This document shows, in pieces, positions 1-64,000 of a DNA stretch of 64,000 bases. Within the stretch, counting starts at the first letter, position 1. The number at the start of each line of letters is the position of its first letter. A program made the translations under genes and the position numbers. Below the pieces are notes generated by a model. The model saw nothing but the letters and a program-made list of their open reading frames with translations, made no database searches and had not been told where the DNA came from. Source of the DNA: Agromyces sp. CF514 (lineage in GTDB: Bacteria; Actinomycetota; Actinomycetes; Actinomycetales; Microbacteriaceae); contig NZ_FOZD01000001.1 of assembly GCF_900113185.1 (NCBI RefSeq), positions 558,001-622,000 on the forward strand, in the 5' to 3' direction.

Positions 1-617
1 CGGCCGACGACCTCTACCTGACCGGCACGAGCGAGGTGGCGCTCGCGGGCTACCACGCCGACGAGATCATCGACGTGTCGAACGGCCCGATCCGCTACGC
101 CGGCTGGTCGACCTGCTACCGCCGCGAGGCGGGCTCGGGCGGCAAGGACACCCGCGGCATCATCCGCGTGCACCAGTTCAACAAGCTCGAGATGTTCAGC
201 TACGTCGACCCGGCCGATGCCGAGGCCGAGCATGCCCGCCTGCTCGCGTGGCAGGAGGGCATGCTGCAGGACCTGGGGCTCACGTACCGCGTCATCGACA
301 CCGCCGCGGGCGACCTGGGTTCGAGCGCTGCCCGCAAGTACGACGTCGAGGCGTGGGTGCCCACGCAGGGCGCGTACCGCGAGCTCACGTCGACCTCGAA
401 CTGCACCACGTACCAGGCGCGGCGCCTCGACATCCGTCACCGCACCGAATCGGGCAGGACGGCGCCCGTCGCCACCCTCAACGGCACGCTCGCCACCACG
501 CGCTGGATCGTCGCGATCCTCGAGACGCACCAGCAGGCCGACGGGTCGGTGCGCGTGCCCGAGGCGTTGCGGGGCTACCTCGGCGGCCTCGAGGTGCTCG
601 AGCCCGTCACGCGATGA
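1..617 (+). CDS. serS: Seryl-tRNA synthetase, C-terminal part (5' end outside window)
   Basis: Class II aminoacyl-tRNA synthetase that charges tRNA-Ser with serine in the cytoplasm. The reading frame is open from base 3, so the N-terminal coiled-coil arm and part of the core lie upstream. Visible are the TxE segment (LTGTSEVAL), motif 2 with [14 protein letters not shown] and the HQFNKLEMF strand, and motif 3 as [15 protein letters not shown], followed by the usual short C-terminal tail. The TGA stop overlaps the ATG of the next gene (ATGA), so the two are probably co-transcribed. Two serine tRNAs lie within the next 4.2 kb. The family assignment is secure. Confidence 0.97.
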
Positions 618-1510
618 GCGAGCGGATGCCGCGGGCCGACCTCCGGGCACCGGATCACGCCGACGCGCCCATCCGCCCGACTGAAGACCCGTGGTTCGTC
701 GCGCTCGACGTCGACGGCACGATCATGCACGAAGACGAGACCATCGATCCCGCGGTGGCTTCGGCCGTGGCATCCGCCCGGGATCGCGGGCACGACGTCA
801 CGATCGCGACCGGCCGCTCGTGGGCCGGCACGTCGACCGTGCTCGACGCGCTCGGCCTCCGCCCCGAGTACGTGGTCTGCGCGAACGGCGCCGTGACGAT
901 GAAGCTCGACGACGCGGCGTCCGACAAGGCGGCGTCCGACAGGGCTGCGTCCGACAGGTACGTGCGATCGCACGTCGAGACGTTCGACCCGACGAAGGCG
1001 CTCGAGCGCATCCGGTCGTTCCTGCCGGAGGGGCGGTTCATGGTCGAGCTGCCCGACGGCGAGCGGCTCTACACGGCGGGAATGGACACCTGGAATCTCG
1101 ACTCGGCCCGCCAGGTCGAGTTCGAGGGCCTGTTCGTGCCGAGTGCGACGCGAGTTGTCGTGGTCTCGCCCGAACACGAGACGCAGGAGTTCATGGACCT
1201 CGTCGCGGGCATGGGCCTGCACCAGGTCAGCTACGCGATCGGCTGGACCGCCTGGCTCGACATCGCGCCCGACGGCGTCAGCAAGGCGACCGCGCTCGAG
1301 CGCGTGCGCGGCTGGCAGGGGCACGAGCTGAACCGCGTCATCGCCGTCGGCGACGGCCGCAACGACATCGAGATGTTCACCTGGGCCGGCGCCGCCGGTC
1401 GCGCGGTCGCCATGGGCCAGTCGCCCGACGAGGTCAAGGCGGCCGCGACCGAGGTCACCGGCGGCATCGACGAGGCCGGGCTCGCCGAGGTGCTCGACAC
1501 GCTGCCCTAG
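614..1510 (+). CDS. HAD-superfamily (Cof-type) hydrolase
   Basis: Predicted cytosolic Mg-dependent phosphatase of the Cof/YidA type, acting on small phosphorylated metabolites; the substrate cannot be told. Motif I is ALDVDGT with Asp32 and Asp34 as nucleophile and acid/base, the TGR of motif II follows near residue 74, and the C-terminal motif [10 protein letters not shown] carries the metal-binding acidic residues. The segment between is the usual type IIB cap. The start ATG at 614 overlaps the serS stop and matches the 298-residue family length. The first 26 residues are a Pro/Asp-rich extension before the core. An in-frame triple 15-bp repeat lies in the cap insertion (see 914-958). Confidence 0.9.
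914..958 (+). repeat. Three tandem 15-bp units inside the HAD hydrolase gene
   Basis: Three consecutive 15-base units (914-928, 929-943, 944-958), each close to GCGGCGTCCGACARG, encode [13 protein letters not shown] pentads. The second and third units differ from the first by one to three bases. Because the unit is a multiple of three, copy number can change without breaking the frame. The repeat lies in a surface loop just after the core motif II region. Confidence 0.85.
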
Positions 1511-1580
1511 CAGGCGTCCCGCCTCCCGTGCCGGGCCCGGCCCACCCGGTTACACTCGGCATTCTGGGGGGAGTGCCGTC

Positions 1581-2924
1581 GTGAGCGATGATCGCGGAGG
1601 GAAGTCCGGACCGGCCGACGAGGTCGAGCCCGAGTCCATGGCGCCTGCCGACGGGGTGCCGGCGCCCGGACCGACGGCACCGGAACCGCCGCGTCACGGG
1701 CGCATGCCCCGCCGCAACGGCTGGATCTCCGCAGCGAAGCTCGCGGCATCCGTCGTCGCCGTCGTCGCGATCAGCGGCATCGCGGTCGCCGCATTCGCCG
1801 CCGTCGACCTCGTCACCACCGCCGTGTCCGCGCCGACGCTGACCCTCGCGAACGAGGAGATCCTCGAAGGCGTGCCCGACATCGGCGCCATGGACGGCGG
1901 CCTGAACTTCCTGCTCGTGGGCAGTGACAAGCGTCCGGCCGACGGCGCCTTCGGCGACCCCGAAGAGGAGTCCGCGGTCCTCAACGACGTCACGATGCTC
2001 GTGCACATCTCGCAGGACCACTCGCACGTCGAGGTCGTGAGCTTTCCGAGGGACATGCTCGTCGAGGTGCCGGAGTGCCCGGACCCGGCCGACCCGAACG
2101 GCGAACCGCTCTCGGCCCTGTCGGCGGTGAAGATCAACACCGTGCTCTCGTACGGCGGCTTCAACTGCGTGGCCGCGACCGTCGGGCAGCTCACCGGCGT
2201 GACGATCCCTGTCGGCGGCATCGTCGAGTTCTACGGCGTCGCGGCGCTCGCCGAGGCGGTGGGCGGCGTCGACGTGTGCGTCGCGGAGCAGATCGACGAC
2301 GACTACACCGGCATCCACCTCGCGGCCGGCATGCAGTCGCTCACCGGGATGCAGGCGCTGCAGTTCCTCCGCACCAGGCACGGCGTCGGCGACGGCAGCG
2401 ACCTCGGGCGCATCTCGAACCAGCAGGTGTTCATGTCCGCCCTCATGCGCAAGCTCCAGGCCGACGGCACGCTGGGCGACCCCGTGAAGCTCTACTCGAT
2501 GGCGAAGGCGATCCTCGCGAACATGAGCCTCTCGAGTGCGATGCAGAACCCGACCGTGCTCGTCTCGATCGCCCGCGCCGTGCAGGACATCGACCTGTCG
2601 AAGGTGGCGTTCGTGCAGTACCCGACCGCCTATACCTTCGACCAGAGCGCCGTCGAGCCCACCGAATCCGCCGGCCTCGTCAACGCGGCGCTGCAGGCCG
2701 ACCAGCCGATCGTGCTCGACCCGGCCGCCACGACCGACGCCGAGTTCGGCACCGGAGCCGACCCCACGACCGCCGCCCCGCCAGCTCCCGAGGATGGCAC
2801 CGACGAGGGCACCGACGAGACCGGCGAAGCCGGCGAGACGCCTCCGCCGACCGGCGCCCTCCCCACCGACGTCACGGGGCAGACCGCCGCCGAGGTTCGC
2901 TGCTCGACCGCGAACGAAGGGTGA
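1581..2924 (+). CDS. LCP (LytR-CpsA-Psr) family cell-wall glycopolymer ligase, copy 1
   Basis: Membrane-anchored LCP protein. The family transfers polyprenyl-linked wall polymers (teichoic acid, arabinogalactan-like or capsule chains) onto peptidoglycan outside the membrane. It has a cytoplasmic Pro-rich N-terminus (about 1-50), one transmembrane helix (about 53-75), then the LCP domain with NFLLVGSDKR, NDVTMLVHI, the VSFPRDMLV motif and the C-terminal QFLRTRHGVGDGSDLGRISN block, whose Arg and Asp residues bind the pyrophosphate-lipid. An acidic/Pro linker and a conserved tail (LPTDVTGQTAAEVRCS) end the protein. The start is GTG at 1581. The gene 3200-4531 is a clear tandem paralogue. The exact polymer is unknown. 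Confidence 0.92.
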   Translation: MSDDRGGKSGPADEVEPESMAPADGVPAPGPTAPEPPRHGRMPRRNGWISAAKLAASVVAVVAISGIAVAAFAAVDLVTTAVSAPTLTLANEEILEGVPDIGAMDGGLNFLLVGSDKRPADGAFGDPEEESAVLNDVTMLVHISQDHSHVEVVSFPRDMLVEVPECPDPADPNGEPLSALSAVKINTVLSYGGFNCVAATVGQLTGVTIPVGGIVEFYGVAALAEAVGGVDVCVAEQIDDDYTGIHLAAGMQSLTGMQALQFLRTRHGVGDGSDLGRISNQQVFMSALMRKLQADGTLGDPVKLYSMAKAILANMSLSSAMQNPTVLVSIARAVQDIDLSKVAFVQYPTAYTFDQSAVEPTESAGLVNAALQADQPIVLDPAATTDAEFGTGADPTTAAPPAPEDGTDEGTDETGEAGETPPPTGALPTDVTGQTAAEVRCSTANEG

Positions 2925-2968
2925 TTCCCGGTTCCGCATCAGGACGTTCACAGGGTGTGCTGGAAATG

Positions 2969-2994
2969 TTGTCGGGATACGAGTCGGCTAGAAT
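2969..2994 (+). promoter_or_regulatory. Probable promoter of tRNA-Ser(UGA)
   Basis: A good -10 hexamer TAGAAT (2989-2994) lies 48 bases before the tRNA, with TTGTCG (2969-2974) upstream at a short 14-base spacing. The -10 is convincing; the -35 is less so. Confidence 0.5.
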
Positions 2995-3042
2995 CGTGGC
3001 CTGTCCGTCCCGAGAGCGTTCCGACGAACCCGGGTGCGGCAT

Positions 3043-3127
3043 GGAGGGCTGTCCGAGCGGCCGATGGAGCTGGTCTTGAAAACCAGTGGGCAGAAATGTC
3101 TCGTGGGTTCGAATCCCACGCCCTCCG
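3043..3127 (+). tRNA. tRNA-Ser(UGA)
   Basis: Class II tRNA. The acceptor stem GGAGGGC (3043-3049) pairs with GCCCTCC (3120-3126), with discriminator G at 3127. The anticodon stem is CTGGT/ACCAG around loop CTTGAAA, giving anticodon TGA (3077-3079), which reads UCA and probably other UCN codons. The extra arm is long, as in serine tRNAs, and the T loop is GTTCGAATC. CCA is not encoded. It lies between the two LCP genes. Confidence 0.97.
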
Positions 3128-3199
3128 CACTCGTGTCGTACCGTCCCCCAGCCGACCCGAACCGCTTGACCGAGCGACCGACCACCGAGAGAGGTGACC

Positions 3200-4531
3200 G
3201 TGACCGACGATCGCCAGCACAGCTCCCGCAACGCCGCCAAGAACCCCTCCTTTGCACGCCACGGGCGTCTGAAGCGCCACAGCCTGTTGCGTTCGATCGG
3301 AAAGGTCGTCGCGTCCGTCGCGGCGGTCGCGCTCGTCTCCGGATCGGCCGTGGCAGCCTACGCCGCGTGGGATCTCGCGAGCACCGCCCAACCCACCGTG
3401 ACCCTCGGCAACGAGGACGTGCTCGAGGGCGTGCCAGACGTCGGAGCGATGGAAGGCGGCATCAACCTCCTGGTGGTCGGCAGCGACAGCCGTCAGGGGC
3501 AGGGCGAGGCGTTCGGCGACCCGACTGAAGAGACGGCCGTGCTGAACGACGTCACGATGCTGCTGCACATCTCCGAAGACCACACGAACGCATCGGTCGT
3601 GAGCTTCCCCCGCGACATGCTCGTCGACATCCCCGCGTGCACCGACCCTGAAGACCCGAACGGCGATCCGCTGTACGAGCAGTCCGGCGTCAAGATCAAC
3701 ACGGTGCTCTCGTACGGCGGCCTCGGCTGCGTCGTGAAGACCGTCGAGAGCCTCGTCGGCGTGACCATCCCGTTCGCCGGCATCGTGCAGTTCATGGGCG
3801 TCGCAGGGCTGTCCGAGGCGGTCGGCGGCGTCGAGGTCTGCGTCGCGGATCCTATCGAAGACGAGTACACCGGCACGTTCCTCGATGCCGGCATGCACAC
3901 GCTCTCCGGCGTCGCAGCGCTGCAGTTCCTCCGCACGCGTCACGGCGTCGGCGACGGCAGCGACCTGGCCCGCATCTCGAACCAGCAGGTGTTCCTCTCG
4001 TCGCTCGCGCGCACGCTGCAGTCCAACGGCACCCTCACCGATCCCGCGAAGCTCTACGGCATCGCCAAGGCCGCCCTCGCGAACATGCAGCTGTCCGACA
4101 GCCTCATGGACCCGACGCGCATGATCTCGATCGCCAAGGCCCTCAAGGACACCGATCTGGCCAAGATCGCCTTCATCCAGTACCCGACCGCGTACGTCGA
4201 GGGCGGGGGCGCCGTCGCGCCGACCGATTCCGCCGAGTACGTCAACACCGCGCTGCAGAACGACATGCCGGTGACGTTCGACGCGGCCGCTCAGGAGTCG
4301 GCCTTCGCGTCGGCGGGCGATCCCAGTGCGATCCCAGCCGATCCCGCAGACACGACGGAGCCCGCTCCCGACGATGCCGCCACCGAAGAGGTGCCCGCCG
4401 ACGACACCGCGGTCGAAGCACCGGCGGATCCGGCCGTTCCCGCTTCGACCGAAGCGCTGCCGAGCGACGTCTCGGGTCAGACCGCTGCCGAGACGCGCTG
4501 CTCGTCGGGCCGCACGCTCGACGACCAGTAG
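3200..4531 (+). CDS. LCP (LytR-CpsA-Psr) family cell-wall glycopolymer ligase, copy 2
   Basis: Tandem paralogue of the LCP gene at 1581-2924 with the same architecture: a short basic cytoplasmic N-terminus, one transmembrane helix (about residues 30-55), and an extracellular LCP domain with NLLVVGSDSR, VSFPRDMLVDIP and QFLRTRHGVGDGSDLARISN. An acidic Ala/Pro/Asp linker and the tail LPSDVSGQTAAETRCSSGR follow. I chose GTG at 3200 because GAGAGG (3189-3194) sits five bases before it; an in-frame GTG at 3194 overlaps that site. The shared C-terminal GQTAAExRCS motif, with a lone Cys, is unusual and conserved between the copies. The two enzymes may have divided donor polymers or acceptors between them. 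Confidence 0.92.
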   Translation: MTDDRQHSSRNAAKNPSFARHGRLKRHSLLRSIGKVVASVAAVALVSGSAVAAYAAWDLASTAQPTVTLGNEDVLEGVPDVGAMEGGINLLVVGSDSRQGQGEAFGDPTEETAVLNDVTMLLHISEDHTNASVVSFPRDMLVDIPACTDPEDPNGDPLYEQSGVKINTVLSYGGLGCVVKTVESLVGVTIPFAGIVQFMGVAGLSEAVGGVEVCVADPIEDEYTGTFLDAGMHTLSGVAALQFLRTRHGVGDGSDLARISNQQVFLSSLARTLQSNGTLTDPAKLYGIAKAALANMQLSDSLMDPTRMISIAKALKDTDLAKIAFIQYPTAYVEGGGAVAPTDSAEYVNTALQNDMPVTFDAAAQESAFASAGDPSAIPADPADTTEPAPDDAATEEVPADDTAVEAPADPAVPASTEALPSDVSGQTAAETRCSSGRTLDDQ

Positions 4532-4603
4532 GCCTTCGACGCTCCTCGCCGCAGGCGGACGCGCGTGATTCCGTGAGCGGTCAGGGCCGCGGGCGCCGCC
4601 GAA

Positions 4604-4633
4604 TCGTGTTTCGCGGCGTCCGCGGGTTATGAT
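4604..4633 (+). promoter_or_regulatory. Probable promoter of tRNA-Ser(GCU)
   Basis: TATGAT (4628-4633) is a near-consensus -10 box 29 bases before the tRNA. TCGTGT (4604-4609) is a weak -35 candidate at 18 bases. The rest of the 4532-4662 gap shows no gene. Confidence 0.5.
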
Positions 4634-4662
4634 GGCAGTCGCGTTCGCGAAAGCGTCCGCGA

Positions 4663-4751
4663 GGAGACGTCGCATAGTCCGGCCGAGTGCACCACCCTGC
4701 TAAGGTGGAGTCCCCGTAAGGGGACCAGGGGTTCAAATCCCCTCGTCTCCG
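4663..4751 (+). tRNA. tRNA-Ser(GCU)
   Basis: Class II tRNA. The acceptor stem GGAGACG (4663-4669) pairs with CGTCTCC (4744-4750), with discriminator G. The anticodon stem is CCACC/GGTGG around loop CTGCTAA, giving anticodon GCT for AGC/AGU codons. A strong variable-arm hairpin (GTCCCC/GGGGAC) follows, and the T loop is GTTCAAATC. It is the second serine isoacceptor in this locus, placed after the second LCP gene. Confidence 0.97.
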
Positions 4752-4759
4752 CACCTGAA

Positions 4760-4786
4760 CGAAACCCCTCCTCGTGAGGGGTTTCG
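4760..4786 (+). terminator. Intrinsic terminator after tRNA-Ser(GCU)
   Basis: A perfect 11-bp stem, CGAAACCCCTC (4760-4770) and GAGGGGTTTCG (4776-4786), with loop CTCGT, starts nine bases after the tRNA. There is no long T tract, which is common for terminators in high-GC actinobacteria. Confidence 0.85.
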
Positions 4787-4872
4787 TCGACTCAGGGATA
4801 GCCCGGGTGGCAGCTTGCAGCCGGGGCCCCTAGGCTCTTGGGGTTACACAATCCGTTGGGAGCCCTGCCACC

Positions 4873-5298
4873 ATGCAGAAGAAGATCATCACCACCACCG
4901 CGCTGCTCTTCGCCGGCGCACTGCTGTTCACCGGTTGCGCCACGAGCACGACCGACGGCGCATCCGGCGACGACAACTGCGAGGTCGTCCGGGTCGCCGT
5001 GCGCGACATCTCGAACGGCGCGCAGAACGCCATCGCGACCGCGGCCGACCAGTCGCTGACCGAGACGCTCGAGGGCTACTCGAAGCGCCTCGACGAGCTC
5101 GCCGCCGACAACGCCGACAACGCCGACCTCACGAAGGCGATCGAGGGCGTGCAGGAGAAGGTCGTCGCCGCCGAGGACTACGCCGCCACGCTGCCGGCTG
5201 AGGCCACCGAGGACTTCACCCCCGACGCCGACGCGCAGGCGACGGCATCCGGCGACATCCAGGCCGCAGCCGTCACCGTCACCGAGGTCTGCAAGTAG
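4873..5298 (+). CDS. Small secreted lipoprotein of unknown function
   Basis: A 141-residue protein with a short lysine-containing N-terminus, a hydrophobic core and the lipobox LFTGC, so Cys22 or so should be lipidated and the protein held on the outer face of the membrane. The mature part is Asp/Ala-rich and predicted mainly helical, with a segment rich in ADNADNADL and a second cysteine near each end (DDNCEVV and VTEVCK) that could form a disulphide. I recognise no family. It stands alone, between the tRNA terminator and a convergent permease gene. Confidence 0.75.
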   Translation: MQKKIITTTALLFAGALLFTGCATSTTDGASGDDNCEVVRVAVRDISNGAQNAIATAADQSLTETLEGYSKRLDELAADNADNADLTKAIEGVQEKVVAAEDYAATLPAEATEDFTPDADAQATASGDIQAAAVTVTEVCK

Positions 5299-5319
5299 GA
5301 CCCCGCACCACCGCACGAC

Positions 5320-5361
5320 GCGAGCGCGCGGCATCCGATCGACGGATGTCGCGCGCTTCGC
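5320..5361. terminator. Bidirectional hairpin terminator between convergent genes
   Basis: A long stem of about 17 pairs has an upper helix of CATCCG (5332-5337) with CGGATG (5343-5348) and lower GC pairs down to GCG/CGC at 5320 and 5361. It lies between the lipoprotein stop at 5298 and the reverse-strand permease stop at 5381. The stem is built around the GCGGCATCC word that is enriched throughout the window. Confidence 0.75.
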
Positions 5362-5380
5362 GCATTCCGGGGCGGCCGGC

Positions 5381-6130
5381 TCAGCCGAGCGGGAGGGGCT
5401 TGCGCGTGACCGGTGCCAGCCATCGCACCACGAGCACTGCCGTGATCGCGCCAGCGGCCATGATCGCCGCGAGCACGACGATCTGGAACCGCCCCGCCTC
5501 GAGCGGCGAGACCCCGCCGAAGATGGCGCCGACGAACGCGCCGGGCAAGGTGACGAGCCCGGTCGTCTTCGTCTGGTCGGTCGCGGGGATGAGCGCGTTC
5601 GAGATCGCGTTGCGCACGATGTCGACGGTCGACTGGCGGGGTGTCGCGCCGAGCGACATCCACGCCTCGACCTCGTCCCACCGATCGATCGTGCCCTCGG
5701 TGAAGCGTCGCCCCGCGAGCGTCGCGATGGTCATCGCGTTGCCGATCACGATGCCGCCCATCGCGAGCACGTAGCGGGCCGAGAACTCGATCGCTCCCGT
5801 CGCGAAGACGATGGTCAGCGTCACGACGATGCCGATCGCCATGCCGCCCGCGACCATCGTCGCGTGCGCGGCCGACCACCCGATGCGCCGGGTCGCGGTT
5901 GCGGCGGCCACTCCGAACATGACCACGAGGGCGGCGCCGACCCAGAGCGGATCGGAGATCACGCCCGTGAGCACCACGCTGATCACCGCGAGCTGAGCTG
6001 TACCGCGCAGGATCGCGAGCGCGGGCGCCCACCGGTGCGGCACGTGCGCGACGGCGAGCACGAGCGTCGTGAGCGCGATGAGCGCCAGCACGCCGACCAG
6101 CGTCGGAAGGAGCTCGCCCGGCCACGTCAT
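5381..6130 (-). CDS. fetB: FetB/UPF0014-type ABC transporter permease
   Basis: Integral membrane protein with about seven hydrophobic helices. Hallmarks of the UPF0014 family (E. coli FetB, plant STAR2/ALS3) include RGTAQLAVISVVL, the GNAMTIATL stretch, and the C-terminal TTGLVTLPGAFVGAIFGG followed by SPLEAGRFQIVVL. FetB is the membrane subunit of an iron-export ABC system; plant relatives act in aluminium tolerance. No FetA ATPase lies next to it, so the partner must be elsewhere or the protein works differently. TAGGCT followed by six bases precedes the ATG, which suggests a leaderless transcript. The function is inferred from the family only. Confidence 0.85.
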   Translation of the reverse strand: MTWPGELLPTLVGVLALIALTTLVLAVAHVPHRWAPALAILRGTAQLAVISVVLTGVISDPLWVGAALVVMFGVAAATATRRIGWSAAHATMVAGGMAIGIVVTLTIVFATGAIEFSARYVLAMGGIVIGNAMTIATLAGRRFTEGTIDRWDEVEAWMSLGATPRQSTVDIVRNAISNALIPATDQTKTTGLVTLPGAFVGAIFGGVSPLEAGRFQIVVLAAIMAAGAITAVLVVRWLAPVTRKPLPLG

Positions 6131-6216
6131 GGGCCGAGCCTAGTGACGACGCACGACGCCCAGTTGAGCGCCGCCGTGGGTCGTCCGCCTTTTGGAGTCG
6201 AAGCGCCGACCCGCGG

Positions 6217-9200
6217 CTACTCCTCCGCGGTCGCCTCGTCGCCTGTCGACATCTCTGCTGGGTCTGCGGTATCCGGCGTCGACACCGGTGGAGGAGCCAC
6301 CGGCGGACGTTCACCGCTCGTCGTGCCCCATGGTCGCGCGTCAGGTTCCGCGGTGGGGAGCGACCCGGTCGCGGCCCTGTCGGAGGCGATGGGTGCCTCA
6401 GGGGGAACGAGGGTCGCCGGCGGCGTCGAGGTCGTGGCAGGGCGCGGATCTCCGATGGGTGTCCCGGTGTTCGGGGCCGCCGGTGCAGCCCGAGACACCT
6501 TGGGTGTCGCGGTGGATGTCTTGCTGACGGTCACGTACCCGGCTGCGGTCCCCGTCACCCGGACCGTGATCGCCTTGCCGGCCAGTCCGTCGGTCAGCAT
6601 GATCGTGGCAGCGGTCGCTCCGGCGATGGCGGTGCCGTCCGCGTACCACTGGTAGGTGAACGAGGTTCCATGGGTCCACCCTCCGGGTTTCGCGGTCAGG
6701 AGCGAGCCGGTCGCCGCTGTGCCGGTGATCGTGGGCGTGCCGGCCGTCGTGGCCTTCAGCCCGGGCGCCGAGGACCTGGCTGTGGTCGGGTATCCGCTGA
6801 GCGCGCCGGTGACGCGGACGGTGACCTGTCGGCCGGTCTGCGTACGCCTGAGCTTGAGCGTGGCGGCAGTCGCACCGGGGATCGCGGTGCCGGATGCGTA
6901 CCACTGGTACGCGAGCGTCGCGCCCGCGGTCCAGGTTCCTGGATCCGCCGTGAGCGTCGAGCCGACCGAGGCCGTGCCGGCGATCGTGGGGACCGGGGCG
7001 AGGAACACCTTCGATGTGGCAGCAGAGGTCTTGGTGATGGTCTCGTACCCGGCTGCGGTCCCCGTCACCCGGACCGTGATCGCCTTGCCGGCAACCTCGT
7101 CGGTCAGGCTGATCGTGGCAGCAGTCGCCCCCGCGATGGCGGTGCCGTCCGCGTCCCACTGATAGGTGAACGAGGTTCCGGAGGTCCACCCTCCGGGTTT
7201 CGCCGTCAGGATCGAGCCGGTCGCGGCGGTTCCCGAGATCGTGGGCGTCCCGACCGTCGGCGTTCCGGGGGCGACCATTGCGGTCGCGGCCGATTCGCTG
7301 GTGCCGGGTCCGTACCCCGATGCCGTGACCGACACCCTCACCGAGACGCGGGTGCCGAGTTGCGCCGCGCCGAGGGTGAACGCAGCCTGCGTGGCGCCGT
7401 CGATCGGGACACCGTCGGCGAGCCATGCATAGGCGAACGCGGCGCCGGGCGTGCTCGAGGCCGCGTGCGCCGTCATCGTCTTCCCGACCGCCGCGATCCC
7501 GCTGATGCTCGGCGCCGAGAGCTGCGCAGGCTCGATGAGCGCGACCGGTGTCGTCTCATCGGTCGTCCGGGTCGTCATCTCGTACCCGGGCTTCGAGGCC
7601 GTGACCTCGGCGCTGAGGCGCTTGCCGAGGTGCTCGTCCGTGAGCTCGAGGGTCGGCTCGGTCTCTCCCGCGAGGGGAGCGCCGTCGGCCAGCCATCGAT
7701 AGGCGAAGGCGACGGCAGCATCGGTGGAGGACGCCGTGACCGTGAGCGTGGAGCCGACGTTCGCACGGCCCGAGACGGTGGGAGCCGAGAGCGCCACGCC
7801 TCGGGTGAGGACTGCGTTCAAGCCCGACACGGACTGGTCCTCGAGCAACTCGATCGGGTCTGAATCGCCGGAGAGGGTCTGGTCGTTCCAGAACTCCTTG
7901 GTGTAGCCCGAGAGCGGCGGGGGGACGAACTCCAGGACGTAGGAACCCGCGAGCAGTCCGACCAGCGAATAATCGCCTCGCGCATCGGCATAGGCGTAGC
8001 GGTATTGCCGGTACCACCCGTCCGTGCCGAGTCGGTACGCGGTCACCAAAGTGTTCAGCAGGGGCTTGCCGTCGACCCCGGTCACTGTCCCCTTGAGTGC
8101 TGCCCCGGTCGCAAGCTTGGCATCGAGGCCGGATACGACACCGCCGATGGAGACCTCGACGGGTTTCGCGGAGGCGCGGTCGGTCGCGCCGTCCCACCAC
8201 TCCGCGCGGGCGCCCATCGTCTCGGGCGGCAGGAAGCGCAGGACGTAGCGGCCGGGATCCAGACCACGAACGGTGTACGTGCCGTCGGACGAGGTCCGGC
8301 CTTCGCCGACGATCGTCTGGGAGTTGTTCCCAGCGTCGAACGCGAAGACCCGCACATCCTCGAGCGGCGCTCCGTTCCGGTTGCTCACGATTCCGGAGAG
8401 CGTGCCTCCCAACTCGAGCTCGACATCCGCATTCACGTGGTCACGCTCGCCGAGTGGGATGGTGCGCGCCGTCGCCGAGCTGCGCTGACCGCTCCACCAC
8501 TGCGAGATGAACGGAAACGGCGGTTCGATGCGGATCGTGTAGGTACCCGGATCCAGCGGAGCGAAGGAGTACGCGCCGTTCGCATCGGACCGGAGGACCT
8601 TCAGGGCGTTCGACAAGTCGGCGGTCGAGAAGACCTCGACCCGGGCGCCTGCCACACCGGTTCCGTCAGGTGCCCGCACGACCCCTGAGATCGTCGACCG
8701 CAGGGCCGGGTCGAGATCGATGTTGCGCACGGCCTGGCCTTGCGCGACATCGATCGGCCTGGCTGCGGCCTCGTCCGGCGCGTCCTGCCACCACTCGCCG
8801 AAGTACCGATCGGATTCCGGCGTGAACGACACCTTGTAGGTGCCGCTCGGCAGCCCGATGAACTCGTACGCTCCGCTCGACGACGACCAGGCGTACGCCT
8901 TCACCCGGTACCCCGCAGGCGTCAATTCATAGGCCCGTACCGATTGATAGCTGAACGGCTTGCCGAGCTCGTCTTTCACCGAACCCGAGATCTTCGCGCC
9001 GATCGGGAGGCGGAGATCGATGCCCCGCACCGCTTCGCCCGTCGCGACGGTGAAGTGGTGCGCATCGGGTTCGTGGCCGACGCCACCCCACCATGCCGCG
9101 ACGTAGAGCGACGAATCGGGGACGATCGCCCGGATGGTGTACCTGCCCCCAAGCAGCTGCCCGAAACTGTACGTTCCGTTACGCGCGACCAAGGATCGCC

Positions 9201-9747
9201 CGCGATAGCGATGCGATCCGTCGTCCATGAGCTCGTACAGGTAGACGTCGAACTTCGAGACGTCCTCGGTGCCTTCTCCGCTGATCGTGCCGCTGACGGT
9301 CGCGGCAGGCCGCAACTGGAAATCCATTCCGGTGAGCGCCTGCCCCGCACTCACTTCGAACTTCTCGGCCGTCGTGAGATCGGATCGGCCGCCCCACCAT
9401 TCGGATGCGACCGCGGCGTACTGGGAGAACTTCAGGGTGTAGATGCCCGGGTCGACGGTGGACAGGGTGTACACCCCGGTTGCGTCGGTCATGGCGAACC
9501 GCGAGCTCGACCCGCCCAATTCAGCGGGGAGTTCCTCGACGAGCTCGACGGTGGCGCCGGGCAGCGGTTCACCGCTGGGGCCCCTGACCGTGCCGGTGAT
9601 GCTCGCGTACGGTGACACCTCTGCGGAGGCAGGTTGCACGGTCGAGAACGCGAGCATCGCCCCGATGACGAGGGCGAGCGCAGCTCGAGCGAAGGAGTGC
9701 GCGCGTGCGCAGCGTGAGGCGGCAATGCCGGTCAATCGGGTCTCCAC
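6217..9747 (-). CDS. Very large secreted repeat protein: carboxypeptidase-regulatory-like plus Ig-like domains
   Basis: A 1176-residue exported protein. A long signal peptide ends near PASAEVS (about residue 42). The N-terminal half holds at least six beta-sandwich repeats of the carboxypeptidase regulatory/CnaB-like type: each has SG(T/I)V or GTV near its start, a GxYxLxxLxPGxYxLxF centre, and a WW- or FW-containing end (EWWGG, AWWGG, EWWQD, QWWSG, EWWDG, EFWND) followed by VxGIDxxL. The C-terminal half has five Ig-like repeats of about 85-90 residues built on PTISGTAATGS, WTxGTSFTYQW and GKAITVRVTG. A Pro/Thr/Ala-rich tail ends without an LPxTG motif or transmembrane anchor. A structural, adhesive or glycan-binding surface role is likely but not shown. 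Confidence 0.85.
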   Translation of the reverse strand: METRLTGIAASRCARAHSFARAALALVIGAMLAFSTVQPASAEVSPYASITGTVRGPSGEPLPGATVELVEELPAELGGSSSRFAMTDATGVYTLSTVDPGIYTLKFSQYAAVASEWWGGRSDLTTAEKFEVSAGQALTGMDFQLRPAATVSGTISGEGTEDVSKFDVYLYELMDDGSHRYRGRSLVARNGTYSFGQLLGGRYTIRAIVPDSSLYVAAWWGGVGHEPDAHHFTVATGEAVRGIDLRLPIGAKISGSVKDELGKPFSYQSVRAYELTPAGYRVKAYAWSSSSGAYEFIGLPSGTYKVSFTPESDRYFGEWWQDAPDEAAARPIDVAQGQAVRNIDLDPALRSTISGVVRAPDGTGVAGARVEVFSTADLSNALKVLRSDANGAYSFAPLDPGTYTIRIEPPFPFISQWWSGQRSSATARTIPLGERDHVNADVELELGGTLSGIVSNRNGAPLEDVRVFAFDAGNNSQTIVGEGRTSSDGTYTVRGLDPGRYVLRFLPPETMGARAEWWDGATDRASAKPVEVSIGGVVSGLDAKLATGAALKGTVTGVDGKPLLNTLVTAYRLGTDGWYRQYRYAYADARGDYSLVGLLAGSYVLEFVPPPLSGYTKEFWNDQTLSGDSDPIELLEDQSVSGLNAVLTRGVALSAPTVSGRANVGSTLTVTASSTDAAVAFAYRWLADGAPLAGETEPTLELTDEHLGKRLSAEVTASKPGYEMTTRTTDETTPVALIEPAQLSAPSISGIAAVGKTMTAHAASSTPGAAFAYAWLADGVPIDGATQAAFTLGAAQLGTRVSVRVSVTASGYGPGTSESAATAMVAPGTPTVGTPTISGTAATGSILTAKPGGWTSGTSFTYQWDADGTAIAGATAATISLTDEVAGKAITVRVTGTAAGYETITKTSAATSKVFLAPVPTIAGTASVGSTLTADPGTWTAGATLAYQWYASGTAIPGATAATLKLRRTQTGRQVTVRVTGALSGYPTTARSSAPGLKATTAGTPTITGTAATGSLLTAKPGGWTHGTSFTYQWYADGTAIAGATAATIMLTDGLAGKAITVRVTGTAAGYVTVSKTSTATPKVSRAAPAAPNTGTPIGDPRPATTSTPPATLVPPEAPIASDRAATGSLPTAEPDARPWGTTSGERPPVAPPPVSTPDTADPAEMSTGDEATAEE
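6520..7259 (-). repeat. Two 230-bp direct repeats encoding Ig-like modules
   Basis: Bases 6520-6749 and 7030-7259 (offset 510) are nearly identical over about 230 bp, including a long stretch with no differences centred on the codons for GKAITVRVTGTAAGY. They encode the third and fifth Ig-like modules of the secreted protein. The fourth module between them is much more divergent, so the outer pair looks recently copied or homogenised. Confidence 0.8.
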
Positions 9748-9798
9748 GGGTTCGGGTCAAGCAGGAACCCGCGGTCGCAGCGGACGGCACTGAACGAG

Positions 9799-9815
9799 GG
9801 TGGAAAGATTCCACC
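9799..9815. terminator. Small hairpin between two reverse-strand genes
   Basis: A perfect 7-bp inverted repeat, GGTGGAA-AGA-TTCCACC, lies 32 bases past the stop of the small acidic gene and 51 bases before the start of the large secreted protein. It may be a weak terminator for the first or an operator for the second. The sequence alone does not decide. Confidence 0.35.
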
Positions 9816-9847
9816 ACAGGGAAGGGAAGTTGCGGAAGTACCGGCGC

Positions 9848-10009
9848 CTAGTCCTCGACCTCTTCGGCCTCGGCGGCCGCGTTCTCGGCCTCGCGGCGCT
9901 CGGCGTCGTAGCGTGCGGCCGCGGCATCCTGTGCCGCCCAGTCCTCGCCGTTGCGGGGGTCGCGGTCGGAGTCGAGCGGTTCTTCGAGCGGGTCGACGAA
10001 ATCGGTCAC
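9848..10009 (-). CDS. Small acidic hypothetical protein (53 aa)
   Basis: The start is GTG at 10009, preceded by GAGAGGAG at good spacing. The product is strongly acidic, with blocks DPLEEPLDSDRD, AQDAAAARYDAERREAEN and a C-terminal AEAEEVED, and is probably helical with no cysteine or membrane segment. It follows the Ku gene on the same strand after a 13-base gap, so it is probably co-transcribed with it. I recognise no family. A charged accessory peptide or simply an uncharacterised conserved ORF are both possible. Confidence 0.6.
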   Translation of the reverse strand: MTDFVDPLEEPLDSDRDPRNGEDWAAQDAAAARYDAERREAENAAAEAEEVED

Positions 10010-10022
10010 GGGTGTGCTCCTC

Positions 10023-10937
10023 TCATGATGCGGCTTTGCGGGCCTTGGCCTTGTCGGCCTTGGCCTTGTCGGTCTTCGGCTTCTTCGGGGCGGACCCGCC
10101 CTTCGGCGACTTGGCGCCGGATGTCTCGGACTCGCCGCCCGCGGCATCCGCCCCTCCGCGCTTGGTGGCGATCGAGCGGCGCAGCGCCTCCATGAGGTCG
10201 ATGACCTCGCCGCCCGTCTCTTCGGGCTGCTCGCCGAACGTGGCCGCGGTGTCGAGGGCGTCGCCCTGCTCGAGCTTGGCGGCGATGAGCGTGCGGAGCT
10301 CCTGCTGGTACTCGTCGACGTACTCGTCGGGCTTGAATTCGGCGACCAGGCTCTCGACGAGCTGCTTCGAGAGCTCGAGCTCCTTCGCGGTGACCTTGAC
10401 GGCCTCGTCGAGCGCCGGGAACGCGGCCTGTCGCACCTCGTCGCTCCAGAGCAGGGTCTGCACCATGAGCACCTTGCCGTGCACGCGCAGGGCCGCGAGC
10501 CGGGTCTTCTGACGTAGGGCCATGCGCACGATCGCCGTGCGGTCGGTCGACTCGAGGGTCTCGCGCAGCAACACGTAGGCCTTCGACGACGCCGAGTCGG
10601 GCTCGAGGTAGTAGCTGCGGTCGAACATGATCGGGTCGATCTGGTCGGTCGGCACGAACTCGACGACCTCGATCTCGCGACTGCGCTCGGCGGGCAGCGA
10701 CTTGAGGTCCTGGTCGGTGATCACGACCGTGCGCTCACCGTCGTCGTAGGCCTTGTCGATGTTCTTGTACTCGACGACCTGCCCGTCGATCTCGCAGATG
10801 CGCTGGTACCGGATGCGTCCGCCATCGGCGTCGTGCACCTGGTGGAGGGACACGTCGTGGTCCTCGGTGGCGCTGTAGAGCTTGACGGGCACATTGACCA
10901 GGCCGAATGTGACCGCCCCTTTCCAGACGGCTCGCAT
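10023..10937 (-). CDS. ku: Bacterial Ku, non-homologous end-joining DNA end-binding protein
   Basis: A homodimeric ring protein that binds double-strand DNA ends and recruits LigD. The 304-residue product starts with the typical MRAVWKGAVTFGLVNVPVKLY, followed by the Ku core (SLHQVHDADGGRIRYQRICE, then the VEFVPTDQIDPIMFDRSYYL strand region) and helical arm residues. The C-terminus is a lysine-rich tail (KKPKTDKAKADKAKARK) of the kind that binds DNA and modulates threading. The start ATG at 10937 is fixed by the family N-terminus. It is divergent from ligD, with only 58 bases between the two starts, so the two genes probably share a regulatory region. Confidence 0.96.
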   Translation of the reverse strand: MRAVWKGAVTFGLVNVPVKLYSATEDHDVSLHQVHDADGGRIRYQRICEIDGQVVEYKNIDKAYDDGERTVVITDQDLKSLPAERSREIEVVEFVPTDQIDPIMFDRSYYLEPDSASSKAYVLLRETLESTDRTAIVRMALRQKTRLAALRVHGKVLMVQTLLWSDEVRQAAFPALDEAVKVTAKELELSKQLVESLVAEFKPDEYVDEYQQELRTLIAAKLEQGDALDTAATFGEQPEETGGEVIDLMEALRRSIATKRGGADAAGGESETSGAKSPKGGSAPKKPKTDKAKADKAKARKAAS

Positions 10938-10995
10938 GCCTTCCAGTGAACACCTCTTCCCGCCGAGGTGGAACCCCCGATGGCAGGATGGGGGC

Positions 10996-13512
10996 ATGGC
11001 CGAGGGGGAGCGCCAACTCGTCGAGGTCGACGGCCGGAGGCTCCGGCTGACGAACCTCGACAAGGTCATGTATCCCGAGACGGGCATGACGAAGGGCGAG
11101 GTCATCGCCTACTACGCCGAGATTGCGCCCGTCATGGTGCCGCTCGTCGCCGGTCGCCCGGTCACGAGGCTCAGGTGGGTGCACGGCGTCGGGACGGCGG
11201 ATGCCCCCGAGAAGCCGTTCTTCGAGAAGACCCTCGACGAGCACGCGCCCGAGTGGCTTCGGCGCGGGGTGATCCGCCACTCGGACGGCGACAAGCCGTA
11301 TCCGATCGCCGGCGACCGGGCATCGCTCGTGTGGCTCGCCCAGCAGGCCTCGCTCGAGGTGCACGTGCCGCAGTGGCGGTTCGCGCCCGACGGGCAGCCG
11401 GCGAACCCGGATCGCATCGTGTTCGACCTCGACCCGGGCGAGGGGGTCGGCCTGGCCGAGTGCGCCGAGGTCGCCCGCCTCGTGCGCGCGCTCGTCGCCG
11501 GCATGGGGCTCGAGGCGACGCCGGTCACGAGCGGGAGCAAGGGCATCCACCTGTACGCACCGCTCGACGGACGGCAGACCTCCGAGCAGGTGTCCGAGGT
11601 CGCGCGCGAGCTCGCGCGTGCGCTCGAGGCCGACCACCCCGGCCTCATCGTGTCGAGCATGAGCAAGATCGTGCGCTCTGGCCGTGTGCTCATCGACTGG
11701 AGCCAGAACAACGGCAGGAAGACGACCATCGCGCCGTACTCGCTGCGCGGCCGGCCACGCCCGACGGTCGCGGCGCCGCGCACGTGGGAGGAGCTCGACG
11801 ACCCCGGCCTGCGACACCTCGAGGCGCACGAGGTGCTCGAGCGCGTGGCATCCGGGATCGATCCGACTGCGGCACTCGCGGACTCGGGCGCGGCGGGCGC
11901 CACGGCCGGAAGCGGCCCGCTGGCGACGTACCTCTCGATGCGCACGAGCGGGTCCACGCCCGAGCCCATGCCCGCCTCGGCGTGGGGCGCGTCCGGGGGC
12001 GGGGCGGTCGTCGGGGCGACGCGGTTCGTGATCGGCGAGCATCACGCGCGCCGGCTGCACTTCGACCTGCGGCTCGAGCGCGACGGGGTGCTGAAGAGCT
12101 GGGCGGTGCCGAAGGGCGTACCCGACGACACGGGCGTGAACCACCTCGCCGTGCAGACCGAGGACCACCCCATGGAGTACCTCGACTTCGAGGGCACGAT
12201 TCCCGCAGGCCAGTACGGCGCAGGCAGCATGACCGTCTGGGACACCGGGACCTACACGGCCGAGAAGTGGCGCGACGCCGAGGTCATCTTCACGCTCACC
12301 GGGCGCCCGGGCGGCCCGCTCGGCACGGTGCGCCTGGCACTCATCCGCACGTCGGGCGAGGGCGAGAAGTCGCAGTGGCTGCTGCACCGCATGAAGGACC
12401 AGCGGTCGGCGACGGATGCCGCGCCCGTGCCTTCGACGTCGGAAGGCGGTGGCGGGGGGTTCGCGGCCGCCGACGGGCCGCCCGCGGCATCCGCGATCCC
12501 GACCGGCGGGCACGTCGAGGCGTCAGCGGGCGTCGTCGAGCCGATCACCGTGCGGCCGATGCTCGCGTCGCCCGGCACCCTCGGGCTCGTCTCGACGGGG
12601 GAGTGGGCGCTCGAGTACAAGTGGGACGGCATCCGCGTGCTCGCGCGCACCGACGGCGGCGGGCTGCGCATGGTCAGCCGGAACGGCAACGACGTGACCG
12701 CGCGCTATCCCGAGCTGGCGGGACTGCCGTCGGCACTCCGCGGCGACGCCCTGGTCGACGGGGAGCTCGTCGCCCTCGACGACGACGGCCGACCGAGCTT
12801 CGAGCTGCTGCAGTCGCGCATGAACCTCACCCGGGCCCGCGAGGTGCAGCGGCTCGCGACCACCGCCCCGGTTCGGCTGCTGCTGTTCGACGTGCTCGAG
12901 ATCGCGGGCGACGACGTGACGGAAGCCCCGTACCACGAGCGTCGGCGACGGCTCGAGCGCCTCGTGCGGCCGGGTTCGGGCGTGCCCGTCGAGGTTCCGG
13001 CGCTCGCCGCGGGCTCGGCGGCCGACGCGCTCGCCGAAGCGCGCCGGCTCGGGCTCGAGGGGCTCGTGGCCAAGCATCCGGACTCCGCGTACGACCCCGG
13101 ATCGCGCTCCGAGCAGTGGCTGAAGCTCAAGCTCACGCGCACGCAGGAGGTCGTGATCGGCGGCTACCGTCGGGGCGTCGGCAGCCGCACGGGCCGCATC
13201 CGCTCGCTGCTCGTCGGCATACCGGGGTCGAGCGGCGTCGAGCACGGCCTCGAGTACGCCGGTCGGGTCGGCAGCGGCCTGCGCGAGCTGGAGTCCGAGC
13301 GGCTGCTGTCGCGGCTCGACGAGGCCGTGCGCGCCACGTCGCCGTTCGTCGCCGTGCCCGAGGCGGATGCCGCCGACGCCGTCTGGGTCGAGCCGCTGCT
13401 CGTCGGGGAGATCGAGCTCGCCGAGTGGACGAGCACCGGGGTCGCCCGGCATCCGCGCTGGCGGGGCCTCCGGGCCGACAAGTCACCCGGCGAGGTGGTG
13501 CGAGAGGTCTGA
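10996..13512 (+). CDS. ligD: Multifunctional ATP-dependent DNA ligase D (polymerase-phosphoesterase-ligase)
   Basis: Ku partner in bacterial end joining; it fills, trims and seals broken ends. The 838-residue protein has the order POL-PE-LIG. The primase-like polymerase domain (about 10-290) has the metal motif FDLDPGEG and SKGIHLYAPL. The 3'-phosphoesterase domain (about 345-475) has HHARRLHFDLRLERDG and DHPMEYLDFEGTIPAGQYG. The ligase domain (about 520-838) has EYKWDGIR with catalytic Lys542, then LVDGELV, EGLVAKHPDS and QWLKLKL. Ala/Gly-rich linkers join the domains. ATG at 10996 follows GGATGGGGGC and gives the normal N-terminus. The stop lies six bases from the convergent topoisomerase gene. 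Confidence 0.97.
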   Translation: MAEGERQLVEVDGRRLRLTNLDKVMYPETGMTKGEVIAYYAEIAPVMVPLVAGRPVTRLRWVHGVGTADAPEKPFFEKTLDEHAPEWLRRGVIRHSDGDKPYPIAGDRASLVWLAQQASLEVHVPQWRFAPDGQPANPDRIVFDLDPGEGVGLAECAEVARLVRALVAGMGLEATPVTSGSKGIHLYAPLDGRQTSEQVSEVARELARALEADHPGLIVSSMSKIVRSGRVLIDWSQNNGRKTTIAPYSLRGRPRPTVAAPRTWEELDDPGLRHLEAHEVLERVASGIDPTAALADSGAAGATAGSGPLATYLSMRTSGSTPEPMPASAWGASGGGAVVGATRFVIGEHHARRLHFDLRLERDGVLKSWAVPKGVPDDTGVNHLAVQTEDHPMEYLDFEGTIPAGQYGAGSMTVWDTGTYTAEKWRDAEVIFTLTGRPGGPLGTVRLALIRTSGEGEKSQWLLHRMKDQRSATDAAPVPSTSEGGGGGFAAADGPPAASAIPTGGHVEASAGVVEPITVRPMLASPGTLGLVSTGEWALEYKWDGIRVLARTDGGGLRMVSRNGNDVTARYPELAGLPSALRGDALVDGELVALDDDGRPSFELLQSRMNLTRAREVQRLATTAPVRLLLFDVLEIAGDDVTEAPYHERRRRLERLVRPGSGVPVEVPALAAGSAADALAEARRLGLEGLVAKHPDSAYDPGSRSEQWLKLKLTRTQEVVIGGYRRGVGSRTGRIRSLLVGIPGSSGVEHGLEYAGRVGSGLRELESERLLSRLDEAVRATSPFVAVPEADAADAVWVEPLLVGEIELAEWTSTGVARHPRWRGLRADKSPGEVVREV

Positions 13513-13517
13513 CCGGC

Positions 13518-14483
13518 TCAGCCCTCGCCGAGCAGGTCGAGCAGCGCTCGCTCGCGCGATCCGCGCAGCGAGATCGTCCGGTCGAGCTCGTACGCCGCGA
13601 TGACGCGCGGGTCGACGTAGCTGCCCTTCGCGATGGCCGGCGTGTTGCCGAGCACGCGGCTCGTCTGCTCGATCGCGTCGCGCACGGCGACGTCGCGGGC
13701 GCGTCTCGTGCTCGCCGGACCGAGCTCGGCGAGCCGTTCGGCAGCGGTCACGGTGCCGCGCAGGGTGCGGAAGTCCTTCGCGGTGAAGTCCCCACCCGTC
13801 CGGGACCGGATGTGCTCGTTCACGTCGGAGGGCCCGACGGCCCGGAATCGTCGGCCGTCCATCCACGCGTACAGGCGCCCGGCCGACGAGCGTTCTCGCG
13901 CACGTTCGACGAACCCGGCCAGGGCGGCATCCGCGAAGCGGAGGTCCTGACGGATTCCGCCCTTCGCCCGGAACCGCAGCCGCACGGTGTCGTCGTCGAC
14001 CGTGGCGTTGCGTACGAGCAGCGTGGTGAGGCCGCGGCTGCGGAAACCCGCGAGCGACTCCTCGCTGCCGACGCGGATCGCCCCGAGCTCGAGCGTGCGG
14101 AACGCCGCCGCGAGCACCCGTTCGCGCGGCAGGTCGGGCAGTGCCAGGTCTCGCTCGGTCGCGCCTCGCGCATCGGGCAGCCGACGCGCGAGGTCGAGCA
14201 TGCGGTCGAACTTCTCGAGGTCCTGCCGCTCGCGCCAGGCGGGGTGGTAGACGTACTGGCGACGGCCTGCGGCATCGACGCCGACCGCGAGGATGTGCGC
14301 GTTCGCGGCATCCGCGATCCAGACCTGTTCCCACGCGGGCGGGACGGCGAGGTCCACGATTCGCGTGCGCTCGGCGCGGCCAGGAGCCGTGCCGTCGGAG
14401 TGCACGAACCCGAAGCCGCGACCGCGTCGCACCCGCGTGTATCCGGGTGCGGTGTACGGCTCGACGTGCCTGAGGCGTGGCAT
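13518..14483 (-). CDS. Type IB DNA topoisomerase (poxvirus-like)
   Basis: Relaxes supercoils by nicking one strand through a 3'-phosphotyrosyl link. The 321-residue length and features fit the small bacterial/poxviral IB family. The N-terminal domain begins YTRVRRGRGFGFVHSDG and includes VPPAWEQVWI and QYVYHPAWRERQD. The catalytic domain has LLVRNATVDDDTVRLRFRAKGG, DFTAKDFRTLRGTV and the C-terminal GSYVDPRVIAAY, in which Tyr289 is the expected nucleophile. It is convergent with ligD and follows an SDR gene on its own strand. Such enzymes often sit beside end-joining genes in actinobacteria, so a repair-linked role is plausible but is inference. Confidence 0.93.
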   Translation of the reverse strand: MPRLRHVEPYTAPGYTRVRRGRGFGFVHSDGTAPGRAERTRIVDLAVPPAWEQVWIADAANAHILAVGVDAAGRRQYVYHPAWRERQDLEKFDRMLDLARRLPDARGATERDLALPDLPRERVLAAAFRTLELGAIRVGSEESLAGFRSRGLTTLLVRNATVDDDTVRLRFRAKGGIRQDLRFADAALAGFVERARERSSAGRLYAWMDGRRFRAVGPSDVNEHIRSRTGGDFTAKDFRTLRGTVTAAERLAELGPASTRRARDVAVRDAIEQTSRVLGNTPAIAKGSYVDPRVIAAYELDRTISLRGSRERALLDLLGEG

Positions 14484-14516
14484 CGGTGCAGTTCGTCGGG
14501 TGCCGTCGTCGCTCGC

Positions 14517-14582
14517 TCAGTGGTCGCGCAGCGTCTCGTAGAGCTCGGGATCCTTCAGCGATGCGTTCCTGCGTCGTGGCAC
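14517..14582 (-). pseudogene. 21-residue ORF resembling the N-terminus of a small conserved actinobacterial protein
   Basis: From GTG at 14582, after the ribosome site GAAGGG, the frame encodes MPRRRNASLKDPELYETLRDH and then stops. As I recall, this opening is typical of a family of roughly 60-120-residue actinobacterial proteins (DUF7218-like) that continue with a conserved EG.SKEKAARI segment and often a Rho-N-like tail. Here the match ends abruptly at LRDH, and only 33 bases remain before the topoisomerase start. It is probably a truncated remnant that still has its translation signal, or a genuine minimal peptide. Confidence 0.5.
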
Positions 14583-14625
14583 GGTCGTGTTCCCTTCTCG
14601 AAAGCCGATGGCGGGGCGGGCGGGG

Positions 14626-15510
14626 TCACAGTCCCCGCCCGCCGGTCACGGGAAGCACCGCGCCCGAGACGTACGACGCCTCGTCGGATGCCAGGTAGAC
14701 GTACGCGCCCGCGAGTTCGGCCGGCTGGCCCGCCCGCCCGAGCGGGGTGTCGTGCCCGAACTCCGGCACGTGATCCGGCCAGCCCGTCGCGGGGATCAGC
14801 GGCGTCCAGATCGGTCCGGGTGCGACCGCATTGACGCGGATGCCGCGGGGCCCGAGCTCCTCGGCGAGGGCCTTCGTGAACGCGACGAGGGCGGCCTTCG
14901 TCATGGCGTAGTCGACGAGCGACGACGACGGGTCGAACGCCTGGATCGACGAGGTCGAGATGATCGACGAGCCGGCCTGCATATGCGGGACGGCGGCCCG
15001 AGCGAGGAAGACGGGCGCGAACAGGTTCACTCGCATCACGCGTTCGAAGTCGTCGGTCGGGATCTGCTCGATGCTGCCGCGGTCGCGCTGGTGCGCGGCG
15101 TTCAGCACCAGCAGGTCGAGACCGCCGAACGCGGCCTCCGTGTCGTGCACGAGGTCGTTGCAGTGCGCCTCGCTGCTCAGGTCGCCCGGCAGCAGCAGCG
15201 GGTCGCGGCCCGCGTCGGCGATCCAGGCGGCCGTCTCGTCGGCATCGGCCTGCTCGCTCGGCAGGTACGAGATCGCGACCTGCGCGCCCTCGCGGGCGAA
15301 CGCGATCGCGACCGCGCGACCGATGCCCGAGTCGCCGCCCGTGATGAGCGCTCGCCTGCCCCGCAGCCGCCCGCCCCCGCGATAGCTCTGCTCGCCGTGG
15401 TCGGGCAGCGGCGCCATGCGCTCGGTGAGGCCCGGTGGCTGCTGTTCCTGCTTCGGGAACGGATCGGTGGTGTGCTTCGTGGTCGGGTCGATGAGCGAGT
15501 GGTTCAACAT
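14626..15510 (-). CDS. Short-chain dehydrogenase/reductase (SDR)
   Basis: NAD(P)-dependent oxidoreductase of the classical SDR fold, close in build to the YghA/YhdF group: an N-terminal Pro/Gln-rich extension of about 45 residues precedes the Rossmann domain. The nucleotide motif is ITGGDSGIGRA, followed by LNAAHQ, the catalytic serine strand IISTSSI and the active-site YAMTK (Tyr-x-x-x-Lys). The family end motif is ASYVSGAVLPVTGGRGL. The substrate is unknown; relatives are often general-stress or aldehyde-reducing enzymes. The truncated 21-residue ORF and the topoisomerase gene follow on the same strand within 150 bases, so read-through is possible. Confidence 0.88.
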   Translation of the reverse strand: MLNHSLIDPTTKHTTDPFPKQEQQPPGLTERMAPLPDHGEQSYRGGGRLRGRRALITGGDSGIGRAVAIAFAREGAQVAISYLPSEQADADETAAWIADAGRDPLLLPGDLSSEAHCNDLVHDTEAAFGGLDLLVLNAAHQRDRGSIEQIPTDDFERVMRVNLFAPVFLARAAVPHMQAGSSIISTSSIQAFDPSSSLVDYAMTKAALVAFTKALAEELGPRGIRVNAVAPGPIWTPLIPATGWPDHVPEFGHDTPLGRAGQPAELAGAYVYLASDEASYVSGAVLPVTGGRGL

Positions 15511-15820
15511 GCGTTCCTCCTCCCGTCCGCGGACGCCTCCACGCTATGCAGCGCGGGCATCCGCCGCCGGGGGTTGACATCGGCGGATGTCGCGGCGCAC
15601 CTCCATCGCGGAGCGGCCTCTCCGACGTCCGGCGGCGCCCGCGGACGCGCGACTAGCAGGCCCGTCGTGAGGCGGTCAACCCCCAGCGCGGATCTCCGGG
15701 GCGCCATAACGTGGAGGACACGGAGCGCATCCGCCCCGAGGTTCCGCCGATCGCAGATCTGCGGAGGCCGAACGTCCGTCGCCCCGACCAGGGTCGCGCG
15801 GATCCTGAGAAGGAGAGATC
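15511..15820. other. 310-bp intergenic region, no gene seen
   Basis: Lies between the divergent SDR gene (reverse) and the small membrane protein (forward), so it must hold both promoters. I see no convincing coding frame. TTGACA-like GTTGACATCGGCGG occurs at about 15574, but no clear -10 partner was found. A ribosome site AGGAGA directly precedes 15821. Confidence 0.5.
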
Positions 15821-15985
15821 ATGAACATCCTCGTCGCCATCATCGCCATCGTCGCCATCATCCTGCTGTTCACCGGCGGATTCGTGCAGTCGCTGAACTT
15901 CCTGCTCTGGGTAGGACTCGTGCTCCTGATCCTCGCGGTCATCGTGTGGCTGGTGCGCTTCCTCGGGGGCAAGCGCACCGTCTGA
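15821..15985 (+). CDS. Small two-helix membrane protein (54 aa)
   Basis: ATG at 15821 is preceded by AAGGAGAGATC. The product is almost entirely hydrophobic: one helix (about 3-18, ILVAIIAIVAIILLF), a short GGFVQSLN turn, then a second helix (about 27-47) and a basic end, FLGGKRTV, which suggests both termini are cytoplasmic. Similar short proteins are common and uncharacterised in Microbacteriaceae. A strong terminator follows directly, so it is transcribed as a single gene. No function can be assigned. Confidence 0.75.
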   Translation: MNILVAIIAIVAIILLFTGGFVQSLNFLLWVGLVLLILAVIVWLVRFLGGKRTV

Positions 15986-16000
15986 TCGACGGGCTTCTTC

Positions 16001-16034
16001 ACGACGCGGGCGGTCTTCGGACCGCCCGCGTCGT
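16001..16034 (+). terminator. Strong intrinsic terminator with UUCG tetraloop
   Basis: A perfect 15-bp stem, ACGACGCGGGCGGTC (16001-16015) with GACCGCCCGCGTCGT (16020-16034), is closed by the extra-stable TTCG loop, 15 bases after the small membrane protein stop. Confidence 0.92.
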
Positions 16035-16118
16035 CGTGTGCCCGGCCGACGACGGCTCGCCGCGGCCGGCGTCGCGATCGAATGCACGCCGCGGGCCGCT
16101 CGGACGTATATTTGGCGG

Positions 16119-16496
16119 GTGGGAACGCTCTACTACGGTGACTCCGGAACCCCGATCGGCATCGAGGATCGCGCGCTGGCGCACGTCAAGGTGGCGATCA
16201 CGACCAAGCTGCGGCGAGGCGAGAGCTTCACGCTGTCGTGGCAGCACGCCGACGACCAGCCGCGCGGCCGCAGCACGCTGTGGCTGCATCCGTCGATCCC
16301 GCTCCGATTCGTCTTCGACGAGCCCGAGACGCCCGAGCTCAGCCGCGAGTGGATCGAGGATCTCATGCGGTCGGCGAACAGCACGGGGGGCATCCGCCTC
16401 GTTCCCGAGCACCTCGACACCGACCCCATCCCGACGATGCCCGATCAGCCCGTGCAGGTCGGCGTCGACGTGCAGCCGGTCACGCCCGAGGCCTGA
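16119..16496 (+). CDS. DUF7882-like small protein, copy 1
   Basis: A 125-residue protein of a family I know mainly from Microbacteriaceae, often mislabelled as an ATP-dependent DNA ligase. The pattern is a start of GxLYYG, then IEDRALAHVKVAITTKLRRG, SFTLSWQH, STLWLHPSIPLRF and WIEDLMRSANSTGGIRLVPE, followed by a Pro/Val tail. There are no ligase motifs. The TATATT box (16107-16112) six bases before GTG 16119 indicates a leaderless transcript and fixes the start. It is convergent with its paralogue at 16560-16883. The function is unknown. Confidence 0.75.
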   Translation: MGTLYYGDSGTPIGIEDRALAHVKVAITTKLRRGESFTLSWQHADDQPRGRSTLWLHPSIPLRFVFDEPETPELSREWIEDLMRSANSTGGIRLVPEHLDTDPIPTMPDQPVQVGVDVQPVTPEA

Positions 16497-16559
16497 TCTC
16501 TCGGCCGGTACGGGCGCCGCTCCGGCCTGCTCGGCCGAACGCGTCGAGATCGTGCCGGG

Positions 16560-16883
16560 TCAGTCCACGTCGATCGGGTCGTCCTCGTCGGGCTCGGGAA
16601 CGTACTGCAGGCCCGAGGTGCTGTTCGCGGTCAGGAGCAGTTGCTCGATCCACAGCCGATTGAGCTTGGGCGGGCGGTTGCCGCTGAACACGAACTGCAG
16701 CGGGATGGACTCGTGGATCCAGATCGTGGTGCGCCCGCTGCCGTTCGCCACGCCGTGCTCCCACGTCATCGAGAAGCTCTCGGAGCGGCGCAGCTTGTTG
16801 ATGATCGCCACGCGCAGGTGGGCGAGCGTGCGGTCGTCGATCTCGATCTCGCGAGGTGAGGAGTTGTAGATGAGCCGACCCAT
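16560..16883 (-). CDS. DUF7882-like small protein, copy 2
   Basis: A 107-residue paralogue of the protein encoded at 16119-16496, sharing IDDRTLAHLRVAIINKLRRS, SFSMTWEHG, TTIWIHESIPLQF, WIEQLLLTANSTSGLQYVPE and an acidic end (DEDDPIDVD). It starts at ATG 16883, six bases after TAGAGT, so it is also likely leaderless. The two copies face each other, separated by 63 bases between their stops. The reason for keeping two convergent paralogues is unknown; the shared ANSTxG(I/L) motif near the C-terminus is the most conserved part. Confidence 0.75.
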   Translation of the reverse strand: MGRLIYNSSPREIEIDDRTLAHLRVAIINKLRRSESFSMTWEHGVANGSGRTTIWIHESIPLQFVFSGNRPPKLNRLWIEQLLLTANSTSGLQYVPEPDEDDPIDVD

Positions 16884-17024
16884 GAGGCGACTCTAGTCCG
16901 CCCGGGTCGGCTTGGATCCGCGCCGACCGGCTCGGTTTGCGGTCGGAATCGGCAGGGCACGGTCCGCGCCATCCCCTGCATCGAATTGTCGAGTTCTTGC
17001 GCGCCCTGCCGTAGCATGGCGCTC

Positions 17025-18032
17025 ATGTCGAGGAGGCTGGCGGATGTCGCGCGCAAGGTCGGAGTCAGCGAGGCGACCGTCAGTCGGGTGCTGAACGGCA
17101 AGCCGGGCGTCTCGGCGTCGACCCGCGACGCGGTGCTCACCGCGCTCGACGTGCTCGGCTACGAGCGGCCGACCAAGCTCCGGGGCGAGCGGGCCAGGCT
17201 CGTCGGTCTCGTGATGCCCGAGCTGCAGAACCCCATCTTCCCCGCGCTCGCGGAGTCGATCGGCGGTGGGCTCGCGCAGAACGGCTACACGCCCGTGCTC
17301 TGCATCCAGACCGCCGGAGGCATCTCAGAGACCGACTACGTCGAGTTGCTGCTGCACCAGCAGGTCTCCGGCGTGATCTTCGCGGGCGGCGCCTACGCCC
17401 AGGCCGACGCGAACCACGAGCACTACGAGCGCCTGCGGGAGCTCAAGCTGCCGACCGTGCTCGTGAACGCACCCGTCGACGGCATCGGCTTCGCGACCGT
17501 CTCGTGCGACGACGTCACCTCGATGGAGCAGGCGTTCGGACACCTGCTCCAGCTCGGGCACGAGCGCATCGGCATCCTGCTGGGGCCTCGCGACCACATC
17601 CCGTCGCAGCGCAAGCACGCGGCGGCCGTGCGCATGGCCGAGCGGCACGGCGTCGAGCTCGGCGAGGACCGCGTCGTGCACTCCCTCTTCTCGCTCGAGT
17701 CCGGGCAGACCGCGGCGACCAAGCTCATCGCGGCGGGCGTCACGGGCATCGTCTGCGCGAGCGATCCGATGGCCCTCGGCGCCGTGCGGGCCGTGCGTCG
17801 CGCGGGGCTGCGCGTGCCCGAGGACGTGTCGGTCATCGGCTACGACGACTCGGCGCTCATGAACTGCACCGAGCCGCCGCTCACCACCGTGCGCCAGCCG
17901 ATCGAGGCCATGGGCAAGATGATCATCGAGCTGCTCATGCGCCAGATGTCGAGCGAGCGCAGCATCGGCGACGAGGTCTTCTTCGCGCCCGAGCTCGTCG
18001 TGCGCGCCTCGACGGCGCCCGCTCCGCGCTGA
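17025..18032 (+). CDS. LacI-family transcriptional regulator of the alpha-glucoside locus
   Basis: DNA-binding repressor. The N-terminal helix-turn-helix is SRRLADVARKVGVSEATVSR, followed by the hinge helix VLNGKPGVSASTRDAVLTAL. The periplasmic-binding-protein-like effector domain includes VGLVMPELQNPIFP, the D-D-x-x-S block SCDDVTSMEQAFGHLL, CASDPMALGAVRAVR and VIGYDDSALMNCTEPPLTTVRQP. I chose ATG 17025, since TAGCAT (17012-17017) lies seven bases before it and suggests a leaderless start; ATG 17016 is the alternative. The gene precedes the GH13 glucosidase and a sugar ABC transporter, which are its probable targets, with a maltose- or glucoside-type sugar as inducer. Confidence 0.9.
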   Translation: MSRRLADVARKVGVSEATVSRVLNGKPGVSASTRDAVLTALDVLGYERPTKLRGERARLVGLVMPELQNPIFPALAESIGGGLAQNGYTPVLCIQTAGGISETDYVELLLHQQVSGVIFAGGAYAQADANHEHYERLRELKLPTVLVNAPVDGIGFATVSCDDVTSMEQAFGHLLQLGHERIGILLGPRDHIPSQRKHAAAVRMAERHGVELGEDRVVHSLFSLESGQTAATKLIAAGVTGIVCASDPMALGAVRAVRRAGLRVPEDVSVIGYDDSALMNCTEPPLTTVRQPIEAMGKMIIELLMRQMSSERSIGDEVFFAPELVVRASTAPAPR

Positions 18033-18074
18033 CGCCGAGTTCGCTGCGACTCGACGGCAACGTCGACGACGTGC

Positions 18075-18130
18075 CGCTTGCGCGGAATCTGCAAGCGACA
18101 TCCGCAATTTGACGTAAGTCGTCGCAAATT
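18075..18130. promoter_or_regulatory. Two inverted repeats upstream of the glucosidase operon (candidate LacI-family operators)
   Basis: CGCTTGC (18075-18081) and GCAAGCG (18091-18097) form a perfect 7-bp inverted repeat with nine bases between. The right half contains CTGCAAG, the half-site I recall for MalR/Reg1 regulators in Streptomyces. A second repeat, AATTTG (18106-18111) with CAAATT (18125-18130), follows. Both lie in the AT-richer 210-base gap between the regulator and the glucosidase. A CTTGCGCG word like that at 18077 also occurs at about 16996, upstream of the regulator itself. Confidence 0.5.
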
Positions 18131-18242
18131 TCTGTCGCATTGTTGAATAGTTGCATCATCCTGTTGCCTTCAATACCTTGACGGACATCGACGCCGTCGT
18201 CTCCACCGACACGGCGCGCCCGTTCGAAGAGGAGACCGCCGC

Positions 18243-19946
18243 GTGACCACGTCACTCACCGCATCCGGCCCGGCAGCAGCACCGGCTCTGCCGTCGGATG
18301 ACGCCCTGTGGTGGCGTAGCGCCGTGATCTACCAGGTCTACGTGCGCAGCTTCGCCGACTCCGACGGCGACGGCACGGGCGACCTCCGCGGCGTGCGCAG
18401 CCGGCTCGGCTACCTCAAGGAACTCGGCGTCGACGCGCTCTGGTTCAACCCGTGGTACCCGTCGCCGCTCGCCGACGGCGGATACGACGTGAGCGACTAC
18501 CGCGACATCCACCCGACCTTCGGCACGCTCGAAGACGCCGAACTGCTCATCAGCGAGGCGCTCGCCCTCGGCATCCGAACGATCATCGACATCGTCCCCA
18601 ACCACATCTCGAGCGAGCATGCTTGGTTCCAGGCCGCGCTCGCGGCCGGCCCCGGCAGCCCCGAGCGCGAGCGGTTCTGGTTCCACCCCGGCAAGGGCGA
18701 GCACGGCGACGAGATGCCCACGAGCTGGATCTCGAACTTCCAGGGCGACACGTGGACCCGCACCGTGAACCCCGACGGCACGCCGGGGGAGTGGTACCTG
18801 CACCTGTTCACCCCCGAACAGCCCGACCTCAACTGGAACCACCCCGACGTGCGCGCCGAGCACGAGGACGTGCTCCGGTTCTGGTTCGACCGCGGCGTCG
18901 CGGGCGTGCGCATCGACTCCGCGGGCCTGCTCATCAAGGACCCGGCGCTGCCCGAGGTGCCCGCCGAGGTGCAGCCCGGACAGCACCCCACCGAGGACCG
19001 CGACGAGGTGCACGACGTCTACCGCGCGTGGCGGCGCATCGCCGACTCCTACGAGGGCACGCGCGTGCTCGTCGGCGAGGTCTGGGTTCCGGATGCCGCC
19101 CGCTTCGCGGCGTACCTGCGGCCGGACGAGATGCACACCGCCTTCAACTTCGACTTCATGACGCGCCCGTGGCAGGCCGACGAGCTGCGCGCCTCGATCG
19201 ACCTCATGCTCGCGGCGCACGCACCCGTCGGCGCCCCGAGCACGTGGGTGCTCTCGAACCACGACGTGACCCGTCCCGTGACCCGCTACGGCCGCGAGGA
19301 CTCGAGCTTCGCGTTCGCGAAGAAGCGGTTCGGCACGCCGACCGACCTCGAGACGGGCACGCGTCGTGCCCGTGCGGCGGCCCTGCTCACCGCCGCATTG
19401 CCCGGCTCGCTCTACCTCTACCAGGGCGACGAGCTGGGCCTCCCCGAGGTCGAGCTGCCGCGCGAGGTGCTCGAGGATCCGATGCACTTCCGCTCGGGCG
19501 GCGTCGATCCGGGGCGTGACGGATGCCGCGTGCCGCTGCCCTGGCGCGGCACCGAGGCGCCGTTCGGCTTCTCGCCCGATGCCGGCCGCACCGCGGCATC
19601 CGGTGCCACGACGCCGACCGCCGCGTGGCTGCCGCAGCCCGCGGACTGGGCCGCGCTCACCGTGCAGGCGCAGGAGGCCGACCCGGGCTCGATGCTCTGG
19701 CTCTACCGCCAGGCCCTGCGCATCCGCAAGCGCGAGCACTCGCTCGGCGACGGCCCCATGACGTGGCTGCCGAGCGAGCCGGGCGTGCTCGCGTTCAGCC
19801 GCGGCGACGACGTCGTGAGCGTCACGAACCTCGGCGACCGGCCCATCGCCCTTCCCGAGCACGACCGCATCCTCCTCAGCAGCGCCCCGCTCGTCGGCGG
19901 ACTGCTGCCCCCAGACTCCACGGCATGGCTGCACCGACCCGCCTGA
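18243..19946 (+). CDS. GH13 alpha-glucosidase / oligo-1,6-glucosidase-type
   Basis: Cytosolic glycoside hydrolase that cleaves terminal alpha-glucosidic bonds of imported maltose-, isomaltose- or sucrose-like sugars. The 567-residue protein begins with WWRSAVIYQVYVRSFADSDG and keeps all GH13 regions: DIVPNH (region I), GVRIDSAG with nucleophile Asp225 (II), LVGEVW with acid Glu279 (III) and LSNHDVTR with Asp341 (IV). QGDELGLPEVELP is the usual oligosaccharidase segment. There is no signal peptide. GTG 18243 follows GAAGAGGAG. The binding protein gene starts 85 bases later, so the sugar entering by the transporter is probably its substrate. The exact linkage is not readable. Confidence 0.92.
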   Translation: MTTSLTASGPAAAPALPSDDALWWRSAVIYQVYVRSFADSDGDGTGDLRGVRSRLGYLKELGVDALWFNPWYPSPLADGGYDVSDYRDIHPTFGTLEDAELLISEALALGIRTIIDIVPNHISSEHAWFQAALAAGPGSPERERFWFHPGKGEHGDEMPTSWISNFQGDTWTRTVNPDGTPGEWYLHLFTPEQPDLNWNHPDVRAEHEDVLRFWFDRGVAGVRIDSAGLLIKDPALPEVPAEVQPGQHPTEDRDEVHDVYRAWRRIADSYEGTRVLVGEVWVPDAARFAAYLRPDEMHTAFNFDFMTRPWQADELRASIDLMLAAHAPVGAPSTWVLSNHDVTRPVTRYGREDSSFAFAKKRFGTPTDLETGTRRARAAALLTAALPGSLYLYQGDELGLPEVELPREVLEDPMHFRSGGVDPGRDGCRVPLPWRGTEAPFGFSPDAGRTAASGATTPTAAWLPQPADWAALTVQAQEADPGSMLWLYRQALRIRKREHSLGDGPMTWLPSEPGVLAFSRGDDVVSVTNLGDRPIALPEHDRILLSSAPLVGGLLPPDSTAWLHRPA

Positions 19947-20031
19947 CCGTCGAGGCCGCATCGCACCACCCTGCACCACCCCGCGGCATCCCTCACCACA
20001 CCGCATCACACAGCACCGAAAGGACTGGACA

Positions 20032-21393
20032 ATGAAGTCACGCAGATCGGTCGCGATCGCCGGCCTGGCCGCAATCGCGATGGTTGGCGCCCTCGCAGCC
20101 TGCAGCGACGGAGGCGGAAGCGACGACGGCAAGCTCGAGCTCCGCGTCGCGACGTTCCCGCCCGGGGCCGACCAGGCCGCGTACGACGCGTTCGCCGAGC
20201 AGGAGAAGCAGTTCGAGAAGGCGAACCCCGACATCGACGTCGTCGGGCTCGAGTACGAGTGGACCGCGCCGACGTTCGCCGCGCAGCTCGCCGGCGGCAG
20301 CCTGCCCGACGTCTTCACCGTGCCGTTCACCGACTCGAAGACCCTCCTCGAGAACGGCCAGCTCATGGACGTCACGAAGGAGATCGACGACCTCGGCTAC
20401 TCCGACAAGTTCAACCCGATCATCCTGAACGAGGTCACGGGCAGCGACGGCAAGCTCTACGGCTTCCCGCGCCAGGCGTACGCCAACGGCCTGCACTACA
20501 ACCGCGCCCTGTTCGAGCAGGCGGGCCTCGACCCCGACAACCCGCCGACCACGTGGGACGAGGTGCGGGCGGCCGCGAAGACCATCGCCGAGAAGACCGG
20601 CAAGGCCGGCTACGCGACCATGGCCGCCGGCAACACCGGTGGCTGGCAGCTCTCGGTGCAGGCCGACTCGCGCGGCGCATCGCTGCAGACCGACAACGGC
20701 GACGGCACCTACACGTCGACCATCGACAACGACGCCACGAAGGCGACCCTCGAGTACCTGCACGACCTCCGCTGGGAGGACAACGCGATGGGCTCGACCT
20801 TCGACCTCGACTGGGGAGCGATCAACCAGGAGTTCGCGGCCGGCAACATCGGCATGTACACGTCGGGCTCCGACGTCTACACGGCGCTCGTGCGCGACTT
20901 CGGCATGGCGCCCGACAACTACGGCCTCACCGTCATCCCGACGGAGAACGGCGGCGGCGTGCTCGGCGGCGGCGACATCGCCGTCATGCCGCCCACGCTC
21001 GACGACGACACCAAGGCCGCCGCGGTCAAGTGGATCGACTGGTACTACATGCAGAAGCTCCTCAACGAGGACGCCGCCGTCGCCGACGCGGAGGCGCTCG
21101 CCGCCTCCGACCAGGCCGTCGGAACCCCCGTGCTGCCGGTGCTCGACAAGGACACCTGGGACCAGCAGCAGGAGTGGATCGCACCCTACGTCAACGTGCC
21201 GCAGGACCAGATGACCGGCTTCTTCGACGGCATCTTCGACCAGACGCCCGTCGGCGAGTTCAAGGGCCAGACCCAGCCGATCTACGCCCTGATGGACAAC
21301 CTCGTGCAGGCCGTCCTGACCGACCAGAACGCCGACATCGACGCGCTGCTCAAGCAGGTCGACGTCGACGCGCAGGCCCTGCTCGACCAGTAG
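20032..21393 (+). CDS. Sugar ABC transporter substrate-binding lipoprotein (family 1)
   Basis: Extracellular lipid-anchored binding protein that would deliver an oligosaccharide to the permeases encoded downstream. It has a type II signal peptide with lipobox LAAC (Cys24), then a family 1 binding fold: RVATFPPGADQAAYDAF, the EKANPDIDV strand, FAAQLAGGSLPDVF, YGFPRQAYANGLHYNRALFE, PPTTWDEVRAAAKTI and the VIPTENGGGVLGGGDIAVM segment. ATG 20032 follows GAAAGGAC. A 182-base gap containing a strong inverted repeat separates it from the permease genes, typical where the binding protein is needed in excess. Confidence 0.93.
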   Translation: MKSRRSVAIAGLAAIAMVGALAACSDGGGSDDGKLELRVATFPPGADQAAYDAFAEQEKQFEKANPDIDVVGLEYEWTAPTFAAQLAGGSLPDVFTVPFTDSKTLLENGQLMDVTKEIDDLGYSDKFNPIILNEVTGSDGKLYGFPRQAYANGLHYNRALFEQAGLDPDNPPTTWDEVRAAAKTIAEKTGKAGYATMAAGNTGGWQLSVQADSRGASLQTDNGDGTYTSTIDNDATKATLEYLHDLRWEDNAMGSTFDLDWGAINQEFAAGNIGMYTSGSDVYTALVRDFGMAPDNYGLTVIPTENGGGVLGGGDIAVMPPTLDDDTKAAAVKWIDWYYMQKLLNEDAAVADAEALAASDQAVGTPVLPVLDKDTWDQQQEWIAPYVNVPQDQMTGFFDGIFDQTPVGEFKGQTQPIYALMDNLVQAVLTDQNADIDALLKQVDVDAQALLDQ

Positions 21394-21461
21394 GACCAGC
21401 GGATGCCGCGGCCGCACCCTCCCCATGCGGCCGCGGCATCCGGACCCGTCTCCACCTCCTG

Positions 21462-21554
21462 CATTCGCCGAATGTCGGATGCGGAAGGCGACCCGCCGGG
21501 CGCGCCAGGGCCCGGCCCGGCGTGTCAGACGCCCTTTCCGACATTCGGCGAATG
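21462..21554 (+). repeat. 18-bp perfect inverted repeat between binding-protein and permease genes
   Basis: CATTCGCCGAATGTCGGA (21462-21479) is exactly complementary to TCCGACATTCGGCGAATG (21537-21554). The loop of 57 bases has its own GC-rich pairing (GCCGGGC with GCCCGGC). Each arm also contains an almost symmetric CATTCG-N-CGAATG core. It could be an mRNA stem that stops most transcripts after the binding-protein gene or protects its 3' end, as REP elements do between malE and malF in E. coli. Alternatively it could be a pair of operator sites. Confidence 0.7.
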
Positions 21555-21575
21555 TGCCCACGAGAAGGATCACCG

Positions 21576-22559
21576 ATGACCCTCACCGCGAAGCCCGCGG
21601 CGACGACCCCGCCGGCAGACGAACCCGGGCCGCCCGCGGCATCCGCTCTCCCGAAGCGCGCGCGTCGCACCCCCATGACCTGGATCAGTGGCGGCGGCGC
21701 CTGGAACCTCGCGTTCCTCGCCCCGATGCTCATCGTCTTCGGCGTCTTCAGCTGGGGGCCGATCGTGCAGTCGGTCATCATGAGCTTCCAGAAGACGAAC
21801 CTCGTCAGCCCGCCCCTCTGGGTCGGCCTCGACAACTTCGCCCGCGTGCTGAGCGACCCGAACCTCGGCACGGCGGTGCTCAACACCCTGTACTTCGCGG
21901 GCCTCGCGCTCGTGCTCGGCTTTCCGCTGCCGATCATCATGGCCGTGCTCATGAGCGAGGTGAAGCGCGGCAAGGGCCTCTACAGCGCCCTCGCCTACCT
22001 GCCCGTCGTCGTGCCGCCCGTCGTGGCCGTGCTGCTGTGGAAGGTCTTCTACAACGCGAGCCCCGACGGCGTGTTCAACACGATCCTCGGATTCTTCGGC
22101 ATCCCGCCGCAGCCGTGGCTGCAGTCCTCGGCGACCGCGATGCCCTCGCTCGTGATCGAGGCCACCTGGGCCGCGGCCGGCGGCTCGATCATCATCTACC
22201 TCGCCGCGCTGATCGCCGTGCCGCCGGAGCTCTACGACGCCGCCGAGGTCGACGGCGCCGGCATCTGGCGCAAGATCTGGCACGTCACCCTGCCGCAGCT
22301 GCGCGGCATCCTCTTCATCATGCTGATCCTGCAGATCATCGGCACCGCGCAGGTCTTCCTCGAGCCGTACCTCTTCACCGGCGGCGGGCCGAACAACGCG
22401 ACCCTCACGGTGCTGCTGCTCATCTATCGCTACGCCTTCCAGAACAGCCTCGGCGGCGCCTACGGCGAGGCCACCGCGCTGAGCCTCATGCTCGCGATCT
22501 TCCTCGGGCTGCTGAGCTGGCTCTACTTCAAGCTGACCGACCGTTGGAGCACGAATTGA
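21576..22559 (+). CDS. Sugar ABC transporter permease, MalF-like
   Basis: First membrane subunit of a carbohydrate importer of the CUT1 class. The 327-residue protein has a Pro/Ala-rich cytoplasmic start, six transmembrane helices beginning at about residue 40, and the cytoplasmic EAA loop YDAAEVDGAGIWRKIWHVTLP that docks the ATPase. ATG 21576 follows AGAAGGATCACCG. It overlaps the next permease gene by four bases. No ATPase gene is present in this locus, so a shared MsmK/MsiK-type ATPase encoded elsewhere is expected, as is usual for actinobacterial CUT1 systems. Confidence 0.93.
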   Translation: MTLTAKPAATTPPADEPGPPAASALPKRARRTPMTWISGGGAWNLAFLAPMLIVFGVFSWGPIVQSVIMSFQKTNLVSPPLWVGLDNFARVLSDPNLGTAVLNTLYFAGLALVLGFPLPIIMAVLMSEVKRGKGLYSALAYLPVVVPPVVAVLLWKVFYNASPDGVFNTILGFFGIPPQPWLQSSATAMPSLVIEATWAAAGGSIIIYLAALIAVPPELYDAAEVDGAGIWRKIWHVTLPQLRGILFIMLILQIIGTAQVFLEPYLFTGGGPNNATLTVLLLIYRYAFQNSLGGAYGEATALSLMLAIFLGLLSWLYFKLTDRWSTN

Positions 22560-23542
22560 CCACCCCGGCAACGACCGCCCCCGCCACGACACCCGCGTCG
22601 GGCCAGCTGCGCTCACGGCTCTCGGGGCTCGTGCGACGACGTGAGAAGGACGCCGCCGACGACGGCGTCGACCGCGGCATCCTGAGCGATCACGACCGCA
22701 AGCGCGGCGGCGTCCGCCTCTCGATGTCGGCCGTGCACGTGATCCTCTTCGTCGGGCTCGTCGTCGCCGGGCTCGGTCCGCTGCTCTGGCTCGCGAAGGC
22801 GGCCGTCACGCCGACGCAGGACACGCTCACCCAGCCGTTCGCCCTGTGGCCCAACGGCATCGACTGGGCCAACCTCGAGCAGGCGTGGAACGACATCCAC
22901 ATCGACCAGTACTTCGTCAACACGCTCGTCGTCGCCGCGGGGTCGTGGTTCTTCCAGGTGCTCATCGCGACGACGGCCGGATACGCGCTCAGCGTGCTGC
23001 GCCCGAAGTACGCGCCGATCCTGAACGCGCTCGTGCTCGCGACCCTCTTCATTCCGGCGGTCGTGCTGCTCGTGCCGCTCTACCTCACGATCCTGCACCC
23101 GCCCGTCATCGGCGTCTCGATGCTGAACACGTACTGGGCCGTGTGGCTGCCGGCCGCGGCGAACGCCTTCAACATCCTGCTCGTGAAGCGCTTCTTCGAC
23201 GGACTGCCCCGCGAGGTGTTCGAGGCGGCCCGCACCGACGGGGCGGGGCCCTTCCGCGTGTTCTGGTCGATCGTGCTGCCCATGTCGAAGCCCATCATCG
23301 GCGTCGTCTCGGTGTTCGCGGTCATCGCCGCCTGGAAGGACTTCCTCTGGCCGCTGCTCGTGCTGCCCGACCCCGCGGTGCAGCCCCTGTCGGTGCGCCT
23401 GCCCGCCGTGCAGTCCCAGACCGAGCTCGACGTCTTCCTCGCGGCGCTCGCGATCTCGACGCTGATCCCGGTCGTGCTGTTCCTCGTGTTCCAGCGGCTG
23501 TTCCTTCGGGGCGCCGGCCTCGGGGGAGCGGTCAAGGGCTGA
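22556..23542 (+). CDS. Sugar ABC transporter permease, MalG-like
   Basis: Second membrane subunit of the CUT1 importer. The likely start is TTG at 22556, which overlaps the upstream stop (TTGA) and has GGAG six bases before it; GTG 22630 and ATG 22723 are alternatives that would remove the charged N-terminal tail (RRREKDAADDGVDRG). Six helices follow, with the EAA loop FEAARTDGAGPFRVFWSIVLP. The end, FQRLFLRGAGLGGAVKG, is typical of MalG-type proteins. A small imperfect hairpin (GACTCCCC-TCAT-GGGGTC) covers the stop codon and may end the operon transcript. Confidence 0.92.
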   Translation: MTTPATTAPATTPASGQLRSRLSGLVRRREKDAADDGVDRGILSDHDRKRGGVRLSMSAVHVILFVGLVVAGLGPLLWLAKAAVTPTQDTLTQPFALWPNGIDWANLEQAWNDIHIDQYFVNTLVVAAGSWFFQVLIATTAGYALSVLRPKYAPILNALVLATLFIPAVVLLVPLYLTILHPPVIGVSMLNTYWAVWLPAAANAFNILLVKRFFDGLPREVFEAARTDGAGPFRVFWSIVLPMSKPIIGVVSVFAVIAAWKDFLWPLLVLPDPAVQPLSVRLPAVQSQTELDVFLAALAISTLIPVVLFLVFQRLFLRGAGLGGAVKG

Positions 23543-23631
23543 CTCCCCTCATGGGGTCGGGCGAGCGGATGCCGCGGGCGGCCGCGTCGGCCCCGTGACG
23601 GATGTCGCGGGGCGGGCGTAGGCTGCCCCGC

Positions 23632-24021
23632 GTGGAGCATCCCCAGGTGGTCGACCCTCGGCATCCGCTCGTCGAACGCGTGCGGGCGCTCTGCCTCGAC
23701 TTCCCCGAAGCGGTCGAGGTCGAGGCCTGGGGGCGGCCGACGTTCCGCGCGGCCAAGCCGATCTTCACGTACGTGAGCGCGCACATGGAACGCCCCTTCT
23801 CGATCGTCGTGAAGACCGATCCCGAAGAGCACCGCGCGCTCGTGCAGGACGACCGCTTCTACGGCGTGCCGTACTTCGATCGCAACCACTGGGTCGGCAC
23901 CGACCTCGACGCACCGACGACCGACTGGCAGCTGATCTCGGAACTCATCGAGACGTCGTATCGGCAGGTCGCGCTCAAGCGGCAACTGGTCGCGCTCGAC
24001 GCGCTGCGGCCGCGCTCCTGA
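23632..24021 (+). CDS. MmcQ/YjbR family protein
   Basis: A 129-residue protein with the CyaY-like YjbR fold: VRALCLDFPEAVEVEAWGRPTFR, FTYVSAHMERPFSIVVKTDPEE, RFYGVPYFDRNHWVGTDLD and LISELIETSYRQVALKR. The family is described as a DNA-binding-like fold, but no biochemical role is firmly established. I chose GTG 23632 because the -10-like TAGGCT ends seven bases before it, the leaderless pattern seen elsewhere in the window; ATG 23602 is possible. The gene stands alone between the sugar operon and tRNA-Arg. Confidence 0.82.
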   Translation: MEHPQVVDPRHPLVERVRALCLDFPEAVEVEAWGRPTFRAAKPIFTYVSAHMERPFSIVVKTDPEEHRALVQDDRFYGVPYFDRNHWVGTDLDAPTTDWQLISELIETSYRQVALKRQLVALDALRPRS

Positions 24022-24058
24022 GCGCTCGCTGTGAACCGGTGAGGTGCGTTCCGCTCGA

Positions 24059-24088
24059 TTGGCGCCCGCGCGAAGTCTGGGATAGAGT
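24059..24088 (+). promoter_or_regulatory. Promoter of tRNA-Arg(ACG)
   Basis: TTGGCG (24059-24064), an 18-base spacer and TAGAGT (24083-24088) form a recognisable promoter 52 bases before the tRNA. Confidence 0.65.
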
Positions 24089-24140
24089 AACGGGGTTGCC
24101 TGCTGCTGGACACAGCGCAGAAGACAGAAAAACTGAACAT

Positions 24141-24213
24141 GCGCCCGTAGCTCAACGGATAGAGCATCTGACTACGGATCAGAAGGTTGGGGGTTCGAAT
24201 CCCTCCGGGCGCA
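24141..24213 (+). tRNA. tRNA-Arg(ACG)
   Basis: The acceptor stem GCGCCCG (24141-24147) pairs with CGGGCGC (24206-24212), with discriminator A. The anticodon stem is TCTGA/TCAGA with loop CTACGGA, giving ACG. Its first base should be deaminated to inosine by TadA, whose gene is at 43841-44311. The D arm is AGCTCAACGGATAGAGC and the T loop GTTCGAATC. CCA is not encoded. Confidence 0.97.
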
Positions 24214-24249
24214 CTCGGCTTTGGCCGCAGGATCTGTGTTGAGACAGTA

Positions 24250-24282
24250 CGAGAACGGCCCGCTTCGGCGGGCCGTTTCTCG
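24250..24282 (+). terminator. Terminator after tRNA-Arg
   Basis: The stem CGAGAA-CGGCCCGC pairs with GCGGGCCG-T-TTCTCG around a TTCG loop, with one bulged T, starting 37 bases after the tRNA and followed by a short T-rich stretch. Confidence 0.85.
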
Positions 24283-24410
24283 TTTCCCCTGCGAATCGCG
24301 ACGACGTTCCGGCGGAAGCGAAGCCGCGCCGGACCGGGACCGCTCGGCGAGACGCGCAGGGCCCGACCGGATCGGATCCGACCGGCCCCGCGACATCCGC
24401 CGCCCTCGAC

Positions 24411-25466
24411 CTACAGGTCGATCGGCAGGTTGAACAGGCGCTTGGCGTTGCCGGCGAGCACGAGGTCGCGGTCGGCGTCGCTGATCTCGAGCTCGTGCTT
24501 CACGAACTCGACCCCCTGGCCCATCCAGCTGTAGAACACGGGGAACGACGAGCCGAAGAGGTAGTGGTCGGCGCCGTTGATCTCGAGCGCGGCCTCGACC
24601 TGGGTCTTGCCCCACGAGTGCGGGTGGGTCATGTCGAAGAAGATGTTCTCGTTCAGGTACTGCTTGATCTTCTCGCCGCCCGTCGGGTCGAGGCGCTGCA
24701 TGGCCTCGGCCTTGTTGGTCGCGTGGGGCGTGAGCAGGGCGGTGTTCGCGAACCAGTTGCCGCCCATCATGGTGTGGATGAAGCGCAGTCCGGGCATGCG
24801 GTCGAACATGCCGCTGAAGAGCTCGCGGCCTACGGCGATGCCCTGGTCGATGATGCGGCCGTACTCGCGACGCAGGTTCGTGTAGTCGATGACCGACTTC
24901 CACTCGACGGGCAGCGGCGTGTGGTGCACGATGACCGGGATGTCGAGCTTCTCGATGACCTTCAGGTAGGGCTCGAACACCGGGTCGTCGAGGTAGAGCT
25001 GGCCGTAGTGGCAGGCGAGCTGCACGCCGACCGCGCCGAGGTCGCCGACCGCTCGCTCGAGCTCGTGGATGTTCTCCTTGCCGCCCCACGGCGGCACGCA
25101 CGCGGTGGCGAACAGGCGCCCGCCCGAGCGCGAGACGATCTCGGCGGCGTTGTCGTTCACGGCCCTGCAGGTCTCGAGGCCGAGCCACTCCTGCCAGACG
25201 GGCACGCGCATGATGCCGTAGTCGACGCCCGCCTCGTCCATGGCCGCGAGCTTCGCCTCGGCCGAGTAGTCGCCCTCGACGTAGTTGAGGTTCTGGTGGC
25301 CGGCGGGCTTCTCGAGGATGAGCTGCTTCTTGCCGCTGTCCATCTCGATGACGCGGGCGATCTCGCCGAACCCGCGGGGGGCCGAGTCGAGGAAGCCGTT
25401 CAGGATCTTCTCGTTGGTGAAGAGGTCTTCCGGCAGGTGGTGGATGTTGATGTCGACGACCGTCAT
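24411..25466 (-). CDS. Amidohydrolase-2/ACMSD-like family protein with altered metal-ligand motifs
   Basis: A 351-residue TIM-barrel protein related to 2-amino-3-carboxymuconate-6-semialdehyde and resorcylate decarboxylases. Family marks include VPVWQEWLG, GVQLACHYGQLYLDDP, PVIVHHTPLP and LRFIHTMMGGNWFAN. Two metal-ligand motifs look changed: the N-terminal D-x-H-x-H reads D5-I-N-I-H9-H, and the C-terminal GSDxP motif reads FGSSFP, with Ser307 in place of Asp. The enzyme may therefore be metal-free, use other ligands, or have a new reaction. It is divergent from the dienelactone hydrolase operon and has a candidate GntR site (25530-25542) in its upstream region. A ring-cleavage product decarboxylase or hydrolase is the best guess. 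Confidence 0.8.
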   Translation of the reverse strand: MTVVDINIHHLPEDLFTNEKILNGFLDSAPRGFGEIARVIEMDSGKKQLILEKPAGHQNLNYVEGDYSAEAKLAAMDEAGVDYGIMRVPVWQEWLGLETCRAVNDNAAEIVSRSGGRLFATACVPPWGGKENIHELERAVGDLGAVGVQLACHYGQLYLDDPVFEPYLKVIEKLDIPVIVHHTPLPVEWKSVIDYTNLRREYGRIIDQGIAVGRELFSGMFDRMPGLRFIHTMMGGNWFANTALLTPHATNKAEAMQRLDPTGGEKIKQYLNENIFFDMTHPHSWGKTQVEAALEINGADHYLFGSSFPVFYSWMGQGVEFVKHELEISDADRDLVLAGNAKRLFNLPIDL

Positions 25467-25529
25467 GGTCTGGTGCTCCTTCTCGCTTCTTCGCGTGATG
25501 TCGATTCAGCATAGATGATCGTGTTGGAA

Positions 25530-25555
25530 ATCGTGTGTGATCCTGTGTAGGATCA
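25530..25555. promoter_or_regulatory. Candidate GntR operator A in a divergent promoter region
   Basis: ATCGTGTGTGATC (25530-25542) matches two other sites in the window (29503-29515, 36113-36125) under the pattern ATCGYRYRYGATC. It overlaps a perfect inverted repeat TGATCC-TGTGTA-GGATCA (25538-25555). The site lies between the amidohydrolase (reverse) and dienelactone hydrolase (forward) genes and could control both. Confidence 0.6.
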
Positions 25556-25614
25556 TGATCACGCTCGACGTCGAACGAACCTCGTCGACCTCCGGGCGCA
25601 GAGAGGGGGCCGAC

Positions 25615-26394
25615 ATGGCCGAGCAGATCGAGCTGATCGACCTGGTGCAGCGCGACGTCGCCTACGAGGCGAACGGCACGCGCATGATCGGATGCCTCGT
25701 GGCGCCGACCGATGCAGCGGACGAGCCCAGCCCCGGCATCCTCCTCGTGCACGACGCCTTCGGCCTCGGCGCCGACACGATCGACCTCGCCGCCCGCTAT
25801 GCAGAGCTCGGCTACGCCGTCTTCGCCGCCGACGTGTGGGGCGAGCGCGCCGAGCCGCAGAGCGGCGCCGACATCGGCCGCCTCATCGGATCGATGGCCG
25901 GCAACCGAGACGAATGGATGTCGCGCCTCGCCGCCGCGCACGAGGCCGCAGCCGCCCAGCCCGAGTTCGACGCCGACCGCACGGTGGTCGTCGGCGCCTG
26001 CTTCGGCGGATCGTCGGCCCTCGAGTACGTGCGCACGGGCGGGCGGGTGATCGCTGCCGTGAGCATCCACGGCGGCCTCGACCACGTCGCCCACGACTGG
26101 TCGGCCTCGACTGATACGGCGACCGTGCTGCTCTGCACGGGCGCCGACGACCCCATGGCCGGCCCCGAGCACTGGCAGCCGATCAAGGCCGGCCTCACGG
26201 GCGCGGGCATCGACTGGGAGTTCGACCTCTACAGCGGCACGCAGCACGCCTTCACCAACCCGAGGACCGACGCGCTCGGCATGCCGGGAGCCGCCTTCCA
26301 TCCGCGCAACGCCGCCAGGGCGTGGTCGCGCACCGTCGACTTCCTCGGCGAGGTGACCGGCGCAGCCGCCGGCATCCGCTCGAGCGTCCGTTGA
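25615..26394 (+). CDS. Dienelactone hydrolase family alpha/beta-hydrolase
   Basis: Alpha/beta-hydrolase of the dienelactone hydrolase type. These enzymes open lactones made from cis,cis-muconates in aromatic breakdown. The 259-residue protein shows GILLVHDAFGLGADTIDLA, the nucleophile elbow GACFGG with cysteine as nucleophile, an acidic residue in GADDPM, and the histidine in TQHAFTNP, giving a Cys-Asp-His triad as in true dienelactone hydrolases. I chose ATG 25615 because GAGAGGGGG precedes it; an upstream in-frame ATG at 25537 would overlap the operator. It is the first gene of an operon with the FAD monooxygenase (20-base gap) and probably acts on a ring-opened product. Confidence 0.88.
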   Translation: MAEQIELIDLVQRDVAYEANGTRMIGCLVAPTDAADEPSPGILLVHDAFGLGADTIDLAARYAELGYAVFAADVWGERAEPQSGADIGRLIGSMAGNRDEWMSRLAAAHEAAAAQPEFDADRTVVVGACFGGSSALEYVRTGGRVIAAVSIHGGLDHVAHDWSASTDTATVLLCTGADDPMAGPEHWQPIKAGLTGAGIDWEFDLYSGTQHAFTNPRTDALGMPGAAFHPRNAARAWSRTVDFLGEVTGAAAGIRSSVR

Positions 26395-26414
26395 GTCAGA
26401 GAACAGAGGAACAC

Positions 26415-27707
26415 ATGACCGACATCGCCATCATCGGCGCAGGCCCCGGCGGGCTCGTCGCCGCCCTGCGGCTGCAACGGGCCGGGTTCAGCCCGAAGAT
26501 CTACGAGACCGTGCCGGAGCTGAAGCCGCTCGGCGTCGGCGTCGACATCAAGACCGTGGGCACCCGCGAGCTCGACGACCTCGGGCTGCTCGAGGAGTTC
26601 CGCGCGATCTCGGTCGACGCCGAGGACTCCATCTTCTGCAACCACTTCGGCCAGGAGATCTACGCCGAGAAGTGCGGTGTGCACATGGGCTACGTGCACG
26701 AACAGCGGTTCGTGCACCGCGGCATCCTGCAGATGCTGCTGTTCCGCACGGTGCTCGAGCGCCTCGGCGACGACGCGGTCGTGCTCGGCGCGCGCGTCGT
26801 GCGCTACGACCAGGACGCCGACGGCGTCACGCTCGACCTCGAGCACCGCGACGGTCGAACCGAGCAGGTGCGCCACGAGGCGGTGATCGCCGCCGACGGC
26901 ATCAAGTCGGCCGTGCGCCGCCAGATGCATCCGGGTCTCGCCGAACCCGAGTTCTCGGGCATCACCATGTGGCGCGGCACGACGCTGCGCGAGCCGATCC
27001 GCGGCGGGCACACCATCCTGCACCTCGGCGACCCCCGCATCTCGACGATGATCGTGTACCCGATCGCCGAGGACTTCGAGGGCTCGGGCCTCGACCTCAT
27101 CAACTGGGTCGTCGAGACCAACGGCGAGGAGACCGTCGAAGACTGGAACCAGGTCGCCGACCCCGAGCAGATCATCCCCGCGTTCGACTCGTTGCAGCTG
27201 CCGTTCCTCGACGTGCAGCAGCTCATCCGCGACGCGCGCGAGGTCTACCTCTTCCCGCTCATCCGGCACTTCCCGCTCGACACCTGGGTCGACGGCCGGG
27301 TCGTGCTGCTCGGCGACGCCGCCCACGCGATGTACCCGCGCGGCGGCAACGGCATCACGCAGGCGATGCTCGACGCCCGGGTGCTCACCGAGCAGCTCGT
27401 CGAGCTGGGCGACCCGCGCGAGGCGTTCGCCGCGTACGACCGCGCGCGCCGCGAGATCGTGAACCGCATCGCCGACAACATGCGCGGCGAGGGCTACGAG
27501 GTCATCCGCCGCATCGTGGCCGAGCGCACCGACGGGCAGCCGTTCGACGACATCGAGCAGGTGCTGCCGTTGGCCGAGGCCGACGAGATCTTCTCGAGGT
27601 ACCACGCGCTCGTCGGGGCACCCCGCCCGGGGCACGAGGCCGGCGAGGCGACGGGCTTCCGCACCTGGGAGGCCGCGCAGGTCGAGGCCGGTGTCGCGCA
27701 TGACTGA
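26415..27707 (+). CDS. FAD-dependent monooxygenase (PhzS/salicylate hydroxylase-like)
   Basis: A 430-residue class A flavoprotein monooxygenase that would use NAD(P)H and O2 to hydroxylate an aromatic or heteroaromatic ring. The FAD-binding GxGxxG is IIGAGPGGLVAALRL near the N-terminus, the DG motif is AVIAADGIKSAVRRQM, and the GD motif is GRVVLLGDAAHAMYPRGGNG, whose YPxGGNG form is like that of PhzS-type enzymes. ATG 26415 follows AGAGGA. The gene lies between the dienelactone hydrolase and a SnoaL-like gene, and its stop is eight bases past the next start. It is the probable entry enzyme of the pathway. The substrate is unknown. Confidence 0.9.
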   Translation: MTDIAIIGAGPGGLVAALRLQRAGFSPKIYETVPELKPLGVGVDIKTVGTRELDDLGLLEEFRAISVDAEDSIFCNHFGQEIYAEKCGVHMGYVHEQRFVHRGILQMLLFRTVLERLGDDAVVLGARVVRYDQDADGVTLDLEHRDGRTEQVRHEAVIAADGIKSAVRRQMHPGLAEPEFSGITMWRGTTLREPIRGGHTILHLGDPRISTMIVYPIAEDFEGSGLDLINWVVETNGEETVEDWNQVADPEQIIPAFDSLQLPFLDVQQLIRDAREVYLFPLIRHFPLDTWVDGRVVLLGDAAHAMYPRGGNGITQAMLDARVLTEQLVELGDPREAFAAYDRARREIVNRIADNMRGEGYEVIRRIVAERTDGQPFDDIEQVLPLAEADEIFSRYHALVGAPRPGHEAGEATGFRTWEAAQVEAGVAHD

Positions 27708-28215
27708 GATCAGAACGGCGGATGCCGCGGAGCGCGCCGCGATCCTCGCCCTCGAGGCCACCCGACAGCAGGCGCTCGTCGACGGCGACCTCGACACGCT
27801 CGCGCGCATCTTCGACGACCGGCTCGTGCACATCCACGCGCCCGGCGTCGTGCACGACAAGGCCATGCTGCTCGAGCACGTCGGCACCCGCCGCGCCTAC
27901 CGCTCGATCGAGCGCGGCGGCCTCGACATCCGGGTGGTCGGCGACGTCGCGATCGTCACGGGCCCGATCGTGAACGAACTCGCGAACCCCGACGGCTCGA
28001 TGCGCACGCAGCAGGGCGTCGTCACGCAGGTCGTCGTGCGCGGGGCATCCGACGAGGCCGGAGCCGGGGCGGATGCCGCGTGGCGGTTCCTCAACTTCCA
28101 GCTCACGCCGCGCGGTGACGAGGTCTGGGGCAAGGTCCCCTCCGAGCAGCGCACCACCGCCGAGCCCGCCGAGCCCGCCGCGGCCGTCGATTCCGCCGGG
28201 GAGGCCGCACGATGA
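27700..28215 (+). CDS. SnoaL/NTF2-like (DUF4440-type) protein
   Basis: A 171-residue protein. The first 130 residues fit the NTF2-like cone fold: ALEATRQQALVDGDLDTLARIFDDRLVHIHAPGVVHDK, then RRAYRSIERGGLDIRVVGDVAIVTG and WRFLNFQLTPRGDEVWGKV. The last 35 residues are an Ala/Pro/Glu-rich tail. Such proteins act as small isomerases, cyclases or dehydratases, or as accessory partners of oxygenases. ATG 27700 overlaps the monooxygenase stop, and the protein's own stop overlaps the next start, so it is translationally coupled on both sides. Its place between the oxygenase and the fumarylacetoacetase suggests it handles an unstable intermediate. Confidence 0.78.
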   Translation: MTEIRTADAAERAAILALEATRQQALVDGDLDTLARIFDDRLVHIHAPGVVHDKAMLLEHVGTRRAYRSIERGGLDIRVVGDVAIVTGPIVNELANPDGSMRTQQGVVTQVVVRGASDEAGAGADAAWRFLNFQLTPRGDEVWGKVPSEQRTTAEPAEPAAAVDSAGEAAR

Positions 28216-29084
28216 AGCTCGCCAGGTTCACCGTCGACGGCTCCGCGCCGCGTATCGGCCGGGTCGACGGCGAAGTGCTCGTCGACGTCTCCGACGTGCC
28301 CGGCGTCGGCACTTCGCTCCGGGCGATCCTGCCCGAGCTCGACGCGCTCGCCCCCGCCATCCAGGCGGCCGACGGCCCGACCCGCGCGCTCGCAGACGTG
28401 GAGCTCCTGCCGCCCATCGACGACCCGCAGAAGTACCTCGGCATCGGCATGAACTACCGGGAGCACGCCGAGGAGGCGCGCGCCGCCGGCATCCCGATCC
28501 CGACGAGCCAGCTGTGGTTCAACAAGCAGGTCTCGTGCCTCAACGGCCCGTTCGGCGACATCGTCAAGCCCGACGTCTCCGACGAGCTCGACTACGAGAT
28601 CGAGCTGGGCGTCGTGATCGGCCGCGAGTGCAGGAACGTCTCGGTCGAGGATGCCCGGTCGGTGATCGCGGGGTACCTCGTGGTCAACGACGTGTCGGTG
28701 CGCGACTGGCTGCAGAAGCGCTCGCCGACGTTCACGCTCGGGAAGTCGTTCGACACGCACGGGCCGATCGGACCGTGGCTCACGACCGACGACGAGATCG
28801 TCGACCCGCTCGACCTGCGCATGACGCTCACGGTCAACGGCGAGGTGCGTCAGGACTGGCGCACCGACGACATGATCTCCGACATCTCCGAGCAGATCGC
28901 GTACCTGACGCAGGTGTTCACGCTGAAGCCCGGCGACATCCTCGCGACCGGCACACCGGCGGGAATCGGCGCGCCCACGCGCAACTTCCTCAAGGTCGGC
29001 GATGTCGTGCGGGCCGAGATCGAGGGCCTCGGCGCGATCGAGAACCGGGTCGTCCGCGAGCGTAGTGCGGGGGAGCGACCATGA
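28212..29084 (+). CDS. Fumarylacetoacetate hydrolase family protein
   Basis: A 290-residue FAH-fold enzyme. Relatives hydrolyse, hydrate or decarboxylate diketo acids that arise after extradiol or gentisate-type ring cleavage. Visible are the entry motif KYLGIGMNYREHAEE, then FNKQVSCLNGPFGDI, the metal-binding EIELGVVIGRE (the family E-x-E), VVNDVSVRDW, KSFDTHGPIGPWL and the end GDILATGTPAGIGAP. All catalytic and metal ligands expected for the family look present. It overlaps both neighbours by four bases (ATGA). The position of HpcE- or MhpD-like enzymes after a dioxygenase step fits the extradiol dioxygenase gene at 37177. Confidence 0.9.
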   Translation: MKLARFTVDGSAPRIGRVDGEVLVDVSDVPGVGTSLRAILPELDALAPAIQAADGPTRALADVELLPPIDDPQKYLGIGMNYREHAEEARAAGIPIPTSQLWFNKQVSCLNGPFGDIVKPDVSDELDYEIELGVVIGRECRNVSVEDARSVIAGYLVVNDVSVRDWLQKRSPTFTLGKSFDTHGPIGPWLTTDDEIVDPLDLRMTLTVNGEVRQDWRTDDMISDISEQIAYLTQVFTLKPGDILATGTPAGIGAPTRNFLKVGDVVRAEIEGLGAIENRVVRERSAGERP

Positions 29085-29485
29085 CTCGCGCGACCATCGA
29101 GATCGACGGGTTCGCGCACGTGAACCCGGTGCCCGCCGCGTGCCGCATCGGCCCGTTCGTGCAGTCGGGCGTGCTCACGGCCCGCGACCGGCGGACGGGC
29201 GAGATGCCCGAGGACCTCGACACCCAGGTGGTGCTCGTGTTCGCCCGGGTGCGCGAGGTCATGGCGGCCGCGGGCGGCGACGTCGGCGACATCCTGAAGC
29301 TCACGCTCTGGGTGGCCGACCACCGCGACCGCGAGGGGATCAACCGCGAGTGGGTCGCGATGTTCCCGGATGCCGCGGACCGGCCAGCGCGCATGGTGAT
29401 GGCTGCCCCGCTCGACGGGGGCTCGCTCGTGCAGGCCGAGCTGACCGCGGTGATCGAGCAGCGGCCGGGAGGCGGCATCCGATGA
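29081..29485 (+). CDS. RidA/YjgF family protein (possible aminomuconate deaminase-like)
   Basis: A 134-residue trimeric RidA-fold protein: HVNPVPAACRIGPFVQSG, DLDTQVVLVFARVREVMAAAGG, DVGDILKLTLWVADHRDREGINREW and the C-terminal LDGGSLVQAELTAVIEQ. RidA hydrolyses reactive enamine/imine intermediates; some family members in aromatic clusters are 2-aminomuconate deaminases. The arginine usual in the last strand of canonical RidA (C-A-R-V-E) is replaced by Q-A-E-L, so classical imine hydrolysis is uncertain. It is the last gene of the five-gene operon. With an ACMSD-like protein encoded nearby, a nitrogen-containing ring substrate is possible. Confidence 0.85.
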   Translation: MTRATIEIDGFAHVNPVPAACRIGPFVQSGVLTARDRRTGEMPEDLDTQVVLVFARVREVMAAAGGDVGDILKLTLWVADHRDREGINREWVAMFPDAADRPARMVMAAPLDGGSLVQAELTAVIEQRPGGGIR

Positions 29486-29502
29486 CGCCCATCAAGCAGG
29501 AG

Positions 29503-29515
29503 ATCGCATATGATC
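29503..29515. promoter_or_regulatory. Candidate GntR operator B before the ABC importer
   Basis: ATCGCATATGATC differs at only two positions from site C (36113-36125). It lies 18 bases after the ridA-like stop and 96 bases before the permease ATG, so it could control a separate transporter transcript. Confidence 0.6.
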
Positions 29516-29610
29516 TCACACACGAAACTCAGTCCGGGCAGGAGCCCGGCTCGACCGACCGCACGACGACCGTGCGACGCAATGGTGCGAGGACGGGAGC
29601 AGGAACCCCC

Positions 29611-30624
29611 ATGACGAACACGAAGACCAGCCCCAACGAGACCGTCGCCATCGCGACCGCACGCGAGACGCAGCCCCGATCGTGGATCGGCTGGGCGTCG
29701 TCGCGCTTCTCTGTGATCGCCGTGTGGATCCTGCTGATCGCGGTCTTCGCCGTGCTGCGACCCCAGAACATGTTCCACGCGGGCACCTGGGCGTCGATCT
29801 TCGGCGGGCAGTCCGACCTCGTGTTCCTCTCGGCTGCGCTGCTCTGCACGATCATCGTCGGCGAGTTCGTCGACATGTCGGTGGCGTCGAACTTCGGCCT
29901 CGCGTCGATCCTGACGGTCGTGCTCAACGTGAACCACGGGTGGAACGTCTGGCTCGCCGCCCTCTTCGCCATCGCGATCGCGACGCTCGCGGGCTTCATC
30001 AACGGACTGCTCGTGGTCAGGCTCGGGGTCAACACGATCGTGGTCACGCTCGGCATGGGCACGGTGCTGCTCGGCTGCGCGAGCTGGGCGAGCAACCTGC
30101 AGCCCGTCAGCGGCCTGCCCGCCGAGTTCTCGAAGGTCGCGACCACCACGTTCGGCGGTCTGCCCACGACGTTCTACCTCGCGCTCGTGCTCATGCTCGG
30201 CTTCGCCTACCTGCTGCAGTTCACGCCCCTCGGCCGCAACATGCGCTTCGTCGGCGAGAACCGCGAGGTCAGCCGTCTCGCGGGCGTGCGCGTCAACCGC
30301 ATCCGCATCGGCGCGTTCGTCTCGGCGGGCGTCATCGCCGGCCTCGGCGGGGTGCTCTCGGCCGCCTACTTCGGCGGCGCCGAGGCCATGACCTCGCAGA
30401 CGTACATGCTGCCCATGTTCGCCGCGACGTTCCTCGGCACCGCGATCTTCCAGCCCGGCCGCTTCAACCCGCTCGGCACGCTCGTGGCCGTGTACTTCCT
30501 CGCGACCGGCGTGCTCGGCCTCAAGTTCCTCGGCGCGAGCCCCGCGATCTCGAACATCTTCTACGGCGGCGTGCTGATCATCGCGGTCAGCATCTCCACC
30601 GTGCTCCATCGCCGAACCCGCTAG
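29611..30624 (+). CDS. Ribose-type (CUT2) ABC transporter permease
   Basis: A 337-residue membrane subunit of the RbsC/XylH family with about eight to ten helices. Family features are LRPQNMFHAGTWASIFGGQSD, a loop with GEFVDMSVASNFGLAS, the GFINGLLVVRLGVNTIVVTLG segment and FTPLGRNMRFVGENREVSRLAGVRVN. ATG 29611 has AGGA seven bases upstream; a GTG or ATG further upstream would overlap site B. CUT2 permeases usually import pentoses, but several actinobacterial ones sit in aromatic or alcohol catabolic loci. Its location beside ring-cleavage genes suggests it imports that substrate. The binding protein gene follows after 62 bases. Confidence 0.9.
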   Translation: MTNTKTSPNETVAIATARETQPRSWIGWASSRFSVIAVWILLIAVFAVLRPQNMFHAGTWASIFGGQSDLVFLSAALLCTIIVGEFVDMSVASNFGLASILTVVLNVNHGWNVWLAALFAIAIATLAGFINGLLVVRLGVNTIVVTLGMGTVLLGCASWASNLQPVSGLPAEFSKVATTTFGGLPTTFYLALVLMLGFAYLLQFTPLGRNMRFVGENREVSRLAGVRVNRIRIGAFVSAGVIAGLGGVLSAAYFGGAEAMTSQTYMLPMFAATFLGTAIFQPGRFNPLGTLVAVYFLATGVLGLKFLGASPAISNIFYGGVLIIAVSISTVLHRRTR

Positions 30625-30686
30625 GCGAAGCCCCATCCGCACCACCCGTCCGAACTGTCAACGTCGTCACGTAAGGAACACACAGC

Positions 30687-31856
30687 ATGAACGCATCCTC
30701 CACCCGCCGCATCCGCAGCCTCGTGGCTGCGGGAGCCGTCGCCGTCGGCGCCCTCGCCCTCGTCGGCTGCAGCGATGCCGCCGCCGACACCTCGCCCGCG
30801 GCCTCCTCCTCGGCCTCCGCGGGCGACGCCGACCTCGACGCCGCGCTCGCGGCCGTCTCCGAACCGCTCGACGCGTACCCCGTGCCGACCGAGGCGGTCG
30901 ACGGCGTGGACGCCCTGAAGGGCGAGACCGTCTATTACGTGCCCGTCACGCTGCAGTCGCCGCAGTTCAGCATCGTCAGCGCCCAGCTCACCGAGGCCCT
31001 CGAGTCCGTCGGCATCTCGGTGCAGGTGTGCGACGGCAAGGGCAACCCGAGCGACATCGGCTCGTGCATCGGCCAGGGCACCCAAGCCGGCGCCGCCGCG
31101 ATCGTCACCGACGCGGTGCCGTACGGCCTCGCCGCCAATGCGCTCGACGCGGCCCAAGCGGCCGGCATCCCGGTCGTCATCTCGAACCAGATCCCCGACG
31201 ACAGCCACCCCGCGTCCGAGACCCTCGGCTACGTGCCCGCGGGCGGCTCCGACCAGGAGATCGCGATCGCGCAGTGGATCACGAAGGACTCGGGCGGCAC
31301 CGCGAACATCCTCATCAACCGCACGGCCGACGGCCCCTCGCAGAAGGCGTACGTGCAGGCCGGCACCGACGAGCTCGACGAGATCTGCCCCGACTGCACC
31401 TACACGATCAACGACGTGTCGTCGTCGAACTTCCCGCAGGTCACCCCGTCGGTGAGCGCCGCGCTGCTGAACGACCCGACCATCGGCTACGTCGTGAACG
31501 ACTTCGCGCAGTTCCTGCAGCCGACCCAGGGCGGCGTGCAGGCCGCCGGCATGATGGAGTCCGTCAAGGGCGTGACCGGCTCGGCCGGCATCGGCGCCCT
31601 CCAGGCGCTCGCGTCGAACACCTACCTCTACGCCGCGACCGGACAGGCCAACGCCTACCAGGGCTGGGTCGAGGCCGACCTCGCGCTGCGGCTCATGACC
31701 GGCTCGACGGTGCCCGAGTACACCATCCCGGTGCGCCTCTTCACGCGCGAGAACATCGGCGACGTGAGCCTCACCGAAGAGGCCGAGGCCTCGGGCGAGT
31801 GGTTCGGCCCGACGACGTTCCGCGAGGACTTCGAAGCGCTGTGGGGTGTTGCATGA
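30687..31856 (+). CDS. Periplasmic-binding-protein-type substrate-binding lipoprotein
   Basis: A 389-residue exported lipoprotein with lipobox LVGC (Cys28 or so), a Ser/Ala-rich linker and a type I binding fold as in RbsB-like proteins: ETVYYVPVTLQSPQFS, CIGQGTQAGAAAIVTDAVPYGLA, AAGIPVVISNQIPDD, NILINRTADGPSQKA and IGYVVNDFAQFLQP. Four cysteines in the mature part (VCDGKGNPSDIGSC, EICPDC) could form two disulphides, unusual for a sugar-binding protein. ATG 30687 follows AAGGAACACACAGC. The stop overlaps the ATPase start, so the importer genes form one translation-coupled unit. The ligand is not known. Confidence 0.9.
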   Translation: MNASSTRRIRSLVAAGAVAVGALALVGCSDAAADTSPAASSSASAGDADLDAALAAVSEPLDAYPVPTEAVDGVDALKGETVYYVPVTLQSPQFSIVSAQLTEALESVGISVQVCDGKGNPSDIGSCIGQGTQAGAAAIVTDAVPYGLAANALDAAQAAGIPVVISNQIPDDSHPASETLGYVPAGGSDQEIAIAQWITKDSGGTANILINRTADGPSQKAYVQAGTDELDEICPDCTYTINDVSSSNFPQVTPSVSAALLNDPTIGYVVNDFAQFLQPTQGGVQAAGMMESVKGVTGSAGIGALQALASNTYLYAATGQANAYQGWVEADLALRLMTGSTVPEYTIPVRLFTRENIGDVSLTEEAEASGEWFGPTTFREDFEALWGVA

Positions 31857-33502
31857 CCCTCGGCACCACCATCGGGGAGCGGGCGGCATCGCCCGCTCCC
31901 CGGGGCGCCCGCCTCGCGGTCGAATCGCTCTCGAAGACGTTCGGCCGCACCCGGGTGCTGAAGGACATCTCGTTCGACGTGCGTCCGGGCGAGGTGCACG
32001 CGCTCGTCGGGCAGAACGGCTCGGGCAAGTCGACCGTCGCGAAGATCCTCTCGGGCCTCTACACGCCTGACGAGGGCGGCATCGTCTCGTTCGAGGGCAG
32101 CCCCTTCGACCTGCCCGTCACCCCGCACGACGCGCGCGCCCGCGGCATGGCGATCGTGCACCAGAGCCTCGGCCTCGTCGACTCGTTCACGGTGCTCGAG
32201 AACCTCCGCGTCGGGCGTCTCACGCCCACCGGCCCGTTCCGTCGCATCGACTGGAAGCGCGAGCGCGCGGCCTCCCAGGCGGTCTTCGACCGCATCCAGC
32301 GCTCGGTGCCGCTCGACGCGCTCGTCGGCGACCTCAGCGAGGAAGACCGCGCGATCGTCGCGATCGCCCGCGCGCTGCAGGACGCCACGCCCGGCAAGGG
32401 CCTCATCATCTTCGACGAGTCGACGCGTGCCCTCGGCCGTCGCGCCCTCGAGGGCTTCTTCACGCTGCTCGACGAGATCGTCGCGACCGGCACCGCTGTG
32501 CTGCTCATCACGCACCGCCTCGAGGAGGTCGTCGATGCGGCCGACCGCGTGACCGTGCTGCGCGACGGCGCCGTGGTCGAGTCGGGCCGCGAGGTGGCGG
32601 GCATGACCGAGGCGACCCTCACGGGCCTCATCCTCGGGCGCGAGCTCATCGACCTCGGCGACCGCGCCCCGCTGCCCGGGCTGACGGGCGACCCCGTCGC
32701 GGTCGCGGGCGTCACCGGGCTCGGCGTGCACGACGTCGCGTTCGAGGTGCGCCCGGGCGAGGTGCTGGGCCTCACCGGGCTCGCCGGCTCGGGCTACGAC
32801 GATGTGCCGTACCTGCTCGCGGGCGTCTCGAAGGCGACCTCGGGCGAGGTCGCGCTCGCGGGCTCGACCATCGGCCTCGCCGGGCTCACGCCGAGCACGG
32901 CGATCGCGGGCGGCATCTCGCTCGTGCCCGAGGGGCGCGAGCACAGCGGCATCGCCGCGGGCATGTCGGTCGCCGAGAACATCGCGTTCCCGCAGACCTC
33001 GCGCGCGAAGCGGGGCCTGCTGCCGTTCTCGTCGCGCGGTGAGCGCTCGCTCGCCGACGAGTGGATCGAACGCCTCGACGTGCGCCCGCCGCGCCCCGAC
33101 GCCATGGTCGGCACCCTGAGCGGCGGCAACCAGCAGAAGGTGTTCGTCGCCAAGTGGCTCGCGACCGACCCGAAGCTCCTGCTGCTGCACGAGCCCACGC
33201 AGGCGGTCGACATCGGCGCCCGCCACATCATCGGCGCCGCCATCCGGGATGCCGCCGAGACCGGCACCTACGTCGTCGTGGCCGGCTCCGACGAGAACGA
33301 GCTCGCCCTCGTGTGCGACCGCGTGCTCGTCTTCGCCGACGGCGTGATCCAGCGCGAGCTCACGTCGCCCATGACGCCAGACGACATCGTCGCCGCGATC
33401 TACACGAACGGCGCGCGTGCGCGACTGCGACAGCGTGGAGGGGCGGATGCCGGCGGCTCCGCCGAAGGCGCCCCGGCACCGGAGAGCCCCGCCGATGAGT
33501 GA
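31853..33502 (+). CDS. Double-domain ABC importer ATPase (RbsA-like) with degenerate motifs
   Basis: A 549-residue fusion of two nucleotide-binding domains. Domain 1 (about 20-255) has Walker A GQNGSGKST, a signature altered to LSEEDRAIVAIARAL instead of LSGGQ, and Walker B LIIFDEST. Domain 2 (about 270-510) has a degenerate Walker A, GLAGSGYDD, lacking the Lys-Ser/Thr, an intact signature LSGGNQQKVFVAKWL, and Walker B LLLLHEPT, in which His replaces the usual Asp. A weakened second site is common in RbsA proteins, but the altered first signature and His Walker B are notable. ATG 31853 overlaps the binding-protein stop. Confidence 0.9.
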   Translation: MTLGTTIGERAASPAPRGARLAVESLSKTFGRTRVLKDISFDVRPGEVHALVGQNGSGKSTVAKILSGLYTPDEGGIVSFEGSPFDLPVTPHDARARGMAIVHQSLGLVDSFTVLENLRVGRLTPTGPFRRIDWKRERAASQAVFDRIQRSVPLDALVGDLSEEDRAIVAIARALQDATPGKGLIIFDESTRALGRRALEGFFTLLDEIVATGTAVLLITHRLEEVVDAADRVTVLRDGAVVESGREVAGMTEATLTGLILGRELIDLGDRAPLPGLTGDPVAVAGVTGLGVHDVAFEVRPGEVLGLTGLAGSGYDDVPYLLAGVSKATSGEVALAGSTIGLAGLTPSTAIAGGISLVPEGREHSGIAAGMSVAENIAFPQTSRAKRGLLPFSSRGERSLADEWIERLDVRPPRPDAMVGTLSGGNQQKVFVAKWLATDPKLLLLHEPTQAVDIGARHIIGAAIRDAAETGTYVVVAGSDENELALVCDRVLVFADGVIQRELTSPMTPDDIVAAIYTNGARARLRQRGGADAGGSAEGAPAPESPADE

Positions 33503-34799
33503 GGACCGCGACCTCGACGGCTTCTTCTCGGAGGCGCGCGTGAGCGCCCGCGACGAGGCCGTGTCGCTCGACGACCGCAGTTTCCGCGACCACCTGTACC
33601 CGCTCGACGGCGACGAGCTCGCCCCGTGGCGGGGCATGTCGTACGAGGAGTTCACGGCCGCCAGGCAGGGCAACGAGTTCCTGCAGGCGCTGCTGCGCGA
33701 CTGGGACGCGCTCTACGACGAGCCGTTCGTCGGCATCACCTCCGACGGCATCGTACGGAGCGAGGTGTGGGCGGATGCCGCATCCGCGCGTTCCGCGTCC
33801 GGCGACCCCGCCGTCGTGGCCGCCGCCGAGCACGTCCTCGCGACGCTGCCCGACGACCTGCGCGAGCGCGTGCGGTACGACGTCGACGCCCCAGACTGGC
33901 GCGGCTGGAGCAACCCCGAGTTCGTCTTCCACCGCAACGGGCTGCGGCTCGAGGATCTCTCCGACCGGCAGGTCGCGGCGATCCTGGGCCTCGTCGAGGC
34001 ATCCCTCAGCTCCGAAGGATTCGCGCAGGTGCGCGAGGCGATGGCCCTCAACGGCTACCTCGGCGAACTCACCGGGCTGCCGACGATCATGAACGAGCGC
34101 AGCTACTGGTTCTCACTCTTCGGCACGCCTTCCGCCGACGAACCGTGGGGCTGGCAGCTGTTCGGCCACCACGTCGCGATCAACTTCGCGACCGTCGGCG
34201 GCCGCGACGTGATCGCGCCGGTCTTCATCGGCGCCGAGCCCGCGCTCTCCGACGGAGCCCGCCCGCCGCTGTTCGACGACCGCGAGCGTCTCGCGCTCGA
34301 ACTGGCCGGCTCGCTCACGCCCGAGCAGCGCGCCGAGGCCGTGGTGTTCGCGTCGGTGCTCGACCCGGCCATGCCCGAGGGCCGGCTGCACCCGGCCGAC
34401 GAGCGCCACGTCGCGGGCGCGTTCCGCGACAACCGCGTGGTGCCCTCCGAGGGCATCGCGGTGTCGCATTTGGATGCCGCGCAGCAGGCGCTTGTGCGCC
34501 GCATCGTGGCCGACTTCCTCGCGCTGCTGCGCGAGCCCCAGCGCGAGGCGATGCTCGCCCGCTACGACGCGCACCTCGATGAGACCTGGTTCTCCTGGTA
34601 CGGCGCGACCGACGGCAGCGAGCCCGTGTACTTCCGCATCCAGAGCCCGGTCGTGATCGCCGAGCTCGACAACCACGCGGGCGTCTGGCTGGCGAACCGC
34701 CTGCCGGCGCGCTTCCACGTGCACACCACGCTGCGCCTGCCGAACGGCAACGACTACGGGCGCGCGTGGATCGCGCAGTGGCGAAGCGGCATCAGCTGA
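33495..34799 (+). CDS. DUF3500 family protein
   Basis: A 434-residue protein whose C-terminal half matches the DUF3500 pattern: PWGWQLFGHHVAINFATVGG, APVFIGAEPA, then DETWFSWYGATDGSEPVYFRI, SPVVIAELDNHAG and FHVHTTLRLPNGNDYGRAW. Repeated His, Asp and Glu residues in GHH, ELDN and HVHT suggest a metal site. There is no signal peptide or membrane helix. ATG 33495 lies inside the ATPase gene end, so it is coupled to the importer. DUF3500 proteins have no established biochemistry that I know of. The tight link to an importer and ring-cleavage genes suggests an enzyme acting on the imported compound, perhaps a hydrolase or oxygenase. Confidence 0.82.
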   Translation: MSEDRDLDGFFSEARVSARDEAVSLDDRSFRDHLYPLDGDELAPWRGMSYEEFTAARQGNEFLQALLRDWDALYDEPFVGITSDGIVRSEVWADAASARSASGDPAVVAAAEHVLATLPDDLRERVRYDVDAPDWRGWSNPEFVFHRNGLRLEDLSDRQVAAILGLVEASLSSEGFAQVREAMALNGYLGELTGLPTIMNERSYWFSLFGTPSADEPWGWQLFGHHVAINFATVGGRDVIAPVFIGAEPALSDGARPPLFDDRERLALELAGSLTPEQRAEAVVFASVLDPAMPEGRLHPADERHVAGAFRDNRVVPSEGIAVSHLDAAQQALVRRIVADFLALLREPQREAMLARYDAHLDETWFSWYGATDGSEPVYFRIQSPVVIAELDNHAGVWLANRLPARFHVHTTLRLPNGNDYGRAWIAQWRSGIS

Positions 34800-34848
34800 G
34801 GCGCCGTCGGTCTGGTGCCGGGCTCGGTACTTCCGCTTAGCTGTACCC

Positions 34849-35364
34849 GTGATCTCTCAGAACACCGTCGCTCGTGCCGTTCGGATGCTGGGCGTGGCCG
34901 TGTCGGCTGCAGTACTGCTCGCCGGGTGCACCGAAGCAGCGGCACCCGACGTGTCCTCATCGCAGGCAGAGGTGATCGATCTCTCTCACGAGATCGACGC
35001 GGCCGACGCATTGCTCGATGCGCAGGCAGCGTCGAGCCTGGCCGCCGCGCACGCGCGACCGACGATCGTGCCCGGCGATGAGGCCGGAAGCACCGTCACC
35101 CAGGTCATTCGCGATGGCGACGAATCGGAGTGGGCGGCCGGCCGCTACCGGATCACCGCCGTGTGCGCCGGCGAAGGCACCGTCGCCGGGACGTTCGCCG
35201 TGGGATCGCATGCGGAGGTCTCCGCGCTCACGGCCTGCACGGCCTCCGGGACCGTCGATCACGTTGAGATCGAGGTGCCCGAGACGTCGACCGGGTTCAC
35301 GGCCACGCTCGTTCCCGGGGGAGGATCCCGAGCGGCGATCGGGTACTCGATCGCACGAATGTGA
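34849..35364 (+). CDS. Hypothetical lipoprotein (171 aa)
   Basis: GTG 34849 starts a product with a type II signal peptide and lipobox LLAGC near residue 26. The mature part is a helical, Asp/Ala-rich stretch (EVIDLSHEIDAADALLDAQAA) followed by a beta-rich C-terminus with two cysteines (ITAVCAGEGTVAG and LTACTASG), which could be a small beta-sandwich held by a disulphide. I recognise no family. It lies 49 bases after the DUF3500 gene on the same strand and just before the convergent gntR. Whether it belongs to the import unit is uncertain; it has no obvious ribosome site. Confidence 0.65.
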   Translation: MISQNTVARAVRMLGVAVSAAVLLAGCTEAAAPDVSSSQAEVIDLSHEIDAADALLDAQAASSLAAAHARPTIVPGDEAGSTVTQVIRDGDESEWAAGRYRITAVCAGEGTVAGTFAVGSHAEVSALTACTASGTVDHVEIEVPETSTGFTATLVPGGGSRAAIGYSIARM

Positions 35365-35394
35365 CGCCTGCCGCATTGCCGCGGGCGTGCCGCC

Positions 35395-36075
35395 CTACGC
35401 CAGCAGCGACTCGCTCGGCGTGTGGCCCGCGAGGGCGGCGTCGTAGGTCGTGACCGCGACGAGGGTGTTGACCTCGTGCTGGCGGGCGGCGGTCTCGATC
35501 TCGTCGGGGTCGGCGCCGCGCTCGATGAGCGCGACGAGCTCCTCGTGCTCGGCGACCGAGGCCTGCGCGCGGCCGGGGGCGTGCCAGTAGGCCGAGCGGC
35601 GGATGAAGTCGAGTCGCGCCCACTCGTTCGCGAGCAGCTCGTTGAGGCGGGTGTCGTCGCTCTTCGAGCAGAGGACCTCGTGGAAGCGCCGGTTGAGCCG
35701 CCCGAAGAGGTTGGTGTCGAAGCTCGCGAGCGCCTCGGCCATCTGGGCGTTGAACGCGCGAGCCTCGGCGAGGTCGGCCGGGGTCAGGTGCGGCGCCGAG
35801 ACGGCGGTCGCGAGCCCCTCGAGGCGGGCGAGCAGGCGGATGGTGCGCTCGAACGCGTGCGCGTCGAACGTGCGCACGAGGGCGCCGACGTTCGGCACGA
35901 TCTCGACCCAGCCCTCGGCTTCGAGACGGCGCAGCGACTCGCGCCACGGCACCGAGCTGATGCCGTGCTCGCGCGCGAGCTGGTCGATGACGAGCCGGTA
36001 CCCGGGCCCGTAGGTGCCATCGGTGATGCGCGCCTTGAGGACGGCGTACGCCTGCTCTGCCTTGCTCGCTGCCAT
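35395..36075 (-). CDS. GntR-family (FCD) transcriptional regulator
   Basis: A 226-residue repressor. The winged helix domain (EQAYAVLKARITDGTYGPG, LVIDQLAREHGISSVPWRESLRRLEAEGWVEI) is followed by an all-helical FCD ligand domain with FNAQMAEAL, RRFHEVLCSKSDDTRL and SVAEHEELVALIERGD-like helices, whose His and Asp residues normally bind a metal and an organic acid. ATG 36075 has AGAGGA six bases upstream; ATG 36078 is too close to it. Its start overlaps the lysR stop. A candidate operator (36113-36125) lies 38 bases upstream and has twins before the catabolic and transport genes, so autoregulation plus control of the island is likely. Confidence 0.9.
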   Translation of the reverse strand: MAASKAEQAYAVLKARITDGTYGPGYRLVIDQLAREHGISSVPWRESLRRLEAEGWVEIVPNVGALVRTFDAHAFERTIRLLARLEGLATAVSAPHLTPADLAEARAFNAQMAEALASFDTNLFGRLNRRFHEVLCSKSDDTRLNELLANEWARLDFIRRSAYWHAPGRAQASVAEHEELVALIERGADPDEIETAARQHEVNTLVAVTTYDAALAGHTPSESLLA

Positions 36076-37049
36076 CATCGGTCCTCTCGCGCGTCCTGCG
36101 ATTGTATGGGAAATCGCACACGATCTGTGCTGACGGCATCGGAATGGTCGGATGTCGAGTCGACGAGTTCGAGCAGCCGGCCCACGACCGGGTCGGCGGA
36201 GGCGCCTCGGCGCGCCAGCACGAGCGCGCGCAAGGGAGCGGTGGAGGGATGCGTCGACCGCACGGCGATGTCGAACCGCCCGAGGCTCGCCCCGTCGGCG
36301 TCGGGCAGCAGTGCGGCCCCGAGGCCCGCCTCGACGAGCGGCACCATGTTCTGGATGGTGGCCACCGTACGCACCTCGCGCGGCACGACGCCGAGCCGCA
36401 GGAACTCGGCCTCGACGAGCTCGGGCAGACTCGGCACCGCGGCCGTGCGGTGGGGGAGCAGCACGAGCCGGTCGTCGAACCAGTGCAGGGGCAGCGGGTC
36501 GGGTGCCTCCGTGCCGGGCGGCAGCGCCGCCACGAGGGGCACCGCGCCCCAGTCGCGGATCTCGAACGCGTCGCCGTGCCTGGCGACGAACCGCTTCGGG
36601 TCGGCGACGAGGACGGCTGCGACATCCGCCCGTCCGTTCGCGACGAGGTCGAGCGCGGTCCACGGCGGCGGGTCGACGAGCCGGATCTCGAGGTCGGGGG
36701 AGCCTGCCGCGACCTCGCGGAGCAGGCGCGGGATGCGATGCCAGATGAGCGCGGGCACGGCGGCGACCGTGAGCACGCCGCTGCCGCGCCCGGCCGACCG
36801 GCGCACGGTCGCGACGATCTCGTCGACCTCGCCGAGCACGCGGCCCGACGACTCGAGCAGCGACCTCCCGGCGCTCGTCGGTTCGACGCCGCGCGACGTG
36901 CGCACCAGGAGCGGCGTGCCGAGCTCGGTCTCGAGCTGGGCGATGGCGACGCTGAGCGGCGGCTGCGACATGCGCAGCGCCCTCGCGGCGGCTGTGAGCG
37001 AACCCGCCTCGACGACGGCATGGAAGTACCGCAGGTGGCGAAGCTCCAT
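36075..37049 (-). CDS. LysR-family transcriptional regulator
   Basis: A 324-residue activator. The N-terminal helix-turn-helix is MELRHLRYFHAVVEAGSLTAAARAL, then RMSQPPLSVAIAQLETELG. A type 2 periplasmic-binding-like effector domain follows, with LTVAAVPALIWHRIPRLL, GRADVAAVLVAD and LVEAGLGAALLPD. The last 25 or so residues (SDAVSTDRVRFPIQSQDARED) extend beyond the normal fold, are encoded by unusually AT-rich DNA, and run through the gntR promoter and operator C up to the gntR start codon. It is divergent from the extradiol dioxygenase gene, with a palindromic LysR box between (37078-37092). An aromatic acid or a cleavage product is the likely effector. Confidence 0.9.
   Translation of the reverse strand: MELRHLRYFHAVVEAGSLTAAARALRMSQPPLSVAIAQLETELGTPLLVRTSRGVEPTSAGRSLLESSGRVLGEVDEIVATVRRSAGRGSGVLTVAAVPALIWHRIPRLLREVAAGSPDLEIRLVDPPPWTALDLVANGRADVAAVLVADPKRFVARHGDAFEIRDWGAVPLVAALPPGTEAPDPLPLHWFDDRLVLLPHRTAAVPSLPELVEAEFLRLGVVPREVRTVATIQNMVPLVEAGLGAALLPDADGASLGRFDIAVRSTHPSTAPLRALVLARRGASADPVVGRLLELVDSTSDHSDAVSTDRVRFPIQSQDAREDR
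36113..36125. promoter_or_regulatory. Candidate GntR operator C, upstream of gntR and inside the lysR 3' end
   Basis: ATCGCACACGATC contains the symmetric halves ATCG and CGAT around CACA. With GGAAATCG before it, it matches site A (25526 onward) over an even longer stretch. It lies 38 bases before the gntR start within an AT-rich patch, where an autoregulatory operator would be expected. Confidence 0.6.
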
Positions 37050-37077
37050 GGGTTGAGCCTATCGGGAGAAGCGTTCG

Positions 37078-37092
37078 ATAGTTCTGAACTAT
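37078..37092. promoter_or_regulatory. LysR-type T-N11-A palindrome
   Basis: ATAGTTC-T-GAACTAT is a perfect 7-bp inverted repeat around a central T and contains the classical T-N11-A (T37079, A37091). It lies 28 bases from the lysR start and 84 from the dioxygenase start. A related half-site, GTAGTTCCGC, occurs at about 37110, where an activation site would be expected. Confidence 0.75.
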
Positions 37093-37176
37093 GGCAGGCA
37101 GAGCGCATCGGTAGTTCCGCAGGCGGCCGTGCGTTGCGAGCCTTGAGATGTTCGACACCCCGGAAGGACCCTCGCC

Positions 37177-38172
37177 ATGCTGCCCACCTGGAACCAGACC
37201 CCGCCGTTCGCCATCACCCGCGCGAGCCACGTCGCGCTCGCCGTGACCGACCTCGCCGCGAGCCGCGACTTCTACCGCGACACCATCGGCCTCGTCGTCA
37301 CCGAGGAGACCGACGACGTGGTCTACCTGCGCGGTCTCGAGGAGGCCTCGCATCACAGCCTGCGCCTCGAGCTCGCCGCCGAGCCGAAGGCGCTCGCGAT
37401 CGGCCTTCGCGTGCGCACCGACGACGACATCGTGGCCGCGGAGCGGCACTTCAAGGCCGCGGGCATCGAGTCCGAGCGCGTCGAGGTCGACCACCAGGGG
37501 CCGACGATCCGCTTCCGCGATCCGGTCGGCACGCACCTGGAGCTCACCTCGTCGATGGACGTCGTCGAGCGCAGGATGCAGCAGTTCGACGAGTTCGTCG
37601 CGGGAGCCCCGCAGCGCCTCGACCACTACCAGGTCGTCACATACGACGTGCAGGCCGCGACCGACTTCTGGACCGGCCTCGGCATGCGCATGAGCGAGTA
37701 CACCGCGACCGACGGCACCGACGAGCTCTGGGGCACGTGGATGGAGGTCAAGGGCAACACCCACGACCTCGTCTTCACCAACGGTCGCGGCCCTCGGCTG
37801 CACCACTTCGCCTTCACCGTGCCGGATGCGGCCGCCCTGATCCATGCGGCGGATGTCGCGGGCGCGCGTGGATTCGGGCAGGAGATCGATCGCGGCCCTG
37901 GCCGCCACGGCATCAGTAACGCCCTCTTCCTCTACCTGCGCGACCCCGACCAGCACCGCATCGAGCTGTTCACGACGCACTACCAGTTCATCGACCTCGA
38001 GGCCGAGCCGATCCGCTGGGACACCTCGAACCCGAAGCGCGCGCAGCTCTGGGGCATGCCGGCGTCGCGTCGCTGGTTCTTCGAAGCCAGCGAGTTCCCC
38101 GGTCAGCCGGTGCTCGAGCCGAGCGTGCGGGCGAACCCGGCCACGCTCGAGGACTTCCTCGGGGTGCACTGA
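37177..38172 (+). CDS. Extradiol ring-cleavage dioxygenase (homoprotocatechuate 2,3-dioxygenase-like)
   Basis: A 331-residue two-module vicinal-oxygen-chelate enzyme that would cleave a catechol ring next to the hydroxyls using Fe(II) or Mn(II) and O2. It closely follows the HPCD pattern. Metal ligands are His150 (RLDHYQ), His209 (RLHHFAF) and Glu263 (HRIELFTTHY); the acid-base His196 (GNTHDLVFTNG) and a tyrosine in LFLYLRDP are present. The ending EPIRWDTSNPKRAQLWGMPA is also typical of that subfamily. ATG 37177 follows GGAAGGACCCTCGCC. It lies divergent from lysR and ends at a very strong terminator. The natural catechol may be homoprotocatechuate or a related compound. Confidence 0.92.
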   Translation: MLPTWNQTPPFAITRASHVALAVTDLAASRDFYRDTIGLVVTEETDDVVYLRGLEEASHHSLRLELAAEPKALAIGLRVRTDDDIVAAERHFKAAGIESERVEVDHQGPTIRFRDPVGTHLELTSSMDVVERRMQQFDEFVAGAPQRLDHYQVVTYDVQAATDFWTGLGMRMSEYTATDGTDELWGTWMEVKGNTHDLVFTNGRGPRLHHFAFTVPDAAALIHAADVAGARGFGQEIDRGPGRHGISNALFLYLRDPDQHRIELFTTHYQFIDLEAEPIRWDTSNPKRAQLWGMPASRRWFFEASEFPGQPVLEPSVRANPATLEDFLGVH

Positions 38173-38213
38173 GCGGCTCCGTCGAGGGCGGGCCGCGAGC
38201 GCGCCGAGAACCG

Positions 38214-38266
38214 CGAGCGAAGGCCCCTGCATCGTGCGATCCGCACGACGCAGGGGCCTTCGCTCG
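38214..38266. terminator. Very long hairpin terminator
   Basis: CGAGCGAAGGCCCCTGC (38214-38230) pairs perfectly over 17 bases with 38250-38266. An inner helix of six pairs (TCGTGC with GCACGA) follows one mismatch. It starts 42 bases after the dioxygenase stop and closes the catabolic island. Confidence 0.92.
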
Positions 38267-38425
38267 TGTCGGCGAGGGGCGTTCCCGACCAGGCGGAGAC
38301 GAGCCTCCGGATGCTGTGCATCGACTGTGCGTCGCCCTGATCGAGCTGAGGAATGTTGGTCGCGCCGGTCTGCCCGGTTACGCTCAGGGGCAACTTGTGA
38401 TGGCGCCGACCGCGAAGGCTCGATC

Positions 38426-39778
38426 ATGACCACACGGCTCCCGGGGGGACTTCGGGTGGCGTCCGATGCGACGACCACCGACTTCGTGCTGCCCGGAAAC
38501 CGGGGTGCAGCAGCCGGGCGCGCACGCGGCGCCGGGCGGCACGCCGCCGTCAGGCGCCGAGAGGCGCGACGGCGCCTCGCCGAACTGCGCGATCACGCCA
38601 CGGCCGCCGTGATGCGTCGGGTGCTCACGACGCTCATCTCGCTGTTCCTCGGCGTCGCCGTGTTCCAGCTCTTCGCTCCGAGACTCGACCAGCCCGTCGA
38701 CGCCCTGTGGCACGACCGTCACGCCTGGGCGATCCTCATCGGGGCCTGCGCGGCGGTGGGGGTGTTCGTGGCACTGACGATCGCGTCGGCCTCCCAGTCG
38801 GGCATCGAGCTCCTGCATCGGTTCGGCGTGCACTCGACCCCTGAGAACCGCGCGCTGCTCGCCGCGGGCTCCTGGTTCGCGGCGGCCGCGCTCGGCGTGC
38901 ACTTCTCCGCCGCCGCGTTCTCGCCGGTGCCCGGGGGCCAGTGGGTGGTCGCCGTCGTGCTCGGCGGCGGTCTCGCGCTCGCCGTCTTCTGCCTGCACCG
39001 GGTCGCCGTGCACGACCACGCGTACCGCACCTTCAACCTCGCGGCGATGACGCTCGCGGCCGGCTCGATCGCGAGCATGAGCCTCACCGGCACCGGTTCC
39101 TGGTGGGCCCTGAACTTCAGCACGCTCGGCACGACCGATGACGCGGCCGCCTTCTCGTTCAACGCGGGTGCCGTGCTCTCGGGGCTCGCGATGGTGATGC
39201 TGGCCCGCACGCTGACGAACGGGCTCGCCGCACCGCGATTCGGGGCGTCCGACGTCGGCATCCGCGTGCTGCGGGTCTGCATCGTGATGCTCGGCCTCTG
39301 CCTCGCTGGTGTCGGTCTCGTGCCGATCGACACCGCGACCGACGTGCACAACGCCTTCGCGCTCGGCGCTGCCGTGTGCTTCGCGTTGCCGGCGCTGTGC
39401 CTCCGGCTGCTCGTGCGCGGTGCGCCGCGTCGGCTCGTGGTGCTCTCGATCGCATTCGTGGCCGTCGAGGTCGTCGCGATGGTGCTCTACGACGGCTTGC
39501 ACCTCTTCAGCCTCACGGTGTTCGAGATCGTCGCGTTCTCGCTCATCTTCATCTGGCTCATCGCGATCACGGTCATGTCGCGCGAGCCGGGTTCGATCAG
39601 GGCCGGCGCGACGGATGCCGCGGGCGCGACCCTCGCGGCACTGCACGCCGCACAGCACCGCGTCTCCCGCGGGGCGAAGGTGCTGCGCGTGGAGCTTCCG
39701 GCGATACTTGCCGGGGAGCGGCCGCCGGAAGCCACCGGACTGGAACGCAGGCCCATTGCGAGGAGGACCCCGATATGA
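38426..39778 (+). CDS. Multi-pass membrane protein, DUF998-like
   Basis: A 450-residue protein with a basic cytoplasmic N-terminus of about 70 residues (rich in Arg: RHAAVRRREARRRLAELRD) and about nine hydrophobic helices. Segments such as NLAAMTLAAGSIASMSL, STLGTTDDAAAFSFNAGAVL and GLVPIDTATDVHNAFALGAA resemble the DUF998 family of small membrane proteins, here with an extra two-helix N-terminal part. ATG 38426 follows GAAGG. The C-terminal 60 residues are cytoplasmic and basic. The stop overlaps the start of the acetyltransferase gene. The function is unknown; the conserved Asp/His in TDVHNAF faces the membrane exterior and may be functional. Confidence 0.72.
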   Translation: MTTRLPGGLRVASDATTTDFVLPGNRGAAAGRARGAGRHAAVRRREARRRLAELRDHATAAVMRRVLTTLISLFLGVAVFQLFAPRLDQPVDALWHDRHAWAILIGACAAVGVFVALTIASASQSGIELLHRFGVHSTPENRALLAAGSWFAAAALGVHFSAAAFSPVPGGQWVVAVVLGGGLALAVFCLHRVAVHDHAYRTFNLAAMTLAAGSIASMSLTGTGSWWALNFSTLGTTDDAAAFSFNAGAVLSGLAMVMLARTLTNGLAAPRFGASDVGIRVLRVCIVMLGLCLAGVGLVPIDTATDVHNAFALGAAVCFALPALCLRLLVRGAPRRLVVLSIAFVAVEVVAMVLYDGLHLFSLTVFEIVAFSLIFIWLIAITVMSREPGSIRAGATDAAGATLAALHAAQHRVSRGAKVLRVELPAILAGERPPEATGLERRPIARRTPI

Positions 39779-40083
39779 CCGATGCCGACACGCGTGACGA
39801 GCTCATCGAGATCGAGCGTCAAGATGCCGCCCGCCGGTACGTGATCACCGTCGACGGGGTGCAGGCGGGCATCGCCGTCTTCGTGGCGTCGCCCACGGCG
39901 CTCACGTTCACTCACACCGTCGTGGATCCGGCGTTCGGCGGCCGCGGCATCGGAAGCCGCCTGGCGCGTTTCGCGCTCGACGACACGATCGCCCGGGGGC
40001 TCCGGATCGTGCCGCGCTGCCCGTTCATCGCCGAGTTCGTGCGCCTGCACCCCGGCTACGAGGCATCCGTCGACTGGCCCTGA
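39775..40083 (+). CDS. Small GNAT-like N-acetyltransferase (YjdJ type)
   Basis: A 102-residue minimal GCN5-related domain: YVITVDGVQAGIAVFV, LTFTHTVVDPAFGGRGIGSRLARFAL (the acetyl-CoA binding R/Q-x-x-G-x-G/A is GGRGIGS) and RIVPRCPFIAEFVRLHPGYEASV. This compact type (human GTLF/NATD1-like, bacterial YjdJ) has a conserved Cys near PRCPF. The substrate is unknown; a metabolite or protein amine is possible. ATG 39775 overlaps the membrane-protein stop (ATGA), and AGGAGGACCCCGAT precedes it. The pair is translationally coupled. Confidence 0.85.
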   Translation: MTDADTRDELIEIERQDAARRYVITVDGVQAGIAVFVASPTALTFTHTVVDPAFGGRGIGSRLARFALDDTIARGLRIVPRCPFIAEFVRLHPGYEASVDWP

Positions 40084-40144
40084 CCCGCGGTCGCGGAGGT
40101 TGGCCCTCTTACGGGGCACTGTGCACGGCGGTCCGCGGGGATAC

Positions 40145-40321
40145 CATTCCAGCAGACCAGAGTCGGCCCGAACCGACCAGCCCGCCTCGCGGGCCGGGGG
40201 ATGACAGGACATGACCCGTTTCCCTCTGGAATGCCTCGCCGAGCTCAGTTCGGGTCGCTCGGCAGGGGGAGGCCTCCAGAGAGGCCGCAGTGGGGCGGGA
40301 GGTAGGGTTCCCGCCCCACTG
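40145..40321 (+). ncRNA. Candidate structured small RNA with kissing-loop pattern and own terminator
   Basis: No gene lies in 40084-40335, but the sequence is rich in consistent pairing. Hairpin 1 is GTCGG/CCGAC (40162-40177) with loop CCCGAA. Hairpin 2 is GCCGAGC/GCTCGGC (40238-40263) with TTCGGG in its loop, exactly complementary to loop 1. A helix CATTCCAG (40145-40152) with CTGGAATG (40226-40233) and a hairpin GCCCGC/GCGGGC (40180-40194) are also present. The region ends with GGCCTC-CAGA-GAGGCC (40271-40286) and a terminator stem. TACCAT (40142-40147) could be a -10 box; if so, the first helix would be only partly transcribed. I recognise no known RNA family. Confidence 0.45.
40288..40321. 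terminator. Bidirectional terminator between the small-RNA region and marR
   Basis: CAGTGGGGCGGGA (40288-40300) pairs perfectly over 13 bases with TCCCGCCCCACTG (40309-40321). It is 15 bases from the marR stop on the other strand and can serve both directions. Confidence 0.9.
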
Positions 40322-40335
40322 TCATGTCCGGAGCA

Positions 40336-40809
40336 TCAGCTCGCGGTGTCGGAGGGTTCGCCGACGAGCGGGTCGGCGATCGCGAGGCGCATGCGCTTGC
40401 AGAGGTCGGTGAGCTCCACGAGTTCGTCGTCGTCGAGCTCGGCGCCGACGTTGCGTTCGATCGCGACGATGTGCTGGAGTGCGACGCCGCGGTAGAGCGA
40501 GAAGCCCTCCTCGGTCATCGCGACGATGGTGCCGCGACCGTCGTCGGGATCGGGGGTCTTGGTGACCAGTCCGCGAGCCGCGAGCCGATCGAGCATCCGG
40601 CTCACGCTCGGCTGGCTGATGAGCACCGACCGGTTCAGGTCCTTCAATCGGAGGCGCCGCCCCGGCGATCGGGAGATGTTGAACAGCACGTCGTATTCGT
40701 TGAGCGAGATGAGCTCGGACGGGAACGTGTCGGCCAGGGCGCGCATGACCGTGACCTGTGCACGGAAGAGGGACTCCCAGGCGGCGACGGCGATCGCTCG
40801 ATCGGTCAC
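40336..40809 (-). CDS. MarR-family transcriptional regulator
   Basis: A 157-residue winged-helix protein: AWESLFRAQVTVMRALAD, LNEYDVLFNISRSPGRRLRLKDLNRSVLISQPSVSRMLDRLAARGLV (recognition helix region, shown as separate parts of one domain), the wing PDPDDGRGTIVAMTEEG, and a dimerising C-terminal helix pair. It starts at GTG 40809. MarR proteins usually repress a neighbouring gene and respond to small aromatic acids or oxidants. Here no gene lies immediately upstream on either strand for 415 bases, so its target is unclear. A long AT-rich leader with a hairpin lies upstream (40955-40988). Confidence 0.9.
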   Translation of the reverse strand: MTDRAIAVAAWESLFRAQVTVMRALADTFPSELISLNEYDVLFNISRSPGRRLRLKDLNRSVLISQPSVSRMLDRLAARGLVTKTPDPDDGRGTIVAMTEEGFSLYRGVALQHIVAIERNVGAELDDDELVELTDLCKRMRLAIADPLVGEPSDTAS

Positions 40810-41224
40810 GCGACTCCTTCGGCTCGGTGTTCGGATGGAGCTCCGAGCGTTTCACGCGTCGCGACGATGCGAGTGAGTGGTGCCACGGATCCGGAGACTC
40901 AGCATCCGCAATAGGCAACCTCGCGGCCGAATGCCGACGGCGCCGGAAATGGATGAGGGCCGGACGTAGAGGCTGACGTCCGACCCTCACCCTTGCACCA
41001 AGAGTGTCCTGCAATCACATTCCACACCGACCGCCACAGCAAACAGTCGGTGCACAACCGAATATATAACGGATAGGTAACGGGCGCTAGTTATCAATCT
41101 GTGATTTTCTGGCGAGGTTCCCATGACCTGCCCGAGAGCGCTCGGATCACCCGGACCGGAGCCCGTCGAAGCGGGTTGCCGCGCGCACGCGATCGGGCGA
41201 GGATCGAGGTCGGAGGAGGTGCTC
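40810..41224. other. 415-bp intergenic region with AT-rich promoter and hairpin, no gene
   Basis: Read on the reverse strand, the AT-rich patch at about 41055-41102 has TTGATA and TATCCG/TATATT promoter-like boxes pointing towards marR. A hairpin lies between them and the gene: GAGGGCCGGACGT (40955-40967) with ACGTCCGACCCTC (40976-40988), 13 positions with one mismatch. It could be an attenuator in a long marR leader or the terminator of a roughly 100-base small RNA. The GC content of 41040-41110 is far below that of the surroundings. Confidence 0.5.
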
Positions 41225-41788
41225 ATGGGCAGGCTCGTCTACACGGCGATCACGTCGCTCGACGGGTACATGGCCGACGCCGAGGGCGGGTTCGACTGGG
41301 CGATGCCCAGCGAGCAGGTGCACGCGGCCGTCAACGCGCAGGAGCGCGCGATCGGCACCATGCTCATCGGTCGGCGCATGTACCAGGTGCTCGCCGCCTG
41401 GGAGGACATGCCGGTCGACGGCGCGCCAGAGGTCATCCGCGAGTACGCCGAGATCTGGCGGGCCACCGACAAGGTTGTCTACTCGTCGACGCTCGAGCGC
41501 GTGCGGACCGCGAAGACCCGCCTCGTGCGTTCGTTCGATGCCGACGCGGTGCGCGAGCTGGTCGAGACGTCGGCGACGGATGTCTCGATCGGGGGTCCGA
41601 CGCTCGCGGCGCACGCGCTGCGAGCCGGGCTCGTCGACGAGTACCGGCACTACGTCTCGCCGGTCGTGGTCGGCGGCGGGAACCCGGCGCTGCCCGTCGG
41701 CATCCGCCTGGATCTCGAACTCGTCGACCAGCGGCGGTTCTCGAACGGCGTCGTGTACGCGGGCTATCGCACGCGCCGACCGGGGTAG
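41225..41788 (+). CDS. Dihydrofolate reductase-like (RibD C-terminal domain) protein
   Basis: A 187-residue NAD(P)H-binding reductase of the RibD_C/YwjB type: MGRLVYTAITSLDGYMAD, then GTMLIGRRMYQVLAAWEDMP, ADKVVYSS-like strand TDKVVYSSTL, SIGGPTLAAHALRAGLVDEY and SPVVVGGGNPALP. The fold is that of dihydrofolate reductase, but these stand-alone proteins rarely reduce folate; their substrates are mostly unknown. ATG 41225 has a strong GGAGGAGGT upstream. The gene stands alone, divergent from marR, and could conceivably be its target. Confidence 0.88.
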   Translation: MGRLVYTAITSLDGYMADAEGGFDWAMPSEQVHAAVNAQERAIGTMLIGRRMYQVLAAWEDMPVDGAPEVIREYAEIWRATDKVVYSSTLERVRTAKTRLVRSFDADAVRELVETSATDVSIGGPTLAAHALRAGLVDEYRHYVSPVVVGGGNPALPVGIRLDLELVDQRRFSNGVVYAGYRTRRPG

Positions 41789-41836
41789 CCCGCTGGGCGG
41801 GACGCCCTCATCGGACGGCGTGACGGACGGAGCCGC

Positions 41837-42610
41837 TCAGTACAGGTCGGGCGAGGGCGTGGAGGCCTGACGGATCGACACGTCGGCGTGACGGTCGAAA
41901 CGGTAGCCGACGCCGCGCACGGTGCGCACGATGTCCTGGTAGTGCGCGAGCTTGGAGCGCAGGCGACGCACGTGCACGTCGATGGTGCGCTCGCTCGGGA
42001 CCTCTTCTTCGCCCGCCCAGAGGTTGTCGATGAGCTCGTGGCGGTCGATGGTGCGGCCCTCGCGGAGCACGAGGAACTGGAGCAGCTCGAACTCCTTGTA
42101 GGTGAGGCCCGCGGGCTCGCCGTCGAGGAGCACGCGCTTGCGCGAGATGTCGATGATGACGCCGTTGGGGTGACGGTCGGCGTCGGCACGGGTCTCGCCC
42201 GCATCGCGCTGCTTCGCGAGCGCGGCCGGGTCCTGCAGGGCGAGGCGCACGACGTCGACGTCGCGACCGCCGGCGCCGGCCGGAGCCAGGGCGACCGCCG
42301 CGTAGGTCTCGGCCGAGGGGGCGATCTCGCCGGTCAGCGCTCGGAGCGCCTCGACGATGCGGTGCAGCGTGGTGCCGTCGGCGTCGGCCTTGGACTCGTC
42401 GATGCCGACGTAGAGCACGAAGCCGCGGGCCTCGGTGCCCTCGGGCACGGCGCGGACCCGAGGTGCGCGATCGGCGAGCGGGGCGGTGGGGGCGGCCGAC
42501 TGGGCGGCGGCCTGCAGCGGAGCCGCGCTGCGGATGGCCGAGCCGCTGATGCGGGGGGCCTCGGTGCGGACGGCGGGAGCGGTGCGAACGGGTGCGAGAG
42601 CGAGAGACAT
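41837..42610 (-). CDS. Winged-helix (OmpR/PhoB-type) DNA-binding protein without receiver domain
   Basis: A 257-residue protein. The C-terminal domain is a PhoB-like winged helix: VIIDISRKRVLLDGEPAGLTYKEFELLQFL, RTIDRHELIDNLW, then SERTIDVHVRRLRSKL and RTVRGVGYRF. The N-terminal 65 residues are Ala/Pro/Arg-rich and look disordered, and a middle part (about 65-110, FVLYVGIDESKADADGTTLHRIVEALRAL) is a small alpha/beta unit with no phospho-acceptor aspartate pocket. It is therefore not a two-component regulator. ATG 42610 follows AAGGAATCCATC. Similar proteins are frequent in Microbacteriaceae. The upstream 545 bases hold no gene. Confidence 0.85.
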   Translation of the reverse strand: MSLALAPVRTAPAVRTEAPRISGSAIRSAAPLQAAAQSAAPTAPLADRAPRVRAVPEGTEARGFVLYVGIDESKADADGTTLHRIVEALRALTGEIAPSAETYAAVALAPAGAGGRDVDVVRLALQDPAALAKQRDAGETRADADRHPNGVIIDISRKRVLLDGEPAGLTYKEFELLQFLVLREGRTIDRHELIDNLWAGEEEVPSERTIDVHVRRLRSKLAHYQDIVRTVRGVGYRFDRHADVSIRQASTPSPDLY

Positions 42611-43155
42611 GATGGATTCCTTGCGCGAAGAAGGTGCAGCGAACACCCCGGACGACGGGGTGGAGCGAAGGCCGGATCGGCCGGTGTGCGAACCCGCGGT
42701 GAAGGGGTTCGGGGAGTCGCAGCCGATCGAGGATGTGATCGGCTCAGGCGGCTCGGCGGTCAGGTCGCGGTCAGCGGCACATTCGACAACACATGGATGC
42801 ACGCGCCGACATCATCATGTCGGTCGACCTGAGAGCCTCGGGGGCGGTCAGGGTGCGTGCGGTGTCAGTCATGAGCGATAGTCAATCCGACGTCTCCGGA
42901 TGTGTCAATCCGTGACGGTCGCATGACGCACCGTGACGGCGCAGACGGTGCAGGCCGGGGTGCGGCATCCGGCAGGATCAGCCGAGACGCTTCAAACCGA
43001 GAAAGAAGCTGCGAAAATCAAGCCTCGAAAAAAATGATCTGCGTCGGATTCTGGGCATGAGCGGGTTCCGCCGAAGATCCTTCGGGGAAGCGGACGGATG
43101 CCGCGCAGCATAGTGGTGCGAACGCCCCGCCCGGCCGATCGGATGTCTCGGCGGA
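42611..43155. other. 545-bp intergenic region, no gene seen
   Basis: This is the upstream region of the winged-helix gene. It includes a palindrome, CGACAT-CATC-ATGTCG, at about 42808-42823, a repeated GTGACGGTCGCATGACG-like word at 42914-42940, and an A-rich low-GC patch at 43010-43045. A small hairpin, CCGAAG-ATC-CTTCGG (43072-43086), and TATGCT on the reverse strand near 43110 may belong to the end of upp and to a distant promoter. I could not find a convincing coding frame. Confidence 0.5.
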
Positions 43156-43788
43156 TCAGACCGTGCCGTAGAGGCGGTCGCCGGCGTCGCCCAGCCCGGG
43201 CACGATGTAGCCGTGCTCGTTCAGGCGCTCGTCGAGGGCGCCGAGCACGATGGTCACGTCGTGCCCCTCGAGCTCCCGCTCGAGGAACGCCAGGCCCTCG
43301 GGGGCCGCGAGGATGCAGATCGCCGTGACATCGGTCGCGCCGCGCTTCAACAGGAACTCGATGGCCGCTGCGAGCGAACCGCCCGTCGCGAGCATCGGGT
43401 CGAGCACGAAGCACTGGCGGCCGGAGAGGTCGTCGGGCAGGCGCTCGGCGTAGGTCGTGGGCTCGAGGGTCTCTTCGTTGCGGGCCATGCCGAGGAAGCC
43501 GACCTCGGCGGTCGGCACGAGCTTCGTCATGCCCTCGAGCATGCCGAGACCGGCTCGCAGGATCGGCACGATGAGCGGTCGCGGCTCGGCGATGCGCACA
43601 CCGGTCGTGGGTGACACCGGAGTCTGGATCTCGATGGGCTCGACCCGCACCCCACGGGTGCCCTCGTAGGCGAGCAGCGTCATGAGCTCCTCGACGAGTG
43701 CGCGGAACACGGGCGACGGCGTCTTCACGTCGCGGAGCACCGTCAGCTTGTGGGTGATGAGCGGGTGGTCTGCAACGTGGACTCGCAT
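43156..43788 (-). CDS. upp: Uracil phosphoribosyltransferase
   Basis: Pyrimidine salvage enzyme making UMP from uracil and PRPP. The 210-residue length and sequence are standard: [13 protein letters not shown], the flexible-loop region with [15 protein letters not shown], the PRPP motif [11 protein letters not shown], and the uracil-binding end [20 protein letters not shown] 43788 lies seven bases after TAGACT, so the transcript is probably leaderless. It is divergent from tadA. Confidence 0.96.
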
Positions 43789-43840
43789 AGGCTCGAGTCT
43801 AGTTCGCGGGGGTCGCCGCACGGGAGGCCGAGGAGGGGCG

Positions 43841-44311
43841 ATGGAGCAGTCGACGCATCGCGAGTGGATGCGGGCCGCGCTCGCCGAGGCCGCGCTCGCG
43901 CCGCAGACCGGCGACGTGCCCGTGGGAGCCGTCGTCGTCGATGCCGACGGTCGCGTGATCGCTGCACGGCACAACGAGCGCGAGCTCACCGGAGACCCGA
44001 CGGCGCACGCCGAGGTGCTGGCCCTGCGCGATGCCGCGGCCGCCCACGGCGAGTGGCGCCTCGAGGGCTGCACGCTCGTCGTCACGCTCGAACCGTGCGT
44101 CATGTGCGCCGGGGCGATCCTCGCCGCACGCGTGCCCACCGTCGTGTTCGGCGCGTGGGACGACAAGGCGGGAGCCGCGGGTTCGCTCTACGACGTGCTG
44201 CGCGACCGGCGCCTCAACCACCGGGTCGAGGTCTACGCCGGCGTCGAGGCGGATGCCGCGGCGTCGCAGCTGCTGGCATTCTTCGGCGGCTCCGAGCACC
44301 GCCGGTCGTAG
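43841..44311 (+). CDS. tadA: tRNA-specific adenosine deaminase (A34 to inosine)
   Basis: Zn-dependent deaminase that converts A34 of tRNA-Arg(ACG), the gene for which is at 24141-24213, to inosine. The 156-residue protein has the zinc/proton-shuttle motif TAHAEVLAL and the PCxxC motif [10 protein letters not shown], plus [14 protein letters not shown] and ARHNERE at the N-terminus. ATG 43841 follows GAGGAGGGGCG. Its stop codon directly abuts the convergent glutamine amidotransferase stop with no gap. Confidence 0.95.
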
Positions 44312-45052
44312 CTAGGCGGCGACCGTCGCGCGTCGTTCGAGCCCGTCGAGGTATTCGCCGAGCAAGGCGGCCGAGGCCGCCTCGGCCGGCACGCCGAACG
44401 ACTCGCGCTGCTCGCGCAGGCGTTCGCGGCTGAGCCCGTACTCGGGCAGCTCGTCGCCCCAGGCGGCCAGCCAGTCCTCGTGGATCTCGGTCGTGACCTC
44501 GGGGTGGAACTGCACGGCCAGCAGCCAGTCGCCGCGGCGGAACGCCTGGTTCTCGTACTGGGCCGACCCGGCGAGGCGCTCGACGCCGACGGGCAGGTCG
44601 AACGTGTCGCCGTGCCACTGCACGGTCGGCACCCCGGCGAAGTGGCGCACGGGGGAGTCGGCCCCGGCCTCGGTCGGGTCGACCTCGAGCCATCCCACCT
44701 CCTTGCGCTCGCCGCGGTACACGCGGGCGCCGAGTGCCGAGGCGAGCAGCTGCGCGCCGAGGCACACGCCGAAGATCGGCGCCTCGGCCTCGATGCGACG
44801 CCGGAGCAGTCCGAGCTCGTCGGAGAGGTAGGGGTATCGGTCGGTCTCGTACGCGCCCTCGTCGCCGCCGAGCACGACGACCAGGTCGGCGGCCAGCGGG
44901 TCGAGCTCGGCGACATCCGTCACCGGGGCGTCGACCGTGATGACGTCGTAGCCGTGCGCCTCGAGCGTCGGGCCGAGGTTGCCGAGGCCGATGGCCGAGT
45001 CGTGGCGCAGCACGAGGGCCGTGCGACGGGCGGCCGCCGCGGCATCCGTCAT
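44312..45052 (-). CDS. Class I glutamine amidotransferase-like protein
   Basis: A 246-residue stand-alone GATase1 domain. The nucleophile elbow FGVCLGAQLLA holds the catalytic cysteine, and VQFHPEVTTE supplies the His-x-Glu pair. LVVVLGGDEGAYETDRYPYL is the oxyanion-strand region. Such GuaA-like proteins without a synthetase partner include gamma-glutamyl hydrolases and peptidases. There is no signal peptide. The start ATG 45052 overlaps the stop of the upstream CDF transporter gene (ATGA), so they form one transcript. The substrate is unknown; the link to a metal exporter is suggestive only. Confidence 0.88.
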   Translation of the reverse strand: MTDAAAAARRTALVLRHDSAIGLGNLGPTLEAHGYDVITVDAPVTDVAELDPLAADLVVVLGGDEGAYETDRYPYLSDELGLLRRRIEAEAPIFGVCLGAQLLASALGARVYRGERKEVGWLEVDPTEAGADSPVRHFAGVPTVQWHGDTFDLPVGVERLAGSAQYENQAFRRGDWLLAVQFHPEVTTEIHEDWLAAWGDELPEYGLSRERLREQRESFGVPAEAASAALLGEYLDGLERRATVAA

Positions 45053-46011
45053 TCGAGGCCCTTGATGACGATCGCGTCGGTGGGCGGCGCGACGAGGTTC
45101 GGGTCGACGTAGACGTCGGGCTCGATGTAGATGACCCGGGCTGCGGGCACCGCCGTGCGGATGCGCTGCTCGACGACGTTCGTCGCAGCAGCGACCTCGA
45201 GCAGCGACTGGTCGGCCGCGAAGCCGAGCTTGGCGGCCACGAGCAGCTCGTCGGGGCCGAGGTACAGCGTCTTCATGTGGATGATGCGCTCGATCTCGGG
45301 GCCGGCGGCGATCGCCTGCTCGATCTTCTCGATGTCGTCGTCGCCTGCGCCCTCGCCGACCAGCAGGGACTTCGTCTCGATGCCGAGGATGATCGCGACG
45401 ACCACCAGCAGCGTGCCGATCATGAGCGTGCCGATCGCGTCGAACGCCGGGTTGCCGGTGATGACCGTGAGACCGACGCCGAGCAGGGCGAACACGAGGC
45501 CGAGCAGGGCCGCGACGTCTTCGAGGAGCACGACGGGCAGCTCGGGGGCCTTCGCGCGCCGCACGAACTGCACCCAGCTCTGCTTGCCGCGCAGCGGGTT
45601 CGACTCCTTCACGGCCGTGCGCAGCGAGAACGACTCGAGCACGATGGCGATGGCCAGCACGAGCAGCGGCAGCCAGGCATTGGTGAGCTCGTGCGGGTGC
45701 GTGAGCTTCTCGACGCCCTCGTAGATCGAGAACACGCCGCCGACCGAGAACAGGATGATCGAGACGACGAAGGCGTACACGTATCGCTCGCGGCCGAAGC
45801 CGAAGGGGTGCTCCTTGTCGGCCGCCTTCTTCGCCTGGCGCCCGCCGAGCATGAGCAGCAGCTGGTTGCCGGAATCGGCGACCGAGTGGATGCCCTCGGC
45901 GAGCATCGAGGCCGACCCCGAGAAGAACCATGCGATGAACTTGGTGATGGCGATGCCGAGGTTCGCGAGGAATGCCGCGACGATCGCCTTGCTGCCGCCT
46001 GATGCGCTCAT
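45049..46011 (-). CDS. Cation diffusion facilitator (CDF) transporter
   Basis: Proton-coupled divalent metal exporter of 320 residues with six predicted helices. Motifs include FSGSASMLAEGIHSVADSGNQ in helix II with the H-x-x-x-D metal site, KEHPFGFGRERYVYAF in the first loop, LLEDVAALLGLVFALLG in helix V and a cytoplasmic C-terminal domain (IERIIHMKTLYLGPDELLVAAKL). Helix V carries E-D at the second half of the metal site rather than the H-x-x-x-D of Zn exporters, so specificity may be Fe or Mn. ATG 46011 lies six bases after a -10 box shared with proC (see 46012-46033). Confidence 0.9.
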   Translation of the reverse strand: MSASGGSKAIVAAFLANLGIAITKFIAWFFSGSASMLAEGIHSVADSGNQLLLMLGGRQAKKAADKEHPFGFGRERYVYAFVVSIILFSVGGVFSIYEGVEKLTHPHELTNAWLPLLVLAIAIVLESFSLRTAVKESNPLRGKQSWVQFVRRAKAPELPVVLLEDVAALLGLVFALLGVGLTVITGNPAFDAIGTLMIGTLLVVVAIILGIETKSLLVGEGAGDDDIEKIEQAIAAGPEIERIIHMKTLYLGPDELLVAAKLGFAADQSLLEVAAATNVVEQRIRTAVPAARVIYIEPDVYVDPNLVAPPTDAIVIKGLE

Positions 46012-46033
46012 GCGCCAATCCTAGGATGGTCGA
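46012..46033. promoter_or_regulatory. Palindromic -10 box for two divergent leaderless genes
   Basis: The whole gap between the CDF and proC start codons is 22 bases. It contains the perfect palindrome ATCCTAGGAT (46018-46027), which reads TAGGAT in each direction, and six bases separate each TAGGAT from its ATG (46034 forward, 46011 reverse). This is the leaderless pattern seen at other genes in the window, here on both strands from a single DNA element. Confidence 0.75.
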
Positions 46034-46888
46034 ATGAGTGCCGCAGACGAGCCCGTGACCCTCCCGACGATCGCCTTCCTGGGGGCGGGTTCCATGGCCC
46101 GCGCCATCCTGAACGGCCTGCTGCAGCCCGGCATCGAGGTGGCCGGGGGCATCCGCGCGACCAACCGATCCGCGGCCAACGCGGCCGAGCTGTCGGCCCT
46201 CGCCGGCGTCACTGCGTACGCCACCGAGACGGATGCCGCGGCCAACCGCATGGCGGTCGCAGGCGCCAAGATCGTGATCGTCGCCGTGAAGCCCGCCATG
46301 GTGCCCGACCTGCTGCGCGAGATCGGCGACGCGATCGAGCCCGATGCCGTCGTCGTGTCGGTCGCGGCCGGCGTGACCGTCGCGACCTTCGAGTCGCTCC
46401 TGCCGGCATCGGTCGCCGTGATCCGCTCGATGCCGAACACGCCCGCCCTCGTCGGCCACGCCGTCACGGGCGTCGCGCCCGGCACGCGCTCGACCGACGA
46501 CGACCTCGCGCTCGCCGTGACGCTCTTCCGGAGCGTGGGCGACGTCATCGTCGTGCCCGAGTCGCAGATCGACGCGCTCTCGACCGTCTCCGGATCGGGT
46601 CCGGCCTACGTCTTCTACCTCATCGAGCAGCTCACGGCCGCGGCCGTCGCCAAGGGCTTCACGCCCGAGCAGGCCGCGCTCATGGTGCAGGGCACGTTCC
46701 GGGGCGCGAGCGAGCTGCTCGCGGCATCCGATGTCGACCCGACCGAGCTGCGCCGACGAGTGACGAGCCCGAAGGGCACCACCGAGCGGGCCGTCGCCGT
46801 GCTCGAGGGGGCCGGGCTCGAGGCGATCTTCGTCGAGGCGACGGATGCCGCGCTCGCGCGCGCCCGCGAGCTGGCGGCCGGCGCGTGA
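46034..46888 (+). CDS. proC: Pyrroline-5-carboxylate reductase
   Basis: Last enzyme of proline synthesis, reducing P5C with NAD(P)H in the cytoplasm. The 284-residue protein has the Rossmann motif IAFLGAGSMARAIL, VIVAVKPAMVPDLL, SVAAGVTVATFE, IRSMPNTPALVGHAVTG, and the signature ALSTVSGSGPAYVFYLIEQL with the C-terminal VTSPKGTTERAVAVLE. ATG 46034 is fixed by the TAGGAT box six bases before it. The next gene overlaps its stop. Confidence 0.95.
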   Translation: MSAADEPVTLPTIAFLGAGSMARAILNGLLQPGIEVAGGIRATNRSAANAAELSALAGVTAYATETDAAANRMAVAGAKIVIVAVKPAMVPDLLREIGDAIEPDAVVVSVAAGVTVATFESLLPASVAVIRSMPNTPALVGHAVTGVAPGTRSTDDDLALAVTLFRSVGDVIVVPESQIDALSTVSGSGPAYVFYLIEQLTAAAVAKGFTPEQAALMVQGTFRGASELLAASDVDPTELRRRVTSPKGTTERAVAVLEGAGLEAIFVEATDAALARARELAAGA

Positions 46889-48279
46889 GCGCGCCCGAGG
46901 CCGGCCCGGCAGATGAGTCGTCTGCACCGCTCGCGCCGCTCGACCTCCGCGGCGAACCGCGGTTCGCGTGGCGCGGCGTCATGCTCGACGTCGCGCGCCG
47001 GTTCCGCCCGCTGCCCGACCTGCTGCGCTTCGTCGACCTGCTCGCGGCGCACGGCCTCAACGTGCTGCAGCTGCACCTGACCGACGACCAGGGCTGGCGG
47101 TTCGAGGTGCGGGCGTATCCGCGGCTCACTGAGGTCGGCGGTCGCCGCTCGGAATCCCAGCTCGGGCATGGCCCGCAGTCGACGCTCGACGGCGTGCCCC
47201 ACGAGGGCTCGTACACGCAGCACGAGCTGCGCGGGCTCGTCGCGTACGCGGCCGCCCGCGGCATCCGCGTGGTGCCCGAGATCGACGTTCCGGGTCATGC
47301 GCAGTCGATCCTCGCCGCGTACCCCGAGTTCGGCGTCGGCGGGGCCGAGGCCGTGCGCGCGCGCATCGGCGAGCCGTGGACCCGCTTCGGCATCAGCGAC
47401 GAGGTGCTGAACGTCGAGGACGCCACGCTCGCGTTCGTGTGCACGGTGTTCGACGAGCTCTGCGACGTGTTCGACTCCGACGTCGTGGGATTCGGCGGTG
47501 ACGAGGCGCAGAAGCGGCGCTGGCATGAGGACCCGCGCACCCAGGAGCTCATGGCCGAGCGCGGGCTCGTCTCCGAGGACGAGCTGCAGGCGTGGTTCCT
47601 CGGGCGCGTGGCCGGGCACGTCGCCGAGCGCGGGCGTCGCGTCATCGGCTGGGACGAGATGCTCGAGGGTGCGGATGCCGCGGGCGGGCCCGGTGCGGAG
47701 GGCGCAGCGGTCGGCGGTCCGACCGTGCCGACGCTGCCCGCCGACGCGGTCGTCGCCTCGTGGCGCGGGCCCGTCGGCGCCGAGCTCGGCGCGCGCCTCG
47801 GCCACGACGTCGTGCTCTGCCCCGACCTCTGGACCTACTTCGACTATCGGCAGTCGGATGCCGCAGACGAGCCGATCCCGGTCGGCACCGTGCTCTCGCT
47901 CGAAGACGTCGCGTCGTTCGATCCGGTGCCCGACGGGGCTCCCGAGTGGTTCGCCGAGCGGGTCGTCGGCGTGCAGGCGAACGTCTGGACCGAACAGCTC
48001 GACACCCGGGACCGGCTCGATTACGCGGTGTTCCCGCGGCTCGGCGCGTTCGCCGAGGTCGCGTGGAACGGCGGGCCGCTCGACTGGGCGGCGTTCTCGT
48101 CGCGCCTGCCCGCGTACCTCGCCTGGCTCGCCGAGCAGGGGGTCGGCTTCCGTCCGCTCGAGGGGCCCCGGCCCGACCAGCAACGCCCGGGCGTTCCGGG
48201 GGTGCCGCGCGAGCGGGCGGCGCGCATCGCGGAGCTCGAGCGGCTGACCGCGTCGCTCGCTCGGGTCTCGGGCGCGTAG
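46885..48279 (+). CDS. GH20 beta-N-acetylhexosaminidase, cytoplasmic, catalytic domain only
   Basis: Glycoside hydrolase that would release terminal GlcNAc or GalNAc from small oligosaccharides or wall fragments by substrate-assisted catalysis. The 464-residue protein starts almost at the catalytic barrel (WRGVMLDVARRFRPL), shows HLTDDQGWRFEVRAYPRLT, VPEIDVPGHAQSIL and the catalytic Asp-Glu pair in VGFGGDEAQKR, and ends with QANVWTEQL and RLGAFAEVAW. The normal N-terminal GH20b domain and signal peptide are absent, and the His of the common HxGGDE is Gly here. GTG 46885 overlaps the proC stop. A cytosolic recycling role is inferred. Confidence 0.9.
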   Translation: MSAPEAGPADESSAPLAPLDLRGEPRFAWRGVMLDVARRFRPLPDLLRFVDLLAAHGLNVLQLHLTDDQGWRFEVRAYPRLTEVGGRRSESQLGHGPQSTLDGVPHEGSYTQHELRGLVAYAAARGIRVVPEIDVPGHAQSILAAYPEFGVGGAEAVRARIGEPWTRFGISDEVLNVEDATLAFVCTVFDELCDVFDSDVVGFGGDEAQKRRWHEDPRTQELMAERGLVSEDELQAWFLGRVAGHVAERGRRVIGWDEMLEGADAAGGPGAEGAAVGGPTVPTLPADAVVASWRGPVGAELGARLGHDVVLCPDLWTYFDYRQSDAADEPIPVGTVLSLEDVASFDPVPDGAPEWFAERVVGVQANVWTEQLDTRDRLDYAVFPRLGAFAEVAWNGGPLDWAAFSSRLPAYLAWLAEQGVGFRPLEGPRPDQQRPGVPGVPRERAARIAELERLTASLARVSGA

Positions 48280-48440
48280 CCGGCGACACGGGTTCGAGGG
48301 TTCGGGCGCGGCTCCGAGGCATCCGCCCTTCGCCGTTGCGAGATCGCAGACTCCTCGCCGATCGGGCGCGTCCGTGCCACGCTGTGAATGCGCCATGGAG
48401 CGGGTCGTTCGATGCGGGCCCGGCCGTGGCATCGACCTAT

Positions 48441-48459
48441 ATTTGGATGAAATCCAATT
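48441..48459. promoter_or_regulatory. Candidate TetR operator 1, on the promoter of the exported agmatine deiminase gene
   Basis: TTGGAT-GAA-ATCCAA (48443-48457) is a perfect inverted repeat, within ATTTGGATGAAATCCAATT. It overlaps the -10-like TATATT (48438-48443), a position where a bound repressor would block the polymerase. Matching sites lie at 49746-49780 and 55745-55761. Confidence 0.75.
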
Positions 48460-48475
48460 CATGGGGAGGTGGGGT

Positions 48476-49624
48476 GTGTCCGGAATGCGGATCTCCCGAC
48501 GCGGAGTGCTCACTGCGGCCGGCCTCGGCCTGCTGGGCATCGGCACGGCAGGTTGCGCGCCTGCGACGAACTCCGGCGGCCGGTCGTCGGCGACGACCGA
48601 TGGGCACGCCGCGATGGACCGCCGGCTCGGTGCCGAGTGGGAGCCGCACGAGCTCACCGTCATGTCGTGGCCGACCGAGGCCATCTGGGGCGAGGACCTG
48701 CAGGACGTGCGCGACGACCTCGCCTCGGTCGCGGCGGCCATCGCCGCCTACGAGCCGGTCGTGCTGCTCGCCTCGCCCGGCGACGAGGAGGATGCCGCGT
48801 ACGCGGTCGGCGACGACGTCGAGATCCTGACCGTTCCGGTCGACGACCTGTGGGCGCGGGACACCGTGCCGGTGTTCGTCGAGGGCCCGGCCGGGATCGA
48901 GGGCGTCGACCTCAACTTCAACGGCTGGGGCGGCAAGCAGTTCCACGAGCACGACGCGGGGGTCGGCGCGGCCGTGCTGGCCGAGTTCGGGATTCCGCGC
49001 GTCGTGGCCTCGCTCGTCGCCGAGGGCGGGTCATTGGAGACCGACGGCCAGGGCACCCTGCTCGTCACCGAGAGCTCGATCGTCAACGACAACCGCAACC
49101 CGGGGCTCTGGCGCGACGAGATCGAGCAGCGCCTCATGGACCTGCTCGGCATGCGCAAGGTGATCTGGTTCGACGGCGTCTACGACCAGGACATCACCGA
49201 CGCGCACATCGACTCGCTCGTGCGCTTCGTCGCGCCCGGCGTCGTGCTGCTCGACGTGCCGGGGCCGGGCGCACCCGACGACGTCTGGTCGCGCTCGAGC
49301 GAGCAGGCGCGGTCGGTGCTGGCCTCGGCGACGGATGCCGCGGGGCGGCCGATCGAGGTCGTCGAACTGCCCCAGCCCGACTTCGCGAAGATCCGGGGCG
49401 ACGGTGACGACTTTCTCGCGTCGTACGTCAACTTCTTCATCGCCAACGGCGCGGTATTCGTGCCGGAGTTCGGCGATCGCAGGGCCGACCGGCGCGCGCA
49501 GGACGTCCTGCAGGAGCAGTTCCCCGACCGCGACATCCTGCCTCTCGCGATCGACACGGTCGCCTCCGGTGGCGGCGGCATCCACTGCGCGACGCACGAC
49601 CTGCCGGCCCGACCCGGCGAGTGA
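48476..49624 (+). CDS. Agmatine deiminase-family enzyme, exported as a Tat lipoprotein
   Basis: A 382-residue guanidine-modifying enzyme that should hydrolyse agmatine (or peptidyl-arginine-like guanidino groups) to the ureido form plus ammonia. The N-terminus RISRRGVLTAAGLG with lipobox GTAGC (near residue 33) marks a twin-arginine lipoprotein, so it works outside the membrane. Catalytic parts are intact: DLWARDTVPVF, AEGGSLETDGQGTLL, NDNRNP, TDAHIDSLVRF and GGGGIHCATHDLP with the nucleophilic cysteine. I chose GTG 48476 because GGGGAGG lies six bases upstream; ATG 48485 is the alternative. An operator (48441-48459) covers its promoter. Agmatine deiminases are normally cytosolic, so this location is unusual. 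Confidence 0.88.
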   Translation: MSGMRISRRGVLTAAGLGLLGIGTAGCAPATNSGGRSSATTDGHAAMDRRLGAEWEPHELTVMSWPTEAIWGEDLQDVRDDLASVAAAIAAYEPVVLLASPGDEEDAAYAVGDDVEILTVPVDDLWARDTVPVFVEGPAGIEGVDLNFNGWGGKQFHEHDAGVGAAVLAEFGIPRVVASLVAEGGSLETDGQGTLLVTESSIVNDNRNPGLWRDEIEQRLMDLLGMRKVIWFDGVYDQDITDAHIDSLVRFVAPGVVLLDVPGPGAPDDVWSRSSEQARSVLASATDAAGRPIEVVELPQPDFAKIRGDGDDFLASYVNFFIANGAVFVPEFGDRRADRRAQDVLQEQFPDRDILPLAIDTVASGGGGIHCATHDLPARPGE

Positions 49625-49716
49625 CTCCGGAGCCCGAGGGCGTCCGGTCGTGATCGTGCGAGCGGGCGCGATTCAGGCGCGGTCGGGCGGGCCCGATCAT
49701 CCGTCCCGAGGAGCTG

Positions 49717-49782
49717 TTGACATCCGGGCGGCTGCCGCCGATGATATTTGGATATCATCCAAATTCGGATGACATCCAAATT
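49717..49782 (+). promoter_or_regulatory. Promoter and double TetR operator of the ABC importer operon
   Basis: A consensus -35 TTGACA (49717-49722) is followed, 19 bases later, by TGATAT (49742-49747). The perfect palindrome ATTTGGATATCATCCAAAT (49746-49764) overlaps the -10 end. A second copy, TTCGGAT-GAC-ATCCAAA (49764-49780), has its centre 17 bases downstream. The two sites together suggest cooperative binding of two repressor dimers. Confidence 0.82.
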
Positions 49783-49821
49783 CGACCGGTGACGTCGTCG
49801 TCGCCGGGGACAGGAGTCCTC

Positions 49822-51351
49822 ATGGCCCCCTCCATGACGAAGGCGCTCGCCGCGCTCGCCGGGGCGTTCGCGGTCGCCGCGCTCGCCGCATGCAGCCCGG
49901 CCGGAGTCAGCGCAGACCCGGCCGACGCGAACACGCTGCACGTCGCCCGCGCCGAGTCGTTCGACGGGTGGGACCCCGACAAGGCGGCGGCCTACTCGAC
50001 CTACCAGACGCTGCAGGGCGTGCTCGAACCACTGCTCCGGGTCGCCCCCGAAGGCGACGGAATCGAGGCGGGCCTCGCCGAGTCGTGGACCTACGACCCC
50101 GCCGCCCTGACCTGGACCTTCGTGCTCCGCGAGGGCACGAGCTTCAGCGACGGCACTCCGCTCACCTCGGCCGACGTGGCCTTCTCGGCCGGCGTCTGGG
50201 CCGAGGGCCCGAACTACGGCACCCTGTACGCGAACATCACGGGCGTCGCCACGCCCGACGAGCGCACCGCGGTGTTCTCGCTCGCCACGCCCGATTCGAC
50301 GCTGCCGGTGCTCATGACCTGGTCGTCGTCGGCGATCTTCCCGGTCGACTTCGGCGGACTCTCGAAGGACGAGTACTTCGCGAAGCCGACGGGCGCGGGC
50401 GCGTTCGTCGTCGCCGACTGGTCGCCCGGCGGACGCATCGTGCTCGAGAAGAACCCCCACTACTACCTCGAGGGGCGGCCGCACGTCGACCGCGTCGAGA
50501 TCGAGGTCATCGCCGACGCGACGGAGCGGGGCGCGCAGTTCCAGGCCGGTCAGATCGACATCGCCGAGTACGTCTCGGCGATCGACGCGAAGCAGTACGG
50601 CGAAGGTCTCGTCGCCCTGCCGGTCGGGCAGGTCGAACACCTGAGCTTCAACACGACCCGCGCTCCGCTCGACGATCCGCAGCTGCGACGCGCCGTCGCG
50701 CATGCGATCGACTACGACTCGATCGTTGAGGGCGCGTTCCGCGGCTACGGTTCGGCGCCCCGCGGAATCATCCCGCCGAACCTCGCCAACTGGGCGCCGC
50801 CCAGCGTCGAGCCCTACTCGCTCGACCTCGACGAGGCGCGCGACCTGCTCGCCGCCTCGGCCACCCCGAAGCCCGGACCGCTCGAGCTCATCTACGACGC
50901 CGGCAACCCGACCGACCACCTCGTCGCACAGGTCGTCGCGGCGAACCTCGCCGAGATCGACGTCGAGGTCACGCTCACCGCGCTCGAGACCGGCGCGTTC
51001 CTGAGCCGCGCCTACGGCCTCGACGCCGACCTGGTGCTGTGGTCGTACGGGGCCGTCTCGCCCGACGTGGTCGACCCCCTGGGCTGGATCCACGGCACCT
51101 CGTGGCTGTTCTCGGGCTTCGAGGGCGAGACCGTGCAGCAGCAGTTCTTCGCCTACACGGCGACCGAGGCCCCCGACGAGAAGCAGGCGATCGTCCAGGC
51201 CGTGCAGGACGACGCGATCGAGAACGCGCAGGCCATCAGCCTCGCCGAGTTCCAGGTGCTGCACGGGGTGGCCGACCGGGTCTCGGGCTTCGAGCCCGCG
51301 CCGTGGGGCATGTACGCGTGGGACACGATCGAGGTCGGCGACGGATCGTGA
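49822..51351 (+). CDS. Oligopeptide/dipeptide-type ABC transporter substrate-binding lipoprotein (family 5)
   Basis: A 509-residue extracellular binding protein with a lipoprotein signal (lipobox LAAC, about residue 22). The SBP family 5 pattern is clear: LHVARAESFDGWDPDKA, LEPLLRVAPEGDGIEAGLAESWTYD, FVLREGTSFSDGTPLTSADVAFS, a conserved GAGAFVVADWSPGGRIVLEKNP, and RRAVAHAIDYDSIV. ATG 49822 has AGGAG five bases upstream. Family 5 proteins bind peptides, nickel complexes, or sometimes opines and guanidino or amine compounds. The flanking agmatine deiminase genes favour such an amine or arginine-derived ligand, but this is inference. Confidence 0.9.
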   Translation: MAPSMTKALAALAGAFAVAALAACSPAGVSADPADANTLHVARAESFDGWDPDKAAAYSTYQTLQGVLEPLLRVAPEGDGIEAGLAESWTYDPAALTWTFVLREGTSFSDGTPLTSADVAFSAGVWAEGPNYGTLYANITGVATPDERTAVFSLATPDSTLPVLMTWSSSAIFPVDFGGLSKDEYFAKPTGAGAFVVADWSPGGRIVLEKNPHYYLEGRPHVDRVEIEVIADATERGAQFQAGQIDIAEYVSAIDAKQYGEGLVALPVGQVEHLSFNTTRAPLDDPQLRRAVAHAIDYDSIVEGAFRGYGSAPRGIIPPNLANWAPPSVEPYSLDLDEARDLLAASATPKPGPLELIYDAGNPTDHLVAQVVAANLAEIDVEVTLTALETGAFLSRAYGLDADLVLWSYGAVSPDVVDPLGWIHGTSWLFSGFEGETVQQQFFAYTATEAPDEKQAIVQAVQDDAIENAQAISLAEFQVLHGVADRVSGFEPAPWGMYAWDTIEVGDGS

Positions 51352-52292
51352 GCCGGTACCTCTTCATCGCGAAGCGGCTCGCGTTCGCGATCCCGCTGCT
51401 GTTCGCGATCGTGCTGCTCGTCTTCCTGATCCTCAAGGTGACACCGGGCGACCCGGCCAGGCTCATCGTCGGGCTTCGCGCCTCCGACGCCGAGCTGGCG
51501 GTCGTGCGGGCGCAGCTCGGGCTCGACGACCCCGCGATCGTGCAGTACTTCCGCTACGTCGGCGAGGTGCTCACCGGCAACCTCGGCTACTCGTTCAAGT
51601 CGAACGAGCCGGTCACGAGCCTCATCGCCGAGCGCCTGCCGGTCACCGTGTGGCTGCTCGGCGTCGGCACGCTGCTCTCGCTCGTCATCTCGGTGCCGCT
51701 CGCGATGTTCTCGGCGCGCCGACCCGACCGTGCGTTCGACCACGCGACCCGTGCGTTCGGGCTCGTCGCGCTCGCCATGCCGTCGTTCTGGGTGGGGATC
51801 ATCCTCATCCTCACGGTGGCGCTGCCGACGGGGTGGTTCCCGGTCGGCGGATTCGGCGACACCCCGGCCGAGCACCTGCGATCGATCGTGCTGCCCGCCC
51901 TCACCCTGGCCCTCTCGATCGCGCCGCTGCAGGTGCGCAGCCTCAGGGCGAGCATGATCACCGTGCTCGGCGCCGAGCACGTCACGACCGCTCGCTCGCT
52001 CGGGGTCGGACCCTCGCGGGTCATGTCGAAGTTCGTGCTGCGCAACGCCGCGCCGCCGACCGTGTCGATCCTCGCGCTGAACCTCGGCTACCTGCTGTTC
52101 GGCGCCGTCGTGGTCGAGACGACCTTCGCGCTGCCCGGCATCGGCCAGGGCATCGTGCTCGCCGCCCGGCAGCGCGACATCCCCTCGATCCAGGGCTACA
52201 CGCTGCTCTTCGCGGTGGCCGTGGTGCTCGTGTTCCTCATCGCCGACGTCATCACCTCGATCGCCGACCCTCGACTGGAGGTCGAGTCATGA
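51348..52292 (+). CDS. ABC transporter permease (DppB/OppB type)
   Basis: A 314-residue membrane subunit with six helices. The N-terminus is RYLFIAKRLAFAIPLLFAIVLLV, followed by the OppB-type VLTGNLGYSFKSNEPV and the cytoplasmic coupling loop MITVLGAEHVTTARSLGVG with the GVGPSRV pattern. GTG 51348 overlaps the binding-protein stop (GTGA), and its own stop overlaps the next permease gene. It pairs with the DppC-type permease and both ATPases encoded downstream. Confidence 0.93.
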   Translation: MSRYLFIAKRLAFAIPLLFAIVLLVFLILKVTPGDPARLIVGLRASDAELAVVRAQLGLDDPAIVQYFRYVGEVLTGNLGYSFKSNEPVTSLIAERLPVTVWLLGVGTLLSLVISVPLAMFSARRPDRAFDHATRAFGLVALAMPSFWVGIILILTVALPTGWFPVGGFGDTPAEHLRSIVLPALTLALSIAPLQVRSLRASMITVLGAEHVTTARSLGVGPSRVMSKFVLRNAAPPTVSILALNLGYLLFGAVVVETTFALPGIGQGIVLAARQRDIPSIQGYTLLFAVAVVLVFLIADVITSIADPRLEVES

Positions 52293-53167
52293 GCGCCGGA
52301 ACCGTCACGACCGTCACGGCCGCAGCCGTGGGCGTGCTGCCCGCCCGCGCCGTGCCGGGCGCCGAACGCGTGCGCCTGCCGCGCCGCGTCTGGGTCGGCA
52401 CCGGCATCGTCGCGATCTACGTGCTCGTGGCGGTGCTCGCACCGGTCATCGCCCCGTACGACCCGCTCGAGCAGGACATCGTGAACGCCCTCGCCTCGCC
52501 GAGCCCCGAGCACTGGCTCGGAACCGACGAGCTCGGCCGCGACGTCGTGTCCCGACTCGTGTACGCCTCGCGCATCGACCTGCTCGTCGGATTCCTCGGG
52601 GCCGCGCTGCCCGCAGTGCTCGGCACGGTGCTCGGCGCGATCGCCGGGTTCCGCGGCGGCTGGGTCGATGGCGTCATCATGCGCGTCTCCGACGTGGTGC
52701 AGGCGTTCCCCACGTACATCCTCATCATCGCGCTGGTGTTCGTGCTCGGGCCGGGGGTGCCGTCGATCCTCGTCGCATTCACGCTCATCGCGTGGGTCGC
52801 ATACGCGCGCCTCATCCGCACCGAGGTGCTGCGCACGCGCGGCCTCGAGTACGTGTCGGCGGCGCGTGCCTCTGGCCTCTCGCCGCGCCGGGTGCTCTGG
52901 CGGCACGTGTTCCCGAACTCGGTGGGGCAGACGCTCGTCTACCTGCCGAGCGACATCGTCGGCGCGACGCTCGGGCTCGCGGCGCTCTCGTTCCTCGGCC
53001 TCGGCATCCAGGCGCCGACGCCCGAGTGGGGCGCCATGATCGCCGCCGGGCAGCCGTACATCCGCGAGCAGTGGTGGCTGTCGACCGTGCCGGGCCTGGT
53101 CGTCGTCGGGTTCGGACTCGGGCTCAGCCTGATCGGAGAGGGGATCGAAGCATGGACCAGGAAGTGA
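52289..53167 (+). CDS. ABC transporter permease (DppC/OppC type)
   Basis: A 292-residue second membrane subunit. It has an N-terminal cytoplasmic tail, the conserved HWLGTDELGRDVVSRLVYASR, GFRGGWVDGVIMRVSDVVQAFP, and a coupling loop, LRTRGLEYVSAARASGLSP, followed by the FPNSVGQTLVYL segment. ATG 52289 overlaps the previous stop (ATGA), and the stop lies 16 bases inside the ATPase gene. Complete operon order and tight overlaps indicate one transcript from the promoter at 49717. Confidence 0.93.
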   Translation: MSAGTVTTVTAAAVGVLPARAVPGAERVRLPRRVWVGTGIVAIYVLVAVLAPVIAPYDPLEQDIVNALASPSPEHWLGTDELGRDVVSRLVYASRIDLLVGFLGAALPAVLGTVLGAIAGFRGGWVDGVIMRVSDVVQAFPTYILIIALVFVLGPGVPSILVAFTLIAWVAYARLIRTEVLRTRGLEYVSAARASGLSPRRVLWRHVFPNSVGQTLVYLPSDIVGATLGLAALSFLGLGIQAPTPEWGAMIAAGQPYIREQWWLSTVPGLVVVGFGLGLSLIGEGIEAWTRK

Positions 53168-54138
53168 GCCGCACGGTGCTCGCCGTCGACGGGCTGCGCG
53201 TCGACCTCGCGGTCGGCGGCGGCACGATGCACCCCGTCGACGGCGTCTCGTTCGAGGTCGCGGCGGGCGAATCGCTCGGCATCGTCGGCGAGTCGGGCTC
53301 GGGCAAGAGCCTCTCGCTGAAGGCCGTGCTCGGACTGCTGCCGCCGGGGGCGACCGCCGAGGGGGACCTTCGCTTCGCGTTCGACGGCGGCGTGGTCCGC
53401 GATGCCGAGCGGGTGCGCGGGTACGGGGTCGCGATGGTGTTCCAGGAACCGATGACGGCGCTCAATCCGACGATGCGGGTCGGCGACCTCATCGCCGAGG
53501 CGGTGCGGGCGAGGGGGAGGATGTCGCGCCGGGCGTCACGGGCACGCGTGCTCGAGCTCATGGCGGGCGTCGGCATCCCCGAACCCGAGCGGCGCGCGCG
53601 CATGTGGCCGCACGAGCTCTCGGGAGGGTTGCGGCAGCGCGTCATGATCGCCGCGGCCCTCGCCACCGAGCCCGAGCTGCTGCTCTGCGACGAGCCGACC
53701 ACCGCGCTCGACGTGACGGTCCAGGCGCAGATCCTCGACCTGCTGCGACGCCTCCGCGAGGAGCGCGGCCTCGCCATGGTGTTCGTCTCGCACGACCTGG
53801 CGGTCGTCGCCGAGGTGTGCGACCGGGTCGCCGTGATGTACGCGGGCCGGATCGTGGAGGTCGGCCCGGTCGACGAGGTGCTGCGTTCGCCGAGGCATCC
53901 GTACACAGCGGCCCTGCTCGCCTCTGCGCCGTCGTTCGCCGGCGGCGGCGAACGGCTTGCGACGATCCCCGGCTCGCCGCCCGACCCGCGCAGCTTTCCC
54001 GACGGGTGTCGTTTCGCCGCCCGGTGCGCCTTCGCGCGCGAGGACTGCCTGATCGCCGAGCACGAACTCGTCGGCGTCGACGAACGGCGGGCGACCGCCT
54101 GCATCCATCCCGAAGCCCTCATGGAGGTCGCCCGATGA
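53152..54138 (+). CDS. ABC transporter ATPase (DppD/OppD type)
   Basis: A 328-residue nucleotide-binding subunit. Walker A is GESGSGKS (about 46-53), Q-loop VFQEPMTALNP, signature ELSGGLRQRVMIA, Walker B LLLCDEPTTALD, and the H-loop is VFVSHDLA. The oligopeptide-family C-terminal extension carries the iron-sulphur-like cysteines (GCRFAARCAFAREDC and a later TACIHP). ATG 53152 overlaps the upstream gene end by 16 bases. It forms a pair with the next ATPase. Confidence 0.94.
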   Translation: MDQEVSRTVLAVDGLRVDLAVGGGTMHPVDGVSFEVAAGESLGIVGESGSGKSLSLKAVLGLLPPGATAEGDLRFAFDGGVVRDAERVRGYGVAMVFQEPMTALNPTMRVGDLIAEAVRARGRMSRRASRARVLELMAGVGIPEPERRARMWPHELSGGLRQRVMIAAALATEPELLLCDEPTTALDVTVQAQILDLLRRLREERGLAMVFVSHDLAVVAEVCDRVAVMYAGRIVEVGPVDEVLRSPRHPYTAALLASAPSFAGGGERLATIPGSPPDPRSFPDGCRFAARCAFAREDCLIAEHELVGVDERRATACIHPEALMEVAR

Positions 54139-54950
54139 GTGCGCATCTCGAAGCCCGCGGACTGCGCGTGAGCTACCGAACCGGTTCGGCGCTCGCCGCC
54201 AGGCTGCGGGGAAGGCCCGTGCCCGTGCTGCACGCGCTCGACGGGGTCGACCTCGTCGTGGAGCGCGGGTCGGCGGTCGGCATCGTCGGGGAGTCGGGGT
54301 GCGGCAAGTCCACCCTCGCTCGGGCGATCGTCGGGCTCGTCGAGCTCGACGGCGGCGCCTTGGCCCTCGACGGCGAGCCACTGCCGCTGAAACGCAGCCG
54401 AGCGCAGACCCGGCGCATCCAGATGGTGTTCCAGGACCCCAGCGCCTCGCTCAACCCGTCGATGACGATCGGGCAGACGCTCGGCGAGCTGCTGCGGGTG
54501 CACCGCATGGTGCCCGCCGCAGACGTGACGCGCCGTTCGGCCGAGCTGCTCGAACTCGTCGAGCTGCCGACCTCGCTCCTCGCCGCATACCCGCGTCGGC
54601 TCTCCGGCGGGCAGCGGCAGCGGGTGGGCATCGCCAGGGCACTCGCCCTCGAGCCCGAGATCCTCATCGCCGACGAGTCGGTCGCCGCGCTGGACGTCTC
54701 GGTGCAGGCGGCCATCCTCAACCTGCTCGAACGGCTGCGCGCCGAGCTCGGGCTCACCCTGCTCTTCATCTCGCACGACCTCGCCGTGGTTCGGCACCTC
54801 ACCGAGCGGGTCGTCGTGATGACGGCGGGTCGGATCGTGGAGGATCGGCCCACCGAGGAGCTCTTCCGCGACCCGCACCATCCCTACACCGCGGCCCTGC
54901 TCGCCGCTGCGCCGCACCTGGGGGCGCTGGCTAGGATGGGGACGCGATGA
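54135..54950 (+). CDS. ABC transporter ATPase (DppF/OppF type)
   Basis: A 271-residue second ATPase. Walker A is GESGCGKST, Q-loop VFQDPSASLNP, signature RLSGGQRQRVGIARAL, Walker B ILIADESVAALD (Glu kept, Pro of DEPT replaced by Ser), H-loop FISHDLAVV. Unlike its partner, it ends soon after AAPHLG without the cysteine cluster, so it is somewhat shorter than usual for OppF. ATG 54135 overlaps the previous stop. A TAGGAT box at 54932-54937 near the end may start a separate tetR transcript. Confidence 0.93.
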   Translation: MSAHLEARGLRVSYRTGSALAARLRGRPVPVLHALDGVDLVVERGSAVGIVGESGCGKSTLARAIVGLVELDGGALALDGEPLPLKRSRAQTRRIQMVFQDPSASLNPSMTIGQTLGELLRVHRMVPAADVTRRSAELLELVELPTSLLAAYPRRLSGGQRQRVGIARALALEPEILIADESVAALDVSVQAAILNLLERLRAELGLTLLFISHDLAVVRHLTERVVVMTAGRIVEDRPTEELFRDPHHPYTAALLAAAPHLGALARMGTR

Positions 54951-54968
54951 GCGAGAGGGCGGCGTGAC

Positions 54969-55577
54969 GTGGTGACCGACCGGCGTGCCAAGGGCAAGGC
55001 GCGCGAAGAGCTCGTCGTCGAGGCGGCCGCGAAGGCCATCGCCGAGCTGGGGCTCGCGAACGTGCGTGTCACCGACATCGCCGAGCGGGCGGGCATGCGC
55101 CCCGGGCACGTCACCTACTACTTCCCGTCGAAGACCGAGCTGCTCATGCTCGCGATCCGCCAGAGCGAGGAATCGCTGGTCGAGCAGGCCGAGGCCGAGC
55201 TCGGCGGCATCGACGATCCGTGGGCCCGGCTCGAGCGGTTGATCGAGCTGTCGGCGTCGAACGGCCGCGGCGATCCCGGCTGGATCCTCTGGTTCCAGGT
55301 GTGGTCGGATGCCGCGACCGACGACGTCGTCTCGGAGGTGCACAACGAGCTCGACGAGGGCTGGCGGCAGATCCTGCGAGACGTGCTCGAATACGGACGC
55401 GAGCGCGGCGCCTTCGCCTTCGACGACCTCGGCGAGGTCGCGCAGATCCTCTCGGCCACGATCGACGGGCTGTCGATCCAGTTGACGGTCGGCGCCGCGG
55501 GCGTCGATCACGCGCGGCTGCTCGCCCTCTGCGTGCGGAGCGCGGCGGCGTTCCTGGGGGAGCCCGCGCACCGCTGA
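54969..55577 (+). CDS. TetR/AcrR-family transcriptional regulator
   Basis: A 202-residue repressor. The helix-turn-helix is VVEAAAKAIAELGLANVRVTDIAERAGMRPGHVTYYFPSKTELLMLA (given as one domain, about residues 15-60), followed by a BetI-like ligand domain with EGWRQILRDVLEYGRERGAF and a C-terminal dimer helix pair. GTG 54969 or the adjacent GTG 54972 starts it; it follows the ATPase stop by 18 bases and may also have its own promoter (TAGGAT at 54932). It is the only regulator in this cluster, so it is the obvious binder of the TTTGGAT-N3-ATCCAAA sites. The inducer may be agmatine or a related amine, which is inference. Confidence 0.9.
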   Translation: MVTDRRAKGKAREELVVEAAAKAIAELGLANVRVTDIAERAGMRPGHVTYYFPSKTELLMLAIRQSEESLVEQAEAELGGIDDPWARLERLIELSASNGRGDPGWILWFQVWSDAATDDVVSEVHNELDEGWRQILRDVLEYGRERGAFAFDDLGEVAQILSATIDGLSIQLTVGAAGVDHARLLALCVRSAAAFLGEPAHR

Positions 55578-55744
55578 CCGGCGCTGTTCGGTGCTCGCCG
55601 AGCGCAAGGCGCCGAGCGAGGCGCCGCTCGCCTCGCGAACCTCGGCCGCGCACGCGGTGCGCCATGCATTCGCGCGCGCTCCCACGCGCACTCGGGCGCG
55701 GTGTTCGGCACCCGTGATCCGCCCTGAGCACCACTTGCCACTTT

Positions 55745-55761
55745 CTTGGTTTTCATCCAAA
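55745..55761. promoter_or_regulatory. Candidate TetR operator 3, before the cytosolic agmatine deiminase gene
   Basis: CTTGGTT-TTC-ATCCAAA matches the palindrome found at 48441 and 49746, with an intact right half and one or two mismatches in the left half. It lies 52 bases before the GTG at 55814, just after a -35-like TTGCCA (55735-55740). Confidence 0.7.
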
Positions 55762-55813
55762 ATAGTCGAACACAACCCCATCCGCACCGACGCGTGATCA
55801 CTGGAGGTCCGCC

Positions 55814-56881
55814 GTGACTCAGACGACTCCCACCCCGACCCGAACCGGGCCGACCCCGGCCGAGGCCGGCTACTCGATGCCGGCCGAATGGGCGCCCCAC
55901 TCGGCCTGCGTCATGATCTGGCCGACCCGCCGCGAGCTCTGGCGCGAGCGATTCGAGGACGCGAAGCGCGACTACGCCGCCGTGGCCCGCGCGATCGCCG
56001 CGTTCGAGCCCGTGGTGATGCTCTGCAACCCCGGGCTCTCCGCCGAGGTGCGCAGCCTCTGCGGCGGCGGCGTCGAGGCCCTCGAGGTGCCGGTCGACGA
56101 CTCGTGGGCGCGCGACAGCGGACCCGCGTTCGTCACGAACGCGGCGGGCGAGCTCGCCGCGGTCAAGTTCGGCTTCAACGCGTGGGGCAATCGCTGGCAT
56201 CCGCACGACCAGGACGCCCTCGTGCCCGACCGGCTCGCCGCGCACTTGGGTGTGCCGCTCTTCGAGGCGCCCTTCGTGCTCGAGGGCGGCGCGTTCTTCG
56301 TCGACGGCGAGGGAACGCTCATCACGACCGAGCAGTGCCTGCTGAACCCCAACCGCAACCCGCATCTCTCGAAGGCCGAGATCGAGCAGGGCCTGCGCGA
56401 CTACCTCGGCGTCTCGACCGTGATCTGGCTGCCCTTCGGCCACAGCCTCGACGTCGGCCCGGCCGGCACCGACGGACACGTCGACGGCGTCGCCCAGTAC
56501 CTCGCCCCGGGAAGGGTGCTGCTCGAGGTCCCGTCGGATCCGCGCTCGGGCGAGTACGACCGCGCCCGCGCGAACCTCGCGCGCCTGCAGGCATCCCACG
56601 ACGCTGCCGGCCGTCCGCTCGAGATCGAGCACCTCGACCCCGATCTCGCCGCCGAGGTCTCCTACGCGAACCACTACCTCGCGAACGGCGCGGTCATCGT
56701 GCCGGTCGGCGGGGACGGCCCCGAGGGCGACGAGCGCGACGCGCCCGTGCTCGAGTTCCTCGCGCGGATGCACCCCGACCGCGAGATCGTCGGCGTGCCG
56801 GGCGAGACGATCGCCTTCGGCGGCGGCGGCCCCCACTGCATCACCCAGCAGGTGCCTGCCGCAGGTCCGGCCAGGGGATAG
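55814..56881 (+). CDS. aguA: Agmatine deiminase, cytosolic
   Basis: A 355-residue enzyme that converts agmatine to N-carbamoylputrescine and ammonia. The sequence is a full-length match to the AguA pattern: EWAPHSACVMIWPTRRELW, VPVDDSWARDSGPAF, FNAWGNRWHPHDQD, LEGGAFFVDGEGTLI, TTEQCLLNPNRNPH, TDGHVDGVAQYL and FGGGGPHCITQQVP with the catalytic cysteine. There is no signal peptide. GTG 55814 has GGAGG eight bases upstream. It differs from the exported copy (48476-49624) in lacking the Tat leader and in having the usual TEQC segment. No N-carbamoylputrescine amidase gene was seen in the window. Confidence 0.94.
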   Translation: MTQTTPTPTRTGPTPAEAGYSMPAEWAPHSACVMIWPTRRELWRERFEDAKRDYAAVARAIAAFEPVVMLCNPGLSAEVRSLCGGGVEALEVPVDDSWARDSGPAFVTNAAGELAAVKFGFNAWGNRWHPHDQDALVPDRLAAHLGVPLFEAPFVLEGGAFFVDGEGTLITTEQCLLNPNRNPHLSKAEIEQGLRDYLGVSTVIWLPFGHSLDVGPAGTDGHVDGVAQYLAPGRVLLEVPSDPRSGEYDRARANLARLQASHDAAGRPLEIEHLDPDLAAEVSYANHYLANGAVIVPVGGDGPEGDERDAPVLEFLARMHPDREIVGVPGETIAFGGGGPHCITQQVPAAGPARG

Positions 56882-57009
56882 CGGCGAGATCGTGGGCGGG
56901 CCGTGCGCGGCCCGCCCACGGCATCCGCTCGACCTCCGCCATTCGGTTGACGGGGGTGGGCGGCCCCCAGCCCTATCGTGGGCAGGGTGGGGGCACGGAG
57001 GGGATGGCG

Positions 57010-58677
57010 ATGACCGCAGGCGAGCACGAACAGCAGGGGCGCACGGGCACCCGACGGTGGATCGGGCTCTGGGTGCTCGCGTCGGCACTGTCGATGATCG
57101 TGCTCGACGGCACGATCGTGGGCGTCGCGCTGCCGACGCTCATCACCGACCTCGACCTCGACTTCAGCGAGGCGCAGTGGGTCAACGGCATCTACTCGGT
57201 CGTGTTCGCCGCGCTGCTGCTGACCGCCGGGCGCCTCGGCGACCGCCTCGGACGGCGGAGCGCGATGTTCGCGGGCATCGCGCTGTTCCTGCTGGGCAGC
57301 CTGCTCGCGTCGCTCGCCACGGGTGGCGACTCGCTCATCTTCGCGCGGTTCGTGCAGGGCATCGGCGGCGCGTTCATCCTCCCGGCGACCCTGTCGACCG
57401 TCAACGCGACCTTCCGCGGGCGGGATCGCGCCGTCGCGTTCGGCGTGTGGGGCGCGGTCATCTCGGGCGTCGCCGCGCTCGGCCCGCTGCTCGGCGGCTG
57501 GCTCACCGAGTCGTTCGGGTGGCAGTGGATCTTCCTCGTGAACCTGCCCTTCGGCATCGCGATCGTGATCGCCGCGCTCTTCACGGTCGACGACACCCGA
57601 GCCCACGTCACGAGCCCGGGGCTCGACGTCGACGGCCTGCTGCTCTCGGCGATCGGCTTCGGCGCCCTCGTGTTCGGCCTGATCGAGGGCGGGTCGCTCG
57701 GCTGGTGGGCGCCAGAGCAGCCGTTCGTGCTGTTCGGCTGGACCTGGCCCGCCGACTGGCCCCTCTCGCCCGTGCCGATCGCGCTCGCCGTCGGCGTCGT
57801 GTCGCTCGTGCTCTTCGTGCTGTGGGAGCGCCACCGGGCGCGCAACGGCCGCTCGGCGATCCTCGACGTTCGGCTCTTCTCGGTGCCGACCTTCACCTGG
57901 GGCAACCTCGTCGCGCTCTGCGTCGCTGTCGGCGAGTTCGGCATCCTCTTCGTGCTGCCCCTCTTCATCGTCAACGCGCTCGGACTGTCGACGCTCACCG
58001 CCGGGCTGGTGCTCGCCGCGATGGGACTCGGCGCGTTCGCGTCGGGCGCCTCGGCCAGGCACCTCTCGGAGCGGTTCGGAGCGCCGAACGTCGTGCTGAT
58101 GGGCCTCGGCATCGAGTTCGTCGGCGCCGTCGCGGCCGCGCTGCTGCTCGGACCCGACCTGTCGGGGTGGTGGCTCGCCGCCGTGCTCGCCCTCTACGGG
58201 CTCGGGCTCGGGCTCGCCTCGGCGCAGCTCACCGGCACGGTGCTCGCCGACATCCCGCCAGAGCAGTCGGGTCAGGGCTCCGCGACCCAGAGCACGGTGC
58301 GCCAGGTCGGCTCCGCGCTGGGCACCGCGGTCATCGGCGCGGTGCTCGCCGCAGGGCTCGCATTCGCGTTGCCCGCGCAGCTCGACGGGCAGTCCGGGCT
58401 GCCGGCCTCGGCCGAGCAGCAGGTCATCGACGCGACCGAGCTGTCGGCGGGCGCGAACATCCCCGCGCTGCGCGAACAGGGCACCGACGGACAGCTGGGT
58501 GAGGCCGGGCCGGCGGTCGCCGACGCGCTCTCGGCCGGCATGGCGGATGCGTCGCGCTGGGCGCTGCTCGCGGCATCCGTGTTCCTGCTGTTCGGCGCGG
58601 GCTTCGCGCTGCAGCTTCGCGCCCGGTCTCGACGTCGTCCGACCGCCGCCGAGTCGTCGGCGGTCAGCGACCGCTGA
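57010..58677 (+). CDS. MFS multidrug-type exporter, DHA2 (14-helix) family
   Basis: A 555-residue drug:proton antiporter-like protein. It has the DHA2 hallmarks: LDGTIVGVALPTLITDL in helix 1, the loop motif GRLGDRLGRRSAM, QGIGGAFILPATLS, a motif C region GVWGAVISGVAALGPLLGGWL in helix 5, and about 14 helices in total. I prefer ATG 57010, since GGAGGGG lies eight bases upstream; ATG 57004 is immediately adjacent to it. It follows the agmatine deiminase gene after 128 bases on the same strand, but I see no TetR palindrome before it. It may export an amine, drug or other amphiphile; there is no direct evidence. The 3' end overlaps the next gene by 14 bases. Confidence 0.9.
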   Translation: MTAGEHEQQGRTGTRRWIGLWVLASALSMIVLDGTIVGVALPTLITDLDLDFSEAQWVNGIYSVVFAALLLTAGRLGDRLGRRSAMFAGIALFLLGSLLASLATGGDSLIFARFVQGIGGAFILPATLSTVNATFRGRDRAVAFGVWGAVISGVAALGPLLGGWLTESFGWQWIFLVNLPFGIAIVIAALFTVDDTRAHVTSPGLDVDGLLLSAIGFGALVFGLIEGGSLGWWAPEQPFVLFGWTWPADWPLSPVPIALAVGVVSLVLFVLWERHRARNGRSAILDVRLFSVPTFTWGNLVALCVAVGEFGILFVLPLFIVNALGLSTLTAGLVLAAMGLGAFASGASARHLSERFGAPNVVLMGLGIEFVGAVAAALLLGPDLSGWWLAAVLALYGLGLGLASAQLTGTVLADIPPEQSGQGSATQSTVRQVGSALGTAVIGAVLAAGLAFALPAQLDGQSGLPASAEQQVIDATELSAGANIPALREQGTDGQLGEAGPAVADALSAGMADASRWALLAASVFLLFGAGFALQLRARSRRRPTAAESSAVSDR

Positions 58678-59473
58678 GCTGCCCGACGAGCGGCCCGAGC
58701 CGCGCGGCGTGCTCGTGCGACATCGTGAAGTAGGAGACCCCTGCCGTCTCGCGCAGCTGCTCGAGGTGCTCCGCGTCTCGCTCGTCGTCGCCCGAGAGCA
58801 GGGCGGCGGCTCCTGCGTCGCGCAGCCCGTCCGGGGTCAGTCCCAGCCGGAGACGCAGCCACTCGGGCAGGTCGTCGCCGACCCCGGCGATCTGGAGCGC
58901 GATCTCGAGGTCCGCCCCGGCTCGCGCGCGTGCCCGGGCGGTCAGGGCGGCGACCTCGTCGACCGAGGCGGTCGGCGGCACGGCGAGGGCCAGCGTCGTG
59001 GCGAAGGCGCCGGCGAGTCGCAGCATCCGGTCGCCGCTTCCGGCGATGACGACGGGGACGTCGGGCAGCTCGGCACGGGCAGCGGCGGCGGTCGCCTCGA
59101 CCGCGTCGACGCGTCTGGCCGGTGCGCCCCACTCGACGCCGAGTCGAGCCGCATCGTGCTCGCCGCCCGGCCGCCCGGCGCCCAGGCCGAGTTCGAACCG
59201 GCCGCCCGACAGCTCGTGCAGGGTGGTGGCGTCCCGCACCGTCTCGGCGGGCGAGCGGAGCGGAGCGGCCAGCACCCAGGTGCCGAGGTGCAGGCGCTCG
59301 GTCGCCGTCGCCGCGGCGGAGAGCGCGAGCAGCGGCGACGCCGTCTGCAACGTGTCCGGCACGAGCAGCGTCGAGAAGCCGAGCTGCTCGAGCTCCCGGG
59401 CCGTGGCCGCCCACGAGGCCGCCGACGCGCGTCGTCCGACGACCGCGCCGAACCTGAAGGGATGTCTCGTCAT
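58664..59473 (-). CDS. Luciferase-like (LLM-class) flavin-dependent oxidoreductase
   Basis: A 269-residue protein with the TIM-barrel LLM fold: FRFGAVVGRRASAASWAATARELEQLGFSTLLVPD, the strand LHLGTWVLAAPLRSPAETVRDATTLHELSGGRFELGLGAGRPG (shown as two parts of one region), VIAGSGDRMLRLAG and VSYFTMSHEHAARL. This short type resembles F420-dependent TIGR03621-like enzymes common in actinobacteria. The cofactor is probably F420 rather than FMN, but that is inference. ATG 59473 lies six bases after CAGGAT, so it may be leaderless. It is convergent with the MFS gene, with a 14-base overlap. Confidence 0.85.
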   Translation of the reverse strand: MTRHPFRFGAVVGRRASAASWAATARELEQLGFSTLLVPDTLQTASPLLALSAAATATERLHLGTWVLAAPLRSPAETVRDATTLHELSGGRFELGLGAGRPGGEHDAARLGVEWGAPARRVDAVEATAAAARAELPDVPVVIAGSGDRMLRLAGAFATTLALAVPPTASVDEVAALTARARARAGADLEIALQIAGVGDDLPEWLRLRLGLTPDGLRDAGAAALLSGDDERDAEHLEQLRETAGVSYFTMSHEHAARLGPLVGQLSGR

Positions 59474-59603
59474 GGCTCGATCCTGCGCCGGGAGATGCGG
59501 CGCCGCATCCGCTCGTGGGCGGCATCGCGCGTACTCCGCCGGGTGTACGCGGCGGCTCGCAGGACCAGGCGGGGCGAGGCGCGTGGAGCGGTCGTGCGAG
59601 TTC

Positions 59604-60287
59604 CTACGGTTCGAAGCGGTAGCCCATGCCCGGCTCGTTCAGGAAGTGGCGCGGCTCCGACGGCACCGGCTCGAGCTTGCGGCGCAACTGCGCCACGTAC
59701 AGCCGCAGGTAGCCCGCGTCGTTGGCGTGGTACGGCCCCCACACCTCGCCGAGCAGCATCTGCCGCGTGAGCAGCTTGCCCGGGTTGCGCAGGAACAGCT
59801 CGAGCAGGCGCCACTCGGTCGGGGTCAGGCGCACGGATGCCGCGGGGTCGGCGTCGTCGCGGATCGTCTTCGCCGCGAGATCCACGGTGAGGTCGCCGAT
59901 GCGGACCGTCGCGGCATCCGACCCCTCTTCGGAGACCGAGCGGGCGCGGGCGCGGATGCGGGCGAGCAGCTCGTCCATGGCGAACGGCTTCGTGACGTAG
60001 TCGTCGGCGCCCGCGTCGAGCGCGTCGACCTTCTCGGCGGAGTCGGTGCGGCCGGAGAGCACGAGGATCGGCACCTTGGACCACGCACGCACCGCGCGGA
60101 TCACGTCGAGGCCGTCGACCCGGGGCATGCCGAGGTCGAGCAGGATGAGGTCGGGGTGGGCGTTCGCGGCGAGGTCGAGCGCCTCGGCTCCGTCGTGGGC
60201 GGCGACGACCTCGTAGCCGCGGGCGGCGAGCGTGATGCGCAGGGCCCGCTGCAGCTGGTCGTCGTCGTCGGCGAGGAGGATCCTCAC
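59604..60287 (-). CDS. kdpE: KdpE response regulator
   Basis: A 227-residue OmpR/PhoB-type response regulator that turns on kdpFABC when potassium is scarce. The receiver domain has acidic pocket ADDDD, phospho-acceptor Asp51 in LLDLGMP, and Lys in the VTKPFAMDELLARI segment. The winged-helix domain has SVRLTPTEWRLLELFLRNPG and HANDAGYLRLYVAQLRRKL. The start ATG 60287 overlaps the kdpD stop. It is assigned as KdpE from gene order and sequence pattern. Confidence 0.94.
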   Translation of the reverse strand: MRILLADDDDQLQRALRITLAARGYEVVAAHDGAEALDLAANAHPDLILLDLGMPRVDGLDVIRAVRAWSKVPILVLSGRTDSAEKVDALDAGADDYVTKPFAMDELLARIRARARSVSEEGSDAATVRIGDLTVDLAAKTIRDDADPAASVRLTPTEWRLLELFLRNPGKLLTRQMLLGEVWGPYHANDAGYLRLYVAQLRRKLEPVPSEPRHFLNEPGMGYRFEP

Positions 60288-62839
60288 GGCGCCTCCTTCG
60301 GGGTCGGGTCGGAATCGGATGCCTCGGGCGAGCCGACCGGCCCGGATCCGGCCGGGCCGTCGCCCGAGCCGGGCACGGGCAGCGTCACGACCATCGTGAG
60401 CCCGCCGCCGGGGGTGTCCTCGACCTCGAGGCGGCCCCGCATGCCCTCGACGAACCCCTTCGAGAGCGCGAGGCCGAGGCCGAGGCCGGTGTCGTTGTCG
60501 GTGTCGCCGAGGCGCTGGAAGGGCGTGAAGATCTCATCGCGACGCTCTGGCGGCACGCCGGGCCCGCGGTCGACCACGCGCAGTTCGGACTCCTCGCGGA
60601 ACGAGCTCGTGGCCACGCGCACGCGCTCGCCGGCCGGGCTGTGGCGCACCGCGTTGGCGAGCAGGTTCACGACGACGCGCTGGAGCAGCACGCCGTCGGC
60701 CAGCACCGGCTCGGTGTCGTCGGCGAGGTCGAGCTCGACGTCGCCGGGGCCGAGCGCGAGCTCGTCGAGTGCGGCGAACACGACGTCGGCGAGGTGCGTC
60801 GGCGCGAGCGAGACGCCGAGGGCGCCGGCCTGGACCCGGCTGACGTCGAGCAGGTCCGTGACGAGCGACGCGAGCGCGTCGAGGCTCTCGGCCGCCGTGT
60901 CGAGCAGTTCGGCGCGGTCGGATGCCTCGAGCCCGAGGTCGGGGGTGCGCAGCGCGCTCACGGCGGCCGACGCCGAGGTGAGCGGGCGCCGCAGGTCGTG
61001 GCCGACCGCCGCGAGCAGCGCCGAGCGCACGCGGTCGGTCTCGGCGAGCACGCCCGCGGTGGAGGCGGCCGACGCGAGCGCGCCGTGCTCGAGCGCCTGC
61101 TCGATCTGCGTCGAGATGACCTGCAGCAGGCGTCGTTCGCCCGCCTCGAGGTCGCGCCCGTGCAGCTCGAGCACCGCGCCGCCCTCGAGCGCGACGTTCG
61201 TGACCCGGTCGTCCGGGGTGGGTTCGCCGTCGGCGACGCGCGCGGTGCCGTCGATGACGAGCCGCACGCCGCTGAGGCCGAACGCCTCGCGCGTGCGGGT
61301 GACCATGGCCTGCAGGGCGTCTTCGCCTCGCAGCACGCTGCCGGCCATGCCCGCGAGCAGCTGCGACTCGGCCGCCGCGCGGCGGGCCTCGCGCGTGCGC
61401 CTGGCCGCCTGGTCGACGACGTAGCTCACGAGCAGCGCGTTCGCGACGTAGAACACGAGCGCGAGGAACTGCCGCGGGTCGGCGATCGTGAGGGTATGCA
61501 CGGGCGCGACGAAGAGGTAGTTCAGGGTCAGGCCCGACAGCACGGCGGCGAAGAGCGCGGGCCAGATGCCGCCCACGAGCGCGACGACGATGACGAGCAG
61601 CTGGTAGGCGAGCACGTCGCTCGTGATCGACGCCTCGGTGTGCTGGGTCACGAGCAGCCAGCTCAGCAGCGGGCCGGCGACGAGCGCGATCGCGGCGCCC
61701 CCGATGAGCCGACGTCGGCCGAGCGACCCCCCGAGCTTCGGCAGGGAGAACCGCGATCCGGCCGACGCATGCGTGACGATGTGCACGTCGATGTCGCCCG
61801 ACTCGCGGATGACGGTGGCGCCGATGCCCGGGCCCGACAGGGCGGCGGCCAGGCGCGAACGGCGGCTCACGCCGATGACGAGCTGCGTGGCATCCGACGC
61901 CTTGGCGAACTCGACGAGCGCGCGCGGCACGTCTTCGCCGACGACCTGGTGGAAGCTGCCGCCCAGCTGTTCGACGAGCGTGCGCTGCGCATCGAGGGCT
62001 CCCGGATGCCGCGGGCGCATGCCGTCGGGATTCGTCACGTGCACCGCGAGCAGCACCCCGCCCGACGAGCGCGACGCGATGCGCGCACCGCGTCGCAGCA
62101 GCGTCTCGCCTTCCGGTCCGCCGGTAAGGGCGACGACGACGCGCTCGCGCGCCTCCCACTTGCGGTCGATGCCGTGCTCAGCGCGGTAGGCCTTCAGCGC
62201 GGAGTCGACCTCGTCGGCGAGCCAGAGCAGGGCGAGCTCGCGCAGGGCCGTGAGGTTGCCGAGGCGGAAGTAGTTCGAGAGCGCGGCGTCGATGCGCTCG
62301 GCGGGGTAGACCAGGCCGCCGGCCAGGCGATCGCGCAGCGCCTGCGGGGCGAGGTCGACGACCTCGATCTGGTCGGCGTCGCGCAGCACCCGGTCGGGGA
62401 TCGTCTCGCGCTGCGGCACCCCCGTGATCTGGAGCACGACGTCGCCGAGCGACTCGATGTGCTGGGCGTTCACGGTCGAGATCACGTCGATGCCCGCGTC
62501 GAGCAGTTCGCCGACGTCCTGCCATCGCTTGGCGTTGCGGGAGCCGGGGGCGTTCGTGTGGGCGAGCTCGTCGACGAGGGCGATGGCCGGCCGGCGCGCG
62601 AGCACGGCGTCGAGGTCCATCTCGGCGAGGCCCATGCCGCGGTGCGTCACCTCGTGGCGGGGCACGACCTCGAGCCCGTCGACCATCGCCGCGGTCGCAC
62701 GTCGCCCGTGGGTCTCGACGAACGCCACGACGACGTCGTCGCCCTCGGCGGCGAGTCGCCTGCCCTCCTCGAGCATCGAGTAGGTCTTGCCGACGCCTGG
62801 GGCGGCGCCGAGCAGGACCCGAAGCCGCCCCTTCTTCAT
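60284..62839 (-). CDS. kdpD: KdpD sensor histidine kinase
   Basis: An 851-residue potassium and turgor sensor. The order is an N-terminal KdpD domain with Walker-like GAAPGVGKT and ELAHTNAPGSRNAKRW, a universal-stress-protein domain (about 240-370, VVALTGGPEGETLLRRG), a DUF4118 block of four helices (about 395-500), a GAF-like part, and the kinase core with phospho-acceptor His614 in GHDLRRPLTSA, NLLANAVRHSP, RGPGVPPERR and GLGLGLALSKGFVEGM. All signature residues are present. It lies between kdpC and kdpE with tight spacing. Confidence 0.96.
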   Translation of the reverse strand: MKKGRLRVLLGAAPGVGKTYSMLEEGRRLAAEGDDVVVAFVETHGRRATAAMVDGLEVVPRHEVTHRGMGLAEMDLDAVLARRPAIALVDELAHTNAPGSRNAKRWQDVGELLDAGIDVISTVNAQHIESLGDVVLQITGVPQRETIPDRVLRDADQIEVVDLAPQALRDRLAGGLVYPAERIDAALSNYFRLGNLTALRELALLWLADEVDSALKAYRAEHGIDRKWEARERVVVALTGGPEGETLLRRGARIASRSSGGVLLAVHVTNPDGMRPRHPGALDAQRTLVEQLGGSFHQVVGEDVPRALVEFAKASDATQLVIGVSRRSRLAAALSGPGIGATVIRESGDIDVHIVTHASAGSRFSLPKLGGSLGRRRLIGGAAIALVAGPLLSWLLVTQHTEASITSDVLAYQLLVIVVALVGGIWPALFAAVLSGLTLNYLFVAPVHTLTIADPRQFLALVFYVANALLVSYVVDQAARRTREARRAAAESQLLAGMAGSVLRGEDALQAMVTRTREAFGLSGVRLVIDGTARVADGEPTPDDRVTNVALEGGAVLELHGRDLEAGERRLLQVISTQIEQALEHGALASAASTAGVLAETDRVRSALLAAVGHDLRRPLTSASAAVSALRTPDLGLEASDRAELLDTAAESLDALASLVTDLLDVSRVQAGALGVSLAPTHLADVVFAALDELALGPGDVELDLADDTEPVLADGVLLQRVVVNLLANAVRHSPAGERVRVATSSFREESELRVVDRGPGVPPERRDEIFTPFQRLGDTDNDTGLGLGLALSKGFVEGMRGRLEVEDTPGGGLTMVVTLPVPGSGDGPAGSGPVGSPEASDSDPTPKEAP

Positions 62840-62843
62840 GCGC

Positions 62844-63455
62844 CTACTCCCCGAGTGCTGCGAGGGCGAGGTTCAGCTCGAGCACGTTCACGGTCGGATC
62901 GCCCAGGTATCCGAGATCCCGTGCCTGAATCCTAGACTCCACGAGCTCGGCGACCTCGGCTTCGGGCAGGCCGCGCGCGGCGGCCACGCGCGCCACCTGG
63001 AGCCGCGCGTACTCGGGGCTGATGTGCGGGTCGAGCCCGGATGCCGAGGCGGTCAGCGCGTCGACCGGCACCTCGTCGGGCGCGACGCCCTCGAACGCGG
63101 CGACCTGTGCGCGACGCTCCCCGATGGCGGCGATTAGGTCGGCGTTCTCGGGTCCGTAGTTGCTGCCGCTCGACGCGCCGCCGTCGTAGCCGTCGCCCGC
63201 GGCGCTCGGCCTGGGCTGGAACCACTCGGGCAGGGGCGCGCCCTCGGCATCCGTGAAGGACTGGCCGATGAGCGACGAGCCGACGACCGTGCCGGAGCCG
63301 TCGCGGAGCATCGACCCGTTCGCCTGCGCCGGCAGCACGAGCTGGCCGATGCCGGTGATGACGAGCGTGTACGCGACGCCGAGCACCGCGGTGAAGATGA
63401 GCATCGCGCGGACGGCGACCCAGTGGGTGCGCACAGTGGTGCGAGTGGAGCTCAT
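62844..63455 (-). CDS. kdpC: KdpC, potassium-transporting ATPase subunit C
   Basis: A 203-residue single-span subunit that stabilises the KdpFABC potassium pump. It has a transmembrane helix at about 15-38 (AVLGVAYTLVITGIGQLVLP), then SSLIGQSFTDAEGAPLPEWFQPRPSAAGDGYDGGASSGSNYG (the conserved RPSA...SGGSN-type region) and VPVDALTASASGLDPHISPEYARLQ. ATG 63455 follows AAAGGAATCGAACC. It lies four bases upstream of kdpD. Confidence 0.96.
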   Translation of the reverse strand: MSSTRTTVRTHWVAVRAMLIFTAVLGVAYTLVITGIGQLVLPAQANGSMLRDGSGTVVGSSLIGQSFTDAEGAPLPEWFQPRPSAAGDGYDGGASSGSNYGPENADLIAAIGERRAQVAAFEGVAPDEVPVDALTASASGLDPHISPEYARLQVARVAAARGLPEAEVAELVESRIQARDLGYLGDPTVNVLELNLALAALGE

Positions 63456-63480
63456 GGTTCGATTCCTTTCGAGTCCGGGC

Positions 63481-64000
63481 CTAGAACCCGGGGATGAGGC
63501 TGACGACGAGGTCGATCAGCTTGATGCCGATGAAGGGGGCGATGATGCCGCCGAGGCCGTAGACCAGCAGGTTGCGGCTGAGGATCGCCGACGCACCGCC
63601 TGCCTGGTACTTGACGCCGCGCAGCGCGAGCGGGATCAGGATCACGATGATGATCGCGTTGAAGATGATCGCCGACAGGATCGCCGAGGCGGGCGAATGC
63701 AGCTGCATGACGTTCAGCACCGCGAGCCCCGGGAAGATGCCGGCGAACATGGCCGGGATGATCGCGAAGTACTTCGCGATGTCGTTCGCGATCGAGAACG
63801 TCGTGAGCGCTCCGCGCGTGATGAGCAGTTGCTTGCCGATGCGCACGATCTCGATGAGCTTCGTCGGGTCGGAGTCGAGGTCGACCATGTTGCCGGCCTC
63901 CTTCGCGGCCGACGTGCCCGTGTTCATCGCCACGCCGACGTCGGCCTGCGCGAGCGCCGGGGCGTCGTTCGTGCCGTCGCCGGTCATCGCGACGAGGTTG
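63481..64000 (-). CDS. kdpB: KdpB, potassium-transporting P-type ATPase, C-terminal part (5' end outside window)
   Basis: The catalytic subunit of the Kdp pump. Only the last 173 residues lie here. They include [22 protein letters not shown] (the P-type hinge motif GDGxNDAPAL, read as part of a longer run), [16 protein letters not shown] and three or four membrane helices ending [13 protein letters not shown]. The frame stays open to base 64000, so the gene continues beyond the window. The kdpC start is 25 bases downstream. Confidence 0.96.

Follow-up and report, generated by a model that had tools for sequence, protein, structure and literature searches.

In the agu2ABCA′ operon of Pseudomonas aeruginosa PA14, agu2B is the gene for an N-carbamoylputrescine amidohydrolase. 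One report describes two agmatine deiminase genes in this operon (PMC4784309), and Agu2A′ (PA14_48450) appears in a list of experimentally identified Tat substrates (PMC6085387). The aguBA operon of P. aeruginosa has its agmatine deiminase under the TetR-family repressor AguR (PMC4287709).

The locus described here lies in a window of 64,000 nucleotides, the whole stretch of DNA that was analysed, from Agromyces sp. CF514, a soil actinobacterium with a genome of 4.3 Mb. By open reading frames and Pfam matches, the plus strand carries two agmatine deiminase-family genes, AD1 with a leader and AD2 without, along with a TetR gene and the genes of a full family-5 ABC importer, and all the genes named in the earlier note, namely both deiminases, the binding protein (SBP), two permeases, two ATPases and the regulator, are thus present on the same strand. 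The start given there, 48441, marks an operator upstream of AD1 and not the AD1 start codon, which lies at 48485. The start codons below are the analyst's pick among candidate starts.

48443..48457, no strand: operator 1, TTGGATGAAATCCAA, starting 42 bp upstream of the AD1 start codon
48485..49624, plus strand: AD1, agmatine-deiminase-family protein of 379 aa with a Tat-type leader and lipobox (Pfam; leader by eye)
49748..49762, no strand: operator 2a, TTGGATATCATCCAA, upstream of the importer operon
49765..49779, no strand: operator 2b, TCGGATGACATCCAA, one mismatch, upstream of the importer operon
49834..51351, plus strand: family-5 solute-binding protein (SBP) of 505 aa with a lipobox-like N-terminus (Pfam)
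51348..52292, plus strand: ABC permease 1, OppB/DppB type, overlapping the SBP gene by 4 bp
52289..53167, plus strand: ABC permease 2, OppC/DppC type, overlapping permease 1 by 4 bp
53152..54138, plus strand: ABC ATPase 1, OppD/DppD type, overlapping permease 2 by 16 bp
54135..54950, plus strand: ABC ATPase 2, OppF/DppF type, overlapping ATPase 1 by 4 bp
54972..55577, plus strand: TetR regulator with a BetI-type C-terminal domain (TetR_C_6), 21 bp downstream of ATPase 2
55746..55760, no strand: operator 3, TTGGTTTTCATCCAA, one mismatch, upstream of AD2
55814..56881, plus strand: AD2, agmatine-deiminase-family protein of 355 aa without a leader (Pfam)

The importer operon combines one SBP_bac_5, two BPD_transp_1 and two ABC_tran domains, which makes it a family-5 (Opp/Dpp/Nik) system, and its likeness to ABC importers of this type lies in the five-gene make-up and the Pfam domains. 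Read by eye, the N-terminus of AD1, MRISRRGVLTAAGLGLLGIGTAGC, shows the twin-arginine motif, hydrophobic stretch and lipobox of a Tat-type lipoprotein leader. Both the RR motif and the lipobox are found by a strict pattern in 73 of 80 named AD1 loci and by eye in four of the remaining seven, leaving three without them. No Tat leader occurs in the AD2 clade (0/35); one such call turned out to be in-frame upstream sequence with no leader and was set aside. The contrast between a leader-bearing AD1 and a leaderless AD2, already drawn in the earlier note, is therefore seen both by eye and in the clade-wide pattern, and AD1 is predicted to be a lipoprotein exported by the Tat pathway.

The locus resembles agu2ABCA′ in having two deiminases, one of them with a Tat leader, which for AD1 is read from the sequence alone. 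The differences, in a comparison covering the deiminases and agu2B, are the lipobox of AD1, the complete family-5 importer and the palindrome-marked set with a TetR gene; moreover, the unit in the window is without AguB, and an amidase follows AD2 in three relatives. In the comparison with aguBA and AguR, a member of the agmatine deiminase family with a TetR-family regulator is a common feature, the control being predicted here from gene position, whereas that operon has AguB and the window unit lacks it and adds the leader-bearing AD1 and the importer. The locus is best read as an actinobacterial variant of the arrangement with two deiminases, one of them Tat-exported, equipped with its own importer. 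The earlier note knew of no described system with this layout; two deiminases, one Tat-exported, are known in agu2ABCA′, but no description of an actinobacterial system with this layout was found among the matches listed in the open-licence literature, within the parts available.

The palindrome TTGGATNNNATCCAA precedes each of the three units (AD1, importer, AD2). Allowing one mismatch at most, it occurs in only four places in the genome, all of them in this locus; the reversed pattern, used as a control, gave 0. Both the palindrome and the gene order are shared with Agromyces cavernae, two Microbacterium and Microterricola gilva (70–89% identity), and the palindrome is found upstream in 15 of 15 promoters from five loci. 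Because the palindrome is confined to the locus at this threshold and the gene order is conserved, the deiminase–importer set is more than a chance proximity, and the AD1, importer and AD2 units look like one regulon. The position of the TetR gene suggests its product as the likely binder of the palindrome. Exact copies are also present once each in genomes G046, G047 and G052, and since no deiminase was found in the 20 kb around each, they seem to be chance occurrences or to serve some other purpose. The G047 stretch (L016) contains a distant Opp-type importer. At the AD3 locus (20 kb, L008) there are only two sites with three mismatches each, no more than chance. Streptomyces-type relatives can carry a wider cluster with a different palindrome and a urease-like pair, the latter in many of these clusters. 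An 18-base gapped pattern, used after an earlier 16-base pattern had matched none, places that palindrome upstream of 84 of 119 AD1-type hits, a count partly built in because the motif was derived upstream of the AD1 genes of the same loci, as well as of 63 of 96 TetR and 19 of 25 AD2-type hits; directly before the binding-protein gene it occurs in 0 of 25 SBP hits.

Relatives of AD1 were collected by an alignment search, a contig scan with the single AD1 protein having given no match, and the best 80 of the resulting 182 were kept. Their genes were called by a simple script, so that small genes may be missed, and some loci are duplicated as a G stretch and a named record of the same DNA (e.g. 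L050 = L127). An Opp-type importer together with an AD2-type gene is found in the neighbouring DNA of 25 of these 80 loci, and of 22 of the 58 with full flanks. The co-occurrence that the earlier note proposed to look for, of the Tat-leader AD1 type with an Opp-type importer, is thus present in part of these loci, and the gene order is kept in four relatives. Among 398 family genomes, an SBP orthologue (E 1e-90) is present only in the window genome and G063, the same two that have AD1 at 75% or more. In the neighbouring DNA of the best 80 of 182 loci, an importer of this kind is missing from 54 and a second deiminase from 37, so neither is obligatory, and a TetR gene of the searched types is present in 68. 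These numbers would also suit a role in defence or signalling, with AD1 destroying, outside the cell, a guanidino compound that is toxic or acts as a signal, AD2 handling leakage and the importer serving salvage. Such a role is nevertheless quite unlikely: an importer under the same palindrome would carry the toxin inward, and in one relative the deiminases have a copper amine oxidase and a PotA/PotD-like pair nearby, which speaks for catabolism.

Both deiminases match PF04371 (2.4e-104 for AD1 and 8.8e-102 for AD2), and the designation agmatine deiminase in the earlier note is correct at the family level but does not extend to AguA proper, as AD1 (245.4 bits) and AD2 (316.2 bits) fall below the 381.8-bit cut-off of the AguA equivalog TIGR03380. 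When aligned to EfAgDI, whose catalytic residues are D96, E157, H218, D220 and C357, both proteins have the corresponding Asp, Glu, His, Asp and Cys, as the note had also read; these are intact in 128 to 130 of 130 AD1-type and 35 or 36 of 36 AD2-type rows. The alignment started from 180 deiminase frames, from which five under 300 aa, three with short domains, rows with X and identical rows were dropped, leaving 171 including three solved enzymes. AD1 and AD2 fall into sister clades; Tat leaders are present in most of one and absent from the other. While the fold and catalytic residues of AtAIH (3h7c) and EfAgDI (2jer) are common to AD1, it differs from them in its Tat-type leader and at AD1-clade positions near the catalytic residues in sequence, where relative to known AguAs E/D214 is replaced by I, H162 by E and QQ360-361 mostly by HD. 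Because of these replacements, the substrate of the AD1 type may differ from that of AguA.

Among solved structures compared with AD1, agmatine deiminase chains outrank all chains of the Porphyromonas peptidylarginine deiminase (PPAD), both in sequence and in fold, and PPAD as the closest enzyme was rejected. The naming of the Pfam family after the Porphyromonas enzyme and the peptide/nickel type of the importer might hint at AD1 citrullinating external peptides for uptake by the Opp-type importer, yet such a system is very improbable. The earlier proposal that guanidino compounds are handled outside and inside the cell finds partial support in the gene set, leaders and palindrome. The substrate of the same regulon might instead be a conjugate of agmatine, larger than the free amine, or some other guanidino natural product, AD1 acting on the guanidino end and an amidase cutting the amide bond inside. 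The deviating residues and the scores below the AguA cut-off would agree with a conjugate, as would the partner amidase, which belongs to an amide-hydrolysing family; family-5 binding proteins suit ligands larger than agmatine. A Frankia agmatine deiminase has also been tied to plant amides made from agmatine (PMC9956245), which likewise favours a conjugate. The nearest solved structures to AD1 are, however, agmatine deiminases, and we give the conjugate a minor, though real, chance.

The pocket of the binding protein was compared with that of DppA at R383 and D436. In a first alignment, in which the window protein sits one column away from its place in the control, the R383 column is Asp in 21 of 21 SBP homologues and the D436 column Asp in 20 of 21. 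In a control alignment of another 20 family-5 binding proteins, drawn from G000 and G063, Arg occupies the R383 column in 1/20, and because of this and the column shift a reading of the pocket as one for a cationic ligand was dropped.

Recurrent neighbours that might split a ureido group are amidase, urease-like and CN-hydrolase genes, and an amidase similar to that found after AD2 adjoins a third deiminase in the window genome. No AguB exceeds its own cut-off in that genome, where a CN-hydrolase outside the locus reaches 229.6 of 410.25 bits, and by Pfam none of the genes in the window locus encodes a CN-hydrolase.

The locus is probably a TetR-controlled regulon for the use of a small external guanidino amine, with agmatine or a closely related compound as the most likely substrate. 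As an external Tat lipoprotein, AD1 would convert the guanidino compound to its ureido form and ammonia, yielding N-carbamoylputrescine if the substrate is agmatine. The importer would bring in either the guanidino compound or the AD1 product, and AD2 would deiminate in the cytosol whatever enters intact, after which the ureido group could be cleaved by a partner hydrolase, an amidase or, in many Streptomyces-type clusters, the urease-like pair. The TetR protein would repress all three units via TTGGATNNNATCCAA until a cytosolic effector releases the repression. Only tentatively can the locus be placed in an actinobacterial system acting on a substrate other than free agmatine, with exported and cytosolic sister-clade deiminases, an importer of its own, interchangeable ureido-hydrolases (amidase or urease-like pair) and two unrelated TetR operators by lineage.

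If the proposed regulon for a small guanidino amine is correct, the breakdown of guanidino compounds in soil bacteria would gain an extracytoplasmic step, and a large clade of proteins with Tat leaders, whose annotation is just agmatine deiminase family, would be given a function. It would also suggest that the Streptomyces urease-like pair may process ureido compounds besides urea.

The genes that the earlier note had placed on one strand, two agmatine-deiminase-family genes around a family-5 (Opp-type) ABC importer and a TetR gene, were all found on the + strand. By eye, the first deiminase AD1 also has the RR motif and lipobox ascribed to it, as the protein starts SRRGVL, followed by a hydrophobic stretch and a lipobox leading to Cys24. 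Adjacent importer genes, running from the binding protein through both permeases to both ATPases, overlap by 4 to 16 bp; 21 bp past them the TetR gene starts, and the gene of the leaderless deiminase AD2 another 236 bp past the TetR gene.

48485-49624, + strand: AD1, with the Tat-type leader and lipobox
57004-58677: DHA2-type efflux transporter gene, 122 bp downstream of AD2

Since a DHA2-type gene directly after AD2 is absent in all four relatives compared (0/4), it was left out of the unit.

An inverted repeat, TTGGATNNNATCCAA, starts 42 bp upstream of AD1, and further copies lie upstream of the binding-protein gene (two) and AD2 (one). In a scan of the whole 4.3 Mb window genome with at most one mismatch, the repeat occurs in these four places only, and the reversed control pattern has 0 occurrences. 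At the same stringency, at least one site is present at 15/15 promoters, that is, three promoters in each of five same-order loci: the window, Agromyces cavernae (L070), Microbacterium sp. MYb54 (L071) and GCS4 (L072), and Microterricola gilva (L014, genome G063). Sampling 100 family genomes turned up the exact repeat in five; in the window genome and G063 it lies at the deiminase/importer locus, while the other three have a single copy elsewhere, with no deiminase within the 20 kb examined. Judging from these shared sites, the AD1, importer/TetR and AD2 units look like one putative regulon. In L071, a second AD1-like gene (35%) on the minus strand from about 8595 is divergent from AD1, and two extra TTGGATNNNATCCAA-type sites lie by it at 9804 and 9915.

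The gene order, which the earlier note had proposed to check in related genomes, is retained in four relatives at 70-89% identity. G063 has the order AD1-SBP-P1-P2-A1-A2-TetR-AD2 (binding protein SBP, permeases P, ATPases A) at 75-88% identity with an amidase next; the order recurs at 70-89% in A. cavernae and at both Microbacterium loci, the latter two again with the amidase. AD1 matches at E 1e-60 or better occur in 4/398 family genomes, window genome counted, and in 0/9 other genomes listed under the same genus. A binding-protein orthologue (E 1e-90) is present in 2/398, the window genome and G063, the same two family genomes that have AD1 at 75% identity or higher. At E 1e-70, 2/396 order and 17/394 class genomes have AD1 matches, the window genome being included in each count. 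Such a patchy spread is compatible with transfer of the whole unit. Among named proteins, those of Agromyces strains come closest, at 77-87% identity, which makes an Agromyces the probable source of the window.

Neighbours were counted at the best 80 named AD1 loci, with those having full flanks (n=58) as a subset. On the co-occurrence of a Tat-lipoprotein deiminase with an Opp-type importer, suggested earlier as a check, 26/80 of these AD1 loci (23/58) have such an importer within the DNA covered; importer and AD2-type gene occur together in 25/80 (22/58). A urease-like gene is found in 25/80 (18/58), TetR of two searched types in 68/80 (53/58), at least two deiminase genes in 43/80 (32/58), and the amidase in 2/80 (2/58). 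For scale, the 8.6 Mb of one Streptomyces genome (G902) contain 18 SBP_bac_5 rows, so that about 4% of 21 kb stretches would be expected to include one, although this is no statistical test because the loci share kinship. Pfam bears out the identity of several proteins near deiminases in relatives: UreA/B- and UreC-like proteins, a CN-hydrolase, a copper amine oxidase, and an ATPase of the TOBE type together with an SBP_bac_8 protein. At L062:3262-14814, one relative has both deiminase types close to an amino acid permease, a PotA/PotD-like pair and a copper amine oxidase; at L067:7670-10479, from another actinobacterium, AD2, TetR and AD1 form a tight set, and no importer was called close by.

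The 77 other named loci, chiefly from Streptomyces and relatives, were scanned for a different palindrome, TGACTGAANNTTCAGTCA, with at most two mismatches, which gave 175 sites in 71/77 loci versus 26 for the reversed pattern. It stands upstream of 84/119 AD1-type matches, a count partly built in because it was in the AD1 upstream regions of these loci that the pattern was first found, and of 63/96 TetR, 19/25 AD2-type, 8/25 UreAB and 0/25 SBP matches. In Streptomyces-type clusters the AD2-type gene precedes the importer genes.

The window and 100 loci (101 sequences, partly overlapping) yielded 172 deiminase domains, and the tree was built from 171 distinct rows, including three solved agmatine deiminases. 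A crude test calls a Tat-like leader in 111 of the 131 AD1-clade members and in 1 of the 35 in the AD2 clade, the lone call proving false on inspection. The two clades are joined at support 0.998, separate from the solved enzymes and from AD3, a third deiminase encoded elsewhere in the window genome. A strict pattern finds RR plus lipobox in 73 of the best 80 AD1 loci and the eye in four of the other seven, leaving L083, L100 and L113 where neither saw it.

No protein of the window genome passes the cut-off for AguB, the N-carbamoylputrescine amidohydrolase step (top CN-hydrolase, 229.6 of 410.25 bits). The amidase beside AD3 scores 1043.8 bits for NCBIfam PRK06565 (cut-off 575), and a relative from the same family stands after AD2 in three loci. 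The nearest solved structure to the AD3-side amidase (L008:10397-12118) is Tse8, which serves P. aeruginosa as an antibacterial effector; in the window genome this Tse8-related protein sits among metabolic genes. The AD3 locus (L008:6996-12118) combines AD3 and the amidase with an NCS1-permease-like gene, and has a TetR-like gene on the opposite strand (both named by eye). Near deiminases in Streptomyces-type clusters, urease-like pairs are found:

L050:10789-13475: UreC-like plus fused gamma/beta genes
L062:683-3147: UreC-like plus fused gamma/beta genes

Both UreC-like proteins inspected retain the HxH and Lys motifs and lack the CHH flap motif, a feature of urease. The positions of the amidase and the urease-like proteins suggest that they may split the ureido product.

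The earlier note knew of no described system with this layout; a pair of deiminases with one exported by Tat does have a precedent. The P. aeruginosa operon agu2ABCA' likewise has two agmatine deiminase genes, according to PMC4784309, and Agu2A' is listed as an experimentally identified Tat substrate in PMC6085387; export of AD1 is predicted from its leader. What the actinobacterial system adds is its importer, its palindrome set and its taxonomic range, and no description of these was found in the literature searched. The actinobacterial set thus appears to be a variant, with these additions, of the theme known from agu2ABCA', which also pairs deiminases.
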